Source: an uncultured Eudoraea sp. (GTDB taxonomy: Bacteria > Bacteroidota > Bacteroidia > Flavobacteriales > Flavobacteriaceae). Taken from it: 64,000 nt of DNA. The notes under the pieces were generated by a model. The model was not told the origin of the DNA. It did no database searches and saw only the letters and a list, made by a program, of their open reading frames with translations. The stretch covers positions 1 through 64,000 of the forward strand of contig NZ_CAMYKG010000007.1 in assembly GCF_947258925.1 (NCBI RefSeq). Reading direction: 5' to 3'. Shown piece by piece: positions 1-64,000 of the stretch. The number at the start of each line of letters is the position of its first letter. The stretch's first letter is position 1. Made by a program: the position numbers and the translations under genes.

Positions 1-309
1 ATGGTTGAGAACGAAAACATCATTATTAATCTTTACGATCACGGGAGACAAGATGGTGATATCGTTTCTATATACCTAAATGGTGAAGAGGTAGTGGGCA
101 AGCACGTACTCACTTATAAGAAAAAGAGTTTTGAGGTTAAGCTTAACCCAACTGCCACCAATGATTTATTTCTCTACGCCCATAACCTGGGTAATTTTCC
201 ACCAAACACGGTCTCTATTGAAATTAAAGATGGTAGCAATTCGGAAAATATTGTGCTGAATTCTGACCTGTCTAGTTGCGAAGCTGTCTTAATTAATGTA
301 AAACGATAA
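1..309 (+). CDS. C-terminal part of a secreted/surface protein domain (5' end outside window)
   Basis: Open from the first base of the window to a TAA at 307-309. The ATG at position 1 is probably only an internal Met, so this is best read as the tail of a longer gene. The 102 visible residues look like one beta-rich domain: NLYDHGRQDGD near the start, then alternating hydrophobic strands (VSIYLNGE, SFEVKLN) and a C-terminal DLSSCEAVLINVK. Domains of this pattern recur at the C-terminus of Bacteroidota surface proteins, and I know no function for it. It is on the opposite strand to the peptide locus and converges on it, so a role in that locus is not indicated. Confidence 0.6.
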   Translation: MVENENIIINLYDHGRQDGDIVSIYLNGEEVVGKHVLTYKKKSFEVKLNPTATNDLFLYAHNLGNFPPNTVSIEIKDGSNSENIVLNSDLSSCEAVLINVKR

Positions 310-497
310 ATTCATTTTACCTAATCGAAAAACTTGTCTATAACAAAATAGATATAATTCGAATAGCAGGCAGTTATAGTTCAAACAATAAGTAAGCAAC
401 TAATACTCCCATAAAAATCCAAAAAAGGAGATATTATAATTTCTATTATTTCCCTCAACTCTACATTTATTGTTAAATAAAATAAGTATAATCAATA

Positions 498-537
498 TTT
501 CCGACAGTAGGAATAAATAATACCTACTGTCGGGAAA
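498..537. terminator. Inverted repeat, possible bidirectional terminator
   Basis: An 11-bp perfect inverted repeat, CCGACAGTAGG (501-511) and CCTACTGTCGG (523-533), with an 11-nt loop and TTT/AAA flanks. It lies between two convergent genes, 20 bases past the stop of the double-glycine peptide gene at 557. Neither strand has a clean run of T after the stem, so it could be an RNA-stabilising 3' hairpin or a protein-binding palindrome rather than a classical terminator. Confidence 0.5.
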
Positions 538-556
538 TAGCATACAACTTTTGACA

Positions 557-727
557 TTACATCTCTTCTACAATACCATTAATGGCGTTGAATACATCTT
601 CAGCTAAAGCTAGGGAAGTGCCTATTGCTGCACCTATGGCAAAACCTACATAATATGACCATCTATTTTCCGTTCCTCCATAAATATTTCTAGTTTCTAC
701 TTCACTTAGTTCCATAAAATTTTTCAT
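557..727 (-). CDS. Double-glycine leader peptide, candidate bacteriocin/pheromone component (56 aa)
   Basis: An upstream in-frame Met exists at 766 but lies inside the preceding gene, so the start is placed at the ATG at 725-727. The leader ends MELSEVETRNIYGG and matches the C39 consensus: L at -12, S at -11, E at -8, I at -4, GG at -2/-1. Cleavage after Gly18 would leave 38 residues beginning TENRWSYY. The predicted mature part has a central hydrophobic stretch containing GFAIGAAIG, a GxxxGxxxG helix-packing motif typical of class IIb two-peptide bacteriocins, then an acidic tail ending VEEM. Net charge is negative, unusual for a pore-forming bacteriocin, so a signalling role is possible. 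It follows the partner peptide gene by 13 bases. Peptidase, exporter and adaptor genes lie upstream on the same strand. Confidence 0.82.
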   Translation of the reverse strand: MKNFMELSEVETRNIYGGTENRWSYYVGFAIGAAIGTSLALAEDVFNAINGIVEEM

Positions 728-740
728 GATATATAATTTT

Positions 741-911
741 TTAGTTAAAAAGATCGTAGGCTCCAAAAGCTCCTGTCAAAAAACCTACCGCAGCATTTAT
801 GCTGAGCATTGCCATATTCGCTATTTCAGTTTGTGGTCCACCGCTAAAATGACCGCCATTTAAACTTAGGCTTTCTTTTTCGCTTAATTGTTTAACATTT
901 AAATTTTCCAT
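741..911 (-). CDS. Double-glycine leader peptide, partner of the adjacent peptide (56 aa)
   Basis: A 57-codon frame from the ATG at 909-911 to a TAA at 741-743, exactly as long as its neighbour. The leader MENLNVKQLSEKESLSLNGG fits the C39 consensus at every position (L-12, S-11, E-8, L-4, GG). Cleavage after Gly20 leaves 36 residues starting HFSGGPQTE, with a hydrophobic second half containing AVGFLTGAFGA, which includes a GxxxG (residues 43-47). Two adjacent, equal-length GG peptides that both carry GxxxG motifs suggest a cooperating pair. No immunity protein is recognisable beside them. Coding status rests on the leader match and operon context. Function (toxin, signal, or both) is inference. 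Confidence 0.82.
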   Translation of the reverse strand: MENLNVKQLSEKESLSLNGGHFSGGPQTEIANMAMLSINAAVGFLTGAFGAYDLFN

Positions 912-948
912 TTTAAAATTTTTAAAATTTTACTATTTTTTTTGTAAT

Positions 949-977
949 CAAAGCGAAAGTATTCTTTTACCGCTTTG
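949..977. promoter_or_regulatory. Hairpin/operator-like inverted repeat upstream of the peptide pair
   Basis: CAAAGCG (949-955) and CGCTTTG (971-977) form a perfect 7-bp inverted repeat. A second arm pair, AAAG and CTTT, sits inside it. It lies 38-66 bases upstream of the first peptide start, where a 5' leader structure or an operator for the neighbouring HTH or AraC-type regulator would be expected. The role is inferred from position only. No convincing TAnnTTTG box was found in 912-1178, the otherwise empty gap between the HTH gene and the peptides. Confidence 0.35.
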
Positions 978-1178
978 TCTTACACTTCAAATATGGTGGC
1001 AATCACTCTCAAATATTGATAGTCATGCTAAGAAAATTGTTAAATAACTACAATAGCATAGGGGAAGAAATTATACCATTCCACCCCTTCCCTACTTCTG
1101 ACCATTCAAAATTCCAAAAAATAGAGTTGTCTATGGAACACCTGCTGCATTTAAAATTTTTAGTTGATATATTGTATT

Positions 1179-1490
1179 TTAAAAGGATAGCAATTTTGGC
1201 ATTTTTATAAAAGCAATTCCCCCAGATAGATTTTTTTCTTGCGCTTCATCTAAAACTTCTAAATAAAAACCGCATTTAAATTTAGTAGGAGCTTCATATA
1301 TATAGCTTTGCCTTGTTAAGTCATAGCAAACTGGGGCATTCATTTCCTTCATCGTATCAATTATTCTAAAGACTGTTGCCTCCGATACCTGCAAGCGCCT
1401 GGCAAGTTGATTTGGACGACCCGTAGCCTTTAGGCGGATCAATTGATCTACCCTTTCCAATAATGCTAATTGCTTTACTATCTGCTTCAT
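1179..1490 (-). CDS. Small HTH DNA-binding protein of the peptide locus, with a GG motif near its C-terminus
   Basis: A 103-aa protein. Residues 1-50 form a DeoR/HTH_11-like helix-turn-helix (LERVDQLIRLKATGRPNQLARRL, then QVSEATVFRIIDTMKEM). No effector domain follows, only about 50 residues with a short beta-rich segment. Near the C-terminus is LDEAQEKNLSGG followed by 12 residues. The spacing of L, L and GG resembles the C39 leader consensus, although S-11 and E-8 are replaced by D and Q. The gene starts 18 bases after the exporter stop, so it is probably cotranscribed with it and precedes the peptide genes. Probable local regulator. Whether the GG motif is processed is unknown. Confidence 0.72.
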   Translation of the reverse strand: MKQIVKQLALLERVDQLIRLKATGRPNQLARRLQVSEATVFRIIDTMKEMNAPVCYDLTRQSYIYEAPTKFKCGFYLEVLDEAQEKNLSGGIAFIKMPKLLSF

Positions 1491-1508
1491 ATAATTGATA
1501 TTTAATAT

Positions 1509-3686
1509 TCAACTGGCTGATTTCAACTTTAAAATAAATTTTGGTAATTGTTTACCCCATAGATTGTAATACGCTCCTTTTTTTTCAAATAGGACCTCAT
1601 GTGAACCTTGCTCTAGTACTTCTCCGTTCTCAAGAACAACGATTTTATCAGAATTGACCACTGTACTCAGCCTATGGGCAATTATTACAATGGTCTTATT
1701 CTCTGACCTTAATTTGTCAATGGTTTTTTGGACAAAATTTTCAGAACTACTATCTAAAGAGGACGTAGCTTCATCCAAGACCAAAACTTCTGGCTTTTTA
1801 TACAAAGCCCGTGCTATAGCAATTCGTTGTTTTTGTCCTCCTGATAACGTTGCTCCGTTTTCACCTAAATAGGTGTTGAATCCGGCGGGTAAACTCTCTA
1901 TAAAATCTAAAATTCCAATGTCCTGGCATATTTTTAGTATAAAATCCATATCGGGTTCAAATTCGCCAACCGCTATGTTTTCAATAATATTCCCTGCAAA
2001 TAGATCAATTTTTTGAGGTACAACGCTTACAAGTTTACGCAAACTGTCATTGTCAATGTATTTTAAATCAATATTTCCAATTGTAATGCTGCCTTTGTTA
2101 ATCGCATATATGTTTTGCAATAAAGACATCAGAGTTGACTTACCTGAACCACTTTCACCAACCAAAGCTGTAATTTTTCCTTTTTCAATGTTTACACTAA
2201 ACTTTTGAAATACCTCAGTCCTGGTACCATAGCTAAAATTGACATCTTTAAATTTGATATCCCCTAAACTACTCTTGGTAAGCTCTATTTTATTTTCAAC
2301 TTCTTCACGCTCCAGGTCCAAAATCTCAAATAATCTGTCGGCTGCAATCAATGCGTTTTGGATTTCTTTATTTGCACCAATAAGACTAATCATAGGTCCG
2401 GTAAAATAGCCCACAATAGCGTAAAAGGATAGGAGTTCCCCCGGTGTGATTTGCCTTTCAATAACAAAACCAGATCCCGACCAAAGTAATATGATGGTGA
2501 ATATTTGTGCAATTGTATTTGAACTTGTCCCGGAAAAAACACTATTTAAGGCCGATTTATAACCTGTTTTTAAAAGACGAACAAAACCGGTTTCTGTTTT
2601 AACATTCGCGAAGTCTTCCAGTCCAAATCTTTTTATTGTTCCCACTGAATTCAATGATTCAACCAATTGACTTTCCAAATTAGCAGATTGTTCCATCACT
2701 TTACGTTCCACTTTTTTGTTTAAGCGGTTGACTATGAAGTAAAGTAAAAGGTATATAGGTATTATAATAGTCATCAAAAGGGCAAGCTTCCAATAATAGC
2801 TAAACATTAGGGCAAATGAGAAAAATACTATTAAGATATTGACAGTTAGATTCAATGCTACTCCATTTATGAAGTTTCTAATTTTTACCGCATCATTAAT
2901 TCTTGATATAATTTCCCCAACACGCATGGTATCAAAAAATTGCTGTGGCAATCTCATCAGGTGTTTATAATAGCCTAAGATTAATCTGGCGTCAATCTGT
3001 TGACCAGTTTTGATTAGAAATATATCTTTAAAAACCCCTATTAGTACACGAGCAATTAATAAAACAATCATTGCTACACTAAGCAGGTTTAAAAGATTTG
3101 AATTACCATCAACCAAAACAAAATCTGTTATTTTTTGAATGTAAATTGAAGTAGAAAAACCCAATAACGTATATATCAAAGCACCAAAAAAGGCTTGAGT
3201 AAGCACGGTTCTGTGTGGCATTAATAAATACCAAAAGCGTTTAAAAACTGATGTTTTTTCATTACTCTCGGTGAATTCTTCATTGGGTAATAACAATACC
3301 AAAACTCCTGTCCATTCTTTTTTAAATGCTTCAATTGTTCGTTTTTCCATTTTACCCGTACCAGGATCCATGACTTTAATGTACTTTTTAGTTGCCTCAT
3401 ATATGACCACATAGTGATGAAGTCTTTCATTAACAATGACATGTGCAATAGCAGGTTTTGGTATTTTAAACAAGCTATCGAAGTCACCCCTAACTCCTTT
3501 CGCTTCAAAGCCAAGCTTTTCGGCTGCTTTTATTAGGCCATATACATTTGTCCCTTTTTTATCAGTACCTGCGTATTGCCTTATTCTTGAAATGGGTATT
3601 TGAAAATTATAATGTGCTGCTATGGACGCCAGGCAGGCAGCCCCGCAGTCCGTAATATCGTGTTGTTTGATTGTTTTCTTTGCCAT
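1509..3686 (-). CDS. C39-peptidase-containing bacteriocin-type ABC exporter
   Basis: 725 aa, the usual length for a peptidase-containing ATP-binding transporter (PCAT). Residues 1-130 are the C39 cysteine protease: Gln8, catalytic Cys14 in DITDCGAAC, His91 in LHHYVV and Asp107 in MDPG are all present. Residues about 155-450 are the six-helix exporter membrane domain. The C-terminal ATPase has Walker A GESGSGKST, signature LSGGQKQR, Walker B VLVLDEATSSLD and a switch His in IIAHRLS. It would cleave GG leaders on the cytosolic side and export the mature peptide across the inner membrane. One base separates it from the adaptor gene upstream. Substrates are most likely the two GG peptides at 557-911. 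Confidence 0.95.
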   Translation of the reverse strand: MAKKTIKQHDITDCGAACLASIAAHYNFQIPISRIRQYAGTDKKGTNVYGLIKAAEKLGFEAKGVRGDFDSLFKIPKPAIAHVIVNERLHHYVVIYEATKKYIKVMDPGTGKMEKRTIEAFKKEWTGVLVLLLPNEEFTESNEKTSVFKRFWYLLMPHRTVLTQAFFGALIYTLLGFSTSIYIQKITDFVLVDGNSNLLNLLSVAMIVLLIARVLIGVFKDIFLIKTGQQIDARLILGYYKHLMRLPQQFFDTMRVGEIISRINDAVKIRNFINGVALNLTVNILIVFFSFALMFSYYWKLALLMTIIIPIYLLLYFIVNRLNKKVERKVMEQSANLESQLVESLNSVGTIKRFGLEDFANVKTETGFVRLLKTGYKSALNSVFSGTSSNTIAQIFTIILLWSGSGFVIERQITPGELLSFYAIVGYFTGPMISLIGANKEIQNALIAADRLFEILDLEREEVENKIELTKSSLGDIKFKDVNFSYGTRTEVFQKFSVNIEKGKITALVGESGSGKSTLMSLLQNIYAINKGSITIGNIDLKYIDNDSLRKLVSVVPQKIDLFAGNIIENIAVGEFEPDMDFILKICQDIGILDFIESLPAGFNTYLGENGATLSGGQKQRIAIARALYKKPEVLVLDEATSSLDSSSENFVQKTIDKLRSENKTIVIIAHRLSTVVNSDKIVVLENGEVLEQGSHEVLFEKKGAYYNLWGKQLPKFILKLKSAS

Positions 3687-3687
3687 A

Positions 3688-4854
3688 CTATTTTGTAGAA
3701 GCTACTTTATCTTCTAATCCGGGATTTATCCAATCATCTATTTTATCATATAATAATTGGTATAAACTTCGTTCAGCAAGTTCAAATCTGGCATTGAACG
3801 TCATTCCTTTACCTAACTTACCTTTAGCGCCATTCTTCAATAGTAGGTATTCTTCATTTATTCTACATTTTGCCTTAAAAATAGGTTGGTTGTCAATGAT
3901 TTCAACATCTTCAGATATGTCTATAATATTTCCTGTCGCTAGGCCCCATTGGTTGTAATTAAAAGCGTCAATTTGAAATCTCACCGGCTTTGATTCGCGG
4001 ATAAGACCAATATCCAAGGGGCTTATGTAGCACTCCGCCAAAAGTTCAGTGTCCGGAGATATTTCTCCTAAGATGGCACCAGATGAAATAATACTCCCTT
4101 TTTCTATTCCTGATATGTTGATTAATGTGCCATCTAATGGAGCAGTAATGATATACTCGCTCTTAGCTTTTTTGTATTGAGAATTTTTATTCCCAGTCGT
4201 TATTAAAAAAGTCTCTAATTCTGATAAAGTTGCTTGCCAGGTACTTATTTGTTGATTTCTGAATTGATAGAAAGAATTTAGAGCCAAGTCATATTCCAGT
4301 TTTATATCTTCATATTCAACCTTAGCGATGACACCTTTGGATAATAATAGTTTGTTTCGCTCATAATCAACCTTTATTTTTTTTAAGCGGGTGTTATATT
4401 CATTTTTCTTTTCTTGATATTGAAAATATTCTTTGCGATATTTTGGCGACTTAATTTTACCTGAGCTTATATTCTTATCATTAATCAAATATTTCAAATC
4501 TTCACTTTGCACCGTAAATTTTTGAGTTTCATATTCCGTTAACGCAATCTGATCATCGAGCACATCACTTTTGATAGCAAGTAAAACATCTCCTTGTTTT
4601 ACATATTTATTACTATGCATATCAGAATACAAAACCTTACCTGAATTTATACTGTTAATTGCAATACGTTCCTGGTCTGGTTTAATGACGCCCCTTGAGG
4701 TTGTATAAATTTTAATTTTAATGAAGGGAAGAGAAATAAATACCGTACATAATAAAAGTAGTATTATGCCATAGATAACTTTGCTTTTAGTTTTATTCTT
4801 TGGCACATAAGCCTGTACCGTATTTTCTATTATTTCTTTTGGGAAAATTTCCAT
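3688..4854 (-). CDS. HlyD-family periplasmic adaptor of the peptide exporter
   Basis: 388 aa. One N-terminal membrane helix at about residues 27-48 (IYGIILLLLCTVFISLPF), followed by a barrel-sandwich (biotinyl-lipoyl) half near GKVLYSD...VKQGDVLLAI. A long coiled-coil hairpin spans roughly residues 100-215. The second lipoyl half follows (ITAPLDGTLINISGIEKGSIIS), then a beta-barrel domain. This is the membrane-fusion protein topology. It is transcribed immediately before the C39 exporter with a 1-base gap, so the two should form a type I secretion complex. No TolC-type outer-membrane gene is in the window, so a channel encoded elsewhere is presumably used. Confidence 0.93.
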   Translation of the reverse strand: MEIFPKEIIENTVQAYVPKNKTKSKVIYGIILLLLCTVFISLPFIKIKIYTTSRGVIKPDQERIAINSINSGKVLYSDMHSNKYVKQGDVLLAIKSDVLDDQIALTEYETQKFTVQSEDLKYLINDKNISSGKIKSPKYRKEYFQYQEKKNEYNTRLKKIKVDYERNKLLLSKGVIAKVEYEDIKLEYDLALNSFYQFRNQQISTWQATLSELETFLITTGNKNSQYKKAKSEYIITAPLDGTLINISGIEKGSIISSGAILGEISPDTELLAECYISPLDIGLIRESKPVRFQIDAFNYNQWGLATGNIIDISEDVEIIDNQPIFKAKCRINEEYLLLKNGAKGKLGKGMTFNARFELAERSLYQLLYDKIDDWINPGLEDKVASTK

Positions 4855-4927
4855 GGAAATAAAAATGCTTTTATCTCAATAGAAATGCAAATTGAATTTT
4901 CCGCTATTTACAAATTAGCTACTCAAT

Positions 4928-6646
4928 TTATAAATTGCTTTTTTTTATTTGCTTAAAAAATACTGCTGGAGTTAAACCTACTTTAAATTTAAATGCCCTA
5001 TTGAAAACATCTAAGGAACTAAAACCGAAAGATTCGGCTAATTGAATCATTGATTTTGTCTGAACAATGGCAGGGTTTTTCTTCACGTAATTAATAGCAT
5101 AGGTCACCCTTAAATCTTTAATGTAACTAGAGAAGCTTTGTTTTTTATAGGTATTTATGATCCTCGATAGGTAAGTACTATTAGTGTCAAGTTCTTTGGC
5201 CAAAGAACTCTGGTCAATGTTCTTATCTAAAAATCCTTTCTTATCCTCCCAATCATCAAGTTTTAAAAGGGTCCTTTCAATAACTTCCTTATCGATATTT
5301 ATGTTTTTCGCATCTACGATATTGTTAACTTCAGAAATGGGCTCAATATCTTCATTCATCAGTCTTTTTAAAAGGATCTTTACTTTGATATATCTGGAGA
5401 TAAAGAATAAAAGTACTGCCAGGATAAAGCCCACTACTATATAGAGGATAGTAAGTGCTTTGTTCTTTCTTTCAATTTTATCAAAATTATTTTTATTTTC
5501 CAGCTCTCTTAATGGGAGTTCAAATTTGGTTAAGGTGATATTTTTAATTTTCTTATTTGTGGATTCAATAAGGCTGTCATAATGGAAAAGCCTGTTCAAG
5601 TATATTCCTTCAAGTTTATCATTATTATGATGGGCATCTTTTAGTAAGAATTGATATATTTCTTTTACATTATCAATTATTGGTAGACCTTCAACCGCCA
5701 AAATGCTATCAATGCTTTTGAAATATTTCCGCTTATTATCATTAAAACCAAATTTTCCTTCAATCATTCCCAGATAATAATAGCTATCAGCTTTGGAAAT
5801 TCCTTGCGCCGAAATGATGTACTTATAAAGCGTGTCTCTGGCCTTTACCAAATTATTGTTGTAATAATTGATTTGTCCCTGTAACCGTTTAAATCTGTGT
5901 AGGGAATGTTTGTCTTCTAATTTACTAGCTAATTCTATACCACTATTCGTATAATAAGCTGCTGTATCAAGTTTTTTATTATGCACATAGGTCCTAGAAA
6001 TATTATCAAGCATTAACAGGTGGTGTACATCATATTCTTCAATTTGATCCTTGTGGTTTTTAAGATAATTTAATGCTTGTATATCCATATAAATGGCTTC
6101 ATCCTCCTCTCCATGTTGACTCTTTAATGCAGCAATAAGAGTTAATGACTTAAAAATGCCTAAATGATAGTTAGCCAAGGCTGCAAGTTCATAGCTCCTT
6201 ATAGCTTCATCAATAGCTTCTTGTGGTCTATCTAACCGATAAAGTAAACCGCCTTTAGTATAATGTGCGATAGCTAAGTATTGCTTATCTTTTAGTTTCT
6301 CAGATAGAAGAATCATGGAATCGACATAGGTTTTCCCTTCATTTTCAAATTCATTAATCAAAGCATTTATCCAATATGCTTCAAACAATTCCAAGGTATC
6401 ATTGAAATATTTTGCCTTCTTCGTATGAACTTTTAGTACTTCCGGTATATATGGGGATTCATAACCCAAACTATCTTCTATTTTTCGCAAAGAATCAAAA
6501 GACATTTCAAATAGACTTTCACTAGAAAATTCCTGTGCATTTAAACTCGTAAAGCAACAAAGAAATACTATGAGGGAGTTAAAAATCAAAACCCTATGAA
6601 GACAAGTCCAGAAAAAATTCATAAAAGAGTTTAAATAGCAAATCAA
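4928..6646 (-). CDS. Membrane-anchored TPR sensor with cytosolic AraC-type DNA-binding domain
   Basis: 572 aa. The N-terminus carries a signal-type hydrophobic segment ending LNAQ. Met9 (start 6622) is a plausible alternative start. Residues about 50-370 form a helical TPR-like region predicted to be periplasmic. A single membrane helix is at 397-417 (LTILYIVVGFILAVLLFFI). Residues about 475-570 are an AraC/XylS double helix-turn-helix (SSLAKELDTNSTYLSRIIN and AESFGFSSLDVFNRAFKFKVGLTP). This one-component architecture, outside sensor and inside regulator, is common in Flavobacteriia. It lies 73 bases upstream of the adaptor gene on the same strand, so it probably controls the export locus, perhaps in response to an extracellular peptide. 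Confidence 0.88.
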   Translation of the reverse strand: MICYLNSFMNFFWTCLHRVLIFNSLIVFLCCFTSLNAQEFSSESLFEMSFDSLRKIEDSLGYESPYIPEVLKVHTKKAKYFNDTLELFEAYWINALINEFENEGKTYVDSMILLSEKLKDKQYLAIAHYTKGGLLYRLDRPQEAIDEAIRSYELAALANYHLGIFKSLTLIAALKSQHGEEDEAIYMDIQALNYLKNHKDQIEEYDVHHLLMLDNISRTYVHNKKLDTAAYYTNSGIELASKLEDKHSLHRFKRLQGQINYYNNNLVKARDTLYKYIISAQGISKADSYYYLGMIEGKFGFNDNKRKYFKSIDSILAVEGLPIIDNVKEIYQFLLKDAHHNNDKLEGIYLNRLFHYDSLIESTNKKIKNITLTKFELPLRELENKNNFDKIERKNKALTILYIVVGFILAVLLFFISRYIKVKILLKRLMNEDIEPISEVNNIVDAKNINIDKEVIERTLLKLDDWEDKKGFLDKNIDQSSLAKELDTNSTYLSRIINTYKKQSFSSYIKDLRVTYAINYVKKNPAIVQTKSMIQLAESFGFSSLDVFNRAFKFKVGLTPAVFFKQIKKSNL

Positions 6647-6823
6647 ATATAACTATTACTTTAATTGAAGTATTTATAAAATGTAACGTTTATCCTACAA
6701 CTAGATTGTACTAAACTTTTATTATGGATTAAATACTATGATGATTTTAATAGATGCAATTGGGTAATTCCAGAACTGAAATTGAGCAAAACCCAATACA
6801 ATGAAGATAGCAACAGAAATTAC

Positions 6824-7990
6824 CTATATTTTTCTTCGGATCCGTTCTTTCTTTAGGAGTTCCAATTCCCTGTTCGTCTGCCCTGCAACAGATGTGTTTT
6901 CTTCCGCACGCCGTATCAGATATGGCATTACATCACGGACAGGACCGAAAGGCAGGTACTTGGCCACATTAAAGCCTTTCTTAGCGAGGTTGAACGAGAT
7001 ATGATCACTCATGCCAAATAGCTGTCCAAACCAAATGCGGTCATCATTATGGGCAATCCCTTTTTCCTCCATTAACTCCATGAGCTTATACGAACTCAAT
7101 TCATTATGAGTCCCTGAAAAAAGTGAGATCCGGTCCAGGTGATCTACGATATAGGCCACCGTAGTATCATAATTAACATCAGTATCAGCCTTTGTAGCAC
7201 AAATTGGTGTGGGATACTTATTTTCTTCAGCTCTTTCATTTTCCTTTTCCATATAAGCCCCGCGCACGGTCTTGATTCCAATCTTAAAATCTTCTTTACG
7301 GGCTTTCGCATGTAGTTTTTTCAGATAATCCAGGCGATCCCAGCGATACAGTTGCAGCGTATTAAAAACTATTGCCTTTTCTTTGTTGTATTTAAGCATC
7401 ATTTCTTCAACCAGATCATCCGCTGCATCCTGCATCCAGCTTTCTTCGGCATCTATTAACAGCGGAACATCGAGATCATACGCTTTCTTACATGTCGACT
7501 CAAAACGGCCCACTACCCTTCCCCATTCCTGTTCCTCTTTTTTAGTCAAAGGCTTTCCTTCGCTGATTTTCTGAAACAATGCAAACCTGCCATATCCACT
7601 TGGTTTAAAAACAGCAAAAGGAATGGCATCCAACTCCTTTACAAAATCCAATATCTTCAGGTTTTTCTCAAGTGCGGCATCGAGCGGATCTTCTGTTTCC
7701 TTACCCTCAACTGAATAGTCGAGCACAGAGCTAACCCCTTCAGTCCACATTTTATCCACGACCGACATACAATCTTCCTCACTCACACCGCCACAAAAAT
7801 GATCGAATACCGTAGCCCGGATAAGACCGTCAACCGGTAATTTTGCTTTCAGCGCAAAATTAGTCATGGCCGTGCCTATTTTAACCAGTGGTTCATTGGC
7901 GATCATCTTAAAAAGAAAATAGGCACGCTCTAATTCAGAATCCGATTTAAGTGAAAATGCAGTTGAGGTATCTTCAAAAATTCTGTCCAT
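6824..7990 (-). CDS. Proline dehydrogenase
   Basis: 388 aa monofunctional PRODH with the TIM-barrel flavoprotein motifs. KTVRGAYMEKE is around residue 240 and the C-terminal FAD/substrate segment YLPFGPVRDVMPYLIRRAEEN is near residue 345, with the conserved paired arginines. It oxidises L-proline to delta1-pyrroline-5-carboxylate with electrons passed to the respiratory chain. No P5C dehydrogenase gene is adjacent. It is divergent from aroB, with 139 bases between the start codons. Length and motif order match Bacteroidota PRODH. Confidence 0.93.
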   Translation of the reverse strand: MDRIFEDTSTAFSLKSDSELERAYFLFKMIANEPLVKIGTAMTNFALKAKLPVDGLIRATVFDHFCGGVSEEDCMSVVDKMWTEGVSSVLDYSVEGKETEDPLDAALEKNLKILDFVKELDAIPFAVFKPSGYGRFALFQKISEGKPLTKKEEQEWGRVVGRFESTCKKAYDLDVPLLIDAEESWMQDAADDLVEEMMLKYNKEKAIVFNTLQLYRWDRLDYLKKLHAKARKEDFKIGIKTVRGAYMEKENERAEENKYPTPICATKADTDVNYDTTVAYIVDHLDRISLFSGTHNELSSYKLMELMEEKGIAHNDDRIWFGQLFGMSDHISFNLAKKGFNVAKYLPFGPVRDVMPYLIRRAEENTSVAGQTNRELELLKKERIRRKI

Positions 7991-8129
7991 TATTATGAAA
8001 AAGTTACTAATTCAAATATAATAACAGAAATTGTATTCATTTACTAAAAAATAGCCTTTATTTTGTAGTTTGTTTTTAATAGTTTCGCCTCTTTGAGAAT
8101 AGCCTGAAAGGCACGATAAATTATATCCA

Positions 8130-9191
8130 ATGGAATCAATTACCTCATTTTCTGCCCAAATCCATTTCAATTATATGGGATATGAAGCCCTGGAAGATCT
8201 TCTGAAAAGAACAAACTATTCCAGTGTTTTTATTCTGGTAGATGAGAATACACGCGAACACTGTCTTCCCATCTTTTTGGCCAGCATTGGTGGCAAAACC
8301 AAATTTGAGGTGGTGGAGATTGAATCGGGTGAAATAAACAAAAGTATTTCATCGTGCATGAAAGTTTGGAATGCCTTATCTGAAAAAGGTTCAGACAGGC
8401 AGAGCTTGCTCATAAACCTGGGGGGAGGGGTCATCACTGATTTAGGTGGTTTTGTAGCATCTACATTCAGAAGAGGAATAGATTTTATTAATATCCCCAC
8501 CAGCCTGCTGGCTATGGTGGATGCCTCAGTAGGTGGAAAAACGGGGGTTGATCTGGGCTTGTTAAAAAATCAGATTGGCGTAATTAACCAGCCTAAAATG
8601 GTACTGATCATTCCCAAATTCCTGAATACACTGGATAAGAGACAATTAAACAGTGGGTTTGCGGAAATGCTAAAACACGGCCTTATTACAAGCGAGCCCT
8701 ATTGGAGAACCCTTAAACAGGTAGATTCCGCAGAACAATTTGAGGATCATATTTACGATTCCATAGTCATAAAAAATGAGGTGGTCCGTCAGGATCCCAG
8801 GGAAAAAAACCTTAGAAGAATCTTGAATTTTGGCCATACCCTGGGGCATGCCATTGAATCTTATTTTTTAGAGAATACGGAACGAGACACCTTATTACAT
8901 GGTGAGGCAATTGCCATTGGTATGATCATGGAGGCGTTTTTGTCGCATCAGCTTACCGGTTTGGGAATTAACCAATTGGTAGATATTAAGGAAACCATCC
9001 TCAAACATTTTGATAAAGTTGATTTTGACGATAAGGCCATCCATGCCATAATTAATCTTTTGAAATACGATAAGAAGAATTCTCATGGCAGTGTTTACTT
9101 TGTTCTTTTAAAGAGGATTGGAGAGGCACAGATTGACAATAGAGTTCCTGATGATCTCCTTAACCAGGCTTTCTCATACTACAAAGAATAG
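8130..9191 (+). CDS. aroB: 3-dehydroquinate synthase
   Basis: 353 aa. It converts DAHP to 3-dehydroquinate, the second step of the shikimate pathway, using NAD and a divalent metal. The NAD-binding loop GGGVITDLGGFVAS is followed by RGIDFINIPTSLLAMVDASVGGKTG. The metal-binding segment FNFGHTLGHAIES and HGEAIAIGM provide the conserved histidines and glutamate. The length is typical. The gene is monocistronic and divergent from proline dehydrogenase. Confidence 0.96.
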   Translation: MESITSFSAQIHFNYMGYEALEDLLKRTNYSSVFILVDENTREHCLPIFLASIGGKTKFEVVEIESGEINKSISSCMKVWNALSEKGSDRQSLLINLGGGVITDLGGFVASTFRRGIDFINIPTSLLAMVDASVGGKTGVDLGLLKNQIGVINQPKMVLIIPKFLNTLDKRQLNSGFAEMLKHGLITSEPYWRTLKQVDSAEQFEDHIYDSIVIKNEVVRQDPREKNLRRILNFGHTLGHAIESYFLENTERDTLLHGEAIAIGMIMEAFLSHQLTGLGINQLVDIKETILKHFDKVDFDDKAIHAIINLLKYDKKNSHGSVYFVLLKRIGEAQIDNRVPDDLLNQAFSYYKE

Positions 9192-9304
9192 CTTATACAT
9201 ATACTAAAATTGCAGTTTTACAACTCTTTGAATTTTCGAGAGAAAAAAAAGTATAGTTTAGGTATTAGATAAAAACCAAAGCGGTAAAATTCAAATACCT
9301 TCTT

Positions 9305-9625
9305 ATGAAACGCGTACTTGTAGACTACAAAAAATTAGACCACCAAATTGCCTTACTTCTAATCGAATCCTATCCGGATGGATATGGAGACGAGGATATA
9401 ATTTCGTTCCGTAATAGTAAAGGAGAATTTATAGAAGCTGTTGAGCTTCAAACTGATGATACGTTATACCTTGTAAAGATCAGCAAAAGTCTATCACATT
9501 TCATTGCTAATTTTGACGAAGACCTGGCCAAAGGGATTGAAGCTGTTAAAGATGAGACGGTAGGAGAAACTTCACTTGAACTTAACCTTGAATTGGGGAA
9601 CGAGGACGACAAAGACCTGGAATAG
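9305..9625 (+). CDS. Conserved small acidic protein of unknown function
   Basis: 106 aa, soluble, with no signal peptide or membrane segment. The first half contains DHQIALLLIESYPDGYGDEDIISF. The C-terminal 30 residues are strongly acidic (ELNLELGNEDDKDLE). I do not recognise a named domain, although the sequence style resembles small conserved Flavobacteriaceae proteins. The gene ends 2 bases before the stop of the convergent DinB-like gene. Confidence 0.7.
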   Translation: MKRVLVDYKKLDHQIALLLIESYPDGYGDEDIISFRNSKGEFIEAVELQTDDTLYLVKISKSLSHFIANFDEDLAKGIEAVKDETVGETSLELNLELGNEDDKDLE

Positions 9626-9627
9626 TC

Positions 9628-10143
9628 TTATAGGTATCGCTCCCGTATGATGTTTCTATGATGCTTTTGGTGACCGCAACAAATAAACCCCAGAGCCGCA
9701 ACACTCATGGGTGAATCACTGGCAATACCAACCCTTGCCAAAGCTTCTTCCGGTAATTTTTCAAACAGCGCTATAGTCGATTTACGTATTATTATGTAAT
9801 TATCAATCATTTCCTGCTTTGTCCAATTTTCGGCATTGGATTCCATAACAAACTTATCCTGATCAAAACCCGGAAGCGGTGTTTTATCTTTTCTGGCAAA
9901 CCGCAGGGCCCTATATTGAAATACACGTTCCGTATCCAGGATATGTAGCAAAACCTGTGCAACAGTCCATTTACCCTCCTGATAACTGTAATGAAATTTG
10001 TCCTCAGGTATACTGTCTATAAATTGTGGAAAATTAACCAGTTGCCGTTTTAACATATCCAAAAGTTGTACATCACCTAAGGCTGCTATATATGGCTCAT
10101 AATAGGGATTGTAATCTTCTTTTTTGAGTTCGGAATTTTTCAT
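9628..10143 (-). CDS. DinB-like four-helix-bundle protein
   Basis: 171 aa. It shows the DinB_2/YfiT pattern: a first helix with HYSYQEGKWTVAQVLLHILDTERVFQYRALRFAR, and a C-terminal histidine cluster CCGHQKHHRNIIRERYL. The His in LLHILD and the C-terminal histidines would form the usual divalent metal site. The superfamily includes thiol-dependent S-transferases and damage-inducible proteins. The actual substrate cannot be inferred. Convergent with the acidic small protein, with no operon partner. Confidence 0.85.
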   Translation of the reverse strand: MKNSELKKEDYNPYYEPYIAALGDVQLLDMLKRQLVNFPQFIDSIPEDKFHYSYQEGKWTVAQVLLHILDTERVFQYRALRFARKDKTPLPGFDQDKFVMESNAENWTKQEMIDNYIIIRKSTIALFEKLPEEALARVGIASDSPMSVAALGFICCGHQKHHRNIIRERYL

Positions 10144-10250
10144 AAAAATGGGAAAATTAAAGGGTAGTGGTTACACCAGGAGAACGACAAGATATTACTA
10201 AAAAAGCATAACTTAAGGACTTAAAATGGCATAAGAAATGGTCTTACTGT

Positions 10251-10730
10251 TTACAACTCATTGAAAATAGTATGCATCAGTCGCTTTTTGTCATTTATAC
10301 TTTCTTCAAGTGAAATCATAGTTTCGGTCCTGCTAATGCCTTCAATATCATCAATCTTAAAAATTATATTTTTAGCATGAGTGGTATCTTTGGCCCTAAT
10401 TTTACAAAAGATGTTGAATTTACCCGTAGTTATATGTGCTACGGTAACATTTGGGATTTGATTCAAGCGTTCCAGAACAAATTTAGTCTGATGTGTCTTT
10501 TCCAGAAAAATCCCCACATAGGCTATAAACGAATATCCTAATTTCACATAATCCAGGGTGAGGGAAGATCCGCGAATAATGCCTGCTTCCTCCATTTTTT
10601 TAACCCGAACATGAACTGTCCCGGCAGATATCAGTAATTTTTTTGCTATATCTGTAAAAGGTGTTCTGGTATTATCAATTAACATATCCAGAATCTGATG
10701 ATCTATTTCATCTAATTTTATTTTCCCCAT
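10251..10730 (-). CDS. Lrp/AsnC-family transcriptional regulator
   Basis: 159 aa. The N-terminal winged HTH is IDHQILDMLIDNTRTPFTDIAKKLLISAGTVHVRVKKMEEAGII. It is followed by a RAM effector/oligomerisation domain (FIAYVGIFLEKTHQTKFVLERL, VAHITTGKFNIFCKIRAKD) and IDDIEGISRTETMISLEE. This is the full-length Lrp layout, likely sensing an amino acid. No metabolic target gene is adjacent, so its regulon is not indicated by context. Confidence 0.92.
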   Translation of the reverse strand: MGKIKLDEIDHQILDMLIDNTRTPFTDIAKKLLISAGTVHVRVKKMEEAGIIRGSSLTLDYVKLGYSFIAYVGIFLEKTHQTKFVLERLNQIPNVTVAHITTGKFNIFCKIRAKDTTHAKNIIFKIDDIEGISRTETMISLEESINDKKRLMHTIFNEL

Positions 10731-10837
10731 TTTTTGTAATAATTTTTACTAAGCAGTAAAATTAAGAAATTAAATGTAATAAATGAACCGTTTTTTTGAG
10801 TTATATGCAATATTTTGCCTGTTTTTCGTGATAAAAT

Positions 10838-11941
10838 TTAAAATAGGAGTTGAAGGAATTTGGGATTATCTTTTAGAAAGTCGAGATCATCCTGGTTCTC
10901 ACAATTCAAATACTTATGGCCAAAGCTTTCCTTTAATTCCCCTGTTGCCTCAATAAAAGGTTTAAAAAGAAGCGTCTCGTTATTCAAAACTTCTTTATAA
11001 AGTATTCCTAATCTATGTTCGTATTTGCTATTGATCAGATGTGCATTTGAGATTAATACGTCAAAAAACTGTTTGTTGTTTTCGGGAATTTCAAAATAAC
11101 TGTCCAGGCTATGCTCTTCAATCTGAGATTCCGCTATGATTGAAATTGCCTTAAATATCGCATAAAACATAAGTTCCCTGGTGCGCTCCCTTTCGTAATC
11201 GAGTGGAAAATGCCCTGCTTCAAACAAAATGGTAGGTGTGCCCAGCATTTGAAACGTATCCCCAACGCAATTGGGATTAAAGGCGTCATCGTATCTTCCC
11301 ATCTGATTTGGTATTATTGAAGTCAATGCTTTATTTATACCCCCAATAATTTTCATACTGCGGCCTCTGCTGACGGAAATGTTTCTTTGATCATCATGGG
11401 CAGGAGCTAAAAATGACAATGTTGCAGGCTTTTCCGTATTACCCACATTAAAAATCGTTCGTTGGTCATGAAGATTAAAACAATAATCAGGCTCTATTTC
11501 ATCATACAGGTCACGTAAAACCCGACTCTCTGGTTGGCTTAATTCCAGGGCATCACGGTTTAAATCAATTTTATTGGCATTTTCCCTTGTAAACAAAACA
11601 GCGCCATCAGGATTTAAGAGAGGGACAATTGTTAATGTGACTGATGACAATATGTAATTGGCTAAATCCGCGTTGGTCTGAAGATAATTTATTAAGTCGA
11701 ACAACGCCTTGGTAGTTGTAGTTTCGTTACCATGCATCTGGGACCACATTAATATTTTTATTTTTCCACTCCCTAATGTTATTTTATTAATGACCTTCTT
11801 CTGAACAGATTTCCCTATCGGAGAAACTATTTGCCGATTAGCCTCTTTCCGGAAAAAGTTTTGAAATTGTGTAAAGGTGATATATCTGCCTTCCACAGTA
11901 AACTCTTTTATTTCAGAATAATTTAAAGAAGAAAATGTCAC
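10838..11941 (-). CDS. M14-family zinc carboxypeptidase
   Basis: About 367 aa with the start placed at a GTG at 11939-11941. An ATG at 12017-12019 would add 26 residues, but those codons run through the TTACAnnTGTAA repeat array and read as a low-complexity F/V/T string, so that extension is probably artefactual. Zinc ligands: His and Glu of SQMHGNE, and a distal His, probably NLHDQR. DLNRDA provides the substrate-binding Arg. The sequence PTILFEAGHFPLDYERERTREL is near the active site. Mature-type members cleave C-terminal residues or peptidoglycan-like peptides. With the shorter start no signal peptide remains, so a cytosolic role is implied. Confidence 0.85.
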   Translation of the reverse strand: MTFSSLNYSEIKEFTVEGRYITFTQFQNFFRKEANRQIVSPIGKSVQKKVINKITLGSGKIKILMWSQMHGNETTTTKALFDLINYLQTNADLANYILSSVTLTIVPLLNPDGAVLFTRENANKIDLNRDALELSQPESRVLRDLYDEIEPDYCFNLHDQRTIFNVGNTEKPATLSFLAPAHDDQRNISVSRGRSMKIIGGINKALTSIIPNQMGRYDDAFNPNCVGDTFQMLGTPTILFEAGHFPLDYERERTRELMFYAIFKAISIIAESQIEEHSLDSYFEIPENNKQFFDVLISNAHLINSKYEHRLGILYKEVLNNETLLFKPFIEATGELKESFGHKYLNCENQDDLDFLKDNPKFLQLLF

Positions 11942-11958
11942 TACCAAATAAATTAGAA

Positions 11959-12060
11959 TTACAAATGTAAACGCAAAAACAATTACAAATGTGACAAAAT
12001 TAGTTACATTTGTAAACACAATAGCGATTAAGGTTCCAAACTATAATTACTTTTGTAAAC
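11959..12060. repeat. Four operator-like TTACAnnTGTAA repeats between the M14 and XRE genes
   Basis: Copies: TTACAAATGTAA at 11959-11970, TTACAAATGTGA at 11983-11994, TTACATTTGTAA at 12004-12015 and TTACTTTTGTAA at 12047-12058. Starts are 24, 21 and 43 bases apart, roughly two, two and four helical turns, so all copies lie on about the same face of the DNA. Each core contains the Bacteroidota -7 box TAnnTTTG on one strand, so a bound regulator would block promoter melting. The XRE repressor at 12210 is the obvious candidate to bind here, which is inference from position. Confidence 0.6.
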
Positions 12061-12094
12061 AGCTTTGGTGCTTATTAGTTAATTATTATTTAAT

Positions 12095-12111
12095 ATACTG
12101 TATTTCAGTAT
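12095..12111. promoter_or_regulatory. Palindromic regulatory motif ATACTG-N5-CAGTAT
   Basis: A perfect 6-bp inverted repeat around TATTT, 99 bases upstream of the XRE regulator start. The 14-base string CTGTATTTCAGTAT recurs upstream of the secreted-protein gene at 52655. The shared motif in two unrelated promoter regions suggests a common regulator. Confidence 0.45.
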
Positions 12112-12209
12112 TTTAAATACTATTATTTATATGTTTAATATAATTTATTTTACTTTTATTGTAATGCATATCTTTAGATTAGCCAATGCAATAGGTTAGT
12201 TTTTATACA

Positions 12210-12575
12210 ATGGTAAACACAGAGGAATTCGTTAGGCGATTGGAAATAATATTGAATTATTATGGGCTTTCTGCTTCTGTTTTTGCGGATAAGATAGGAG
12301 TCCAAAGATCTACAATATCACACCTGCTCACAGGCAGAAATAAACCAAGTCTTGAGTTTGTTTTGAAAGTGGTTAAATCTTTTCCTGAAGTAAACCTGTA
12401 TTGGCTGCTCAATGGAAAAGGCACCTTCCCCACTACGAAAAAACCAACTTCCCTACCCTCCCCGGATGAAAAAGTTGCTTCAGCAGTACAGTCTTCACTT
12501 TCAAAGACCATAAATAAGATAATTATATTCTATGAAGACGGAAGTTTTGAGGTATTCAATAAAAATGCAAAATAA
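12210..12575 (+). CDS. XRE-family transcriptional regulator
   Basis: 121 aa. Residues 5-70 are a Cro/CI-type HTH_3 domain (EIILNYYGLSASVFADKIG then VQRSTISHLLTGRNKPS, VNLYWLLNGKGTFP). A Pro/Ser-rich linker leads to a short C-terminal segment INKIIIFYEDGSFEVF. The layout fits small flavobacterial XRE regulators. It is divergent from the M14 peptidase, with the four-repeat operator array in between, so it probably autoregulates and represses that gene. Confidence 0.9.
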   Translation: MVNTEEFVRRLEIILNYYGLSASVFADKIGVQRSTISHLLTGRNKPSLEFVLKVVKSFPEVNLYWLLNGKGTFPTTKKPTSLPSPDEKVASAVQSSLSKTINKIIIFYEDGSFEVFNKNAK

Positions 12576-12645
12576 TTCAAGTATACTTCATTATTTTCAA
12601 GTAAAACCGATATAGAAATCCGTTCTATTTTATTACTTTGCATTT

Positions 12646-13020
12646 ATGAAATTGCAGTATCTCTTTGTTTTCATTTTAACTCTTAATTTGTCGTGTTACC
12701 AGCCAGAGAGGAACTGTAAAGCTTTTAAAAATGGTACCTTCACATTTACTACAACTATAAAGGATGTAGAAAAAACCACGACATTTGTTAGGCAAAATGC
12801 TATTGAAATCGATTTTTATGAAGGTAAAAGCGATACTTCTTCGGTAAGGTGGATAAATGACTGCGAATATATTGTTAAAAAGGTAAATCCTAAGAATATG
12901 GCAGAAGAGAAATCCATTCATATGAAAATACGGACCACGACAGATAGTTCCTATACTTTTGAATATGGAATAGTAGGAAGTACCAAAAAATCTGTAGGAA
13001 CTGCTATAAAAGTTAAATAA
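12646..13020 (+). CDS. Small lipoprotein, function unknown
   Basis: 124 aa with a lipobox LNLSC (Cys17) after a short hydrophobic signal, so probably a membrane-anchored lipoprotein. The mature part is beta-rich (GTFTFTTTIKDVEKTTTFVRQ, SVRWINDCEYIVKKVNP), with a second conserved-looking Cys in WINDCEY. Homologues in Flavobacteriia are sometimes labelled DNA topoisomerase IV, but nothing in the sequence supports that name. It ends two bases before the terC start, so cotranscription is likely. Confidence 0.75.
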   Translation: MKLQYLFVFILTLNLSCYQPERNCKAFKNGTFTFTTTIKDVEKTTTFVRQNAIEIDFYEGKSDTSSVRWINDCEYIVKKVNPKNMAEEKSIHMKIRTTTDSSYTFEYGIVGSTKKSVGTAIKVK

Positions 13021-13022
13021 GC

Positions 13023-13838
13023 ATGTTTGATATTCTAACCAGTCCGGACGCATGGGTAGCATTGCTAACCCTGACTTTTCTTGAAATAGTCTTAGGTATA
13101 GACAACATAGTATTTATTTCTATTGCAGCCAATAAGCTTCCGGCAAAAGATCAAAAAAAAGCCACTAATTTTGGTTTATTGCTGGCTATGTTACAGCGTA
13201 TCATATTGCTATTTGCGGTTTCTTTTCTTATTGGTCTAAAGATCCCTTTTTATTATATCAATCAGTCCTGGATCTCTATAGGAATAAGCGGTCAGGCTTT
13301 AATCCTGTTTTTTGGTGGTATTTTCCTTTTATATAAAAGCACTTCTGAAATTCATGAAAAGGTTGAGATGCCCCAACATGATGAAGAGGAGCTTAAATCC
13401 AAGAACCTTACCAGTTTGTCAAAGGCAATTGTTCAAATTGTGATAATTGATTTTATATTTTCCATTGATTCTATTTTAACAGCCGTTGGTATGACAAATG
13501 GCATCGGCAACAAGCCTATGGACGCTCTTGTGCTAATGGTTATTGCAGTTGTTATTTCTATTATTATCATGATGGTTTTTGCCAATCCCATTCGGATTTT
13601 TATCAACAATCATCCTTCCATGCAGATTTTGGCTCTTTCTTTTTTAATTCTAATAGGATTCATGCTTATTGCTGAAGCAGCCCATTTAAGTCATGCTAAA
13701 ATCTTTGACCAGGAGATAGGAGCTATTCCAAAAGGTTACTTATATTTTGCGATAGCCTTCTCTTTACTTGTAGAGTTTTTAAATATGAAGATTCGCAAAA
13801 AGAATGTCCCTAAAGAACATCCCGAAAAGAAGAGTTAG
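13023..13838 (+). CDS. TerC-family integral membrane protein
   Basis: 271 aa with about seven hydrophobic segments. The two TerC signature motifs are present: LEIVLGIDNIVFISI near residue 20 and IDFIFSIDSILTAVGMTN near residue 145, each with acidic residues inside a helix as proposed for metal binding. The family is linked to metal-ion (often Mn) export and to tellurite resistance in a subset, and no ter genes are nearby, so a Mn/metal homeostasis role is more likely. Two bases separate it from the upstream lipoprotein gene. Confidence 0.92.
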   Translation: MFDILTSPDAWVALLTLTFLEIVLGIDNIVFISIAANKLPAKDQKKATNFGLLLAMLQRIILLFAVSFLIGLKIPFYYINQSWISIGISGQALILFFGGIFLLYKSTSEIHEKVEMPQHDEEELKSKNLTSLSKAIVQIVIIDFIFSIDSILTAVGMTNGIGNKPMDALVLMVIAVVISIIIMMVFANPIRIFINNHPSMQILALSFLILIGFMLIAEAAHLSHAKIFDQEIGAIPKGYLYFAIAFSLLVEFLNMKIRKKNVPKEHPEKKS

Positions 13839-13900
13839 AACGCAATCCGTATAGTTTACCAATAAATTAGCAGTAAGCTATCGCCTTCATTTAAGGTGGT

Positions 13901-14818
13901 TCAATTATTTTCTAAATTCTTCTGTTGTTGTCTTACCGTTAAAGTACTGCCGTCATGGCTCCATCCCGGAGGGCCGAAGATATACATAAGGGCATGTGAC
14001 AGTTTTCTCGATTTTTTTACATCTTTCCAGATATCTTTATACTCGTGCGTAAGAATAACAATGGGGTTATATGAATTTGGGGAATGAATGACACCATATT
14101 TAATTTCCGTATCATCATCCAATTCTTTCCATGTCCCGAAGACTTTGTCAAAAATATTAAGTATACCACCATGATTTTTGTCCAAATATTCGACGTTTTG
14201 TGAATGATGCACCTGGTGCATGGTGTGCGTATTGAGTATTTTTTCGAGGAAACCCAATTTAGGTATATAAACCGAATGCAACTGAAATTGCCACATTATC
14301 TCAATCCCAATACAAACAAGGACCATTTCCGGTGGAAATCCAATTGCCGGCATCCACATATAAAAGAATGGTTTATGTAATATGGTGAACCAGCCATTTC
14401 GCAAGGCCGTGCCAAGGTTGTAATTGTCAGATGAATGATGGACGATATGCCCTGCCCAAAATAGCCTTATTTCATGGTTTGCACGGTGAAAACAGTAGTA
14501 GGTAAAATCATCGGCAAACATGCAAAGCACCCATACATACCAGGCATATCCAAAGGATTCGTAACCGAATAGGTTGGTCCGGACCCCATCACTTATAGGG
14601 TTAAAAAATTCATAGGTCACCTCAAAAAGCGCTATTGCAAAAATTATTTTAAACAACGGCCCTATTATTGCTGCTCCAACTCCCATTGTACCGCTGGCAA
14701 GCAGATCTTTCCAATAATATAAAGTTTTCTTACCGTGTGTTTTGCTGTAAGCCAGTTCGATAATAATTAGGACGATAAAACTTGGTATACCGTATACGAG
14801 GGGGTTTGTAAAATCCAT
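13901..14818 (-). CDS. Sterol desaturase / fatty-acid hydroxylase-family di-iron membrane protein
   Basis: 305 aa. It carries the histidine boxes of the family: HRANH, HIVHHSSDNYNL, and the later HTMHQVHHSQN, with HGG following. These eight or more histidines bind two irons. Several hydrophobic segments flank them (IPSFIVLIIIELAY, IIGPLFKIIFAIALF). Members hydroxylate or desaturate lipids. The substrate here is unknown. The gene is convergent with terC and has no evident operon partner. Confidence 0.9.
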   Translation of the reverse strand: MDFTNPLVYGIPSFIVLIIIELAYSKTHGKKTLYYWKDLLASGTMGVGAAIIGPLFKIIFAIALFEVTYEFFNPISDGVRTNLFGYESFGYAWYVWVLCMFADDFTYYCFHRANHEIRLFWAGHIVHHSSDNYNLGTALRNGWFTILHKPFFYMWMPAIGFPPEMVLVCIGIEIMWQFQLHSVYIPKLGFLEKILNTHTMHQVHHSQNVEYLDKNHGGILNIFDKVFGTWKELDDDTEIKYGVIHSPNSYNPIVILTHEYKDIWKDVKKSRKLSHALMYIFGPPGWSHDGSTLTVRQQQKNLENN

Positions 14819-14940
14819 AGCATTTTATTGTAGTAATCTCTTTATTTGAGAAAATTTGGTAAGTATAGACAAAACATAGTTTAATAACAAGTTTAGCAGC
14901 AGCTCTTTCTAATAAAAATCAATTGAACCTTAATCTTCGA

Positions 14941-17619
14941 CTAAAACAATTTTGTCTGACCGTCTTCATCTCCTTTGTTAGTTTTGGTATCTTTCTTGGC
15001 AGTCACTTTAGCTGGCTGCTCAGTTTTGGTCTTTTTATCTTTGATATCCGGTAGGATATTCTCTTCATCCACCACTTCAATATCCATGGTATCATGAACT
15101 TCCGGGACTTCGTAAGGCAAGGGATCCAAAGCGTTAATCTCCAAAATTTTATCTTTTGTCAGCCTGTTCCCCATCGCTGAAATACCTTTAACGGAAATGA
15201 ACTCCTCTAAATTAACTTTCAGGTTATCTTGCCGATCCATCCCTCTTTTCTTGGCATAGACTAATTCTGCCATAGGCCTGTAATCCGTAAATACTTTTTC
15301 CAGATATGATTTTGGATGGTCTGTTATAATTTTCTCTTCTTTGTCGCAGTTTTCAACTAGAAATCGTTTTATGTAAAACAATTCTTTTTCTCCTTCCCAA
15401 TATATTACTGAAATGGGTTTGTTGGGGATCCATTTTTCCAAAACGATAATGTCATCATCAAATCGCATGGTCAGCTCCGGAATAACCGTTTTCAATATCC
15501 CCTTCTGATTAATAATAAGAAGGCGGTCTTCACTGGTAAACTCTCCCATCAGTTCTCCCCGGCTATCAACATTAAGCCGCTGAACGGTATCATCAAACCA
15601 TAGTTTACGAGGCTTAAGCGTAGAAAGTCCTTTTTCCTTAAGTTCAACCCTTTTTATGGCATATTTGGTAACAATATTGCCTTTGGAGCCTCTTCCTTTT
15701 ATCAGGACATCTGCAAAATCGAGATCCCATTTTGTTTTTTTTATATTAGCCGCCTGTCGCAGGTGAACCGTCACTATTTCTGCTTCGCCATTCGGATTTG
15801 CTGAAAAATAACTAACATCAGAATTGCTTTTACCTGCTGTCAGATCATAGAGTTTATCTCTTGTTATTCCGGTCACAAAAAAGCGTTTTACATAGCTAGA
15901 TCCGCCTCGGCCATCCTTATAAATCATATTATAGGTTGTTCGCTTGTCCTTTTTCTTAAACACGGCTACATGAATGATGTTTTTACCAACAAATATTTTT
16001 GAATCTACCTTGGAGATCATCATTTTACCACTTTTAGTAAATACAATAATGTTGTCTATATCGCTGCAGTCCGTAACGTACTCATCTCGCTTTAAGGAAG
16101 TCCCAATAAAGCCTTCCTCCCGGTTTACATAGAGCTTCGTATTGCGTATTACTACTTTAGTAGCCTCAATATCATCAAATATCCTGATTTCGGATTTACG
16201 TCCCCTGCCCTTGCCATATTTGCTTTTTAGATTCTTAAAATAGGCAATAGCGAAATCTATCAAATTTTCAAGGTGGTCTTTGGTTTGCGCTATTTTTTCT
16301 TCCAGACTATCAATAAACTGCTGTGCCTTATCCAGATCAAATTTGGATATTCTTTTAATGCGAATCTCTGTAAGCCTTACGATATCTTCTTCGGTAACCT
16401 TTCTTCTGAGGTGCTTTATATGCGGTTTCAGTCCTTTATCTATTGCACCAATAACCCCTTTCCAGGTTTCCTCCTCTTCAATATCCCTATAGATCCGATT
16501 TTCAATAAATATCCGTTCCAGAGATGCAAAATGCCATTGTTCCTGTAATTCGGCCAACTGTATTTCCAATTCGGCTTTAAGCATTTCTACAGTATTGTCT
16601 GTAGATCGTCTTAACATTTCTGTAACCCCAATAAACAGCGGCTTATTATCTTCTATAATACATCCCAAGGGAGATATTGACGATTCGCAAGATGTAAAGG
16701 CATATAGGGCGTCAATGGTTTTATCCGGAGAAATTCCTCCAGGCAAATGAATTAATATCTCAACCTGTGCGGCCGTATTATCCTCTATTTTTTTAATTTT
16801 GATCTTTCCTTTATCATTGGCTTTAAGAATAGAATCTATTAATGAAGAAGTGTTTGTACCATGGGGAATTTCATTAATAACGAGGGTGTTTTTATTTAGC
16901 TGAGAAATTTTAGCCCTCACCCTCACTTTGCCTCCTCTTAAACCATCATTGTAATTGGTTACATCAATGATACCTGCAGTAGGAAAATCTGGAAATAATT
17001 TAAATCGTTGACCTTTCAGATGTTTGATAGAGCCGTCGATAATTTCATTAAAATTATGGGGAAGTATCTTCGTAGAGAGCCCGACAGCTATACCCTCTGC
17101 GCCTTGAGCCAACAGCAATGGAAATTTAACAGGAAGATTTACCGGTTCCTTTTTTCTTCCGTCATAAGAGGCCTGCCATTCCGTTATTTTCGGGCTAAAA
17201 ACTACATCTAATGCAAATTTAGATAACCTTGCTTCTATATATCGGGAGGCTGCTGCCCTGTCACCGGTTAAAATATTACCCCAATTCCCCTGGGTATCAA
17301 TTAGCAAATCTTTTTGGCCAATCTGGACCATAGCATCTGCTATACTGGCATCACCATGGGGATGATATTGCATGGTATGACCCACAACATTAGCCACTTT
17401 GTTATACCTGCCGTCATCTAGCTCTTTAAGCGCATGCATTATTCTGCGCTGTACAGGTTTAAATCCGTCTTCGATAGCCGGTACTGCCCGTTCTAATATA
17501 ACATAAGAAGCATAATCTAAAAACCAATCTTTATACATGCCCGTAACCCGGGTCAGTGCCTCCTGGCCATTTCCAAGGTCTTCTTCGTGCATTTCATTTA
17601 CTTCCTCATTCTCCTCCAT
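14941..17619 (-). CDS. parC: DNA topoisomerase IV subunit A
   Basis: 892 aa. It cuts and rejoins duplex DNA to decatenate chromosomes. The catalytic Tyr127 follows Arg126 in AAASRYIEARLS. The helix containing YHPHGDASIADAM (about 85-97) is the quinolone-determining region. After the breakage-reunion core comes a coiled coil (EEKIAQTKDHLENLIDFA), then a degenerate beta-pinwheel and a charged Lys/Glu tail (about 840-892). It is transcribed 31 bases after parE in the same operon. The size and tail match the Bacteroidota-type ParC rather than GyrA. Confidence 0.95.
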   Translation of the reverse strand: MEENEEVNEMHEEDLGNGQEALTRVTGMYKDWFLDYASYVILERAVPAIEDGFKPVQRRIMHALKELDDGRYNKVANVVGHTMQYHPHGDASIADAMVQIGQKDLLIDTQGNWGNILTGDRAAASRYIEARLSKFALDVVFSPKITEWQASYDGRKKEPVNLPVKFPLLLAQGAEGIAVGLSTKILPHNFNEIIDGSIKHLKGQRFKLFPDFPTAGIIDVTNYNDGLRGGKVRVRAKISQLNKNTLVINEIPHGTNTSSLIDSILKANDKGKIKIKKIEDNTAAQVEILIHLPGGISPDKTIDALYAFTSCESSISPLGCIIEDNKPLFIGVTEMLRRSTDNTVEMLKAELEIQLAELQEQWHFASLERIFIENRIYRDIEEEETWKGVIGAIDKGLKPHIKHLRRKVTEEDIVRLTEIRIKRISKFDLDKAQQFIDSLEEKIAQTKDHLENLIDFAIAYFKNLKSKYGKGRGRKSEIRIFDDIEATKVVIRNTKLYVNREEGFIGTSLKRDEYVTDCSDIDNIIVFTKSGKMMISKVDSKIFVGKNIIHVAVFKKKDKRTTYNMIYKDGRGGSSYVKRFFVTGITRDKLYDLTAGKSNSDVSYFSANPNGEAEIVTVHLRQAANIKKTKWDLDFADVLIKGRGSKGNIVTKYAIKRVELKEKGLSTLKPRKLWFDDTVQRLNVDSRGELMGEFTSEDRLLIINQKGILKTVIPELTMRFDDDIIVLEKWIPNKPISVIYWEGEKELFYIKRFLVENCDKEEKIITDHPKSYLEKVFTDYRPMAELVYAKKRGMDRQDNLKVNLEEFISVKGISAMGNRLTKDKILEINALDPLPYEVPEVHDTMDIEVVDEENILPDIKDKKTKTEQPAKVTAKKDTKTNKGDEDGQTKLF

Positions 17620-17650
17620 TAATAGAGACTAGTATTAATCTTATTTATAG

Positions 17651-19504
17651 TTAATTGCTTTCGATTAAGTCAATTTCTACTTTAAGGTTTTCAATAATAA
17701 ATTCCTGGCGATCCGGGGTGTTTTTTCCCATGTAAAACTTTAAAAGTTCTTCAATGGACAATGCTTTATCGAGCATTACAGGTTCCAGGCGAATATCATC
17801 TCCAATAAAATGCTTGAACTCATCCGGAGAGATTTCACCCAGTCCTTTAAATCGGGTAATTTCCAGTTTCCCAGTCAACTTTGACATAGCTTCATTCTTT
17901 TCTTCCGGACTATAGCAGTATCTGGTTTCCTTCTTATTCCTTACCCTGAATAAGGGGGTTTGTAAAATATATAAATGATTCTCTTTTATTAATTCCGGAA
18001 AAAACTGGAGAAAGAATGTTATAAGCAATAGTCGAATATGCATCCCATCTACATCCGCATCTGTGGCAATAACTATATTATTATAACGCAAATCCTCCAT
18101 GGATTCTTCAATATTCAATGCCGCCTGGAGGAGATTAAATTCTTCATTCTCATACACAATTTTCTTAGACATTCCATAGGAATTAAGAGGTTTACCCCTC
18201 AAACTAAAAACGGCCTGGGTATTAACATCCCTGGATTTCGTTATAGATCCGGAAGCTGAATCACCTTCAGTTATAAACAAGGTCGATTCAAGGCGCCTGT
18301 CGCTTTTCATATCCCCTAAATGCAACCTGCAATCGCGTAATTTCTTGTTATGCAGACTTGCTTTTTTAGCTCTCTCACGCGCTAACTTTCGTATTCCTGA
18401 AAGTTCCTTGCGCTCTTTCTCTGCCTGGACTATTTTCCTTTGAATTTTCTCGGCTGTTTCCGGATTTTTATGCAGGTAATTATCGAGCTGTTTCCCTACA
18501 AAATCATTAATATAAGTTCTTACAGTAGGCAAGTCACCTCCCATATCCGTTGATCCCAGTTTGGTTTTAGTCTGACTTTCAAAAACAGGTTCCATTACCT
18601 TAATAGAAATAGCAGAAATTATCGATTTTCGAACATCAGAAGCGTCGTAATTCTTCCCGTAATAATCCCTAATGGTTTTTACAATAGCTTCCCTGAATGC
18701 AGCCTGGTGCGTACCTCCCTGTGTGGTGTGCTGTCCGTTAACAAAAGAATGGTACTCCTCACTATATTGAGTTTTACTATGCGTTATAGCCACCTCAATA
18801 TCATTTCCTTTTAAGTGAATTATCGGGTATAACAAATCTTCTTTGCTGTTATTGTCTTCCAGTAAATCCTTCAATCCGTTTTCAGAAAAGAATTTTTCAC
18901 CATTAAAAATAATAGTCAGTCCCGGGTTTAAATACACATAATTCCTGAGCATGCGTTCCACATACTCGTTCCGATATTTATATTTCTTAAATATAGCCTC
19001 ATCGGGAATAAATGTAATCTTAGTGCCTCTTCTCCTGGTAGTTTCTTCTAAAAGCTCTTCATTTATCAATTCACCGACTTTAAACTCAGCAGTTTTAGAT
19101 CTACCATCCCGGTTAGATTCTACCCTGAAAAAAGCAGATAAGGCGTTAACAGCTTTAGTTCCAACACCATTAAGACCAACTGATTTCTTAAATGCACGAG
19201 TGTCATATTTTCCACCTGTATTCATTTTAGAAACCACATCTACCACCTTTCCCAAAGGAATTCCCCTTCCATAATCCCGTACCACTACCTTTTCACCTTG
19301 AATGGAAATATCTATGGTCTTGCCGGCACCCATGACAAATTCATCTATGCAATTGTCAATGGTTTCTTTTAAAAGGATATAAATTCCATCATCAGCGGAA
19401 GAGCCATCACCAAGTTTACCAATATACATACCTGGCCTGAGGCGAATATGCTCCTTCCAGTCCAGTGATCTGATATTTTCTTCTGTATATACTGATTTAG
19501 CCAT
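17651..19504 (-). CDS. parE: DNA topoisomerase IV subunit B
   Basis: 617 aa. GHKL ATPase motifs at the N-terminus: [22 protein letters not shown], and [16 protein letters not shown]. The transducer domain contains QTKTKLGS. The Toprim domain has [11 protein letters not shown] (Glu) and [10 protein letters not shown] (Asp-x-Asp) for Mg binding. It drives strand passage with ParC, whose gene follows after 31 bases. The length and lack of the long GyrB insert support ParE. Confidence 0.95.
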
Positions 19505-19650
19505 GAATTCGGGGTTTACCTATGCTAATATAAAATTTCAAGGCAGAAATCAAAGTGGGCACAACAGAAAGTAATTAACAATAAAATACCCCGTATTGTT
19601 GATAGTGGCAATATATACTCCTAAGAATGGCAGCATAAAGGGGTGTTCTT

Positions 19651-20745
19651 TTAAACGTTAAACCTAAAATGCATTACATCACCATCCTTAACAACATAGT
19701 CTTTTCCTTCAACACGCATTTTTCCAGCCTCCTTAACCTTCGCCTCGCTACCGTAAGCAATGTAATCGCTGTATGAGATGACTTCAGCTCTTATAAATCC
19801 TTTTTCAAAATCTGTGTGAATTACCCCTGCGGCCTGAGGTGCCGTTGAACCAACCTTAATAGTCCAGGCCCTGACTTCTTTTTCGCCGGCAGTAAAATAA
19901 GTTTGAAGGTGGAGCAACGAATAGGCAGCCCTGATCATTTTGGCTGAACCGGCCTCTGTCAATCCCAGGTCTTCCAGGAACATTTGTCTTTCTTCGTAAG
20001 TGTCCAGTTCTGTAATATCGGCTTCGGTACCCACAGCGAGGACTATAACCTCAGCATTCTCTTCAGAAGTAGCACTTCTTACCTGCTCTACATAGGCATT
20101 TCCGGAAACTGCGGAAGCCTCATCTACATTACAGATGTAAAGCACTGGTTTATCTGTAATGAACTGTAGGGGCTTTATGAAATCATTCCTGTCATCTTTG
20201 TCAAAAGTCAAAGCACGTACCGATTTCCCAGCTTCAAGACCCTCCTTTACACTCTGCAATACGGCAGCTTCTTTCTGAGCCTCCTTATTACCGGTTCGGG
20301 CCGCTCTATTTACCTTGTCTAGCTTTTTTTCTGTCGTTTCTAGGTCTTTTAACTGCAATTCCATATCTATGGTTTCCTTATCCCTGATAGGATCTATAGA
20401 ACCATCAACATGAACTACATTATCATTATCAAAACAACGCAGAACGTGTAATATAGCATCTGTTTCACGAATATTTCCTAAAAACTGATTTCCTAAACCT
20501 TCTCCCTTGCTGGCTCCTTTTACAAGTCCGGCAATATCAACAATCTCCACCGTAGCCGGTATTACCCTTTCCGGTTTTACCAATTCTTCCAATTTTTCTA
20601 ACCTCGGATCCGGAACATTAACCACCCCAATATTGGGTTCAATTGTACAAAACGGAAAATTGGCACTTTGTGCTTTTGCATTGGACAAACAATTAAAAAG
20701 AGTTGATTTACCCACATTTGGCAATCCTACTATCCCTGCTTTCAT
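19651..20745 (-). CDS. ychF: Redox-regulated ATPase YchF (OBG family)
   Basis: 364 aa. P-loop GLPNVGKST at residues 7-15, switch-region [20 protein letters not shown], a coiled-coil insertion, and a C-terminal TGS domain ([39 protein letters not shown]). YchF binds ribosomes and prefers ATP over GTP because of an altered G4 motif. Length is standard. A TATATTTG box at 20803-20810 on this strand probably serves it. Confidence 0.96.
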
Positions 20746-20802
20746 CTATTCTAACTTTGAAACATCCCGACCCTCAGCTCCAGGTATGCCATAATTTGGG
20801 TG

Positions 20803-20810
20803 CAAATATA
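20803..20810 (-). promoter_or_regulatory. Bacteroidota -7 box for ychF
   Basis: TATATTTG read on the minus strand fits TAnnTTTG and lies 58 bases upstream of the ychF start. No TTG -33 element is found at the usual distance, so this is a partial promoter call. Confidence 0.35.
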
Positions 20811-20849
20811 GTTTTTACCTGTATATTTAGAATAATTAAAATTCCTATT

Positions 20850-21641
20850 ATGAATAAAATTATCCTTCAGGGGATTATGTACGACGATAAGTCCTCTTTT
20901 TTAAAAGGACCGGCGCTTGCACCACAAAAAATAAGGGAGCACTACAGGAGCCCTTCAGCAAATTATTTTGCAGAAAATGGCTTGGAAATAGCACCTGATA
21001 TATTCGATGATAAAGGAGACTTTCAAATAAGTTCGTATTTCGATATTGAAGAAATCACTTCTAAAAATATTAATGGTAAAAATTCCATATTGACTTTAGG
21101 AGGTGATCATTCAATTTCTTATCCGGTGATAAAAGCGTTCCAGAAGGTCCACGGAACCGTGGATGTTATTCATATTGATGCACATGCAGACCTCTACGAT
21201 AGTTTTGAAGGGGATCCATATTCCCACGCTTGTCCGTTTGCAAGAATTATGGAAGAAAAATTAGTCAACAGGTTGATTCAGATTGGCATTAGGACATTTT
21301 CAAAACATCAACGTGAACAAGCCAAAAAATTTGGTGTTGAAGTAATTGAAATGAACGGCTTACATAAATTGGAATCTTTAGAATTAAATAATCCGGTTTA
21401 TATTTCATTGGATATGGATGCCCTGGATCCGGCTTATGCACCCGGTGTTTCTCATTATGAACCAGGCGGATTAAGTACGCGAGAAGTACTTTCTATCATT
21501 CAATCAATACCTGTTCCCATACCAGGGGCTGATATCGTTGAATACAATCCGACCCGGGATATTAACGATATGACGGGAATGGTCTGTGCTAAATTCTTAA
21601 AAGAAATAGCCTCTAAAATGATTGAGAATAATCCACAATAG
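20850..21641 (+). CDS. Arginase/agmatinase-family ureohydrolase
   Basis: 263 aa with the start at the ATG at 20850. An open frame extends further upstream, but that part overlaps ychF and its promoter. The binuclear Mn site is complete: GGDHSISYP, DAHADLYD and SLDMDALDPAYAPG. The C-terminal GADIVEYNPTRD is also typical. Arginase, agmatinase and formimidoylglutamase share these motifs, and the sequence alone does not choose. The length and SHACPFARIMEE segment favour agmatinase-like members. It is divergent from ychF and convergent with the ferredoxin. Confidence 0.9.
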   Translation: MNKIILQGIMYDDKSSFLKGPALAPQKIREHYRSPSANYFAENGLEIAPDIFDDKGDFQISSYFDIEEITSKNINGKNSILTLGGDHSISYPVIKAFQKVHGTVDVIHIDAHADLYDSFEGDPYSHACPFARIMEEKLVNRLIQIGIRTFSKHQREQAKKFGVEVIEMNGLHKLESLELNNPVYISLDMDALDPAYAPGVSHYEPGGLSTREVLSIIQSIPVPIPGADIVEYNPTRDINDMTGMVCAKFLKEIASKMIENNPQ

Positions 21642-21647
21642 TGTACA

Positions 21648-22070
<423 letters not shown>

Positions 22071-22072
22071 CG

Positions 22073-22103
22073 CAAAGGTAAATCCTAAAACACTAATGGA
22101 CAA
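22073..22103 (-). promoter_or_regulatory. Leftward promoter of the ferredoxin gene
   Basis: On the minus strand, TTG at 22103-22101, a 20-base spacer and TACCTTTG at 22080-22073 match the consensus. The two -7 boxes are separated only by 2 bases, so the promoters overlap and RNA polymerase can occupy only one at a time. Confidence 0.6.
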
Positions 22104-22108
22104 ATATA

Positions 22109-23176
22109 ATGGCCGCACTGGATAAACGAATTAATGCTTTTGTTAAACTTGGAGACTTTCTCAGGGAACATAGTAATTCCACTGCTTCCAATTCAAATTC
22201 TAAAGCTGTAGATCGGGAGAGCGAATGGCATTCAAAATTTGACGAAGCCATTGTAATAGCCGGGCACAAAAATGGCTGGTTTACAAAGGAACAGGTAAAG
22301 TTTGCAATTAATAATTGGGCAGAGCAACTAACAGAACCAAAACTTACCAAGTGGTTAAAACCATATCCCCTGCAACAGAATAATCATAAAACTGTTGCAA
22401 TAATAATGGCAGGTAATATTCCTCTTGTTGGGTTTCATGATTTTATTGCGGTCATAATTAGTGGAAACCGGGTATTGGCAAAGTGTTCTTCCAATGACAC
22501 TATACTCTTACCCTTTATCGCAAATTATTTGACACATATTGAGCCCGACCTTAGTTCAGAAATTAATTTCACTGAGGGTCGATTAACAGATTTTGAGGTG
22601 GTTATAGCAACAGGTAGCAATAATACTGCCCGTTATTTTGACTATTACTTTGGTAATAAGCCAAATATCATAAGGAAAAACAGGAATTCTGTTGCCGTCC
22701 TAAACGGTATGGAAACGGAAGATCAGCTTGCTGCCCTGGGAGAAGATATATTCCGTTATTATGGTTTGGGCTGCAGGAATGTTTCCAAATTATACGTGCC
22801 GGAAAATTATAGTTTCGACAGTTTTTTCAAGAGCATAGAACCGTATCAAAGTTTGAGTGAACAAAATAAGTATTCCAATAACTATGATTACAATAAGGCG
22901 GTATATTTAATGAGTGAATTCCTGTTCCTTGACAATGGATTCTTCTTACTTAAAGAAGATGAGCGATATGCGTCACCAATTGGCACAGCTTTTTACGAGA
23001 CTTATGCTTCAGAAGAAGATTTAAAAAAAAGGCTACTTCAGGATGCAGACATGATACAGTGCATAGTTGGCGGAGATATGATTGAAAATTCTTTGCCCTT
23101 TGGAAAAACGCAAAAACCAGAATTATGGGATTATGCGGATGGCATAGATACTGTTGAATTCCTGTTAAAAACATAA
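22109..23176 (+). CDS. LuxC-like acyl-CoA reductase
   Basis: 355 aa. It has the aldehyde-dehydrogenase-like fold of LuxC. Cys222 in YGLGCRNVSKLYVP is the expected nucleophile, and VVIATGSNNTARYFDYYF resembles the nucleotide-binding segment. It would reduce acyl-CoA to an aldehyde. It sits just before serC and serA, a gene order I associate with Flavobacteriaceae chromosomes. No luminescence or alkane genes are near, so the physiological substrate is open. Confidence 0.87.
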   Translation: MAALDKRINAFVKLGDFLREHSNSTASNSNSKAVDRESEWHSKFDEAIVIAGHKNGWFTKEQVKFAINNWAEQLTEPKLTKWLKPYPLQQNNHKTVAIIMAGNIPLVGFHDFIAVIISGNRVLAKCSSNDTILLPFIANYLTHIEPDLSSEINFTEGRLTDFEVVIATGSNNTARYFDYYFGNKPNIIRKNRNSVAVLNGMETEDQLAALGEDIFRYYGLGCRNVSKLYVPENYSFDSFFKSIEPYQSLSEQNKYSNNYDYNKAVYLMSEFLFLDNGFFLLKEDERYASPIGTAFYETYASEEDLKKRLLQDADMIQCIVGGDMIENSLPFGKTQKPELWDYADGIDTVEFLLKT

Positions 23177-23251
23177 TAGAAAAAATCTGTATAACTGCTT
23201 AGTTATTCGGTATAATTTAGGACCTTTAGGAGCTCAAAAAATAAGTCAAAG

Positions 23252-24316
23252 ATGAAAAAACATAATTTTAGTGCAGGCCCCTGTATATTGCCAAAAGAAG
23301 TAATGCAAAAAGCATCCGAAGCGGTAGTTGAATTGGATGGTATTGGACTTTCCCTTATTGAGATTTCGCACCGCAGTAAGGAGTTTGTTGCCATTATGGA
23401 AAAAGCACGGTCACTGGCACTAGAACTCCTTGGCTTGGAAGGTAAAGGATACAAGGCATTATATCTTCAGGGAGGCGCAAGTCTCGAATTCCTTATGGTA
23501 GCTTCTAATTTTTTGGAAAACAAAGCGGGTTACATTAATACTGGTACCTGGAGTACTAAGGCAATAAAAGAAGCAAAACTATTTGGCGAAGTAATAGAAG
23601 TGGCTTCTTCGAAAGATAAAAATTTCAACTATATCCCCAGAGGGTATGTCGTTCCCAAGGATATGGATTACCTGCATCTTACTTCGAATAATACTATTTT
23701 CGGCACACAGATAAAGGAATTTCCCAATACCAATGTTCCTTTAATTTGCGATATGAGTTCTGACATTTTTTCCAGGCAAATGGATTTTTCCAAATTTGAT
23801 GTTATCTACGCCGGAGCTCAAAAAAATATGGGTCCGGCCGGCACTACACTTGTCATAATAAAAGATGATATCCTCGGACAGGTTTCAAGACAAATACCAT
23901 CTATGCTGGATTATCAGGTTCATTTAAGCAAAGACAGCATGTACAATACTCCCTCTGTATTTGCGGTATATGTTTCCATGCTTACACTTCAATGGTTAAA
24001 AGATTTGGGGGGAATAGCTGCTATCGAAGAAATAAATGAAAAAAAGGCAAATCTTATTTACTCTGAAATTGATCTTAATCCACTGTTTAATGGGTTTGCC
24101 AAGAAGGAAGATCGCTCAAACATGAATGCTACATTTACCTTGGCTGATGAATCCCTCAAAGATTCTTTTGATGAAATGTGGAAAGAGGCGGGAATTAATG
24201 GATTAAATGGCCATAGATCCGTAGGTGGTTACAGGGCATCAATGTATAATGCACTTCCCCTGGAAAGCGTAGGAGTCCTGGTAGATGTTATGAGTGATCT
24301 TGAGAGGAAAGGATAG
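23252..24316 (+). CDS. serC: Phosphoserine aminotransferase
   Basis: 354 aa. It converts 3-phosphohydroxypyruvate and glutamate to O-phosphoserine. N-terminal NFSAGPCILPKEVMQKA is the family signature. The PLP lysine is in IYAGAQKNMGPAGTT. The C-terminal GHRSVGGYRASMYNALP holds the phosphate-binding residues. Length is typical. It is 56 bases upstream of serA on the same strand, giving two successive steps of serine synthesis, in a Bacteroidota arrangement. Confidence 0.97.
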   Translation: MKKHNFSAGPCILPKEVMQKASEAVVELDGIGLSLIEISHRSKEFVAIMEKARSLALELLGLEGKGYKALYLQGGASLEFLMVASNFLENKAGYINTGTWSTKAIKEAKLFGEVIEVASSKDKNFNYIPRGYVVPKDMDYLHLTSNNTIFGTQIKEFPNTNVPLICDMSSDIFSRQMDFSKFDVIYAGAQKNMGPAGTTLVIIKDDILGQVSRQIPSMLDYQVHLSKDSMYNTPSVFAVYVSMLTLQWLKDLGGIAAIEEINEKKANLIYSEIDLNPLFNGFAKKEDRSNMNATFTLADESLKDSFDEMWKEAGINGLNGHRSVGGYRASMYNALPLESVGVLVDVMSDLERKG

Positions 24317-24372
24317 ATTCGTACCGGAAAATAATATAGGTAAATAAATAGTTAATCATATAATATCATAGA

Positions 24373-25323
24373 ATGAAAATACTTGCTAACGATGGCATAT
24401 CAGAAAATGGAATTTCAGCCCTGGAAAAAGCCGGTTTTGAGGTAATTACAACAACGGTTGCACAGGAACAACTCGTAGATTATATCAATAAAAATGAAAT
24501 AACCGGAATCCTGGTAAGAAGTGCCACTCAGGTGCGTAAGGATATTATTGATAATTGTCCTTCATTAAAACTTATAGGCAGAGGTGGTGTTGGAATGGAT
24601 AATATTGATGTAGCATATGCCAAAGAAAAAGGCCTGCATGTAATTAATACTCCGGCAGCTTCCTCAGAATCCGTTGCTGAATTGGTTTTTGCACATTTAT
24701 TTGGTGGCGTTCGGTTTTTATATGACGCCAACAGAAACATGCCACTGGAAGGGGAAAGTAGTTTTAAAAAATTAAAAAAATCTTATGCCAAAGGTGTTGA
24801 ATTAAGAGGTAAAACCCTCGGGATTCTCGGATTTGGCCGAATAGGACAGGCAACGGCCAAGATAGCTATTGGGATAGGTATGAATGTTATATTTCATGAT
24901 CCGTTTATAGATTCGGCTACTATTAAAGTTCCATTTTTTGATGGCCAATCGGTAAGTTTTAATTTTGAGAGCAAAACCAAAGATGAAGTATTAAAGAATG
25001 CTGAATTTATAACTGTGCATGTTCCTGCCCAAAAAGAATATATAATTGGAAAGCGGGAATTTGATTTAATGAAAGACGGAGTTGGAATAGTAAATGCCGC
25101 GAGGGGTGGTGTAATTGATGAAGTTGCCCTTATTGAAGGTCTTGAAAGTGGTAAGATCGCTTTCGCAGGCCTTGATACTTTTGAATCTGAACCGACCCCT
25201 GAAATAAAAATTCTCATGCACTCTAAGATCTCTTTAACCCCTCATATTGGTGCAGCCACCGCTGAAGCGCAAAACCGCATAGGACTTGAATTGGCAGATC
25301 AGATAATTACACTTTTAAAATAA
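24373..25323 (+). CDS. serA: D-3-phosphoglycerate dehydrogenase
   Basis: 316 aa. D-isomer 2-hydroxyacid dehydrogenase with the NAD motif LGILGFGRIGQATA near residue 155, catalytic Arg in NAARGGVIDE, Glu in FESEPTPE and His in LTPHIGAAT. It lacks the C-terminal ACT and intervening domains of the long SerA, so serine feedback through ACT is absent. The serC neighbour supports the serine-pathway assignment. Its last bases overlap the remnant ABC ATPase on the other strand. Confidence 0.92.
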   Translation: MKILANDGISENGISALEKAGFEVITTTVAQEQLVDYINKNEITGILVRSATQVRKDIIDNCPSLKLIGRGGVGMDNIDVAYAKEKGLHVINTPAASSESVAELVFAHLFGGVRFLYDANRNMPLEGESSFKKLKKSYAKGVELRGKTLGILGFGRIGQATAKIAIGIGMNVIFHDPFIDSATIKVPFFDGQSVSFNFESKTKDEVLKNAEFITVHVPAQKEYIIGKREFDLMKDGVGIVNAARGGVIDEVALIEGLESGKIAFAGLDTFESEPTPEIKILMHSKISLTPHIGAATAEAQNRIGLELADQIITLLK

Positions 25324-25805
25324 CGATGCAGGTCTTCGTAGCATCCTTTAAAATTACTGCAAACGTTAAACTGACCACTGAGAAGAATATCATTGTATTG
25401 GAGCCTGCCAAGACCTTGTTCCATCCCCATAGAATAATTTCTTACAGCATCTTTCCTGCCAGGTGAAAGTCCAACCTGTTGCATGCATTGGAAGTAAAGT
25501 TCTTGGGTAAGTTTTAAACCCTGAATCCGGGCAAAAACTTTTAAATTTCCATAAGCAGACAGATATTCATATAAGGCAGGTTTCTCAACAATACCTCCAA
25601 TGGGTTTAATGCTTTGGGAATAAATGTCTACAGTTCCTTTATCCTGTTTAATAAGTCCGAGCAAAATACAGAATAAAGTGGTTTTTCCGGCACCATTAAC
25701 CCCAATTAGGCCATAGATTTTACCCTTGTGGCATTCAAGGTCCAGGTTTTTCAGAACTTCCAAAGCACCAAAGGATTTGGAGATATTCCCGGCTTCAAGT
25801 ATCAT
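25299..25805 (-). pseudogene. Truncated ABC transporter ATP-binding protein
   Basis: The first 130 residues are a normal ABC ATPase start: Walker A GVNGAGKTT (35-43), then PALYEYLSAYGNLKVFARIQGL and the start of the signature NYSMGMEQ. From about residue 133 (near base 25410) homology stops. There is no Walker B (no DEP), no D-loop and no switch His. The remaining 35 residues read into the 3' end of serA on the opposite strand. An intact member would be about 230-300 aa with a permease partner, and none is present. It is probably a remnant of a deleted ABC operon. It overlaps the upstream gene by 4 bases. Confidence 0.75.
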
Positions 25806-26350
25806 ATCGCTCGTTCCAGTTGTAATCGTTTATAGTCAAATTTAGCTATATAGGACTTTTCAAGAAAGGTTCTCTCCCAAAAGTAATTTTTAAACAAAAA
25901 TAGTGGATCATGAATCATGAAATAGGGGAAATAATGAAACCATTTTACTCCTTTTGATCGAAAATAAGTTGTTATTTCATGCTTATAGCCTAACTCTTCT
26001 GCGGCTACTATTGCGGCATTGCGCTGACACTTTGAACCTAAGTACATATCTGCGACCTTAGAACTAAAGCCATGAACAAAAAAAAGATCTTTGGCTCTTT
26101 TATAATTCTGAAATCTTGACCATCCATCCATTATTAACAGGAAAATATGCACAAATGAAAATAGGAAACAACTAAACCAAAAAGCAACCCATATCAGCGA
26201 ATAGTTTTCTAAAGCGTACTCAAATTTATACCAATAGAACCATGATTCCAGAATGAATAGTAACATAGACCAATACAAGAGCTTCCCTACACGTAAATAT
26301 GAAATATAAAGATATGGCTGAGGTGGAAGTTCCAAATACGTCATGCCCAA
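25802..26350 (-). CDS. Membrane protein of unknown function, upstream of the truncated ABC ATPase
   Basis: 182 aa. Two clear hydrophobic helices (LYWSMLLFILESWFYW and IWVAFWFSCFLFSFVHIFLLIM), then a soluble, aromatic-rich C-terminal half (VADMYLGSKCQRNAAIVAAEELGYKHEI, HYFPYFMIHDPLFLFKNYFW). I do not recognise the family. Its ATGA overlap with the ABC gene suggests it was part of the same operon, perhaps accessory to the lost transporter. Confidence 0.65.
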   Translation of the reverse strand: MGMTYLELPPQPYLYISYLRVGKLLYWSMLLFILESWFYWYKFEYALENYSLIWVAFWFSCFLFSFVHIFLLIMDGWSRFQNYKRAKDLFFVHGFSSKVADMYLGSKCQRNAAIVAAEELGYKHEITTYFRSKGVKWFHYFPYFMIHDPLFLFKNYFWERTFLEKSYIAKFDYKRLQLERAI

Positions 26351-26572
26351 AGATAACTAATAACTCTGCGAAATATTTTGGCCGTAATACGGCAAAGGCA
26401 AAAAAAAGTCTCTGATAGGGTATCCGATTTGCGGCGATCAAATTATCGAAATTTAAGATTCTTTCCTACAGAATTTAACTTTCCGGGTTTTGTTCAATTT
26501 ATTTGAAACACTTTTCTTCTGGCAGAATAAGATTTTGTACATTCCCCTGAAATGTATTAAAATACTAAAATA

Positions 26573-27205
26573 ATGGAAGGATTATTAGATTTATTAAACA
26601 GTCCCATGGGGAAACAAGTCATAAGCGGCGTAGCAGGTCAAACAGGGCAAGCCGAAAATAAAACAGCTGATGTTCTGAGTATGGCTATGCCATTGCTATT
26701 GGGAGCAATGAAAAAAAATGTATCCAAACCGGAGGGTGCACAAGGATTGATGAACGCCTTGTCATCTAAACATGATGGAAGTATCCTTGATAATCTGGGA
26801 GGTTTATTTGAAGGAGGTATAGATAAATCGGTTATGGATGATGGAGCGGGTATTTTAGGTCACGTATTTGGCAATAATCAATCCAATGTTGAGAATGCGT
26901 TGAGTCAGCGCTCCGGAATGGATCCCGCTTCAATAGCCAACATTTTGAAAATTGCAGCGCCTATAGTGATGGGTGTTTTAGCCAAACAGACTGCTCAAAA
27001 TAAGGTCAGTGATGCCAACGGGATGAATAGTCTTTTGGGGAATATGCTGGGGGGGCAGCCCGAACAAAACCAGAGTCTGCTCACTACCCTTTTGGATGCT
27101 GATGGAGATGGCAGCATACTTGATGATGTTGCTGGCATGGTTATGGGCGGTTCCAAAAAGAAAGGTGGCCTCGGTGGAATGCTTGGTGGCCTTTTTGGAA
27201 AGTAA
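26573..27205 (+). CDS. DUF937-family protein
   Basis: 210 aa, Gly/Met/Leu-rich. The start MEGLLDLLNSPMGKQVISGVA and the helical repeats DVLSMAMPLLLGAMKKN and IANILKIAAPIVMGVLAKQ are the DUF937 (YidB-like) pattern. Two related segments occur: KHDGSILDNLGGLFEGG (66-82) and DADGDGSILDD (175-185). The second resembles an EF-hand-type acidic loop. The C-terminus is a glycine-rich tail. Molecular function unknown. A strong terminator follows at 27231. Confidence 0.88.
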   Translation: MEGLLDLLNSPMGKQVISGVAGQTGQAENKTADVLSMAMPLLLGAMKKNVSKPEGAQGLMNALSSKHDGSILDNLGGLFEGGIDKSVMDDGAGILGHVFGNNQSNVENALSQRSGMDPASIANILKIAAPIVMGVLAKQTAQNKVSDANGMNSLLGNMLGGQPEQNQSLLTTLLDADGDGSILDDVAGMVMGGSKKKGGLGGMLGGLFGK

Positions 27206-27230
27206 GCTCATTTTTTAGTCATTAATTAAC

Positions 27231-27261
27231 AAAACCATTTGTTTTAGCAAATGGTTTTTTT
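27231..27261 (+). terminator. Rho-independent terminator after the DUF937 gene
   Basis: AAAACCATTTG (27231-27241) and CAAATGGTTTT (27248-27258) pair over 11 bp with a 6-nt loop, followed by a T run. Reads rightward, 26 bases after the stop codon. Confidence 0.85.
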
Positions 27262-27294
27262 GTACTTTATTACTAATAAGACAACCCTATTGTT

Positions 27295-27750
27295 TTGAGT
27301 AAAATAATTAAAGGCATATTTGTTTTGATTTTCGGAATACTAATCATCCAGTGTTCCGGATCTAAAAAGGCCCTGGAAATTTCTAAGGAAGAAAAGGAAG
27401 TATTCAATAATACTGAATTAGACACCGTTGCCATACATAATGATAGTTTACAGTTTGATATCATAATAATGGAGGTAGGTTTTGCAACCTGGCTTCAGAC
27501 TATGGCCCAGCCAAAAGGATATTATACCCAGAAATTTATGGAAAATAGAAACAGGATCTATGTTATGAATTGGAATCAGCGCGTTCTGGATCCTTATAAC
27601 TACAATCCAAATTTATATGAGTTGCAGATCAATTATTATCCCAATATTGATTACGGATATGATGTGAACTACAAACTTTATAATTATTTTCTTTATTTTC
27701 AGCGTAAATATAATCAACGCCTCGGACCATTCGTTCCTAGAATTAAATGA
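27295..27750 (+). CDS. Small lipoprotein (DUF6146-like)
   Basis: 151 aa. Initiation is at TTG (27295), as no in-frame ATG precedes the signal peptide. A lipobox IIQCSGS places Cys20 as the lipidated residue. The conserved-looking core GYYTQKFMENRNRIYVMNWNQRVLDPYNYNPNLYELQINYYPNIDYG matches what I recall of the DUF6146 family of Flavobacteriia, an assignment from memory. Function unknown. The next gene begins 25 bases later on the same strand. Confidence 0.75.
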   Translation: MSKIIKGIFVLIFGILIIQCSGSKKALEISKEEKEVFNNTELDTVAIHNDSLQFDIIIMEVGFATWLQTMAQPKGYYTQKFMENRNRIYVMNWNQRVLDPYNYNPNLYELQINYYPNIDYGYDVNYKLYNYFLYFQRKYNQRLGPFVPRIK

Positions 27751-27775
27751 ATATCTTTGCGCGGATTTTTTTATT

Positions 27776-28093
27776 ATGGATAAACTTAAAAAACGCTGGG
27801 GTATTAAATCCACTTTTCAGCTTATTATAATACTTATCGTATTTTCTGTTACAGGTTCCGCTTCGGTATATGTTGCTAAACCATTCCTTAATTGGGTAGG
27901 GCTGGAACAGGGAAATTTTCCTGATGCCTGGTGGGGTTCCTGGATCTACTGGACGCTGAGAATAGTTTTGATTTTCCCATTCTACCAAATACTGTTGGTA
28001 TTGTTTGGCTGGCTTTTCGGACAGTTCAAGTTTTTCTGGAACTTTGAGAAGAAAATGTTAGACCGGATCGGCTTAGGCTTCCTATTTAAATAA
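27776..28093 (+). CDS. Small membrane protein (DUF6787-like)
   Basis: 105 aa with two to three hydrophobic segments (FQLIIILIVFSVTGSASVYVA, SWIYWTLRIVLIFPFYQILLVLFGWLFG), rich in Trp and Phe, ending KKMLDRIGLGFLFK. It begins MDKLKKRWGI. Likely an inner-membrane protein. Resembles DUF6787 from memory. Probably cotranscribed with the lipoprotein gene upstream. Confidence 0.75.
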   Translation: MDKLKKRWGIKSTFQLIIILIVFSVTGSASVYVAKPFLNWVGLEQGNFPDAWWGSWIYWTLRIVLIFPFYQILLVLFGWLFGQFKFFWNFEKKMLDRIGLGFLFK

Positions 28094-28214
28094 TCTTAAT
28101 GGCTTTATTTGATTGTTTTGCACCAAAATGAAGCCTGATAAAAAATATCCCATTCATTAATTGCATTGGTGTTAATAGTTTTTTTGACTATCCCTACAGT
28201 TTTAAAACCAGTAC

Positions 28215-28331
28215 ATGCTTCACATTACTATTCTTCATATTTTTTATTTACAAGGAAGCGCCCTAAACGCCCTTATCGGTGAGGTTACCTCCGAAGAATC
28301 CAATAGTCAACTTGAAAAGGTTAAAGGGTAG
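28215..28331 (+). CDS. Possible small ORF, doubtful
   Basis: 38 codons (starting MLHITILHIFYLQG, ending SNSQLEKVKG) inside the otherwise empty gap 28094-28338. The second half has protein-like composition, but no ribosome site or homologue was recognised. It may be a decayed gene end or chance. Nothing else was seen in this gap. Confidence 0.15.
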   Translation: MLHITILHIFYLQGSALNALIGEVTSEESNSQLEKVKG

Positions 28332-28338
28332 TTGGGAG

Positions 28339-28644
28339 TTATATTAAACCCTGGTTATCCTCAATAATTACGGTTTTATCCTTTTGAATAATATAAGTAT
28401 ATAACCACATCAGCGTAAACGAAGGAATGATGTCCAATCCCGGTACTATTTCTTCAATAAAAGCAATAACCCCTGCAATTTTACCGGGATTTCCTTTATA
28501 CATTCTTGTCATTAACCAACCTGCAATAGGAGCCCAGATAAGGTCAGAAAATTCACCTACTCCGGGTATCATAAAGGAAAGCATACCAATACCATCAAAC
28601 AGTAAACCTATTAGTAGCTTCTTATATTTTTTCTGTATGGCCAT
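28339..28644 (-). CDS. Small conserved membrane protein of unknown function
   Basis: 101 aa. Two Gly/Pro-containing hydrophobic hairpins: LLIGLLFDGIGMLSFMIPGVGEFSDLIWAPIAGWLM and KIAGVIAFIEEIVPGLDIIPSFTLMWLYTYII. The paired IPGVGEFSD and VPGLDIIPS turns suggest an internal repeat of a re-entrant helical unit. Function unknown. It lies downstream of folE on the same strand, 42 bases away. Confidence 0.75.
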   Translation of the reverse strand: MAIQKKYKKLLIGLLFDGIGMLSFMIPGVGEFSDLIWAPIAGWLMTRMYKGNPGKIAGVIAFIEEIVPGLDIIPSFTLMWLYTYIIQKDKTVIIEDNQGLI

Positions 28645-28686
28645 AAATATGTATCACGTGAAACCGACTAATCCTTAACCAAAAAC

Positions 28687-29286
28687 TTAAGATAAATCCG
28701 AACTGATTAATTTTAAAAACTCATTTCGGGTTTCTTCTTTTTCGAAAGATCCTCTGAACCCCGATGTCGTTGTGACCGAATTTTGTTTTTGAATACCCCG
28801 CATCATCATACACATATGGGCTGCTTCTATCACAACTGCCACCCCCTGAGGCTGTAGGTTTTCATTTATACAATCGAGAATCTGCTCTGTGAGACGCTCC
28901 TGAACCTGCAACCTGCGAGCAAATACATCTACAATCCTGGGAAGTTTGCTCAACCCTACAATCTTTCCGTCAGGGATATAAGCTATGTGTGCTTTACCAA
29001 AAAAAGGTAAGATATGATGCTCACAAAGAGAGTATAATTCAATATCCTTAATAATTACCATCTCATTATAGGATTCATTAAACATTGCGCTCTTAAGTAT
29101 AGCTGATGCATCCTGTTTATACCCCTGGGTTAGAAAAAGCATTGCTTTTGCAGCTCTTTCAGGGGTTTTGACTAAGCCTTCACGGTCAGCCTGTTCACCA
29201 ATTTCCTTAATTATTCCGGAAAATCGTTCTTTTATTTCATTGGTAACCTCTATATTATATTCTTCTAGATTGTGGTACGATGACAT
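28687..29286 (-). CDS. folE: GTP cyclohydrolase I
   Basis: 199 aa. It opens GTP to 7,8-dihydroneopterin triphosphate, the first step of folate/pterin synthesis. Zinc ligands: Cys and His of [16 protein letters not shown] and the Cys of [14 protein letters not shown]. The substrate pocket motif is [17 protein letters not shown]. The C-terminal [12 protein letters not shown] is also conserved. Standard length. No other folate genes are adjacent. Confidence 0.96.
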
Positions 29287-29468
29287 GTTAAACAGGTATT
29301 ATCAAATGGGTTATAAAATTCTTTCAAAGAAAAGGATTCTACTTCATAAAGTTCAAAAAAACAAGGAAATACTTTTTAAAATACACTTACTATAACCGGA
29401 AACACATTATTTTATACATTTTGAAGTGTTAGGTGTATTGTTTACTTTCACAACCTAAAATTTTACAG

Positions 29469-30131
29469 ATGATTACGGCTACCAATATCCAAAAATATTT
29501 TGGGGAACTTCAGGTTTTAAAGGGGGTAGATCTTAGCATTGATGCCGGTGAAGTAGTTTCTATTGTAGGCCCTTCGGGGGCAGGAAAAACGACCTTGCTG
29601 CAAATTTTAGGTACCTTGGATAGCCATTCGAACAAAAAGGAAAGTGAATTGCAAATTAATGGTATAGACATTACCAATTTAAAAGATAAAGCACTCGCTT
29701 CTTTCAGGAACACTCATATTGGTTTTATTTTTCAATTCCATCAATTATTACCGGAGTTTTCAGCTATAGAAAATGTTTGTATTCCGGCTTTTATAAAAAG
29801 GACACCCAAAGTAGAGGCCGAAACCAGAGCAAAGGAATTATTGAGTTTTCTTGGACTTTCTCAGCGTATGCAGCACCGACCCAATGAATTATCCGGCGGG
29901 GAACAACAGCGCGTTGCCGTTGCAAGGGCATTGATAAATAATCCTTCTATAATTCTGGCAGACGAGCCAAGTGGTAATCTGGATTCAGAAAGTGCCGATA
30001 AACTGCACCACCTCTTTTTTCAATTAAGGGATGAATTTGGTCAGACTTTTGTCATTGTCACACACAATGAGGAACTAGCTGATATGGCGGACAGAAAACT
30101 TACAATGATTGACGGTCATATTATAGACTAA
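29469..30131 (+). CDS. LolD-like ABC transporter ATP-binding protein
   Basis: 220 aa from the ATG at 29469. An upstream in-frame Met would add 12 residues with no family match. Walker [11 protein letters not shown]-loop [12 protein letters not shown], signature [15 protein letters not shown], Walker [13 protein letters not shown] and switch His VTHN are all present, in the MacB/LolD subtype. Its substrate-translocating partner is not next to it. The gene runs into a CPBP protease gene with 1 base between, so it is in a three-gene operon. Confidence 0.92.
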
Positions 30132-30132
30132 T

Positions 30133-30687
30133 ATGTTGAATAAAGTCTGGGAATTTTTAAAAAATCCCATCAATCGCCAGGACCCGAACACCGATGTAAC
30201 GTATAGGAAGCACGTATTTATCCAACTTCTTAAATTAAATATTGTATTCAGCCTGGCAGCAGGGGTTTTTGCAGCATTACTGGTTTTTGGATTGGAAATT
30301 GACCTGGGGCAGCATGCTGCCCAAAAAGCCTTTGAAGACTTTCCACTCCACAAGCTGTTATTTCTGGTGGTAATCCTGGCTCCTATTATTGAAGAATTTA
30401 TTTTTAGGGCTCCTTTGGCCTTGTTTAAGAATCCCCGCTACTTTAAATACGCTTATTATATTTCATTTTTGTTGTTTGGCTTTGTTCATATATTTAATTT
30501 TGAAAGAATCCCTCCTGTTTGGATAATCCCTTTTTTAGTTTTACCTCAGCTATTTAGCGGTATATTCCTTGGGTTTATTAGGGTTAAATTAGCCCTAAAG
30601 TGGTCAATTATGTTACATGCAGCTCACAATTTTATTCTAGTTCTACCCCCACTCCTTATAAGTCTTCCGAAAATGATACATCCATGA
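30133..30687 (+). CDS. CPBP-family intramembrane metalloprotease
   Basis: 184 aa. Multi-spanning. The ABI/CAAX-like catalytic signature is present: EEFIFRAPLALF (Glu-Glu-x3-Arg), LFGFVHIFNF (Phe-x3-His) and MLHAAHNFILV. Such proteases act on prenylated or membrane peptides, sometimes as bacteriocin self-immunity proteins, though this one is far from the peptide locus. Starts 1 base after the ABC ATPase and overlaps the next gene by 4 bases. Confidence 0.9.
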   Translation: MLNKVWEFLKNPINRQDPNTDVTYRKHVFIQLLKLNIVFSLAAGVFAALLVFGLEIDLGQHAAQKAFEDFPLHKLLFLVVILAPIIEEFIFRAPLALFKNPRYFKYAYYISFLLFGFVHIFNFERIPPVWIIPFLVLPQLFSGIFLGFIRVKLALKWSIMLHAAHNFILVLPPLLISLPKMIHP

Positions 30688-31448
30688 ATCTAATTGAATT
30701 AAAAGACTTTTTGGATGCAAAGGTTATTCAATATAACAGTCGGGAATTTCTTGAAACAGATCCCATTCAGATTCCGCATTTGTTTAATAAAAAAGAAGAT
30801 ATAGAGGTTAGTGCATTTCTTACCGCAACTATTGCCTGGGGCAACCGAAAAAGTATTATTGCGAACGCCCTTCATTTAATGGAGTTATTAGATAATGATC
30901 CCTATAATTTTGTCCTTTCCCATAAGGAATCGGAACTGGCGCATTTAAAGCCTTTTGTTCACCGTACATTTAATGGTATAGACCTGGAATATTTTATAAA
31001 GGCCTTGAAAAATATCTATTTACAACACGGTGGTTTGGAAGCCGTATTTAGCGACCACTGTACCCAATTTTCCACGCAGCCTGCAATTTCAAGCTTTAAA
31101 CACCTTTTTTTTGAAATCCCTCATCCGAAAAGAACTACAAAGCATATTTCTGATCCAAACAAGGGTTCGGCAGCCAAACGCATAAATATGTTCCTGCGGT
31201 GGATGGTTCGTGATAAAAGTACTCATGTAGATTTTGGCCTTTGGAAATCTATCTCCCCTTCAATATTATCCTGCCCGCTGGATGTCCATTCGGGTAATGT
31301 AGCCAGAAAACTCGGTTTATTACATCGGAAACAAAATGACGCCAGGGCCGTAAATGAGCTTGACTCTTCCCTTAGAAAAATGGATCCCCAAGATCCTGTT
31401 AAATACGATTTTGCGCTTTTTGGCCTGGGCGTATTTGAAAAGTTCTAG
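30684..31448 (+). CDS. TIGR02757-family protein
   Basis: 254 aa from the ATG at 30684, which overlaps the upstream stop as ATGA. The frame is open earlier but that part lies inside the CPBP gene. Contains VSAFLTATIAWGNRKSIIANAL and the C-terminal half DVHSGNVARKLGLLHRKQNDARAVNELDSSLRKMDPQDPVKYDFALFGLGVF, the hallmark of the TIGR02757 family. Helical, cytosolic, function unknown; the segments KRINMFLRWMVR and the final KYDFALFGLG resemble HhH-GPD-like base excision proteins, as inference. Confidence 0.88.
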   Translation: MNLIELKDFLDAKVIQYNSREFLETDPIQIPHLFNKKEDIEVSAFLTATIAWGNRKSIIANALHLMELLDNDPYNFVLSHKESELAHLKPFVHRTFNGIDLEYFIKALKNIYLQHGGLEAVFSDHCTQFSTQPAISSFKHLFFEIPHPKRTTKHISDPNKGSAAKRINMFLRWMVRDKSTHVDFGLWKSISPSILSCPLDVHSGNVARKLGLLHRKQNDARAVNELDSSLRKMDPQDPVKYDFALFGLGVFEKF

Positions 31449-31602
31449 AAAGTTAAATCTAACTGAACGGACCAAACTCTTATATTTATAGGCACATCAG
31501 TATTTCCGTGAATAATTGTAAATAATTTCTTATCTTTAAGTCTATTGAGTTTTATACGCCTTATTTCTGCCTAAACAACCTTTCCGCATTATTAAGGACC
31601 GT

Positions 31603-31989
31603 ATGAGTAGCCTTTACTCCGTTGAAAAAGAAAAAAATATCCTGATAATGACTATATCGGGTAAATATTCCTATACAGATTTTATAAAGTATCCTAAGAT
31701 TATAAGGAATGAATGCATAAAAGAAAAAAGGAATAAGATCATTGTAAATGTCTCTCCGGTTTTCAAAAGCGATATCCCTCTGGTTGAATTATTTTTTCTT
31801 GGTGAGAAAATTGCAAGTGTATTGAAAGATCATTTTAAAGTTGCTTTGATCTGGGATGGTGAAAACCACAATAGATTTTTACAAAAAGTAGCCACGAATA
31901 GACTTGCATTAATACGCACATTTGATTCCTTAGAAAATGCCAAAGCCTGGTTAATTCGTGACCGAGAGGATGAACCTTTATTCAGCTAA
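31603..31989 (+). CDS. STAS/SpoIIAA-like small protein
   Basis: 128 aa, cytosolic. The order beta-strand LIMTISGKYSYTDF, IIVNVSPVF, a helix ELFFLGEKIASVLKDH, KVALIWDG and a final NAKAWLIRDRE is the fold pattern of SpoIIAA-like/STAS domains found singly in Flavobacteriia. No phosphorylatable Ser/Thr position is clear. Isolated gene, with 154 bases of unannotated sequence before it. Confidence 0.6.
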   Translation: MSSLYSVEKEKNILIMTISGKYSYTDFIKYPKIIRNECIKEKRNKIIVNVSPVFKSDIPLVELFFLGEKIASVLKDHFKVALIWDGENHNRFLQKVATNRLALIRTFDSLENAKAWLIRDREDEPLFS

Positions 31990-32084
31990 ATAAGGTTAAG
32001 AATGCTATAAATTAATGCGTAATTTAAACAAACCTATTTAATAGAAGAGACAACAATGTTTTACCACCTACTTAAATGTCTAAT

Positions 32085-33215
32085 TTATAAGCCCAAAGAA
32101 CCCAAATTTAATTCAATTTTTGAATTCCCTTTGGCTATGGATTCATAAATGGCTTCAACTATTATCATATCCCTCTTACCCATTTCTCCGGGAGCTACAT
32201 TAGGGCTATCATTTAAAATATGGTTTGCAAAATCATCCATCTGTAATTTTTGCTGGCGTTCATGAGGGAAATTTAGCGCGCCCTGGGAAGTAGTTCCTGC
32301 CAAAGGCCCGTAAGAACTGGCCGGGTTTAATTCAAACCATCCCTTGTCACATGAGGCATACATTCTATTCACATTTGTATTGTGTGACGTCATGATATTA
32401 CCGAAGGCTCCACCTTGAAATTCCAATTGTGCAGTAATTGTCTCATCCGTATCCTTAAAATATTCGGGCCTGGAGCTAAACTCCTGGGCAGTAACGGATG
32501 TTGGATTCATTCCTGTACCATAAATTGCACTTTGGATCGCATACACTCCCATATTCATCAACGCGCCACCTCCCGAAAGTGCTTTATTCAAACGCCATTG
32601 TTCCGGGTTACCCATAGATCTATAGGCCGCTTCGGCAGAAATGTATTGCACGTTCCCAAAAGTCTTATCCTTTACCAATCGCTTAATTTCACGGGTGTAA
32701 GGTTCCGAATGAAGTCTGTATCCCACACTTAACTTAACATTTGCTTCTTTACAAGCATTGATAATGGCATCGCATTCTTCCACACTTACAGCCATTGGTT
32801 TTTCACAAATTACATGTTTTCCGGCTTTTGCTGCCCTGATTGAGAAATCGGCATGCATAGCGTTGGGAAGGACTACATAAACAATGTCTATATCATCATT
32901 AGATGAGATACTATCAAAATTTTCATAATTATAAATATTGGCAGCGGGAATATTGTATTTCTCTTGCCATATCTTTTCTTTTTCAGGGGTTCCGGTTACT
33001 ATCCCCGCTAAATAACATAGTTCACAATCCACTAAAGAAGGTGCCAACTGGTATGTACTATAGCTTCCTAATCCAACCAAAGCTACCCCTAATTTTTTCT
33101 TTTGTTGCTTTTGTCCACCCATTGCACAAGCCAATGGCATAGCACTGAGAATAGCCGCTCCTCCAATTCCACGTGATAATGTATTATTAAAAGTCCTTCT
33201 GGATATATTTTTCAT
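32085..33215 (-). CDS. Tat-exported Gfo/Idh/MocA-family oxidoreductase
   Basis: 376 aa. N-terminal twin-arginine signal SRRTFNN followed by a hydrophobic region ending PLACAMGG. A lipobox-like LACA is also present. The Rossmann motif VALVGLGSYSTYQLA follows, then EKPMAVSVEECD with the conserved Glu-Lys-Pro of this family, and a C-terminal alpha/beta domain with GGGALMNMGVYAIQ. Exported members use tightly bound NADP, as in glucose-fructose oxidoreductase. Likely substrate is a sugar or polyol. It is not in an operon with the other family member at 36838. Confidence 0.9.
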   Translation of the reverse strand: MKNISRRTFNNTLSRGIGGAAILSAMPLACAMGGQKQQKKKLGVALVGLGSYSTYQLAPSLVDCELCYLAGIVTGTPEKEKIWQEKYNIPAANIYNYENFDSISSNDDIDIVYVVLPNAMHADFSIRAAKAGKHVICEKPMAVSVEECDAIINACKEANVKLSVGYRLHSEPYTREIKRLVKDKTFGNVQYISAEAAYRSMGNPEQWRLNKALSGGGALMNMGVYAIQSAIYGTGMNPTSVTAQEFSSRPEYFKDTDETITAQLEFQGGAFGNIMTSHNTNVNRMYASCDKGWFELNPASSYGPLAGTTSQGALNFPHERQQKLQMDDFANHILNDSPNVAPGEMGKRDMIIVEAIYESIAKGNSKIELNLGSLGL

Positions 33216-33365
33216 GTTCAGTGAATTTTCTAGTTAAACCTTAAATATTCCTGCCTCGTTTAAATATAACAAACATATTTGTATTCTTTTTTTACCATAA
33301 TATAAATGATAGGCTTAATTATCGGTCAAATTGCATATTTTAGGGTTTTCTAAAACGAATCTCAT

Positions 33366-34853
33366 ATGAATAAATTTTTCTTTCTTTCCGGTTTATTATT
33401 ATGTTGCAGTATTTCACTATCTCAGAACCGCAAATTACCTATAGACACGGCAGTGACCAGTCAACATAGTGTAAGCGTTAACGGAACTTCATTTACATAT
33501 ACTGCAAAAACGGGAACACAACCGGTTTGGAATGATTCGGGAGAACCCATCGCATCTTTACACTACACCTATTATACGAGAAACAATATAAAAGATCGTG
33601 CAAACAGGCCCTTATTGATTTCCTTTAATGGGGGGCCAGGTTCCGGCTCCGTTTGGATGCATTTGGCCTATACAGGACCTCGCATCTTAAAAATTGATGA
33701 CGAAGGATATCCGGTCCAGCCTTACGGCGTAAAGCAAAACCCTTATTCTATACTGGATGTAACCGATATAGTATATGTTAACCCGGCAAATACAGGTTAT
33801 TCGCGAACTATACCAGAAAGTGGCGAAGAAGTAGACCGAAGCAAATTTTTTGGCATCAATGCAGATATAAAATATCTGGCAGAATGGCTCAACACTTTTG
33901 TGACCCGAAATAACAGATGGCGTTCTCCGAAATATATTATTGGTGAAAGCTACGGTGGCACAAGAGTTATGGGTTTAGCCCTTGAACTTCAAAACCAGCA
34001 ATGGATGTATTTGAATGGTGTTATAATGGTTTCACCGGCAGATTACAAGGTTATTCGCGAGGATGGACCCGTTAGCAATTCACTGAATTTACCCTATTAT
34101 ACGGCAGCGGCGTGGTATCAAAAAGCGTTATCGAGCGATCTGCAACAAAAGGATCTATTGGATATTTTGCCCGAATCAGAGGCTTTTACAATTAATACAC
34201 TTATTCCTGCCATTTCAAAAGGCGGGTTTATTACGGAAGCTGAGAAAAATTCTGTAGCAGAAAAAATGGCATACTATTCAGGACTCACTAAAAAAGAAAT
34301 TTTAGATCATAACCTAGTGGTTCCTACTTCTTATTTCTGGAAAGGATTATTGAGAAACAGCAGTGGTTATACTATTGGCAGACTAGATAGCCGTTACCTG
34401 GGATTGGATAAAGAAATTGCAGGTAGTGAACCCGACTATAACTCTGAAATCACCTCCTGGTTACATAGTTTCACTCCTGCAATTAATTATTACCTGCAAG
34501 AAGAACTTAAATTTAAAACAGATATTAAGTATAATATGTTTGGACCCGTACGTCCCTGGGATAATAAAGAGGACAATACACGAGATAATTTGAGGCAGGC
34601 CATGGCACAAAACCCATATCTGCACGTATTAGTACAGTCTGGATACTACGATGGGGCTACTACCTATTTTAATGCAAAATACACGATGTGGCAAATAGAT
34701 CCGAGTGGTCGTATGAAAGATCGATTTGACTTTAAGGGCTATCGCAGCGGTCATATGATGTACTTGCGCAAAGAGGATTTGGAAAAGGCCAATAACGATA
34801 TTAGATCCTTCATTAAAAAGACCGATATGAATGGAAAGTCCGCAAAATATTGA
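33366..34853 (+). CDS. Secreted S10-family serine carboxypeptidase-like protein
   Basis: 495 aa. A signal peptide ends near SLSQ (residue 20). The S10 oxyanion motif NGGPGSGSVWMHLAYTGP and nucleophile motif GESYGGTRV are clear. The Asp is in VQSGYYDGATTY and the His in GYRSGHMMYLRKED, completing the triad. These periplasmic or outer-membrane carboxypeptidases remove C-terminal residues from peptides. Adjacent genes (lipoprotein, SGNH hydrolase) are also exported. Confidence 0.92.
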   Translation: MNKFFFLSGLLLCCSISLSQNRKLPIDTAVTSQHSVSVNGTSFTYTAKTGTQPVWNDSGEPIASLHYTYYTRNNIKDRANRPLLISFNGGPGSGSVWMHLAYTGPRILKIDDEGYPVQPYGVKQNPYSILDVTDIVYVNPANTGYSRTIPESGEEVDRSKFFGINADIKYLAEWLNTFVTRNNRWRSPKYIIGESYGGTRVMGLALELQNQQWMYLNGVIMVSPADYKVIREDGPVSNSLNLPYYTAAAWYQKALSSDLQQKDLLDILPESEAFTINTLIPAISKGGFITEAEKNSVAEKMAYYSGLTKKEILDHNLVVPTSYFWKGLLRNSSGYTIGRLDSRYLGLDKEIAGSEPDYNSEITSWLHSFTPAINYYLQEELKFKTDIKYNMFGPVRPWDNKEDNTRDNLRQAMAQNPYLHVLVQSGYYDGATTYFNAKYTMWQIDPSGRMKDRFDFKGYRSGHMMYLRKEDLEKANNDIRSFIKKTDMNGKSAKY

Positions 34854-35072
34854 TATAGGACACCTGTCATACTCTACCATTTTCTAATTTTTAAAAGCAC
34901 TACTTGTTCTGCATGTACTCAGATTAATTTAGAATACACAGCATGTAAGTACTTAAAAGACCGGATTTTTTGTTTTTTTTATTCGACAAACAACCAATTT
35001 TTATACACTTTTATCAGATCCAAAGCGTTAGGAGTACATATCATTTTAATTAATAAACAAATTTTTGATCTT

Positions 35073-35933
35073 ATGAAAAATTGGAAATTATATGGCCTGT
35101 TGATGGTTTTTGTCCTTGTTTTTACAACTTCTTGTGACAATTCAGATGATAGTGCCGAAGCAGCAAATGAACTCGCACTTCCCCTTTATGAATCTATGGT
35201 TATAGATTTTGGAGATTTTGCTGACAATCCGGATTCCGGAAAATCTGCTTCTTTAGTATACGATAACAAAGCTCCCAATGGAAATTGGTTTTTTTCTCAA
35301 ATTGTTGTCGGTGTTTGGAATTCTGCACTTTTCAACACCTTAGCCGTACCTGTAGCTTCATTTAAGGCTGCATTTTCACAATCTCCAGAAAACCTGGGGG
35401 AAAATACCTGGCAGTGGATTTACAGTGTCGATGGCTTTACGAGTGAATACACAGCACGACTTACAGGAACCGTAACCGGTGAAGAAGTTTTATGGGAAAT
35501 GTATATTACCAAAATGGGTATTGGTGCATTTGAAGAGTTTTTATGGTTTACGGGAAGTTCTTCCATGGATGGAAATAGTGGTTATTGGTTATTGAATCAA
35601 AGCCCGGAAATGCCTGAAGCTATGTTAAGAATTGACTGGGAACGGACTAATGACGAAATTGGTAATATCCGATATACCTGGGTAAGGGAATTGGATGAAC
35701 AGGAAAATGACGATGTGTTCAAAGACAGCTATCTGGAATATGGTCTTCAGGATGGAGATCTGGATGCCTATTTCAATGCATATACCTATGACAGGAACAG
35801 AGAGGCTTTTAGTGATGTAAGGATTGAATGGAGCAGAGAAACCTTTGTGGGCAGAGTAAGGGCCTTTGATTATTTTGAGGATGAAGAATGGCATTGCTGG
35901 GATAGTAACGGAGACGATATACAATGTGAGTAA
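35073..35933 (+). CDS. Lipoprotein of unknown function
   Basis: 286 aa with a lipobox FTTSCDN (Cys21). The mature protein is acidic and aromatic, with Trp-rich segments (NTWQWIYSVDGF, NIRYTWVRELDEQEN, EEWHCWDSNGDDIQCE). It has a possible beta-barrel or beta-sheet fold such as a lipocalin-like sheet. No domain recognised. Monocistronic: a strong terminator follows at 35955. Confidence 0.72.
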   Translation: MKNWKLYGLLMVFVLVFTTSCDNSDDSAEAANELALPLYESMVIDFGDFADNPDSGKSASLVYDNKAPNGNWFFSQIVVGVWNSALFNTLAVPVASFKAAFSQSPENLGENTWQWIYSVDGFTSEYTARLTGTVTGEEVLWEMYITKMGIGAFEEFLWFTGSSSMDGNSGYWLLNQSPEMPEAMLRIDWERTNDEIGNIRYTWVRELDEQENDDVFKDSYLEYGLQDGDLDAYFNAYTYDRNREAFSDVRIEWSRETFVGRVRAFDYFEDEEWHCWDSNGDDIQCE

Positions 35934-35954
35934 CCCGTCATTCTAAGAAAATAG

Positions 35955-35990
35955 AACCCTGCTTCCTTTATAAAGATGCAGGGTTTTTTT
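35955..35990 (+). terminator. Rho-independent terminator after the lipoprotein gene
   Basis: AACCCTGC (35955-35962) pairs with GCAGGGTT (35978-35985), loop 15 nt, then TTTTT. Reads rightward, 21 bases after the stop. Confidence 0.85.
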
Positions 35991-36081
35991 GTGCCTAATT
36001 CCTGCTTCAGAAGGCATATCCCCGGATTAATAATGTTTTGGACATTTTGTATCTTTTCAAAATAAAATAAATCTTGCCATT

Positions 36082-36774
36082 ATGATCCTGTTTCATCTAA
36101 AACGTATTTTCATCCTTTGTATCCTTATTATTGCTTCCTCTTTAAACGCTCAGGACTGGGCAGATCTTAAACACTTTAAAGTGGCCAATCAAGAGTTATT
36201 GGAGCCTAAAACCAATGAAAACCGCGTTGTTTTTATGGGGAATTCCATCACTATAGGTTGGTCTCATCATAAGCCGGGATTTTTTGAAGGCAAACCCTAT
36301 GTCAATAGGGGAATTAGTGGCCAGACAACCCCACAAATGCTGGTACGGTTTAGACAAGATGTGATTGATTTGAAGCCAAAGGTGGTGGTAATTCTGGCAG
36401 GAACAAATGATATTGCCGGTAATACCGGACCTTCTACCCTGCAAATGATTGCAGATAATCTTATGAATATGGCAGAGTTGGCGGAAGCAAATGGCATAAA
36501 AGTAGTGCTGTGTTCTGTATTGCCTGCTTATGATTATCCATGGCGCAAAGGACTTATGCCCAATAAAAAAATTCCTGCACTCAATAAAATTATTAAGGAC
36601 TATGCCAACAGTAAAGGTTTTGTTTATCTCGACTATTTTTCCGCGATGACCGATGGTAAAAATGGTTTGAAGAAAGAATTAGGGAGCGATGGGGTACATC
36701 CGAATAAAAAAGGATATGAACTAATGGCCCCTCTCGCAGAACAGGCCATTGCAAAAGCTTTAAAAGGCTCTTAA
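36082..36774 (+). CDS. Secreted SGNH/GDSL hydrolase
   Basis: 230 aa. A signal peptide ends ASSLNAQDW. SGNH blocks: block I VFMGNSITIGWS (Ser in GNSI), block II RGISGQTTPQML (Gly), block III ILAGTNDIAGN (Asn), and block V DGVHPNKKGYELM (Asp and His). Esterase/acyl-sugar deacetylase activity is expected. The neighbouring Gfo/Idh gene starts 63 bases later on the same strand. Confidence 0.92.
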   Translation: MILFHLKRIFILCILIIASSLNAQDWADLKHFKVANQELLEPKTNENRVVFMGNSITIGWSHHKPGFFEGKPYVNRGISGQTTPQMLVRFRQDVIDLKPKVVVILAGTNDIAGNTGPSTLQMIADNLMNMAELAEANGIKVVLCSVLPAYDYPWRKGLMPNKKIPALNKIIKDYANSKGFVYLDYFSAMTDGKNGLKKELGSDGVHPNKKGYELMAPLAEQAIAKALKGS

Positions 36775-36837
36775 TTTAAATTTGTACAAGTAATTCTTAC
36801 TCATGGAAACAGAAAACCAGACCTTGTTTAAATAACT

Positions 36838-38010
36838 ATGAAAAAACATATTATTATAATTGCCATTTATACCATTTCTTCACTCTTACTAATGCAAAAA
36901 ACCAATGCACATAGTTTGGATTATAAGCCTGTCCTTCAATCCAAGGAAAGTGGAATTTCCAAACCCCTCAGAGTGGGTGTAATAGGCTTAGTGCACACGC
37001 ATGTACATTGGATATTAGGAAGAGCCGATCGGGGAGACATAGAAATTGTGGGGATCGTTGAACCCAACAGAGAACTTGCTCTTAGATATTCCAAACAGCA
37101 TGGGTATTCCATGAATTTAGTCTTCAATTCAATGGAAGAAATGATTCAGAATACCAATCCTGAAGCGGTGACAGCATTTAACACAATATATGATCACTTA
37201 AGAGTTGTAGAATATTGTGCCCCTAAAGGTATCCATGTTATGGTGGAAAAACCCCTTGCAGTGAGTTGGGATCATGCCAAAAGGATGATTGAATTAGCCG
37301 AAAAACATAAAATATTTTTATTAACAAATTATGAAACTTCCTGGTATCCAAGTAATTATGCAGCATTTAATGATATATATAATTACGATAAAATTGGTGA
37401 GATTAGAAAAATTGTATTCCGAACAGGGCATCAGGGACCGATAGAGATTGGCTGTAATCCGGAGTTTCTGGAATGGTTGACGGATCCGGTTTTGAACGGT
37501 GGTGGGGCCTTAACGGATTTTGGATGTTACGGTGCCAACCTTGCAACCTGGTTAATGAAAGGAATTGAACCAATAAGTGTCGCCTGTACGGTACAACAAA
37601 TAAAACCGGAATTGTATCCCAAGGTGGAGGATGAGGCCACTATTATCCTCACCTATCCCCGATCGCAGGTCATTATACAAGCTTCATGGAATTGGCCCCT
37701 TAGCGTGAAGGACATGAAGGTTTATGGACAGGCCGGTTATATTTATTGCAAAAATAGTGAGGACATGGAAATTCAGGAAAAAGGGAAAAAGCAAAGTGTT
37801 GAACTAAAAGCAAATCCTTTGCCTGAAGCTAGGAATGATCCATTCACTTTATTAAAACAGATAATACATAATGGTTATGACCTGCCTCCATTTTCGCTTT
37901 CCAGTGTTGAAAACAACGCTATTGTTATGAAAATCCTCGAGCTGGCTAAAATATCAGCAAAAACCGGAACTACCGCGATTTGGGATGACTCTCTTGAAAT
38001 CATGAAATGA
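36838..38010 (+). CDS. Gfo/Idh/MocA-family oxidoreductase with signal peptide
   Basis: 390 aa. A Sec-type hydrophobic N-terminus (IIIIAIYTISSLLLM) is followed by the Rossmann VGVIGLVHTHVHWILGRA, the EKPLAVSWDHAK motif and GGGALTDFGCYGANLA. Unlike the canonical GxGxxG, the nucleotide loop reads GLVHTHVHW, without the third glycine, so cofactor binding may differ. Sugar or inositol dehydrogenase-like. It follows the SGNH hydrolase and precedes a glycosyltransferase, suggesting extracellular carbohydrate handling. Confidence 0.88.
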   Translation: MKKHIIIIAIYTISSLLLMQKTNAHSLDYKPVLQSKESGISKPLRVGVIGLVHTHVHWILGRADRGDIEIVGIVEPNRELALRYSKQHGYSMNLVFNSMEEMIQNTNPEAVTAFNTIYDHLRVVEYCAPKGIHVMVEKPLAVSWDHAKRMIELAEKHKIFLLTNYETSWYPSNYAAFNDIYNYDKIGEIRKIVFRTGHQGPIEIGCNPEFLEWLTDPVLNGGGALTDFGCYGANLATWLMKGIEPISVACTVQQIKPELYPKVEDEATIILTYPRSQVIIQASWNWPLSVKDMKVYGQAGYIYCKNSEDMEIQEKGKKQSVELKANPLPEARNDPFTLLKQIIHNGYDLPPFSLSSVENNAIVMKILELAKISAKTGTTAIWDDSLEIMK

Positions 38011-38035
38011 ATAGAACTGCAAAATCTCCCCTTAT

Positions 38036-39043
38036 ATGGAGAATCATTTAATTAGCGTATTAATCCCATTTAAAAACACTGCCGATTTCCTGCCGGAGTG
38101 CCTGGATTCAATTCTGGCTCAAAATTATCAAAACTGGGAAGTAATTGCCGTGGATGACCACTCGACAGATAGTAGTCGATCAATTCTTGATAAGTATTCA
38201 TCCTATGATCCCAGATTCCGGGTCTATTCCAACGATGGAAAAGGTATAATTTCAGCACTTCGAAAAGCTTTTTCTTTGAGTAAAGGTGCTTTCTTGACAC
38301 GAATGGATTCTGATGATATTATGATTTCCAATAAATTGGAAATTATGGTTTCTTCACTGGAAAAGTATGGCGAGGGGCATATAGCGGTTGGTGGCGTTCG
38401 TTATTTTTCGGAACGTGGAATAAGTAATGGCTATGAACGCTATGAAAAATGGCTCAATGAGCTGACTGCAAAAGGAACAAACTATTCGGAGATTTATAAA
38501 GAATGTGTCATCCCTTCACCTTGCTGGATGGTTTTCAGAAAAGATTTAGAAGAATCTGGTGCCTTTAACTCCGACAGATATCCCGAGGATTATGACCTTA
38601 CCTTCCGGTTTTATGAGCAAGGTTTGAAATGTATTCCGTGTAGAAATATCTTGCATTTATGGCGAGACTATGACTGGAGAACCTCAAGAACCAGCGAACA
38701 CTATGCTCAGAATTATTTTTTGCATATAAAGCTACACTACTTCCTTAAGCTTCACCATGATCCCACAAAACCATTAGCTGTTTGGGGTGCCGGAAATAAA
38801 GGGAAAAGTATTGCTAAAGATCTAAAAAACAGAAATATCCCATTTTATTGGTTATGTGATAATCCGCAAAAAATTGGCAAAAATATTTATGGGGTGGAAA
38901 TGAAGCATTTTAATCACCTTCTTCATCTGGAAATGCCCCAAAGCATAGTTACCGTTGCAAATGGAGAGGCCCAGGAAATGATAGTAAATTATTTATCAGA
39001 TTTAAATCAAGCTGCCATGGTGGATTATTTTTTCTTTTGTTGA
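38036..39043 (+). CDS. GT2 glycosyltransferase fused to a C-terminal Rossmann-like domain
   Basis: 335 aa. Residues 1-240 are a family 2 glycosyltransferase (SVLIPFKNTADFLPECLDSIL, VDDHSTDSS, MDSDD metal-binding, PEDYDLTFRFYEQG). Residues about 245-335 form a separate nucleotide-binding-like domain starting VWGAGNKGKSIAKDL and followed by YWLCDNPQKIGKNIYG. It resembles the nucleoside-diphosphate-sugar-linked domain of PglD-type proteins. The two-part build may couple sugar transfer to another step. Starts 25 bases after the Gfo/Idh gene. Confidence 0.88.
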   Translation: MENHLISVLIPFKNTADFLPECLDSILAQNYQNWEVIAVDDHSTDSSRSILDKYSSYDPRFRVYSNDGKGIISALRKAFSLSKGAFLTRMDSDDIMISNKLEIMVSSLEKYGEGHIAVGGVRYFSERGISNGYERYEKWLNELTAKGTNYSEIYKECVIPSPCWMVFRKDLEESGAFNSDRYPEDYDLTFRFYEQGLKCIPCRNILHLWRDYDWRTSRTSEHYAQNYFLHIKLHYFLKLHHDPTKPLAVWGAGNKGKSIAKDLKNRNIPFYWLCDNPQKIGKNIYGVEMKHFNHLLHLEMPQSIVTVANGEAQEMIVNYLSDLNQAAMVDYFFFC

Positions 39044-39197
39044 AACCTTTATTCATTTAATCCATGGCCATACAGGCAAACTGCCTCTTAATATTAATTT
39101 CATTTTTTCAATCCACTCCTTTTACTTCACAATTTTGTCATAATTCCTAGGTATTATCTTCTTATTACTTTATATATTTGTCAAATCAAATTTGGGA

Positions 39198-41120
39198 ATG
39201 CTGTTTAAATATCCGGAACTCCTTTGGGCCTTTTTTCTGCTTCTGATTCCTATTTTAATTCACCTCTTTCAACTTCGGAGATTTAAGAAAACACCTTTTA
39301 CCAATGTAAAACTCTTACATAAAGTAGTAGCCCAATCTCGTAAAAGCAGTACTATAAAAAAATGGTTACTACTTTTCACCAGACTGCTTTTACTCTCCGG
39401 TCTTATCCTTGCTTTTTCACAGCCATATATAGCTAAAGAAGCGGCTATTTACTCAAAAGAAACTGTTATCTACCTGGATAATTCATTCAGCATGCAAGCG
39501 AAAACGGAGAATGGCACACTGCTTCAAGATGCCGTTCAAGGGCTATTGAAGGGCTTACCAAAGGAAAATACATTTAGTCTTTTTACAAATGATAAAGTAT
39601 TTAACGATTTTAATATAGCTGATATTCGTGACGATCTTCTGACGCTTTCATACACCCATGATCAATTAGAAATAAAGGATATATTTCTTAAAGGGCAAAA
39701 CTTCTTCAGTGAGGATGATAATTCAATTAAATACTTAGTTCTGGTCTCTGATTTTCAAAATAGAGAAACGATCCGAGAATCTGACTCCCTGGGCAGCGTT
39801 CAGACTTTTATAGTGCAGGTTATGCCGGAAACGCCGGATAATTCCGTATTGGATTCCGCATTTATTGCCCGGGTAAATCCGTCTACACAGGATCTTGTTG
39901 TGAATTTAAGCACATCCGGAGATTTGGAAAATATCCCTGTTTCATTATACAATGATGATAAGTTAATTGCCAAAACAGCAGCAACTTTTGATAAAAACAA
40001 AAAATCAAATGTCGTTTTTACTATACCTTCTGATGAGGTAATCGTAGGAAAATTAGAGATTTCCGATCTGGGATTAACTTATGACAATCAGTTGTATTTT
40101 AATATTAACCAAAAGGAGAAGATCAAAGTTTTGTCCATAAGCGAATCAGACAGCCAATTTTTAAAAAGGATATATACTGAAGATGAATTCATATATACAA
40201 ATGAGCAACCCAACAACCTGAATTATAGCACCCTGGAGTCACAAAACCTGATCGTATTAAATGAATTGAAGTCTATTCCTGTATCACTAAGTAATACCTT
40301 AACCGATTATACCCGAAAAGGTGGGCATCTACTGATTATTCCTGCTATAGATGCAAATATAGCTAGCTACAATAATTTACTTCATAATTATTTCTCTACT
40401 TCCCTGATAAACAAAATTGAAGGAGAACGCAATATTACCGGAATAAGTTTTGATCATCCTTTGTATACAAATGTATTTGCCCAGAGGGTTACAAATTTTC
40501 AATATCCTAAGGTAACAAGCTATTTCAGGACCAGAACAACAGCGCCTACAATTCTCTCTTTTCAAGATCAATCGGGTTTCCTTGCAGGAGGAGATGGTAT
40601 TTACGTCTTTACGGCGGCAATTAATAGCTCTAATTCTAATTTTAAAAATTCGCCCCTTATTGTTCCAACACTTTATAGTATTGGCGCAAATAGTCTGAAA
40701 TCGACTGAATTATATAATACTATTGGACAGGTTACCACAATAGACGTGAAGGGAGCTACAGGAAGTGATAAAATCCTTAAAGTAAATAAAGGTGACTATG
40801 AATTCATTCCTGAGCAGCAGTCTTTTTTAGATAAAACAGAGTTGAAATTTAACTACAATCCAAATATTGATGGGGTTTTTACAATTAGTGAAGATGAACG
40901 AAAAATCCAAAATATAAGTTTCAACTATCCCAGAACGGAAAGTAAATTTGGATATTCCAGTATAAATCCTCCAGGTACGAACACAAACTTTAGCAATTTG
41001 ACGGAAGTCTTTACAACCATGGAAAAAGACAATAGTGTTACCGAGCTATGGAAATGGTTTACTATTTTTACTATACTTTTCATGCTGGCCGAAGTTCTTA
41101 TTCAAAAATTATTTAAATGA
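39198..41120 (+). CDS. BatA-like membrane protein with VWA-type domain
   Basis: 640 aa using the ATG at 39198. A TTG two codons earlier is possible but less likely. The start MLFKYPELLWAFFLLLIPILIHLFQLRRFKKTPFTNVKLL is the BatA N-terminal domain: one membrane helix, a cytosolic loop, then a second helix (LLLFTRLLLLSGLILAFS). The periplasmic part has a degenerate VWA domain (IYLDNSFSMQ, where DxSxS is preserved as DNSFS). The last residues form a third helix. In Bacteroidota such genes precede a dihydroorotase paralogue, as here. Envelope-stress-related role unproven. Confidence 0.85.
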   Translation: MLFKYPELLWAFFLLLIPILIHLFQLRRFKKTPFTNVKLLHKVVAQSRKSSTIKKWLLLFTRLLLLSGLILAFSQPYIAKEAAIYSKETVIYLDNSFSMQAKTENGTLLQDAVQGLLKGLPKENTFSLFTNDKVFNDFNIADIRDDLLTLSYTHDQLEIKDIFLKGQNFFSEDDNSIKYLVLVSDFQNRETIRESDSLGSVQTFIVQVMPETPDNSVLDSAFIARVNPSTQDLVVNLSTSGDLENIPVSLYNDDKLIAKTAATFDKNKKSNVVFTIPSDEVIVGKLEISDLGLTYDNQLYFNINQKEKIKVLSISESDSQFLKRIYTEDEFIYTNEQPNNLNYSTLESQNLIVLNELKSIPVSLSNTLTDYTRKGGHLLIIPAIDANIASYNNLLHNYFSTSLINKIEGERNITGISFDHPLYTNVFAQRVTNFQYPKVTSYFRTRTTAPTILSFQDQSGFLAGGDGIYVFTAAINSSNSNFKNSPLIVPTLYSIGANSLKSTELYNTIGQVTTIDVKGATGSDKILKVNKGDYEFIPEQQSFLDKTELKFNYNPNIDGVFTISEDERKIQNISFNYPRTESKFGYSSINPPGTNTNFSNLTEVFTTMEKDNSVTELWKWFTIFTILFMLAEVLIQKLFK

Positions 41121-42370
41121 ACATACTTTTAAAATCTGCTACGATAGTTGATAAAACCAACAGTAAACTTCATTTTAAAAAGCGTGATATTCTCATTAGC
41201 AATGGAATTATAGAAAAAATTGCTCCTCTGATTAATCCAGCAAAGAAAATTAAAACCCTTAGCTTAAAAAACCTTCATGTCTCCAAAGGGTGGTTTGATA
41301 GCAGCGTGAGTTTTGGAGAACCGGGATATGAGGAAAGAGAAACCATTGCAAATGGCCTTCAGGTAGCCGGCAGGAGTGGATTTACAGATATTGTTCTTAA
41401 CCCAAACACCTTTCCCGTGCCTGACAGCAGCGGGGCCATTGTATTTTTAAAAAATGCCTCCAGGGGAAATCCAACGAGATTGCATCCATTAGGAACTCTT
41501 ACCATGAAATGCGAAGGTGAGAATCTCGCTGAGCTCTACGATATGAAAAATGCCGGCGCTGTCGGTTTCTACGATTTTAAAAAATCTGTCTCAAATTCAA
41601 ATCTCTTAAAAATCGCTTTACAGTATGCTCAGGATTTTAAGGGTTTGGTGTACTCCTTTCCGATAGATAAACAAATAATGGGTAAGGGAATTGTAAATGA
41701 AGGAGTTCCATCGACAAGGGTTGGTTTAAAGGGAATTCCCTCCATGGCAGAAGAACTTCAAATAGCAAGAGACCTTTTTATACTGGAATACACAGGTGGA
41801 TATCTCCATATCCCTACAATTTCTACTGCCAAATCAGTTAGGTTAATTAATGAGGCAAAAAAGAAAGGGCTGGATGTAAGTTGCAGTGTGGCAATACATA
41901 ATTTACTTTTTACTGATGATGTTCTGGACAACTTTGATAGTAATTACAAGGTCCTGCCACCGCTAAGAACTCGAAAAGATATAACGGCACTATTAAAAGG
42001 GCTTAAAGATGGCACCATAGATTTTGTGACATCGGATCATACGCCTTTAGATATAGAAGAAAAAAGGTTAGAATTTGATTATGCTGCCTATGGCACCATT
42101 GGTCTTGAAAGTGCATTTGGTGTACTAAATAGATTACTGGATACTGAAACGGCAGTAAACTTGTTATCAAAAGGCAGAGATCGTTTTGGAATAGGTCCTG
42201 TAACCTTGGAAGAGGGTTCTCTCGCCAACCTTAGCTTATTTGATCCGGAGACGGAGTATGTTTTAACAAAAGAGAGCTGTGCTTCTACTTCAAAAAACAG
42301 TATGTTCTTTGATCAAAAAATGAAAGGTAAGGTTTATGGAATAATTTCCAACAATCAGGTATTGGTCTGA
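41117..42370 (+). CDS. Dihydroorotase-family protein lacking the metal-binding HxH (pseudo-enzyme candidate)
   Basis: 417 aa, cyclic amidohydrolase fold. In active enzymes the first strand reads DxHxHxREPG. Here it is DSSVSFGEPG (61-70), with both histidines replaced by Ser (63 and 65) and the substrate Arg by Gly67. A later Asp/His SDHTPLD is present, and the TIM-barrel motifs are otherwise recognisable. Metal binding and catalysis are therefore doubtful. It overlaps the BatA-like gene by 4 bases (ATGA). A partner or structural role is inferred, as for the non-catalytic DHO subunits known to support aspartate transcarbamoylase. Confidence 0.87.
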   Translation: MNILLKSATIVDKTNSKLHFKKRDILISNGIIEKIAPLINPAKKIKTLSLKNLHVSKGWFDSSVSFGEPGYEERETIANGLQVAGRSGFTDIVLNPNTFPVPDSSGAIVFLKNASRGNPTRLHPLGTLTMKCEGENLAELYDMKNAGAVGFYDFKKSVSNSNLLKIALQYAQDFKGLVYSFPIDKQIMGKGIVNEGVPSTRVGLKGIPSMAEELQIARDLFILEYTGGYLHIPTISTAKSVRLINEAKKKGLDVSCSVAIHNLLFTDDVLDNFDSNYKVLPPLRTRKDITALLKGLKDGTIDFVTSDHTPLDIEEKRLEFDYAAYGTIGLESAFGVLNRLLDTETAVNLLSKGRDRFGIGPVTLEEGSLANLSLFDPETEYVLTKESCASTSKNSMFFDQKMKGKVYGIISNNQVLV

Positions 42371-42410
42371 TGTAATAATTGCTAAACGATTTATAAATAA
42401 AATTTAGGGT

Positions 42411-42740
42411 TTGAGAGAAGATTCAGGACCAAAGGGCAAAACAACGGCGATCATAGCGTATTTCACAATTATTGGGTCTTTGATAGCAATAACAATGAAT
42501 TTAGAGCCTAAACATGATTTCGCCAGGTTCCATACAAGGCAAGCTTTTGGCCTGCATTTGGTCTTTTTGGGATGTGCGCTTTTTCTGAGCGAATGGTTTA
42601 ATATTTATGTTTGGATAGGCTTATATATCTTCTATTTTGTCCTTTGGATGTATGGTCTTTTGGGCGCATTAAACAACAAAAAACAACCAGTTCCGATCTT
42701 TGGAACATCATTTCAAAAATGGTTCACCTTTATTCAATAG
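42411..42740 (+). CDS. DUF4870/Tic20-like small membrane protein
   Basis: 109 aa starting at TTG (42411). No in-frame ATG lies earlier after a stop. Three hydrophobic segments (IIAYFTIIGSLIAIT, FGLHLVFLGCALFL, VWIGLYIFYFVLWMYGLLGAL) and the family motif HDFARFHTRQAF match DUF4870/Tic20-like proteins. The gene ends one base before the next start, so cotranscription with the esterase is likely. Confidence 0.78.
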   Translation: MREDSGPKGKTTAIIAYFTIIGSLIAITMNLEPKHDFARFHTRQAFGLHLVFLGCALFLSEWFNIYVWIGLYIFYFVLWMYGLLGALNNKKQPVPIFGTSFQKWFTFIQ

Positions 42741-42741
42741 A

Positions 42742-43401
42742 ATGGAAACAGTTCCCTTATCACTATATCACATTATAAAACCTTCAAATAGTAAGAATGG
42801 GCGTCCGCCGGTTATATTTCTATTCCATGGTTATGGTAGTGATGAAAATGATTTATTCTCTTTTGCTTCTGAATTGCCTTCCGATTATTTTATTATTTCT
42901 GCCAGGGGACCATACCCCCTGCCCCCATTCGGAAATGCCTGGTATGCCATTAATTTTGATGCATCATTTGGAAAATGGAGCAATGTAGAACAGGCAATTA
43001 CATCCAGAGACAAAATTGTAGCTTTCATAGATGAAGCATGCAAGGCCTATCATCTGGACGAAGATAATGTAACACTATTGGGGTTTAGCCAGGGAACGGT
43101 ACTGAGCTATGCCGTTGCACTTTCATTCCCGGAAAAAATTAAAAATATTGTGGCCTTAAGTGGGTACATAGATGAGAACGTTTTAAAGGACAATTTCGCT
43201 GAAAAGGATTATAAAAATCTGGATATTTATGCGTCTCACGGACAGGTTGACCAGGTAATTCCGCCTGAATGGGCTCATAAATCAACTGATATATTGCAAA
43301 AGTTAGGTATTAAATTTAAATATGAAGAATTTCCCGTAGGTCATGGTGTTTCTCCTCAAAACTTTTATTCCTTCAGAAAATGGCTTGAAGACAAAATTTA
43401 A
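42742..43401 (+). CDS. Alpha/beta hydrolase, phospholipase/carboxylesterase type
   Basis: 219 aa from the ATG at 42742. FLFHGYGSDENDLFSF forms the oxyanion region, LLGFSQGTVLSYAVA is the nucleophile elbow with Ser in GFSQG. The Asp is in YASHGQVDQVIPP and the His in FPVGHGVSP. This is the carboxylesterase 2 / YpfH family fold, cytosolic. Its final four bases overlap the stop of the convergent gene at 43398. Confidence 0.9.
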   Translation: METVPLSLYHIIKPSNSKNGRPPVIFLFHGYGSDENDLFSFASELPSDYFIISARGPYPLPPFGNAWYAINFDASFGKWSNVEQAITSRDKIVAFIDEACKAYHLDEDNVTLLGFSQGTVLSYAVALSFPEKIKNIVALSGYIDENVLKDNFAEKDYKNLDIYASHGQVDQVIPPEWAHKSTDILQKLGIKFKYEEFPVGHGVSPQNFYSFRKWLEDKI

Positions 43402-43892
43402 TTACTCCTGGTATATAAAAGATGATCTATCACCGTAAAATCTACACTCATATCGTCATTCAACGTATATTTTAAAAGTAGTTCTCCCCAATATTTACCA
43501 TCAGAAAAATCGGTAATTATCCATTGATGATTCAGGATTTTAATCTTATTTATCTTAAAATCATTTTCCATTCCCTCATAAGGAACTAACGGATTATCCC
43601 CTTTTTGCTCATTAGTTTCTAAAAGTTTATCCGAAATATAGCGTGTAGGGTCTGCCATTCCAAGGTGATCATAATATGCCAAAGCATCATCATTGTTCTG
43701 CAGTGAAAAATATTGCATATCAAAAACCTGTAGTTGTAATTTTTGGATAGAATCTTGAAAAACGTTTACTTCAGCCTCCAGGTTCTTAATTTTCAAATCT
43801 CTATTCTCCAACATAGCACTACCACTTACATAGAGGTAGAGCGATATTAAAGCGGTAAAAATAAATAAGTAAATAAAAATTCTGCTTTTCAT
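43398..43892 (-). CDS. Conserved membrane-anchored protein with coiled coil, function unknown
   Basis: 164 aa. An N-terminal uncleaved signal anchor (IFIYLFIFTALISLYLYVSG), a short coiled coil at 30-55 (KIKNLEAEVNVFQDSIQKLQLQV), and a C-terminal globular part rich in aromatic residues (HQWIITDFSDGKYWGELLLKYTL). The conserved-looking segment YYDHLGMADPTRYISDKLLE suggests a periplasmic protein. Homologues are sometimes called hydrolases without evidence. Convergent and overlapping the esterase gene by 4 bases. Confidence 0.7.
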   Translation of the reverse strand: MKSRIFIYLFIFTALISLYLYVSGSAMLENRDLKIKNLEAEVNVFQDSIQKLQLQVFDMQYFSLQNNDDALAYYDHLGMADPTRYISDKLLETNEQKGDNPLVPYEGMENDFKINKIKILNHQWIITDFSDGKYWGELLLKYTLNDDMSVDFTVIDHLLYTRSN

Positions 43893-43941
43893 ATTTTAAA
43901 ATCATCAATTATCCAACTTACTATAACTTCTTTTCTTTACG

Positions 43942-44706
43942 TCAAACTGAAACCACAAGATTGTCATAGGCCAAATGCACATTTTTGGGTAATCTTTCCT
44001 CAACTTCATCATGAAATCCCATATAATGACTGATATGGGATAGATATGCCATTCGCGGTTTAATTCTTTCTATTACTTCGAGGGCCTCTTCCAAATTTAA
44101 ATGTGAATGATGTGGCTCTATTCGCAATGCATTAATTGATAGTACTTTAACACCTTTAATCTTATGTATTTCTTCATCACTGATAGTTTTAACATCAGTA
44201 AGGTACGCAAAGTCTCCTATTCTAAATCCGTATATACGTAAACGGTTGTGGAAAGCTTCAATAGGAATGGCTTGGATATCCCCTATTTTAAATGGAATGT
44301 TATTTTGAATCAGGTTTACCTCTAAGGCCGGGGCCCCAGGATACCTGTTCTCACCGGCAAAAATATAGTCAAATCTTCGTTTCAAGGAACGGATTACATC
44401 TTCGTGAGCATATACAGGAATATCACCTTGTCTAAAGAAAAAGGGGCGTATGTCATCTATACCAGCTGTATGATCCGAATGTTCATGTGTAAATAGGATA
44501 CCATCCAGCCTGGTCACCTTATTCGTTAACATCTGCTGACGGAAGTCAGGTCCGCAATCTATTACATAATTATAATCTTTCCATGAAATTAGAACAGAAA
44601 CCCGAAGTCTTTTATCCTTGGGGTTTGTACTTAAACAAACCGGATGACTGCTACCAATAACGGGTATACCCTGCGATGTGCCAGTGCCTAAAAAAGTAAT
44701 TTTCAA
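43942..44706 (-). CDS. MBL-fold metallohydrolase (PhnP/RNase Z-like)
   Basis: 254 aa. FLGTGTSQGIPVIGSSHPVC at the N-terminus and the metal motif FTHEHSDHTAGIDDI are diagnostic. Further ligands are in AFHNRL, YLTDVKTI and LSHISHYMG. The PhnP-like subgroup hydrolyses cyclic phosphodiesters. No phn genes are close, so the substrate is unknown. Divergent from the gene at 44794. Confidence 0.9.
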   Translation of the reverse strand: MKITFLGTGTSQGIPVIGSSHPVCLSTNPKDKRLRVSVLISWKDYNYVIDCGPDFRQQMLTNKVTRLDGILFTHEHSDHTAGIDDIRPFFFRQGDIPVYAHEDVIRSLKRRFDYIFAGENRYPGAPALEVNLIQNNIPFKIGDIQAIPIEAFHNRLRIYGFRIGDFAYLTDVKTISDEEIHKIKGVKVLSINALRIEPHHSHLNLEEALEVIERIKPRMAYLSHISHYMGFHDEVEERLPKNVHLAYDNLVVSV

Positions 44707-44766
44707 CCTGTCATCTATTTATTTCAAATTTATAACTTATTTATTTAATAGATACCCCAATCTTAT

Positions 44767-44774
44767 TAACTTTG
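44767..44774 (+). promoter_or_regulatory. Bacteroidota -7 box upstream of 44794
   Basis: TAACTTTG fits TAnnTTTG and lies 19 bases before the ATG. No TTG is at the expected -33 distance, so it is a partial match. Confidence 0.4.
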
Positions 44775-44793
44775 CTTAAAGCAAACAATACTT

Positions 44794-46251
44794 ATGGCGT
44801 CAGTCTTAAAAAAGGATCCGGCTTTTGAAAATATCCCTTCAATTAAAGCTAAGACACTTAGAATTAATCTTAATCCTGATATCTACGGGACTTTTGCCGA
44901 AATAGGTGCGGGACAGGAAACTGCCAGACATTTTTTTAGATCAGGTGGGGCCTCAGGTACTATAGCGAAAGCTATGAGCGCCTATGATAAATCTTTTAGT
45001 GATGCGGTTTACGGGATTGAAACTGATGGCAGGTATGTAACACAAAGCAGGTTGCATAAGATGCTTACCCATGAAATGCATCTGATGCAAGAGCGGATAA
45101 GCCGGGATGAAAATCCTGAAAAACTATTTTTTACCTACGCAAACACCGTGGCAACAATTGATTTTTCCAAGCGTTACAAGGGCCATGGTTGGGTTGGGAT
45201 TCGTTTTCAATTAGATCCCAATCAAAAAGATTTTGATGAAATTATCCTCCATGTTCGATTTAAACAGAACGAGGCACGCTTACAGCAGGAGACTCTGGGA
45301 ATAGTAGGTGTGAATCTCATATACGGTGCTTTTTACAAGTATAATAAACCTCGGAAGTTATTAAAGTATATCTATGATCATATTGACAGAGATACGCTTG
45401 AAATTGATATGGTGAATTTTTCAGGGCCGAATTTTAAAAATGTTGATAACAGGCTTATGAGTCTTCAGCTTATCAGAAATGATATGACGGACGCTGTAAT
45501 GTTTGGACCCGACGGTAACAATCTTCTTCCCGCCGCTATTCTATACAAGAAAAACATCCTTGCCCTCAGGGGGAGCTTTCGGCCAGTGACAAAAGTCAAC
45601 ATGGACATGTTTAAGAAATCGTATGAAATTTTTATTCGCGATCAGGCAGTTGAAGAGGATAATTCTATAGTCATATTTGAAATTACACTGGCGAATCTAA
45701 AAGCTTCAGGTGAGATAGATGAAAGTGATTTTATGGACAGGGCTAAACTGTTGTGTTCTCTGGGGCATTCTGTAATGATTTCCAAGTTTCAGGAATATTA
45801 CAAATTAGTTGAATATTTCAATAATTATACAAAGGCAAAGATTGGTCTTACTATGGGCGTTAATAACCTGGTAGACATCTTTGATGAAAAGTATTACAGA
45901 CATTTAAGTGGTGGCATCTTAGAGGCCTTTGGTAAGCTCTTTTTTAAAGAACTCATCGTATATCTCTATCCTATGAAAAATCCTGAAACAGGACAAATCA
46001 TGACCAGCAATAATGTGAAGGTTCATCCACGAATGAAAGAGCTGTACAAATTCTTTAAGTATAATGGTAAAGTAATGGACATCATAGATTACGATCCTGA
46101 AATTATGCATATTTTTTCAAGGGATGTCCTGAAGAAAATTACCAATGGCGAAGAGGATTGGGAAGAAATGCTACCGGAGGGGATTGCTGAAAAAATTAAA
46201 AATGAACACCTCTTTATGCGTCCCCAGGCAAAGCTTAAGGAGAAAGTTTAG
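44794..46251 (+). CDS. Conserved cytosolic protein, function unproven (often labelled NMN adenylyltransferase)
   Basis: 485 aa, soluble and without signal peptide, so the TonB-receptor label sometimes attached to homologues is implausible. Contains IGAGQETARHFFRSGGASGTIAKAMSAYDK near the N-terminus, GHGWVGIRFQ and GVNNLVDIFDEKYYRHLSGGILEAFGKLF, all highly conserved-looking. Nicotinate/NMN adenylyltransferase annotation exists in the family, but the HxGH nucleotide motif of NadD is absent, so I do not endorse it. Monocistronic, with terminator at 46266. Confidence 0.82.
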   Translation: MASVLKKDPAFENIPSIKAKTLRINLNPDIYGTFAEIGAGQETARHFFRSGGASGTIAKAMSAYDKSFSDAVYGIETDGRYVTQSRLHKMLTHEMHLMQERISRDENPEKLFFTYANTVATIDFSKRYKGHGWVGIRFQLDPNQKDFDEIILHVRFKQNEARLQQETLGIVGVNLIYGAFYKYNKPRKLLKYIYDHIDRDTLEIDMVNFSGPNFKNVDNRLMSLQLIRNDMTDAVMFGPDGNNLLPAAILYKKNILALRGSFRPVTKVNMDMFKKSYEIFIRDQAVEEDNSIVIFEITLANLKASGEIDESDFMDRAKLLCSLGHSVMISKFQEYYKLVEYFNNYTKAKIGLTMGVNNLVDIFDEKYYRHLSGGILEAFGKLFFKELIVYLYPMKNPETGQIMTSNNVKVHPRMKELYKFFKYNGKVMDIIDYDPEIMHIFSRDVLKKITNGEEDWEEMLPEGIAEKIKNEHLFMRPQAKLKEKV

Positions 46252-46265
46252 AATATTTTTAAATG

Positions 46266-46295
46266 AAAAAAGCCCTGAAAATCAGGGCTTTTTTT
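46266..46295. terminator. Bidirectional terminator
   Basis: AAGCCCTGA (46270-46278) pairs with TCAGGGCTT (46282-46290) around a 3-nt loop, with A-tract before and T-tract after, so it can act on both the rightward gene at 44794 and the leftward bcp. Confidence 0.9.
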
Positions 46296-46309
46296 CTGGT
46301 CCCTGCACA

Positions 46310-46759
46310 TTAAAGAATCTGTGCAGCGTGATCTTTGGTTTTAACTTTGCTTATAACCTTCTCCACTACCCCATTTTCATCAATAATAAAAGTCATTCGG
46401 TGTATACCATCGTATTCTCTTCCCATAAACTTCTTTGGACCCCATACGCCAAAAGTGTTAATTACAGTATGGTCTTCGTCGGCCAAAAGCGGAAATGGAA
46501 ATTCGTACTTATTCCTGAAATTTGCCTGTTTTTTTGGTGAATCTGCACTTACACCAAGGAGTTCGTAACCCTTTGACTGCAGTTCTGCATAATTATCCCT
46601 AAGATTACAAGCTTCGGCCGTGCATCCGGGGGTATTTGCCTTTGGATAGAAAAATACAACTAACTTTTTACCAGAATAATCACTAAATTTTACCAAATTG
46701 CCATCCTGATCAACAGAATGAAAATCACGGACTTTATCACCTTCTTTAAGTGTGTTCAT
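46310..46759 (-). CDS. bcp: Thioredoxin-dependent peroxiredoxin
   Basis: 149 aa. Peroxidatic cysteine in YPKANTPGCTAEACNLRD (TPGCT), with the resolving cysteine five residues later in EAC, as in atypical 2-Cys Bcp/PrxQ proteins. N-terminal DKVRDFHSVDQDGNLVKFSDYSGK and LLADEDHTVINTFGVWG are family-typical. Reduces hydroperoxides with thioredoxin. Divergent from nth, with 55 bases between. Confidence 0.95.
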   Translation of the reverse strand: MNTLKEGDKVRDFHSVDQDGNLVKFSDYSGKKLVVFFYPKANTPGCTAEACNLRDNYAELQSKGYELLGVSADSPKKQANFRNKYEFPFPLLADEDHTVINTFGVWGPKKFMGREYDGIHRMTFIIDENGVVEKVISKVKTKDHAAQIL

Positions 46760-46814
46760 AGTTTATTTTATTTAACTTTATGTTTATTATTTTCCTTGTA
46801 AAATTAAACAAAAA

Positions 46815-47477
46815 ATGACGAAATCGGAAAAAGTATCCTTTATTATTAAAAAGCTGGATGTGTTATATCCGGTTATTCCGGTACCTCTTAACCATAAAGA
46901 CCCTTATACACTGTTAATAGCCGTTTTGCTTTCAGCGCAAAGTACTGATGTACGCGTAAATAAAACAACACCTTTATTATTTGAAAGGGCTGATAATCCT
47001 TTCGATATGATAAAATTGTCTGTTGAAGAAATAAGAGAAATCATAAAGCCTGTTGGATTATCACCAATGAAATCCAAAGGGATTTACGGTTTATCCAAAA
47101 TACTAATAGAAAAATATGATGGTAAAGTCCCCCGGGATATAGATTTGCTGGAAGAATTGCCGGCTGTTGGGCATAAAACCGCAAGTGTGGTAGTATCCCA
47201 GGCATTTGGTATCCCGGCTTTTCCTGTTGACACCCATATCCACCGACTTATGTATCGATGGGGATTATCTACTGGAAAAAATGTGGTTCAAACTGAGAAA
47301 GATGCTAAAAGGTTATTCCCATTGGAGTTATGGAATGATTTGCATCTTCAAATTATTTGGTATGGTCGTGAATATTCCCCTGCAAGAGGTTGGGATCTCG
47401 ATAAGGATATCATAACAAAAACCATAGGGAGAAAGAAAGTACTCAACAATTACTATAAAACCAAAAAAGCCCGCTAG
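46815..47477 (+). CDS. nth: Endonuclease III-type glycosylase without the iron-sulfur cluster
   Basis: 220 aa. Helix-hairpin-helix LEELPAVGHKTASVV with catalytic Lys121, and FPVDTHIHRLMYR with Asp139, as in bifunctional Nth glycosylase/AP-lyase. The four C-terminal cysteines that hold [4Fe-4S] in classical Nth are absent. The region reads SPARGWDLDKDIITKTIGRKK, and the whole protein contains no cysteine. Its stop codon lies inside a terminator hairpin. Activity on oxidised pyrimidines is expected, while cluster-dependent redox signalling is not. Confidence 0.93.
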   Translation: MTKSEKVSFIIKKLDVLYPVIPVPLNHKDPYTLLIAVLLSAQSTDVRVNKTTPLLFERADNPFDMIKLSVEEIREIIKPVGLSPMKSKGIYGLSKILIEKYDGKVPRDIDLLEELPAVGHKTASVVVSQAFGIPAFPVDTHIHRLMYRWGLSTGKNVVQTEKDAKRLFPLELWNDLHLQIIWYGREYSPARGWDLDKDIITKTIGRKKVLNNYYKTKKAR

Positions 47478-47488
47478 AGGCGGGCTTT
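47466..47488. terminator. Bidirectional terminator overlapping the nth stop codon
   Basis: AAAGCCCGC (47466-47474) pairs with GCGGGCTTT (47480-47488), loop TAGAG, so the nth stop TAG (47475-47477) forms the loop. The T-tract is best for leftward transcripts from the mini-protein gene at 47494, with a shorter one for nth. Confidence 0.85.
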
Positions 47489-47493
47489 ATAAC

Positions 47494-47637
47494 TTAATTC
47501 AAACTTGTTTCAAATTTGAATTTCTTGTACTTCGTTATTCTGAAGGACCTGGAATAATCTAGTAAAAACTGTATTGTTTCAGGGCTGGCTTTTGCCAGTT
47601 TACAAGTGTTTTTTTCTTCAGAGTAAATTTTTTCCAT
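47494..47637 (-). CDS. 47-aa mini-protein downstream of ECF sigma factor, copy 1
   Basis: A 48-codon frame from the ATG at 47635-47637. Translation begins MEKIYSEEKNTCKLAKASP and ends FKFETSLN. It aligns over its full length with the mini-protein at 48650. Both share MExIY, CKL.KA, TxxFLL.YS and a final LN. Fourteen to twenty identities in 47 residues, with equal length and the same position 71 bases after a paralogous sigma gene, show that it is a real coding sequence. Basic, helical middle, single Cys12. Function unknown, perhaps an anti-sigma or sigma-associated peptide. Confidence 0.78.
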   Translation of the reverse strand: MEKIYSEEKNTCKLAKASPETIQFLLDYSRSFRITKYKKFKFETSLN

Positions 47638-47708
47638 ATTATTATAGTATTGTTATGTACTAATAACGCAACTATAATATAAATATTGTTCTTAAAAATT
47701 TCTCCTTA

Positions 47709-48290
47709 TTAATTGGTCAGGACAATATTATGTCTTTCAATAATTTTTCTAAGGTTTATGAGCGCATAGCGCATTCTTCCAAGTGCTGTATTTATGCTCA
47801 CTCCTGTATTTTCAGATATTTCTTTAAAGCTCATGTCCTTATAAATACGCATCAACAAAACTTCTTTCTGGTCATCTGGTAATTCTTCAATTAACGATCC
47901 CAGATCACTATCTATCTGATCTTTAATAATCTGTTTTTCAGCATTTAGTTTATCATCTCCTAAAACAGAGAAAATATTAAAATCATCACTTCCTTCAAAT
48001 TTAGGCATACGCTTATTCTTTCTGAAGTGATCAATTATAAGATTATGCGAAATTCTCATTACCCAGGGTAAAAATTTTCCTTCTTCACTATATGACCCTT
48101 TTTTAAGAGTCTTAATCACCTTAATAAAGGTATCCTGAAAAATATCCTCAGTAATATCTCTATCCATTACCTTTGAATAAATAAAACTGCTTATACGCTG
48201 ATTGTGTCTTTTTATAAGAACTTCAAGTGCTTTTTCGTCGCCGCTTATATAATCTCTTACTAGTTCTGAGTCATCAATTTCGAATTCCAT
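47709..48290 (-). CDS. ECF-type sigma-70 family factor, copy 1
   Basis: 193 aa from the ATG at 48288-48290. An in-frame Met at 48341 would add 17 residues unlike its paralogue, so the shorter start is preferred. Region 2: LIKRHNQRISSFIYSKVMDRDITEDIFQDTFIKV and LPWVMRISHNLIIDHFRKNKR. Region 4: LPDDQKEVLLMRIYKDMSFKEISENTGVSINTALGRMRYALINLRK. ECF organisation without region 1 or 3. Roughly 85% identical to copy 2 by eye. No anti-sigma FecR gene adjoins it, only the mini-protein 71 bases after its stop. Confidence 0.93.
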   Translation of the reverse strand: MEFEIDDSELVRDYISGDEKALEVLIKRHNQRISSFIYSKVMDRDITEDIFQDTFIKVIKTLKKGSYSEEGKFLPWVMRISHNLIIDHFRKNKRMPKFEGSDDFNIFSVLGDDKLNAEKQIIKDQIDSDLGSLIEELPDDQKEVLLMRIYKDMSFKEISENTGVSINTALGRMRYALINLRKIIERHNIVLTN

Positions 48291-48587
48291 AGTTTGTCGT
48301 ATTTTTTGGTTAAGTTTCAGAGGCTTCTCGTGATAGGCCATTGATTATTTTTGTTAATAGTACAGTAACTATGATTTCATAATTACAAGTTAAAAGTATT
48401 CAAATAGCCAGGTCTGAGAAAAACTATGTTGTCAAACCCTCGATTTCTGATGTCAATGAACGATTTTGCACTTTTAAACACAATAAATCCAAAATAATAC
48501 AGTTGGGAGGCCCTTTTTGAGATGACAGGTAACGATCTATATTAAAGCTCATCTGTAATAGAAACTAAATCTATTTACTATTGCAAT

Positions 48588-48618
48588 AAAAAATCCCTTT
48601 GATGCAGCATCAAAGGGA
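48588..48618 (-). terminator. Terminator of the sigma copy 2 / mini-protein unit
   Basis: Read leftward, TCCCTTTGATG (48618-48608) pairs with CATCAAAGGGA (48604-48594) over 11 bp with a 3-nt loop, then TTTTTT. It lies 32 bases after the stop of the mini-protein at 48650 and separates the two duplicated units. Confidence 0.88.
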
Positions 48619-48649
48619 AGATTATCTATTTTGTAAAGAGAAGGTATCC

Positions 48650-48793
48650 TTAATTCAAATTGTTTTCAAGAATAATTCCTTTGTGTTTAGTCACATGCAG
48701 TGCCTTTGAATACTGTAGTAAAAACTCCACAGTAGCTGGTTTAGCTTTAACTAGTTTACATTTCTCTAGATGTCCGGGGTAAATCTGTTCCAT
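48650..48793 (-). CDS. 47-aa mini-protein downstream of ECF sigma factor, copy 2
   Basis: A 48-codon frame starting MEQIYPGHLEKCKLVKAKP and ending IILENNLN. Same length as copy 1, with the Cys at the same position 12 and the same TVEFLLQYSKAL helix. It starts 70 bases after the stop of sigma copy 2 and ends just before a strong leftward terminator, so the pair is one transcription unit. The preserved reading frame across the duplication argues for function. No known family recognised. Confidence 0.78.
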   Translation of the reverse strand: MEQIYPGHLEKCKLVKAKPATVEFLLQYSKALHVTKHKGIILENNLN

Positions 48794-48863
48794 AAATAAT
48801 AATGTTATGTTTAAATAACGTAACTATTAAGGAACCCTATCGGATTAGTCGTTATAGAACCGA

Positions 48864-49445
48864 TTAATTCGTTAAAACAATATTATTCTTTTCAATGATC
48901 TTTCTTAAGTTGATTAAAGCGTAGCGCATGCGTCCCAGGGCAGTATTGATACTAACCCCTGTATTTTCAGATATTTCCTTAAAACTCATATCCTTATATA
49001 TACGCATTACCAGCACCTCTTTTTGATCATCCGGAAGTTCTTCTATTAGTAAACCTAGGTCACTTTCTATCTGATCCTTGATTAACTGTTTCTCTGCATC
49101 CAGCTTATTATCGCCTAAGACCGAGAAAATATTAAAATCCTCGCTACCCTCAAATTTAGGCATACGCTTATTTCTTCTGAAATGATCAATTATGAGATTG
49201 TGAGCTATTCGCATTACCCAGGGCAGGAACTTCCCTTCTTCGTTATAAGCACCTCTTTTTAACGTCCTTATTACTTTTATAAAGGTATCCTGAAAAATAT
49301 CTTCAGTAATATCCTTATCCAGTACTTTGGAATAAATAAAGCTGGTAAGACGCTGATTGTGTCGGTTAATTAAAATTTCAAGGGATTTTTCATCCCCGCT
49401 CATGTAGTTCTGTACTAGGATTGGATCTTCTGCCTGTAGCTGCAT
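48864..49445 (-). CDS. ECF-type sigma-70 family factor, copy 2
   Basis: 193 aa, beginning MQLQAEDPILVQNYMSGDE. The same region 2 and region 4 motifs as copy 1 with conservative changes (RTLKRGAYNEEG versus KTLKKGSYSEEG). A good TTG-N22-TATATTTG promoter lies upstream at 49567-49599, with an approximately 115-base leader. The upstream boundary of both copies shares a TTTTTTGGTTAA-like string, marking the duplication edge. Copies may have diverged in promoter choice. Confidence 0.93.
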   Translation of the reverse strand: MQLQAEDPILVQNYMSGDEKSLEILINRHNQRLTSFIYSKVLDKDITEDIFQDTFIKVIRTLKRGAYNEEGKFLPWVMRIAHNLIIDHFRRNKRMPKFEGSEDFNIFSVLGDNKLDAEKQLIKDQIESDLGLLIEELPDDQKEVLVMRIYKDMSFKEISENTGVSINTALGRMRYALINLRKIIEKNNIVLTN

Positions 49446-49566
49446 ACTGATTACTTTTTTGGTTAAACTTAGGGGCCTTTATTTGGGTAAAGGACTTTAG
49501 TTATTCAGATTATTTCTCAAAAAAGTAATTTTCGTATATAGGCGTATAGATTTAGTAATTATGTTT

Positions 49567-49599
49567 CAAATATAGATAAAATATAATATCTAAAAACAA
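49567..49599 (-). promoter_or_regulatory. Leftward promoter of sigma copy 2
   Basis: TTG at 49599-49597, 22-base spacer, TATATTTG at 49574-49567. A CAACAATGTTG palindrome (49597-49607) overlaps the TTG and could be an operator. Predicted 5' leader about 115 bases. Confidence 0.55.
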
Positions 49600-49642
49600 C
49601 AATGTTGTGATTTTGCCATATATAGATGTAAAACTGCACTTA

Positions 49643-49674
49643 TTGGGGTTTGAAATCAACATATCGTATCTTTG
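49643..49674 (+). promoter_or_regulatory. Promoter of uvrA
   Basis: TTG at 49643-49645, a 21-base spacer and TATCTTTG at 49667-49674 fit the Bacteroidota consensus. The uvrA ATG at 49683 lies 8 bases past the -7 box, so the mRNA would be nearly leaderless. Confidence 0.55.
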
Positions 49675-49682
49675 CCAACCTG

Positions 49683-52472
49683 ATGGAAGAAAGAACCCAA
49701 ATTAGCGACATTAACCCGAAGCAAAACATTATAATTAAAGGGGCTAAGCTGCACAATCTTAAAAATATTGATGTAGTTATCCCCAGAAATAAATTTGTTG
49801 TTATCACCGGTCTTTCAGGTTCCGGTAAATCCAGCCTGGCTTTTGACACCCTTTATGCGGAAGGTCAAAGGCGTTATGTAGAAAGTCTTTCCTCCTATGC
49901 AAGACAGTTCCTGGGTAAACTAAATAAGCCCAAAGTTGATTATATTAAAGGAATAGCCCCGGCAATTGCCATAGAACAAAAGGTTAATTCGACCAATCCA
50001 AGATCCACCGTGGGTACTACTACGGAAATCTATGACTATCTAAAGCTTCTCTATGCGCGAATAGGCAAGACATATTCACCAATTTCTGGCAATGAGGTCA
50101 AAAAGCATACGGTAACAGATGTTCTCGATTTTGTGAAATCTTTTGAAGATGGCACAAAGCTTTTGTTATTGGCTCCTATTAAAATTTCAAAAGACAGGGA
50201 TCCTGTTAAATCCTTACAATTGCTCTCAAAACAAGGTTATGCCAGAATAAAACATAAGGGCCGCGTACTTAGGATCGATGATTCCTTAAAAGATATAGGT
50301 GCTAATTTTGAGTTGGTTGTAGATCGAATAATTAAAAAAAATGACGAAGATTTTCTTAACCGTTTAGCCAATGCAATAGACACCGCCTTTTTTGAAGGCA
50401 AAGGCTATTGTTATATTGAAGAACTCTCCAACAGCAATGTAACCCAATTTAGTAATAAGTTTGAATTGGATGGCATGGTCTTCAATGAACCTAACGTACA
50501 TCTTTTTAGCTTCAACAACCCATACGGAGCATGTCCAAAATGTGAGGGTTATGGTGATGTCATTGGAATAGATGAAGATCTTGTGATTCCTAATTCCGGC
50601 CTATCCGTATATGAAAATGCAGTATTCCCCTGGCGTGGTGAGAGCATGAGTTGGTATAGGGATCAATTGGTAAATTCGGCTTATAAGTATGATTTTCCGG
50701 TGCACAAACCCTGGTATCAACTTAGTGAGGAACAAAAACTATTAGTATGGCAGGGCAATGCGTATTTTATTGGAATTGATAAATTTTTTAAGCAATTAGA
50801 GGAAAAGAGCTATAAAATCCAAAATAGGGTGATGCTTTCCAGATACAGAGGGAAAACCAAATGCAGTAGCTGTAATGGTAAGCGCCTTAGAAAGGAAACG
50901 AATTATATAAAAATTAATGACAAATCAATCTCAGATCTTGTTGAATTGTCCATTGAAAATTTAATTGCATTTTTTGAGGAGCTTACTTTAAGTTCACACG
51001 ACTTAAAAATTGCAAAGAGACTCTTAACGGAAATCAAGACCAGACTGGGATTTTTGGACAAAGTGGGATTGCGATATCTTACAATAAATAGAAAATCAAA
51101 TTCACTGTCCGGGGGAGAAAGTCAGCGTATAAACCTGGCAACATCACTTGGCAGTAGTCTAGTGGGCTCTATGTATATTCTTGATGAGCCTAGCATAGGG
51201 CTACATCCCAGAGATACTGAGAATCTGATCCTGGTCTTAAAGTCTTTGAGAGACTTGGGAAATACAGTTATTGTAGTTGAGCACGATGAAGATATAATGA
51301 TAGCAGCAGATGAAGTCATCGATATAGGGCCGGAAGCTGGTACGCATGGTGGTGAAGTCGTAGCTCATGGTCCTATGGAAAAGATCCTGAAATCTTCCTC
51401 GCTCACAGCAAGTTACCTCAATGGCAGCATGGAAATTGCAATTCCCGAAAAACGAAGAAGCTCAAATAATTTTGTAGAAATTAAAGGTGCAAGGGAAAAC
51501 AATTTAAAGAATATCGATGTTAGCTTTCCACTAAATATGCTCACCGTAGTAACCGGGGTTTCAGGAAGTGGGAAAAGTACTTTGGTTAAAAAAATACTCT
51601 ATCCCATCTTGTTAAAAGAAGTAGGGGGTTACGGAGAAAAAGCTGGTCAATATACGGAGCTTAGCGGCAAGTTTCAATCCGTGAAAAACGTTGAGTTTGT
51701 GGATCAAAATCCTATTGGGAGATCCTCTCGTTCAAATCCGGTAACCTATATAAAGGCTTATGATGATATCCGTGCATTGTTTGCTTCTCAGAAACTAAGT
51801 AAATTAAGGGGATATCAAGCCAAACACTTCTCATTTAATGTTGATGGAGGAAGATGCGAAAAGTGCAAAGGCGAAGGGGAGATCACTGTGGAGATGCAGT
51901 TTATGGCCGATGTGCATTTGGAATGTGACACATGTGGTGGAAAACGTTTCAAAAAAGAAGTATTGGAAGTCAGGTTTGGAAACACCAACATTGATGAGGT
52001 CCTGAATATGACCATAGATAATGCTATTGCTTTCTTCGAATCTCATGCGCAAACAAAAATAGTTGGCAAATTACGGCCCCTTCAGGATGTAGGACTAGGC
52101 TATGTTACCTTAGGCCAGTCTTCATCTACCCTCTCCGGCGGAGAAGCCCAAAGAATTAAACTTGCCTCTTTCCTGGTAAAAGGGACTGCTAAAGACAAGG
52201 CTTTATTTATATTTGATGAACCTACAACCGGACTTCACTTTCACGATATTAAAAAGCTCCTAAAATCTTTTGACGCCTTAATTTCCAGGGGACATTCTAT
52301 TGTTGTTATAGAGCACAATATTGAATTTATAAAATGTGCAGATCACATAATAGACCTCGGGCCTGAAGGCGGAGACAAGGGAGGAGATCTTGTTGCGTTT
52401 GGTACTCCCGAGGAAGTTGCATTAAATAAGAATTCTCTTACCGCAAGATACCTTCGTGAAAAGCTTAGATAG
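49683..52472 (+). CDS. uvrA: Excinuclease ABC subunit A
   Basis: 929 aa from the ATG at 49683. The earlier in-frame Met at 49650 overlaps the promoter. Two ABC ATPase modules: Walker [16 protein letters not shown] and [14 protein letters not shown], signatures [12 protein letters not shown] and [12 protein letters not shown], Walker [12 protein letters not shown] and [11 protein letters not shown]. Zinc fingers CPKCEGYGD...CSSCNGKR and CEKCKGEGE...CDTCGGKR. Damage recognition in nucleotide excision repair. Monocistronic. uvrB and uvrC are elsewhere. Confidence 0.97.
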
Positions 52473-52546
52473 TAAACACCACTGGCTACAATTCTCTTCT
52501 AAACAATTCCTTTTAACTTCAATTTGAAGCTTTGATTTATTTTTAA

Positions 52547-52564
52547 ATACCTGTATTTCAGTAT
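52547..52564. promoter_or_regulatory. Regulatory motif ATACCTGTATTTCAGTAT
   Basis: Near-palindrome sharing CTGTATTTCAGTAT with the site at 12095, here about 90 bases upstream of the secreted protein gene at 52655. The preceding TTTTAAATAC also matches bases after the other copy, although in a different order. Confidence 0.45.
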
Positions 52565-52654
52565 ATTATAGAGAGGTCACTATTTCTGGCACGTTGTTTG
52601 GTACTCTATGTATGAATGTAAATAGTTGCATTCGGAAATTTAAAACCTTATATC

Positions 52655-53875
52655 ATGAGAAATTTAATACTCCTTTTTACGGCCCTTATTTTAGGTACTG
52701 CGAGTACCATGGCCGTTACCGTTGAAGATAAGGTTGCAATACGCAATGCTTATAACTACAACAATTCATTCATTTTTGTTGAGAACGGCATTACGTTTTC
52801 CGTTTATCCTGATGGTGAACTAGATTTTTATATCAACAATCAGGTTAATATAGGTGCCAATGTCAATTATGGAAACACCAATTTTACATTCAATTCGGGC
52901 TATAACTATAATCCTTATGTACAGTATGATAATTATGGCGCAGTTATTCAAGTACAAAATGTACCTATATATTATGACTATTATGGACGAGTTAACCAAA
53001 TAGGTGGTGTTAATGTATGGTACAGAAACGGAAGAGTGAGACGAATTGGTGGAATGCATGTTTATTACAATACCAGGGGCTATTATAGTCATTACAACGG
53101 TTTTGTTAATGTATATAACCAATATTATACATACAGGCCTTACCATGGTTATTTTGTAAGACCGCTAACTGGTTTCTGTCTTGTATATAACACCCCTTAC
53201 AGAAGATATTACAATCCTGTACGATATACATATTACAGACCTTACCATTATAATCATAGAAGAGCTTATGTTCAGGCAGGTCATTATTATAACCATAGTA
53301 AAAACTATAACCGCAGAGGCACAGTTTATAGGAACGATAAACGAGTTGTAGCCAGGGAAAGCAGATCTCGCAGAGCTGATGGTTATCAGACTGGTAAATC
53401 AGGCAGAACTACAACGGCTGTTGCCCAACGAAGTAATAGAAACAGTACAAAAAGGACAATAAACAGTTCAGCTGTAAACAGGTCTAACAGGACTGTTGCT
53501 AATACTGCAAAGAGAAGTACCGGCAATGCGCGTAGCACTGCTAAGAGTGAGGCGATCAGAAATACGAATTCAAGATCTACGAGAACTGTATCAGGCAGAA
53601 CAGTTACAAAAAAGGAAATAGCGATATCTCCAAGAAGTAAAACTGTTCAACGCAGCAGCAAAACGTACGCAAGGCCAGAAAGATCTGTGAAGACAAGCAG
53701 AACTACCAGCACAAAGTCTGTAAAACAGCGAACTGTTGCTTCCAGGCCCCATAGTAGCGGCTCAAGAAGTAAAGTAACAAAAAGGACAAGTACCACCAAT
53801 AATAAGGCAAGTAGAGGTCCATCCAGAAATTCTGGTAAAGGCAGTACAGCAAGAAGCAGAAGTACAAGAATATAA
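52655..53875 (+). CDS. Secreted low-complexity protein: Tyr/Asn-rich then Arg/Ser/Thr-rich
   Basis: 406 aa. A signal peptide ends near STMAVT (residue 21). Residues 30-215 are exceptionally rich in Tyr, Asn, Gly and Arg (for example YYDYYGRVNQIGG, YRPYHYNHRRAYV), and have a repeated V-x-x-IGG-x-x-VxY element. Residues 225-406 are almost entirely R, S, T, K and N, strongly basic and probably disordered. A compact enzyme is not suggested. It might coat or cross-link at the cell surface, or bind acidic polymers, both inferences. A terminator follows at 53906 and a palindromic motif precedes it. Confidence 0.85.
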   Translation: MRNLILLFTALILGTASTMAVTVEDKVAIRNAYNYNNSFIFVENGITFSVYPDGELDFYINNQVNIGANVNYGNTNFTFNSGYNYNPYVQYDNYGAVIQVQNVPIYYDYYGRVNQIGGVNVWYRNGRVRRIGGMHVYYNTRGYYSHYNGFVNVYNQYYTYRPYHGYFVRPLTGFCLVYNTPYRRYYNPVRYTYYRPYHYNHRRAYVQAGHYYNHSKNYNRRGTVYRNDKRVVARESRSRRADGYQTGKSGRTTTAVAQRSNRNSTKRTINSSAVNRSNRTVANTAKRSTGNARSTAKSEAIRNTNSRSTRTVSGRTVTKKEIAISPRSKTVQRSSKTYARPERSVKTSRTTSTKSVKQRTVASRPHSSGSRSKVTKRTSTTNNKASRGPSRNSGKGSTARSRSTRI

Positions 53876-53905
53876 TAAAGATAGTTTTAGGTTGGTTAGT
53901 TGTTT

Positions 53906-53940
53906 AACCCCACAGCGGATTCGTCCCTGTGGGGTTATTA
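53906..53940 (+). terminator. Terminator after the secreted basic protein gene
   Basis: AACCCCACAG (53906-53915) pairs with CTGTGGGGTT (53927-53936), followed by only a short T-rich tail (ATTA). Stem strong, tail weak. Confidence 0.75.
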
Positions 53941-54005
53941 GTTAAACATATAGCCAACATACACCACTTAGTTGAAGCGCAAACTACTCTCAGTGAAATT
54001 CCATT

Positions 54006-55469
54006 TCATCTCCTTTTCCTATCAAAAAAACCTGAAAGAACTTCAAAAACATCTTTAGATATTTTAAACCGGTACAAGATTCCTACATAAAAAACTGTAA
54101 TAAGAATACTCTTCAAAGCAATATTGATCAATGGACTAAAATTAAATTTAACGAAATAGAAAATAATCCCTGTAAATACAAGAAGACCAACAATTCTTAA
54201 TGTTTCATGAGTAAATGGAAGTATATTAAATTTTCGCTTAACATAGATAAGTTTAATTAAATTATAAATACAAATAGCAATGAAAGTTGCCAAAGCAGCA
54301 CCATTTAATCCATAAGCCGGTATAAGAATCCAGTTGAACAATATTGTACAAGCTGCCAAAAACACACCCATTAACAGTAAAACTTTGTAATAATCAGAAT
54401 TATAAAGAATAGCATTGTTGTTCCCCATTAGAGCATCAAATAATTTGGTAAGCCCAATTAGAAGAACAATTATATATCCTCCGCGATATGCTTCAGGCAA
54501 TAACATATAAAAATCATTGAGATTTAACAGAATCAGAACAAAAATAAGTCCGGATACAATAAACAAGGTGAGCGAACTTCTTTGATATAAACTTTGGAGT
54601 TCATTAATATCATCCCTATTGAGAATTGCAGCAGTTAATGGATAGGTAATCTGGTGCATGGCCCTTGCCGGGACTGCTATTACCGTTGCAATAAAAATAG
54701 CAACAGTATAATAGGCAACATTCTGTATAGGTATAAATTGGTTGATCATAAAACGATCTATCTCCAAAAGAATGACAGCGGTAGAACCTCCCAAAATTAT
54801 AAGAATGCTGTAGCTGACCATGGCCCTGCTACCACTTGGCCATCGTATGCTTAACCTGGGCCTTCGCAAACTGTAGGCATAAAGTTTCATAATCAGGGTT
54901 CGTAAGAGGTAAAGGCCTACCAAGGCCTTTAAGAAGAAATCCACGCTAATAAAACCTGCATATAGGGAGAGTAAAAGTATGCTAACGCCTACTCTGACCA
55001 GGACTTCTTTCATGAAATTACCAAAAACCGATTTCATATGTACTTTAGACCAGGCGTAAAATATTTCGAAATAAGCCATTGCCAATCCTATCAAGAAAAT
55101 GTACCAAACATAATCTTTAACAATTGAGTTCTTGCTGGCAAGAAAATTACCGATCAACTCATTCGCAAAGTAGCTGATTCCCGCGAGAGGTAAGATAATT
55201 ATCAACGGAAGCACCAACATTAGCGTAAGAAAACCATCTGTTGATTCCGAGCCATCAAACTTACTGTAATATTTGACGAGGGTATTGGGTACTCCAAAGG
55301 CCATTAAGGGCATAAGAATTGCCGAAGTAGAGAGAATTACGCCAACAAGGCCGAAATACTCATCAGTTAGAAAACGGGTATAAAGGAAAAGGGTGTTGAT
55401 AGCTCCTATCCCAAACCCAAGATATGTGATAGTCGTGTTCTTTAACGATTGTTTAAAAATTATTCCCAT
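54006..55469 (-). CDS. Polysaccharide flippase (Wzx/MATE-like)
   Basis: 487 aa with about 12-14 hydrophobic helices and the Wzx-like start GIIFKQSLKNTTITYLGFGIGAINTLFLY. The sequence GGSTAVILLEIDRFMINQFIP is typical of oligosaccharide flippases. It would move undecaprenyl-linked glycans across the inner membrane. Its start overlaps the upstream glycosyltransferase gene by 10 bases, so translation is coupled. Last gene of the DUF4834-YfhO-GT4-flippase operon. Confidence 0.9.
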   Translation of the reverse strand: MGIIFKQSLKNTTITYLGFGIGAINTLFLYTRFLTDEYFGLVGVILSTSAILMPLMAFGVPNTLVKYYSKFDGSESTDGFLTLMLVLPLIIILPLAGISYFANELIGNFLASKNSIVKDYVWYIFLIGLAMAYFEIFYAWSKVHMKSVFGNFMKEVLVRVGVSILLLSLYAGFISVDFFLKALVGLYLLRTLIMKLYAYSLRRPRLSIRWPSGSRAMVSYSILIILGGSTAVILLEIDRFMINQFIPIQNVAYYTVAIFIATVIAVPARAMHQITYPLTAAILNRDDINELQSLYQRSSLTLFIVSGLIFVLILLNLNDFYMLLPEAYRGGYIIVLLIGLTKLFDALMGNNNAILYNSDYYKVLLLMGVFLAACTILFNWILIPAYGLNGAALATFIAICIYNLIKLIYVKRKFNILPFTHETLRIVGLLVFTGIIFYFVKFNFSPLINIALKSILITVFYVGILYRFKISKDVFEVLSGFFDRKRR

Positions 55470-56746
55470 TCCAACTGTTCAGCCAGTTTTTCAGTGAGCC
55501 TTCTTCGGTTATATTGTTTAATATTTACTGAAGATACCATTAAATTGCCTTGCTGATATAGGTGAAACCAATTTAATATTACAGCTTTAAGGTCCGAAGT
55601 AGCCGTATAGTCAAAAACAAAACCTGAGTTGGTATCTGCGACAATTTCCCCGCCTTCCCAATTTTTAGGTCCTAAAGCAAGGATGGGCCTTCTGGCAGCA
55701 AGGTATTCAAAGAGTTTCCCCGGGATAATACCGCGGGTATCAGGGGAATCTATCTCTGCCAAAAGTAAGAGCTGAGATCTTCTTTGTAAGTCTACTGCAT
55801 CCTTATGACTCACATATTCTTCAACTTTGGTATAACTTTTTAACCCGTAATCGTATATACTATTTAAAACATCCTGCCCTGCTACCCCAATCAGGTTTAA
55901 TCGAAAGCATTTACGGAAAGTTTCATTTTCACTTATCAATTCTGCCAATACCTTCCAAAGGTTTTCGGGATTTCTTCCGGCGAGTAATGACCCGATATGA
56001 GATAATGTAAAGTCTTTATCCAACTCGCCAAAACTAAGATTACTTTCAGCAACATCGAAACCATTGGTTATCACACTGATTGGTTTTCTTGTAATAGATT
56101 CAAACTCATCCCTGGTAGTTTTGCTGGTAACCACTACCTTATCGCAACTATTCAATACTTCATTTTCTAATTTAAGATGTTTCCGCTTAGAGCGGTCATT
56201 TAGTCGTAATTTGCTGTGGTAACCTATTGAAGTCCATGGATCCCTGAAATCAGCCAGCCATTTAAGCGCTAATTTCTTTTGTAGTTTTAAGCCAATAAGA
56301 TGAAGGCTGTGTGGTGGACCTGTGGTAATTATAGTATCTATTCCCTCTTCTTTAATAACCGTTTCTAAATATCGAACTGAAGGCTTTACCCAGTACTTTC
56401 TGGCATCGGGGATGAACATATTACCCCTAACCCATAACAATATTTTTTCTGCCATAGATTGGGAATCATCTTCTATTATTCCCGAACTAATTCGTTTAGT
56501 TTTCTTTTTACTTAAAAATCCAGCAAGAGAATAGGGCTCAAAAATTTGGTTTTTATAAATAGTAACATTTTTCGGGAGGTCCGTTGAAAGACTTACATCT
56601 TTAATAGGATAGTTGGGGTTTTTTGGAATATAAACTACCGGGTGTATATCAAATTCGGGTAAGTATTTGACGAAATTCAACCAGCGCTGTACCCCCGGTC
56701 CGCCGGCAGGAGGCCAATAATAGGTAATTATAAGGACTTTACGCAT
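55460..56746 (-). CDS. GT4-type glycosyltransferase
   Basis: 428 aa, GT-B fold. N-terminal YYWPPAGGPGVQRWLNFVKYLPE is the acceptor-side motif seen in flavobacterial GT4 enzymes. The C-terminal PGKLFEYLAARRPILALGPKNWEGGEIVADTNSGFVFD provides the donor-binding EX7E-like segment. Retaining sugar transfer to a lipid-linked or surface glycan is likely. Three bases separate it from the YfhO gene upstream. Confidence 0.9.
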   Translation of the reverse strand: MRKVLIITYYWPPAGGPGVQRWLNFVKYLPEFDIHPVVYIPKNPNYPIKDVSLSTDLPKNVTIYKNQIFEPYSLAGFLSKKKTKRISSGIIEDDSQSMAEKILLWVRGNMFIPDARKYWVKPSVRYLETVIKEEGIDTIITTGPPHSLHLIGLKLQKKLALKWLADFRDPWTSIGYHSKLRLNDRSKRKHLKLENEVLNSCDKVVVTSKTTRDEFESITRKPISVITNGFDVAESNLSFGELDKDFTLSHIGSLLAGRNPENLWKVLAELISENETFRKCFRLNLIGVAGQDVLNSIYDYGLKSYTKVEEYVSHKDAVDLQRRSQLLLLAEIDSPDTRGIIPGKLFEYLAARRPILALGPKNWEGGEIVADTNSGFVFDYTATSDLKAVILNWFHLYQQGNLMVSSVNIKQYNRRRLTEKLAEQLEWE

Positions 56747-56749
56747 TAT

Positions 56750-59185
56750 TTATCCTTCCTTCTTTTTTTGAAAACGAACTATTGAAATTAGGCTTCCCCC
56801 TAAAATTATTATCATCATCAAAATGGAACTTGCCAAGGTTATCTTTCCACCAGTTTCAACTACTTTTGGTTCAAATTTAAATTCTACAGTATGCTCACCT
56901 TTTGGGATATTCAAGGCTCTTAAGACGTAATTTACCTTAATATGATCTACAGCCAACCCATCGATATAGGCCTTCCAATCTCCCGGGTAATACATTTCAG
57001 AAAATACGGCAAGTCCATTATTGGAATTGCTCGAAATGTAGGTCAAATGATTGGGCTTATAATCCTTCAATATTATTGATGCTAAAGAATCTTTTTGAAA
57101 ATTATATTGATCTATTCTATTAAATTTATCAGTATTTACAACCGCGGAATTTAGAACATCTAAACTGTCTAACGCCTTAATCTCTTCATCGGCACTTTTT
57201 ACATCGATGAGCTTGCGAATAAACCAGGCATTCCCATTGGCCTCAGGGTTGGTAATGGCATAATTTTGACCTTCTTCATCCTTTTGAATAATATACTTTA
57301 CATTGAGCATATTCAGGACTCGCAAATTATTCCGATAAATATGGAAATCAAATAAATCCTGCATTCCTGCCGGCTTTGCCGCATGATATCCTCCTATAGA
57401 CTGATGAAAATAGGATGTTCTGGCTCCATTAAGGCCCTCAGCCGGATCATATACCCTGTAAACCCCCGGATCCTCAGAAATCTGATTATCCACGGCTAAT
57501 GGAGAAAAGGGTTGATTCATCCTTTTTTGCCTCACAAAATCTTTTTCGTTAACATACCTGCGGTCAACGCCCACTAAATCGAAAACCACCAACAATGCAA
57601 GGGTCATAATCAACAAATTTTGCTTAAGCCTGCCCTTTACATGCATCCATATGGCCAGACCGGCCAAAAGGACATATATAATAGACCTTATGGTATCATC
57701 GATATAAACAGCTTCCCTATCACGGATAATCATGGTCATTACCTCATCGCCAAAATATTTCTGATAAGTAGCATCGTTTAAACCTATAAAATCAAAAGAA
57801 CTTTTGACTAATAAAAGTGCTATCCCCAGCCCAACGACTATGATCATGCTTGTTTTTAAAGCCTTAAGTTTTTTAGATTGGTCCACGGACGGTTTTAATA
57901 TTTGTACCATTGCCATAACCGCCAGAACAGGGGCGCAGAGTTCCAGAATTACCTGTATAGATGAAACAGCCCTGAATTTGTTATACAGGGGGAAGTAATC
58001 AATCATAAAATCTGTCAGAAGGCTAAAATTCTTTCCCCATGATAAGAAAAGAGACAGCAAGGTTCCAGATAACAACCACCATTTAATGGGTCCTTTAACC
58101 AAAAACAATCCTAAAACAAATAGAAAAAAGATGATTGCTCCTATATAAGCCGGTGCAGCTACTCCGGGTTGGTCGCCCCAATAAAGCGGAAGAGCACTGC
58201 TAAATTCGAGGGCCCTGGTACGGGGCAATCCCTGTTCGGTAAGATATTCATAGGCCTTTGAATCAGTTCCCAGATCTTCATTATTGCTCCCTCCAAAAAG
58301 TCTGGGAACAAATAAATTTAACGATTCAACTATCCCATAACTGTATTGCGTTATGTATTCCTTATCGAGACCCGTTACATTTTCTTTTGTCGTGCCATCA
58401 GGGTTAATTGTGAGTTCGGATTTACCGCGAGTGCTCCAATCGGCATATTCCTTTGTTGCCAGAAGCGATGTGGCATTGGCAGTAACCCCTAAAACTATTG
58501 CTCCTGTAAGAATCCCTATGGAAATAAAATAGTGCTTTAATTTCTTTTTTCTAACGGCATCTACCAGGTAAGCAATTCCAAGAAGCAGTACAAGTAGCAT
58601 AAAATAATAAGTCATTTGGAAATGATTAGCCCCTATTTCCAATGCCATAGCAACTGAGGTAACAATAAATCCCCAGAGATATTTTTTTCTGAAAGTTAGA
58701 ATAATACCGCCTAATAGAATTGGTAAATAAGCGATAGCATGGGCTTTGGCATTATGCCCTACCCCAAGAATGATGATTAGATAAGTTGAAAACCCAAAAG
58801 CGAGCGCTCCTAAAACAGCTAAGCGATAATCTACTTTCAAACAACAAAGTAAGATGTAGAATCCAACAAAATAGAGGAACAAATAATCTGCAGGCCGGGG
58901 TAGAAACCTAATGGCCCTGTCCAGCTTTTTAACATAATCATGTGGGTAATAAGCTCCTAATTGAAAAGTTGGCATTCCCCCAAATGCACTATTGGTCCAA
59001 TACGGTTCCTCATCCGTGGTTTTCCTGAAATCATTTTGTTCCTTGGCCATTCCGGTATACTGAATGATATCGGATTGCAATATCGTTTTACCCTGAAGTA
59101 CAGGATAGAAGTACGCCAAGGAGGCTACAACAAAAAAAACAAGTGCAAAAAAATGGACAAATAAAGCCTTTGTACCTTTATTCAT
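56750..59185 (-). CDS. YfhO-family membrane protein
   Basis: 811 aa. About a dozen hydrophobic helices: N-terminal ALFVHFFALVFFVVASLAYFYPVLQGK, then a block between residues 95 and 560. The large periplasmic domain ends with FSEMYYPGDWKAYIDG and IPKGEHTVEFKFEPK plus a final helix. This matches Bacteroidota YfhO proteins, which are related to GT-C glycosyltransferases and to lipoteichoic-acid glycosylation in Firmicutes. Donor and acceptor are unknown here. It follows DUF4834 by 21 bases in the same operon. Confidence 0.9.
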   Translation of the reverse strand: MNKGTKALFVHFFALVFFVVASLAYFYPVLQGKTILQSDIIQYTGMAKEQNDFRKTTDEEPYWTNSAFGGMPTFQLGAYYPHDYVKKLDRAIRFLPRPADYLFLYFVGFYILLCCLKVDYRLAVLGALAFGFSTYLIIILGVGHNAKAHAIAYLPILLGGIILTFRKKYLWGFIVTSVAMALEIGANHFQMTYYFMLLVLLLGIAYLVDAVRKKKLKHYFISIGILTGAIVLGVTANATSLLATKEYADWSTRGKSELTINPDGTTKENVTGLDKEYITQYSYGIVESLNLFVPRLFGGSNNEDLGTDSKAYEYLTEQGLPRTRALEFSSALPLYWGDQPGVAAPAYIGAIIFFLFVLGLFLVKGPIKWWLLSGTLLSLFLSWGKNFSLLTDFMIDYFPLYNKFRAVSSIQVILELCAPVLAVMAMVQILKPSVDQSKKLKALKTSMIIVVGLGIALLLVKSSFDFIGLNDATYQKYFGDEVMTMIIRDREAVYIDDTIRSIIYVLLAGLAIWMHVKGRLKQNLLIMTLALLVVFDLVGVDRRYVNEKDFVRQKRMNQPFSPLAVDNQISEDPGVYRVYDPAEGLNGARTSYFHQSIGGYHAAKPAGMQDLFDFHIYRNNLRVLNMLNVKYIIQKDEEGQNYAITNPEANGNAWFIRKLIDVKSADEEIKALDSLDVLNSAVVNTDKFNRIDQYNFQKDSLASIILKDYKPNHLTYISSNSNNGLAVFSEMYYPGDWKAYIDGLAVDHIKVNYVLRALNIPKGEHTVEFKFEPKVVETGGKITLASSILMMIIILGGSLISIVRFQKKKEG

Positions 59186-59206
59186 TGGTCGCTTTAGTGG
59201 TAATGG

Positions 59207-59473
59207 TTATTCTATTTCCTCAAAATCTACAAATTCTCCAATTTGATCGGAATCTTTTTTCTTTTGTACGGTATTTTTATCAATAATAACTTCACCTTCT
59301 TTTGAATATGATTCCTGATTCTGGTAGCCCTGAAATTCTTCGAATCTGTCTCTAAAATGCTTCTCTGTTCTTTTTGCAGCATATCCAAAAAGTCTGGGCC
59401 CAAACCATCTGGCCAACAGTTTGAGGATATAATATACCAGGAGAATTATTAAAATCGTTCTTAAAAAACCCAT
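59207..59473 (-). CDS. DUF4834-family small membrane protein
   Basis: 88 aa with the start at the ATG at 59471-59473, chosen because family members begin MGFLRTILIILLVYYILK, although an in-frame Met is available at 59536. One N-terminal helix, then RWFGPRLFGYAAKRTEKHFRDRFEEF and a charged tail. Function unknown. It heads the surface-glycan operon and probably sets its transcription start. Confidence 0.82.
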   Translation of the reverse strand: MGFLRTILIILLVYYILKLLARWFGPRLFGYAAKRTEKHFRDRFEEFQGYQNQESYSKEGEVIIDKNTVQKKKDSDQIGEFVDFEEIE

Positions 59474-59559
59474 AATCTGAGAATTTTGTATATCAAAAAT
59501 ACAATTCCAGCGTTGTATTAACATTACAAAATTCATAAAATAATAATAAAATCCACCTG

Positions 59560-60654
59560 ATGTTTCTAATTAAAGAGCTAAAGAACCTCCCAAATGCATT
59601 GATTTTATTACTGTTACTATTACCTCTAACGGGTATATGCCAATATACCGATGTTATCAATTCCAACAGGCCAGGATTGTCAGTAAGTGCCTATGCAGTA
59701 GGAAAAGGAGTCGTCCAGGGAGAATTTGGATTATCTTATGAAAAAAGGGACCATGCAGATTTAGATTATGATTCCAATGTCTACGGTCTTGATTTTTCTA
59801 TTCGATATGGTTTGTTACTTGAGAAACTCGAACTCAATTGGGAAGGCACCTACCAAAATCAGATTATAACTTATAATGCTTTGGGGTTTAATGATTCAAG
59901 GACAGATTTATCAAAAAATCGACTGGGTGTAAAGTATCTCATCTTTGATCCGTATAAAAATCCCGAAAGAAACAAACCCAACTTATATAGCTGGAGGGCA
60001 AATCACAAATTTAAATTTAAAAACCTGATCCCGGCAATCTCTGTTTATGCAGGAGCAAATTTTGTGTTGGGTGATAATCCCTTCTATCCAACAGAACCCA
60101 CGGTTACTGCCAGGGCGATGTTAGCAACTCAGAGCAGACTTACTCCCAGATTCGTTCTGATTACAAATATTGCCTATGATAGAATTTCCTCGGATGATCC
60201 CGAACTAGGTTACATTATCTCTGTATCGCATGCACTCAGAAATCCAAAATGGAGTTTGTTTTTGGAGCACCAAGGGATAAGTAGTGATCGCTATGGCGAT
60301 GCATTATTGAGGGGTGGAGGAGCCTTTTTGGTCAATGAAAATTTTCAGGTTGATGCCAATCTTGGGGCCAGTTTCAAAAATTCTCCAAGCCGGTTTTTTG
60401 GAACAATCGGGGCATCATACAGACTGGACTTTCACCGCGATGTCCTAATCCCCATTGAAGATCAGAAAGCTGGAGAAAATGGAGGGGCAATAAAAAAGAA
60501 ATCCATGCGGAAAAAGAAAAAATCAAAATCCGCAAAAAAGGGAGTCAAAAGTGTAGGTGCTGAAGATATAGACCTTGGGCCATCCAAAAAAGACCTAAGA
60601 AAAGAGAAGAAAAAAAACAGGAATTCAAAAGATAAAGGCGTAATTGATTTCTAA
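59560..60654 (+). CDS. Outer-membrane transporter-like beta-barrel with basic C-terminal tail
   Basis: 364 aa. Signal peptide ends GICQY (residue 28). Residues 30-300 alternate short aromatic-ended strands (GEFGLSYEKRDHADLDYDS, YGLDFSIRYGLLL) with NSNRPGLSVSAYAVGKGVVQ at the start, the pattern of the transporter/Phenol_MetA_deg-type barrel family. The last 60 residues are very basic (KKKSMRKKKKSKSAKKG, DLRKEKKKNRNSK), which is unusual after a barrel ending. The gene is divergent from the DUF4834-led operon. Confidence 0.8.
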   Translation: MFLIKELKNLPNALILLLLLLPLTGICQYTDVINSNRPGLSVSAYAVGKGVVQGEFGLSYEKRDHADLDYDSNVYGLDFSIRYGLLLEKLELNWEGTYQNQIITYNALGFNDSRTDLSKNRLGVKYLIFDPYKNPERNKPNLYSWRANHKFKFKNLIPAISVYAGANFVLGDNPFYPTEPTVTARAMLATQSRLTPRFVLITNIAYDRISSDDPELGYIISVSHALRNPKWSLFLEHQGISSDRYGDALLRGGGAFLVNENFQVDANLGASFKNSPSRFFGTIGASYRLDFHRDVLIPIEDQKAGENGGAIKKKSMRKKKKSKSAKKGVKSVGAEDIDLGPSKKDLRKEKKKNRNSKDKGVIDF

Positions 60655-60758
60655 AAATTCGGCTTAAGTTTCCTCTTCGGTTTAGTCAAAAGTGAAAACT
60701 GTGTTAAAGTTTTATCCCTATTTAAATATCTGTTATCTTAACCATACAAATTAATGGT

Positions 60759-61877
60759 ATGGTTAGGCTCCGGGCAGCTATTTCAAAATCGGATTTAAAA
60801 GAGTTTATTAAATTTCCCTTTACCCTTTATAAAAATTCTCCGTATTGGGTACCCCCTCTTATTTCAGATGAACTTGAAACATTTGACGAAGAAAAAAACC
60901 CTAATTTCAATAATGCTGAAGTAAAATTCTTTCTTGCCTACCGCGACAAGAATCTGGTGGGAAGAATAGCCGCCATAATCAATTGGATTGAAGTAAATGA
61001 ACAGCTAATCCGCAAAATGCGTTTCGGATGGTTTGATTTCATTGATGATCTGGAGGTTTCCGAAACTTTACTCGACAAGGTAGCCGAGATAGGCAAAAAG
61101 AATAATCTCGATTTTATGGAAGGTCCTGTAGGGTTTTCACACTTGGATAAGGTAGGTGTATTAATAGAAGGTTTTGATAGCATGGGAACAATGATTACAT
61201 GGTATAATCATCCATATTATAAAAACCATTATGATCATTATGGCCTAAAAAAAGAAAAACAATATCTGGAGTATAAAATTCCGGCAAGTAGTACCCAACC
61301 GGAAAGTTTTACCAAAATTCAAGGATTAATAAAAAAAAGGTATGGTCTAAGGGAAATGAATTTTACCAGATCCAGGGATATTTTGCCATGGGCTGACCAA
61401 ATGTTTGATCTTTTTAATAAGACGTACTCGAAGTTATCCTCATTTGTGCCTTTAACGGCCGAGCAAAAAGCCTATTTCAAAAATAAATATATAGGTTTAG
61501 TCAATCCGGAGTACATCAAGTTTGTAGTTGACAGTGAAGACAAACTAATAGCTTTTGCCATTGTAATGCCTTCCTATGGGCCAGCATTGAAAAAAGCCAA
61601 TGGCAAACTATTTCCATTTGGTTTTTATCACCTTTTAAATGCTAAAAAAAATAGTAAGGACGTCCTTTTTTATTTAATTGGGATTCATCCGGACTTTCAG
61701 AATAAAGGTGTTACTGCCATAATCATGAACGAATATCACAAAGTCTTTAAGGCGAAAAAAATAAAGACTTTTTACAGAACTCCGGAATTAGAGGATAATA
61801 TTGCTATTCGTCAAATGTGGAAGCATTTTGAGCCCGAAATCTACAAGCGCAGAAGAACCTATAGAAAGGACTTTTAG
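60759..61877 (+). CDS. GNAT-like conserved protein of unknown substrate
   Basis: 372 aa. N-terminal KFPFTLYKNSPYWVPPLISDELETFDEEKNP and the later GIHPDFQNKGVTAIIMNEYHKVFK resemble a GNAT acyl-CoA site (Q/RxxGxxx). The middle DFMEGPVGFSHLDKVGVLIEGFDSMGTM and WYNHPYYKNHYDHYGL are strongly conserved-looking. Homologues are sometimes called GTP cyclohydrolase, for which I see no motif. It ends 48 bases before the stop of the convergent acyltransferase gene. Confidence 0.8.
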   Translation: MVRLRAAISKSDLKEFIKFPFTLYKNSPYWVPPLISDELETFDEEKNPNFNNAEVKFFLAYRDKNLVGRIAAIINWIEVNEQLIRKMRFGWFDFIDDLEVSETLLDKVAEIGKKNNLDFMEGPVGFSHLDKVGVLIEGFDSMGTMITWYNHPYYKNHYDHYGLKKEKQYLEYKIPASSTQPESFTKIQGLIKKRYGLREMNFTRSRDILPWADQMFDLFNKTYSKLSSFVPLTAEQKAYFKNKYIGLVNPEYIKFVVDSEDKLIAFAIVMPSYGPALKKANGKLFPFGFYHLLNAKKNSKDVLFYLIGIHPDFQNKGVTAIIMNEYHKVFKAKKIKTFYRTPELEDNIAIRQMWKHFEPEIYKRRRTYRKDF

Positions 61878-61925
61878 CCACTTTGTAAAAATTCTTCAGC
61901 CTTTTTGTCTTGTCAATAAGATGTC

Positions 61926-63185
61926 TTATTCACCCATCGCCGCGGCTACAGCTGCCGATAATCTTTTGTAAGTACCATTCTGCAAACGATCCCTTATTGC
62001 CGAAAATGCATCTAGTGTTATAGCTATGTCCTCAAGGGTATGGGTAGTAGTTGGAATCATTCGCAATAAGATCATGCCTTTAGGGATTACGGGATATACG
62101 ACAATGGAACAGAAAATACCATAATTCTCCCTTAGGTCCTTGACTAAAGCCATAGCTTCAGGAATACTTCCATTAAGATAAACAGGTGTTACACAGCTGG
62201 TAGTTGTGCCAATATCAAAACCTCTTTCCTTAAGTCCGTTTTGAAGCGCATTCACATTTTCCCATAACTTTTCCCTCAACTCCTGTTTTGTGCGCAGCAT
62301 TTCAAGTCTTTTTAATGCTCCTTTAACAAATATCATGGGGAGGGATTTAGCGAACATTTGAGAACGCAAATTGTATTTTAAATAATCTATAATCTCCTTA
62401 TCAGCGGCCAGGAATGCACCAATACCGGCCATAGATTTGGCAAAAGTGGCAAAATATACATCTATATCATCCTGAACACCCTGTTCCTCACCTGCCCCGG
62501 CACCAGTCTTACCAAGTGTCCCAAAACCGTGTGCATCATCTACCAATAACCTGAAATTATATTCCTTTTTAAGCGCAACAATTTCTTTGAGTTTCCCTTG
62601 CTCTCCCCGCATGCCGAAAACTCCTTCAGAAATCACGAGAATTCCTCCACCGGTTTGATCTGCCATTTTTGTGGCACGCTCTAAGTTCTTTTTTAAGCTA
62701 TCAATATCGTTATGCTTAAATGTAAACCGTTTACCCATATGCAAACGGACACCATCAATGATACATGCATGAGAATCCACATCGTAAACAATAATATCGT
62801 CCTTGGAAACCAGGGCGTCAATTGTAGATAATATCCCCTGATACCCAAAATTCAGTAAATATGCAGATTCTTTGTGGACAAACTTAGCCAACTCATCTTC
62901 CAATTGCTCATGAAAGTCCGTATGTCCACTCATCATACGTGCTCCCATAGGATATGCAGCTCCGTGTTCTTTTGCCGCATCTGCGTCAACTTTTTTAATT
63001 TCGGGTAAATTTGCTAACCCCAGATAATCATTAATGCTCCAGGTAATCACCTCTTTTCCCTGGAATTTCATGCGGTTAGATATTGGGCCTTCCAATTTTG
63101 GAAAAACAAAATATCCTTCAGCTTGAGACGCCCATTTACCCAAAGGTCCCTTATTTTCTATTATTCTAGCAAATAAATCTTTCAT
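61926..63185 (-). CDS. Alpha-oxoamine synthase-family acyltransferase (SPT/KBL/cysteate acyltransferase type)
   Basis: 419 aa. AOS-family features: GxxNYLG-like WSINDYLGLAN, stacking His139 in YDVDSHACIID, DDAHGFGTLGKTGAG (216-230), and PLP Lys250 in FATFAKSMAGIGAFLA. These enzymes condense an amino acid with an acyl thioester to give a 3-keto base. The length (about 420) suits serine palmitoyltransferase or cysteate acyltransferase. The preceding gene on this strand is a PLP synthase of the cysteine-synthase fold, so a sulfonolipid or sphingolipid base is a good guess. The chain cannot choose between serine, cysteate and glycine. Confidence 0.9.
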   Translation of the reverse strand: MKDLFARIIENKGPLGKWASQAEGYFVFPKLEGPISNRMKFQGKEVITWSINDYLGLANLPEIKKVDADAAKEHGAAYPMGARMMSGHTDFHEQLEDELAKFVHKESAYLLNFGYQGILSTIDALVSKDDIIVYDVDSHACIIDGVRLHMGKRFTFKHNDIDSLKKNLERATKMADQTGGGILVISEGVFGMRGEQGKLKEIVALKKEYNFRLLVDDAHGFGTLGKTGAGAGEEQGVQDDIDVYFATFAKSMAGIGAFLAADKEIIDYLKYNLRSQMFAKSLPMIFVKGALKRLEMLRTKQELREKLWENVNALQNGLKERGFDIGTTTSCVTPVYLNGSIPEAMALVKDLRENYGIFCSIVVYPVIPKGMILLRMIPTTTHTLEDIAITLDAFSAIRDRLQNGTYKRLSAAVAAAMGE

Positions 63186-63260
63186 TTGGCCTAGTTTAGT
63201 TCGTTCGCAAAATTATGGAATTTTGATCACGATTCATAAATTATTTTTATTCGAAATAAA

Positions 63261-63289
63261 AAAGGCAACAGTAACTTACTGTTGCCTTT
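63261..63289 (-). terminator. Terminator after the CBS-fold synthase gene
   Basis: AAAGGCAACAGTAA (63261-63274) and its perfect complement (63276-63289) form a stem of up to 14 bp, followed leftward by a T-tract. It lies 20 bases past the stop of the PLP synthase and may reduce, not abolish, read-through into the acyltransferase gene 76 bases further. Confidence 0.85.
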
Positions 63290-63308
63290 ATTTTATAATA
63301 GGTCTTTC

Positions 63309-64000
63309 TTATTTTACATACTGCACAGCTTGTTCCTCTTCCACATTTTTACTGTCGAAAAAGCCTTGATCGCTCATCCATTGATCGTTGTAAATTTTAC
63401 TCATATACCTTGAACCATGATCAGGAAAAATAACAACAACATTGCTGTCTTCCTTGAATTCACCTTTTGCGCTTAATTCCTTTACAGCCTGCATAACTGC
63501 TCCGCTTGTATATCCTACAAAAATTCCTTCCTTGCATGAAATTTCTCTGGCGGTATGCGCACTCTCTTCATCCGTAACCTTAATAAATTCATCAATTGCA
63601 TCAAAATCAGTAGCATCAGGTATTAAATTCTTACCCAGACCTTCTATTCGATATGGGTAAATCTCATTATTATCTATTTTCCCGGTTTCATGATATTTTT
63701 TTAAAACAGAGCCATAAGCATCAACCCCTATGATCCTGATATTAGGATTTTGCTCTTTTAGATATCTTGCTGTACCTGAAATTGTACCCCCGGTGCCACT
63801 GCAGGCAATCAAATGTGTTATATTTCCATTGGTTTGTTCCCAAATTTCCGGACCGGTGGTTTGGTAATGTGCCAGGATATTTAACTCGTTAAAATATTGA
63901 TTGATATAAACTGACCCATTTGTTTCTTCATGAAGCCTTTTTGCTACCTGATAATAGGACCTTGGATCATCTGCGCTTACATGGGCAGGACAAACATAAA
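63309..64000 (-). CDS. PLP-dependent beta-replacement enzyme, cysteine synthase/CBS fold (5' end outside window)
   Basis: The frame is open to the right edge, so the start codon is missing. Only the C-terminal 230 residues are visible. [23 protein letters not shown] is the PLP phosphate-binding glycine loop, and [11 protein letters not shown] carries the pyridine-nitrogen Ser. [13 protein letters not shown] matches the second substrate-binding loop of CBS-type enzymes. It ends after the catalytic domain, without CBS repeats. Candidate activities are cysteine, cystathionine or cysteate synthesis. Cysteate is attractive because an AOS acyltransferase follows. Confidence 0.88.

Follow-up and report, generated by a model that had tools for sequence, protein, structure and literature searches.

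A class-wide mini-protein encoded behind an ECF sigma factor of Bacteroidia is a candidate minimal anti-sigma factor

What does a 47-aa protein do that recurs behind the same ECF sigma factor? The question is raised by two tandem units, each consisting of an ECF sigma gene and a 47-aa ORF, that lie between uvrA and nth on the minus strand of the window (the whole 64-kb stretch of DNA analysed). The original prediction, made from the sequence of the window, described two units sharing gene order, lengths of 193 aa and 47 aa, and a sigma-mini spacer of 70 nt in unit U and 71 nt in unit D; it also listed mini-protein residues common to both copies and a Cys at position 12. All of this is confirmed, and the features are located as follows.

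49450..49530, minus strand: leader of sigma U, with the inverted repeat ATTACTTTTT / AAAAAGTAAT
48864..49445, minus strand: ECF sigma factor, upstream copy (U), 193 aa; Pfam Sigma70_r2 and Sigma70_r4_2 above cut-offs, and orthology
48815..48820, minus strand: -10-like CGTTAT before mini U, from sequence
48650..48793, minus strand: mini-protein U, 47 aa, proposed anti-sigma factor; conservation and pooled dN/dS 0.126 (28 same-genus pairs)
48594..48618, minus strand: intrinsic terminator-like stem at the end of unit U; 11 pairs and a T tail
47709..48290, minus strand: ECF sigma factor, downstream copy (D), 193 aa; Pfam and pooled dN/dS 0.021
47664..47689, minus strand: ECF-type promoter pattern ACAATA-N15-CGTTA before mini D; exact match to a conserved pattern
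47494..47637, minus strand: mini-protein D, 47 aa, proposed anti-sigma factor; AlphaFold2 pLDDT 81 and pooled dN/dS 0.154
47466..47488, minus strand: intrinsic terminator-like stem at the end of unit D; 9 pairs and a T tail

Both 193-aa proteins score above the cut-offs for Pfam PF04542 and PF08281. They comprise regions 2 and 4 only, without region 1.1 or 3, as is characteristic of ECF sigma factors (sigma-70 group 4), and the AlphaFold2 sigma model matches sigmaE region 2 and SigW (4lup, 5wuq; Z 13.5; approximately residues 3-110). An alternative in-frame ATG at 48341 would lengthen sigma D to 210 aa. An orthologue of the sigma factor is present in 267 of 296 Bacteroidia genomes (E up to 1e-55).

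The mini-protein is genuine and of long standing. Its gene sits immediately 3' of the orthologous sigma gene in 80 of 80 named-genome loci (the best 80 of 591 confirmed) and, across the class Bacteroidia, directly downstream of the sigma gene in 89 of 112 testable matches, the other 23 not being adjacent. The testable matches are those left from 144 once 32 without their genome's sigma factor among the matches listed had been set aside; in another search, weak matches without a locus (E above approximately 0.1) were left out. Two overlapping locus sets gave 42 of 60 and 21 of 29, while among 40 sigma loci from genomes without a match to the narrow profile, 10 had no downstream likeness by eye and one had a likeness 1.4 kb away. 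Within the genus, the dN/dS of orthologues is 0.13-0.15, indicating purifying selection. Recurrence behind the same sigma factor throughout the class, together with this selection, makes the mini-protein more than a chance reading frame, and a non-coding ORF is ruled out by dN/dS and class-wide protein conservation. The original prediction had named absence behind homologous sigma factors and a dN/dS near 1 as grounds against itself, and neither was found. The comparison that it had proposed sets the two copies in the window against each other and carries little information, as their synonymous sites are close to saturated (pS 0.82 for sigma, 0.62 for mini); comparison of genus orthologues is the useful one.

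Conservation centres on a core motif, P..[ST][IV]..IL.YSKAL..., and on the last residue, which is Asn in 281 of 291 minis. The core is predicted to form a helix and a beta-hairpin, modelled in mini D as helix 19-31 and strands 32-37 and 40-45. Neither window mini matched any Pfam-A or NCBIfam family (E up to 1). A mini profile run against all PDB sequences returned a single row at chance level (E 1), which was neither CnrY nor NepR, and a fold search with the mini alone gave no usable match (best E 0.98); a putative anti-sigma factor of Parabacteroides at rank 50 of that search (E 5.6) was treated as chance. The weak PHROG match phrog_20797 (E 0.018) was not borne out, the mini of one relative matching no phage record.

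Direct comparison of the 47-aa minis with the anti-sigma domain profile likewise gave no match (probability 0.09); homology to this domain goes through longer orthologues. The flavobacterial form has 44-50 aa, whereas ORFs among the longest orthologues reach 72-89 aa. The minis match the C-terminal end of the long forms with a profile-profile probability of 96.1%. Eleven long orthologues match the anti-sigma domain (hhalign 94.4%; the score of 40.5 compares with a maximum of 14.9 in 30 column shuffles) in a segment that precedes the mini core, and when the domain profile is extended the match continues into the core itself, at the start of helix 4. The seven long forms directly behind the sigma gene or in that group reach 95.1%, and the four nth-linked ones alone match weakly (17%). 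In 3 of 12 long forms the anti-sigma model NCBIfam NF052375 reaches the N-terminus, with E values of 4e-4 to 4e-3 that fall far short of its cut-off. The Pfam matches obtained for 13 long or middle-length forms disagreed with one another and never reached the cut-off, and were rejected.

Where on the sigma factor might such a helix bind? In the class I anti-sigma domain (ASDI), helix 4 binds sigma regions 2.1-2.2, according to PMC7406223. In 277 of the 291 sigma-mini pairs, a sample set by gap limits, covariation rises above within-cluster re-pairing in regions 2.1-2.2 only (z 4.0, 5.4 and 3.4; 0 of 200 each). Decoy neighbours produced no excess there (Nth -1.3, UvrA 1.0), and Nth scored at 1-24 (3.5). 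With either decoy subset the mini had further scores in region 4 (z 3.3 and 2.5) and, with one of them, in the linker (3.4); region 4 also holds two of the top five sigma-mini couplings. The limit of one sigma region was shifted from 58 to 64 once the initial couplings had been ranked, and the original boundary gives the same outcome. A helix-4 register scan based on the sigma2 contacts in Table 2 of PMC7406223 peaks at offsets 40-45, its best value of 2.62 being read as beating neither the re-paired null (maximum over offsets with a mean of 2.31 and a highest value of 2.94 in 55 runs) nor the reversed control (2.35). An AlphaFold2 model of sigma and mini fused by read-through yielded no docking that can be relied on (pTM 0.38). 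At the level of regions, the covariation supports a helix-4-like contact at sigma 2.1-2.2.

An ECF-type promoter pattern precedes the mini gene in 207 of the 290 spacers counted (from 291), which by set is 98 of 140 and 109 of 150 against shuffle means of 1.4 and 5.2. It is found before 13 of 18 minis unlinked from a sigma gene, and in 37 of 107 cases a stem and T-run stand between the sigma stop codon and the pattern. Before mini U, the -35 element ACAATA is not recognisable. The pattern is not enriched in its own genome, with 18 matches against 45 for the reversed control; mini D accounts for one of the 18, and a few more lie ahead of genes, for which no regulon is claimed.

Taken together, these findings make it likely, in our judgement, that the mini-protein is a minimal, soluble, helix-4-only anti-sigma factor of the co-encoded ECF sigma factor, made under ECF control and acting in negative feedback. 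The conserved helix would be the counterpart of ASDI helix 4. The three-helix bundle of the long orthologues is absent in Flavobacteriaceae, presumably through loss, and the form in this family would carry a C-terminal beta-hairpin after the helix, with Asn last. By binding sigma 2.1-2.2, a surface otherwise holding the beta-prime clamp of RNA polymerase, the mini-protein would keep the sigma factor off the core enzyme. The mini gene's own putative promoter (ACAATA-N15-CGTTA) is most likely read by the same sigma factor; an active sigma factor would then have its own inhibitor made, and the outcome would be negative feedback and a pulse. In the window the unit is duplicated. We infer that the mini-protein probably switches its sigma factor off again. 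A mini anti-sigma was among the roles originally proposed, and it has gained linkage, long-form homology, covariation at 2.1-2.2 and the promoter pattern, with inhibition itself predicted. None of the findings points to a chaperone, another of those roles. For the pair, neither an inducing signal nor a mechanism of release can be seen.

The linkage, covariation and promoter data would fit equally well a sigma-binding activator or stabiliser on the model of Crl and RbpA, which would bind region 2, aid holoenzyme assembly and, through the ECF promoter, form a positive loop; a 47-aa form without visible sensory or membrane part would also agree with such a role. We hold this to be unlikely, given that the long orthologues carry an anti-sigma-domain-like segment and that regions 2.1-2.2 are where helix 4 of the inhibitors sits (PMC7406223). 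The mini-protein might otherwise be a target or effector of the sigma factor that makes no regulatory contact and owes its linkage to a shared promoter context. Retention of the ECF-type pattern before the unlinked minis speaks for this, but covariation with sigma 2.1-2.2 that is missing in decoy neighbours, and long forms that are homologous to anti-sigma domains, make it quite improbable. Were the ORF untranslated, the conserved stretch could be a small RNA made from an ECF-type promoter: promoter pattern and terminator are present, and the putative regulatory RNA Rfp11 of F. psychrophilum has an ECF-type promoter (PMC9723704), the likeness being one of promoter type. The low dN/dS, the conserved protein end and the existence of longer orthologous ORFs render this very doubtful. 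Rfam, at gathering thresholds, has no match in the window. A zinc-binding or redox-sensing regulator working through Cys12, the zinc-binding role having been part of the original prediction, is scarcely credible and is rejected for the family because Cys is not conserved: Cys12 occurs in both window copies, but among the 291 minis only 26% have any Cys, and 4% at least two, within the last 50 residues, and outside the clade of the window copies the position is mostly not Cys.

How would a helix-4-only anti-sigma factor relate to known systems? Like the ASDI proteins RseA, RsiW, ChrR and RskA (PMC7406223), the mini-protein is encoded beside an ECF sigma factor. Its core aligns with the start of helix 4, and its covariation is with sigma 2.1-2.2, where ASDI helix 4 binds; its long orthologues also have the segment preceding helix 4. 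Unlike the ASDI proteins, the flavobacterial mini has no helices 1-3, a beta-hairpin added, no visible membrane or sensor part, and its own ECF-type promoter. Being one helix and a hairpin, the 47-aa form lacks the three-helix bundle (helices 1-3) and, as it also lacks a profile match, is not filed as an ASDI member. It does not qualify as a zinc-containing anti-sigma factor (ZAS) either, the family alignments having no conserved His/Cys ligands. It resembles class II anti-sigma factors of the CnrY and NepR type, which form a short two-helix hook around the sigma factor, in being short and helical; CnrY, however, is membrane-tethered, and NepR is part of the alphaproteobacterial general stress response. 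Within Bacteroidia, the EcfO-Reo system of Bacteroides and Phocaeicola similarly pairs an ECF sigma factor with an inhibitor, but Reo spans both membranes (PMC13114119), whereas the mini-protein has approximately 50 aa and no membrane part was seen. SigP of Porphyromonas gingivalis is another Bacteroidia ECF sigma factor, for which the available parts of PMC7712824 and PMC4800418 list no downstream anti-sigma candidate; the best 80 of 591 named-genome sigma loci include no Porphyromonas locus.

Anti-sigma domains lie beside 6% of Bacteroidetes ECF sigma factors compared with 32% over all phyla, in a survey (PMC7406223) that discarded domains below 50 aa and left open whether broken synteny or other regulators apply in Bacteroidetes. 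The ECF sigma factor found in most Bacteroidia genomes has, in many of them, a regulator-like partner of approximately the size so overlooked. It is tempting to speculate, on what we would call slightly less than an even chance, that helix-4-only anti-sigma factors of approximately 50 aa form a class missed by annotation, the standing partner of a near-universal single-copy Bacteroidia sigma factor in a self-limiting loop driven from the sigma factor's own promoter type, and that this goes some way to explain why anti-sigma genes are reported to be lacking beside Bacteroidetes ECF sigma factors. For part of a large group of bacteria from soil, sea and gut, the question would thereby have an answer open to testing, and engineered circuits would gain a very small anti-sigma unit. 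The small protein is not described in the passages and sections consulted from the open-access literature searched.

The predicted tandem duplication is right but local: a single copy is the general state, and the tandem unit occurs in 10 of the 80 named-genome loci (best 80 of 591 confirmed). The tandem copy belongs to the Maribacter-Muriicola clade, where the parting of sigma and inhibitor specificities that follows a duplication could be studied in nature. The paralogue tree requires five label changes when the least possible is two, which points to one or two duplications. Sigma U and sigma D are 83% identical and differ least in regions 2 and 4; the minis, at 46-47% identity, diverged after duplication, as did the promoter before mini U. 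Specificity-determining positions between the paralogues of 21 genomes number zero at 90% and two at 75%. In the leader of sigma U, the inverted repeat has 97.5% of cells paired over 26 sequences, and its 3' arm stops 4 nt short of the start codon.

The window carries two minus-strand units, each an ECF sigma gene followed by a 47-aa ORF (hereafter the mini), flanked by the plus-strand genes uvrA and nth, which were named from likeness rather than by domain search.

Features of the tandem locus in the window (U, upstream copy; D, downstream copy)
49450-49530: inverted repeat ATTACTTTTT / AAAAAGTAAT; a few nt separate the 3′ arm from the start codon of sigma U
48864-49445, minus strand: sigma U, an ECF sigma (Pfam regions 2 and 4 both pass the cut-off)
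48650-48793, minus strand: mini U, 47-aa ORF, spacer to sigma U 70 nt
47709-48290, minus strand: sigma D, an ECF sigma (Pfam regions 2 and 4 both pass the cut-off)
47664-47689, minus strand: full promoter motif of mini D (pattern match)
47494-47637, minus strand: mini D, 47-aa ORF, spacer to sigma D 71 nt

The tandem units and their 70- and 71-nt spacers are as originally observed, and an intrinsic terminator-like stem closes each unit. The sigmas are 83% identical and the minis 46-47%; neither mini has a match in Pfam or NCBIfam at E up to 1. Sigma D also has an in-frame ATG 51 nt further 5′, which would give a 210-aa ORF (47709-48341); homology favours the 193-aa start.

Our comparative analysis revealed the mini to be a real, old gene. 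It was matched in 40 of 60 relatives (E up to 1), and in all 31 loci fetched (two being the locus itself, the weakest rows of that search left out) a sigma lay directly 5′ on the same strand. Scanning the sigma alignment over named genomes confirmed 591 stretches; among the best 80, the mini is directly 3′ of the sigma in all 80, uvrA precedes and nth follows within the stretch in 72, and ten hold a tandem pair, under record titles of Maribacter, Arenibacter, Muriicola and related genera. Over 28 pairs from eight genomes of the same genus, pooled dN/dS was 0.126 (U) and 0.154 (D) for the minis and 0.047 (U) and 0.021 (D) for the sigmas.

Across Bacteroidia, a sigma orthologue is present in 267 of 296 genomes (E up to 1e-55), with one match per genome among the matches listed, the genome of the window excepted. 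A narrow mini profile matched 126 of the 296 (E up to 0.1) and a broader one 142 (E up to 0.001), so that about half of the genomes sampled show no recognisable mini; within single families, 38/46, 34/35, 41/45 and 29/36 genomes were matched (E up to 0.01). From 144 mini matches, 112 were usable, their genomes having a sigma among the matches listed: 89 lie directly 3′ of the sigma in the same orientation, separated from it by 2-405 nt (median 105), against a rough chance expectation of about 0.01, and 23 lie elsewhere. Two overlapping sets of fetched loci had the sigma adjoining the mini in 21/29 and 42/60. Among the 18 unlinked minis of the larger set, ten stand beside nth, recognised by eye (loci L062, L064, L065, L067, L071, L097, L101, L109, L116 and L120), mostly with bcp and recA next, a pattern as if the sigma had moved out of its ancestral neighbourhood. 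Forty sigma loci were also chosen from genomes without a narrow-profile match: a mini core of 14 bits or more follows the sigma in 17, a weaker core in six, a likeness discernible by eye in a further six and a core 1.4 kb away in one, while profile and eye found nothing mini-like downstream in ten. Three genomes of one family, f49 (G092, G160 and G261), list sigma orthologues with a single in-frame TAA inside the match. As far as the open-access literature could be searched, no description of the mini-protein was found.

The mini core reads P..[ST][IV]..[IF]L.[YF]SK[AS]L, after which the sequence varies and, as a rule, closes with a hydrophobic residue and terminal Asn. The Ser is conserved at 99% and two Leu at 92% and 91% (277 aligned minis), and Asn ends 281 of 291. 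For mini D, AlphaFold2 (51-row alignment, pLDDT 81) predicts a helix at residues 19-31, with a value of 93 over residues 21-30, and a beta-hairpin (32-37 and 40-45). Cys is absent from the conserved pattern of the family alignment, which refutes, for the family, the zinc-binding regulator that had been proposed.

Of the readings offered, which included a chaperone, a mini anti-sigma is the best and, judged from sequence, fairly probable. Some orthologues are longer (72-89 aa), with a helical-looking N-terminal segment before the common core; in several lineages these long forms immediately follow the sigma, and in one family they adjoin nth. Three of 12 long forms show an N-terminal match to the NCBIfam anti-sigma model NF052375 (E 4e-4 to 4e-3), far below its 100-bit cut-off and with two of the three from a single genus. 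A profile of 11 long forms aligned with one of the anti-sigma domain (19 rows, covering the N-terminal domain in proteins that NF052375 retrieved) at a score of 40.5, probability 94.4% and E 8.8e-8; the reversed domain scored 11.5, and none of 30 column shuffles exceeded 14.9. When the two groups were compared separately, the probability was only 17% for the four nth-linked long forms and 95.1% for the other seven. With an extended domain the alignment continues into the mini core, which then coincides with the beginning of helix 4. The profile of the 47-aa minis aligns with the C-terminal part of the long forms (96.1%) and not with that of the domain itself (0.09%); hence the most fitting view of the flavobacterial mini is that of a probable remnant from which helices 1-3 have gone. 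Unlike a class I anti-sigma domain it has no three-helix bundle, and for that reason we do not class the 47-aa form as one, although it probably works like an anti-sigma helix 4.

Helix 4 of class I domains binds sigma regions 2.1-2.2, where the beta-prime clamp would bind too (PMC7406223). Covariation in 277 sigma-mini pairs (effective number 115) bears on this contact. By mean-field coupling, the top three inter-protein pairs join sigma columns 61, 27 and 35 to the mini helix and its preceding Pro; the fourth and fifth lie in region 4. Measured against re-pairing within clusters, columns 25-58, which represent regions 2.1-2.2, stood at z 7.3 and the other regions at 2.3 to 3.2. By mutual information, re-paired inside clusters at three cut-offs, columns 25-58 alone were significant (z 4.0, 5.4 and 3.4; 0/200 each), with -1.2 to 0.7 for the remaining regions. 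Decoys from the same loci gave z -1.3 (Nth) and 1.0 (UvrA) at these columns, and the mini on the decoy subsets (172 and 237 pairs) 6.0 and 5.7. Some background remains in this test, since on those subsets the mini also rose in region 4 (3.3 and 2.5) and in one in the linker (3.4), and Nth rose at columns 1-24 (3.5). The signal is regional, as a scan over exact docking registers did not beat the re-paired null. The mechanism we propose is that, once sigma is made, active sigma would transcribe its targets and the mini, whose helix would cover regions 2.1-2.2, keep the sigma off core enzyme and so end the response.

The sigma-mini spacers contain CAA-N17-20-CGTT in 98/140 flavobacterial and 109/150 other pairs, where dinucleotide shuffles averaged 1.4 and 5.2 and reached at most 4 and 13. 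The stricter NACAAW-N15-18-CGTT occurs in 70/140 and 67/150 (shuffles 0.7 and 1.1) and CGTT alone in 136/140 and 147/150 (31 and 53). The commonest form is ACAATA-N15-CGTTAT, and the distance from CGTT through the mini start codon has a median of 37 nt (interquartile range 34-40, n=207). A class of ECF-type promoters marked by a CGT box at -10 has been mapped in F. psychrophilum (PMC9723704). A stem and T-run separate the sigma stop from the pattern in 37 of 107 non-flavobacterial cases, so that sigma and mini there look like separate transcription units. The motif is kept before 13 of the 18 sigma-unlinked minis (12 at 48-66 nt and one at 104 nt from the start), eight of the ten nth-side minis included; a slightly looser pattern precedes 12 of 23 long or divergent forms, one of the 12 doubtful. 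In the genome of the window the pattern is rare, without enrichment over a reversed control (18 matches against 45), and hence we claim no regulon. Patterns 60-87 nt before TatA/E-like, 210-aa and cysteine-synthase-like genes, named by eye (loci L427, L429 and L425 of that genome; the last inside another long ORF), are for the same reason only leads. ACAAT-type patterns in the window are at chance level (24 matches when up to 2 mismatches are allowed, against an expectation of 25.6); one, ACAAT-N16-CGTTA at 6684-6709 on the minus strand, precedes by 61 nt a 479-aa protein whose start looks export-like. Rfp11, a putative regulatory RNA of F. psychrophilum listed with an ECF-type (SM6) promoter (PMC9723704, Table 2C), could on promoter type be an unannotated mini gene.

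In a tree of 53 sigmas, U and D copies fall largely apart, with five label changes where two is the least possible; on this topology the tandem state is attributable to one or two duplications. Across 21 tandem loci, divergence between the U and D sigmas is highest in residues 1-24 (41%), followed by the linker (26%), and drops to 14-15% in region 4 and the remainder of region 2, so that promoter choice is probably common to both. The minis differ by 49% on average and their promoters have diverged: mini U has only the -10 part of the motif, whereas mini D has it in full, and other tandem loci share this split.

An inverted repeat like that before sigma U is conserved in sigma leaders of many Flavobacteriaceae from named genomes, and by eye none was seen before sigma D in the window. 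It is a possible point of translational control of the sigma. The 85-nt leaders of 30 loci fold with MFE -7.9 to -24.6, some without the inverted-repeat stem. Among 26 sequences, 97.5% of cells in the repeat are paired, and two pairs have changed on both sides in five cells, four of them by an identical change.
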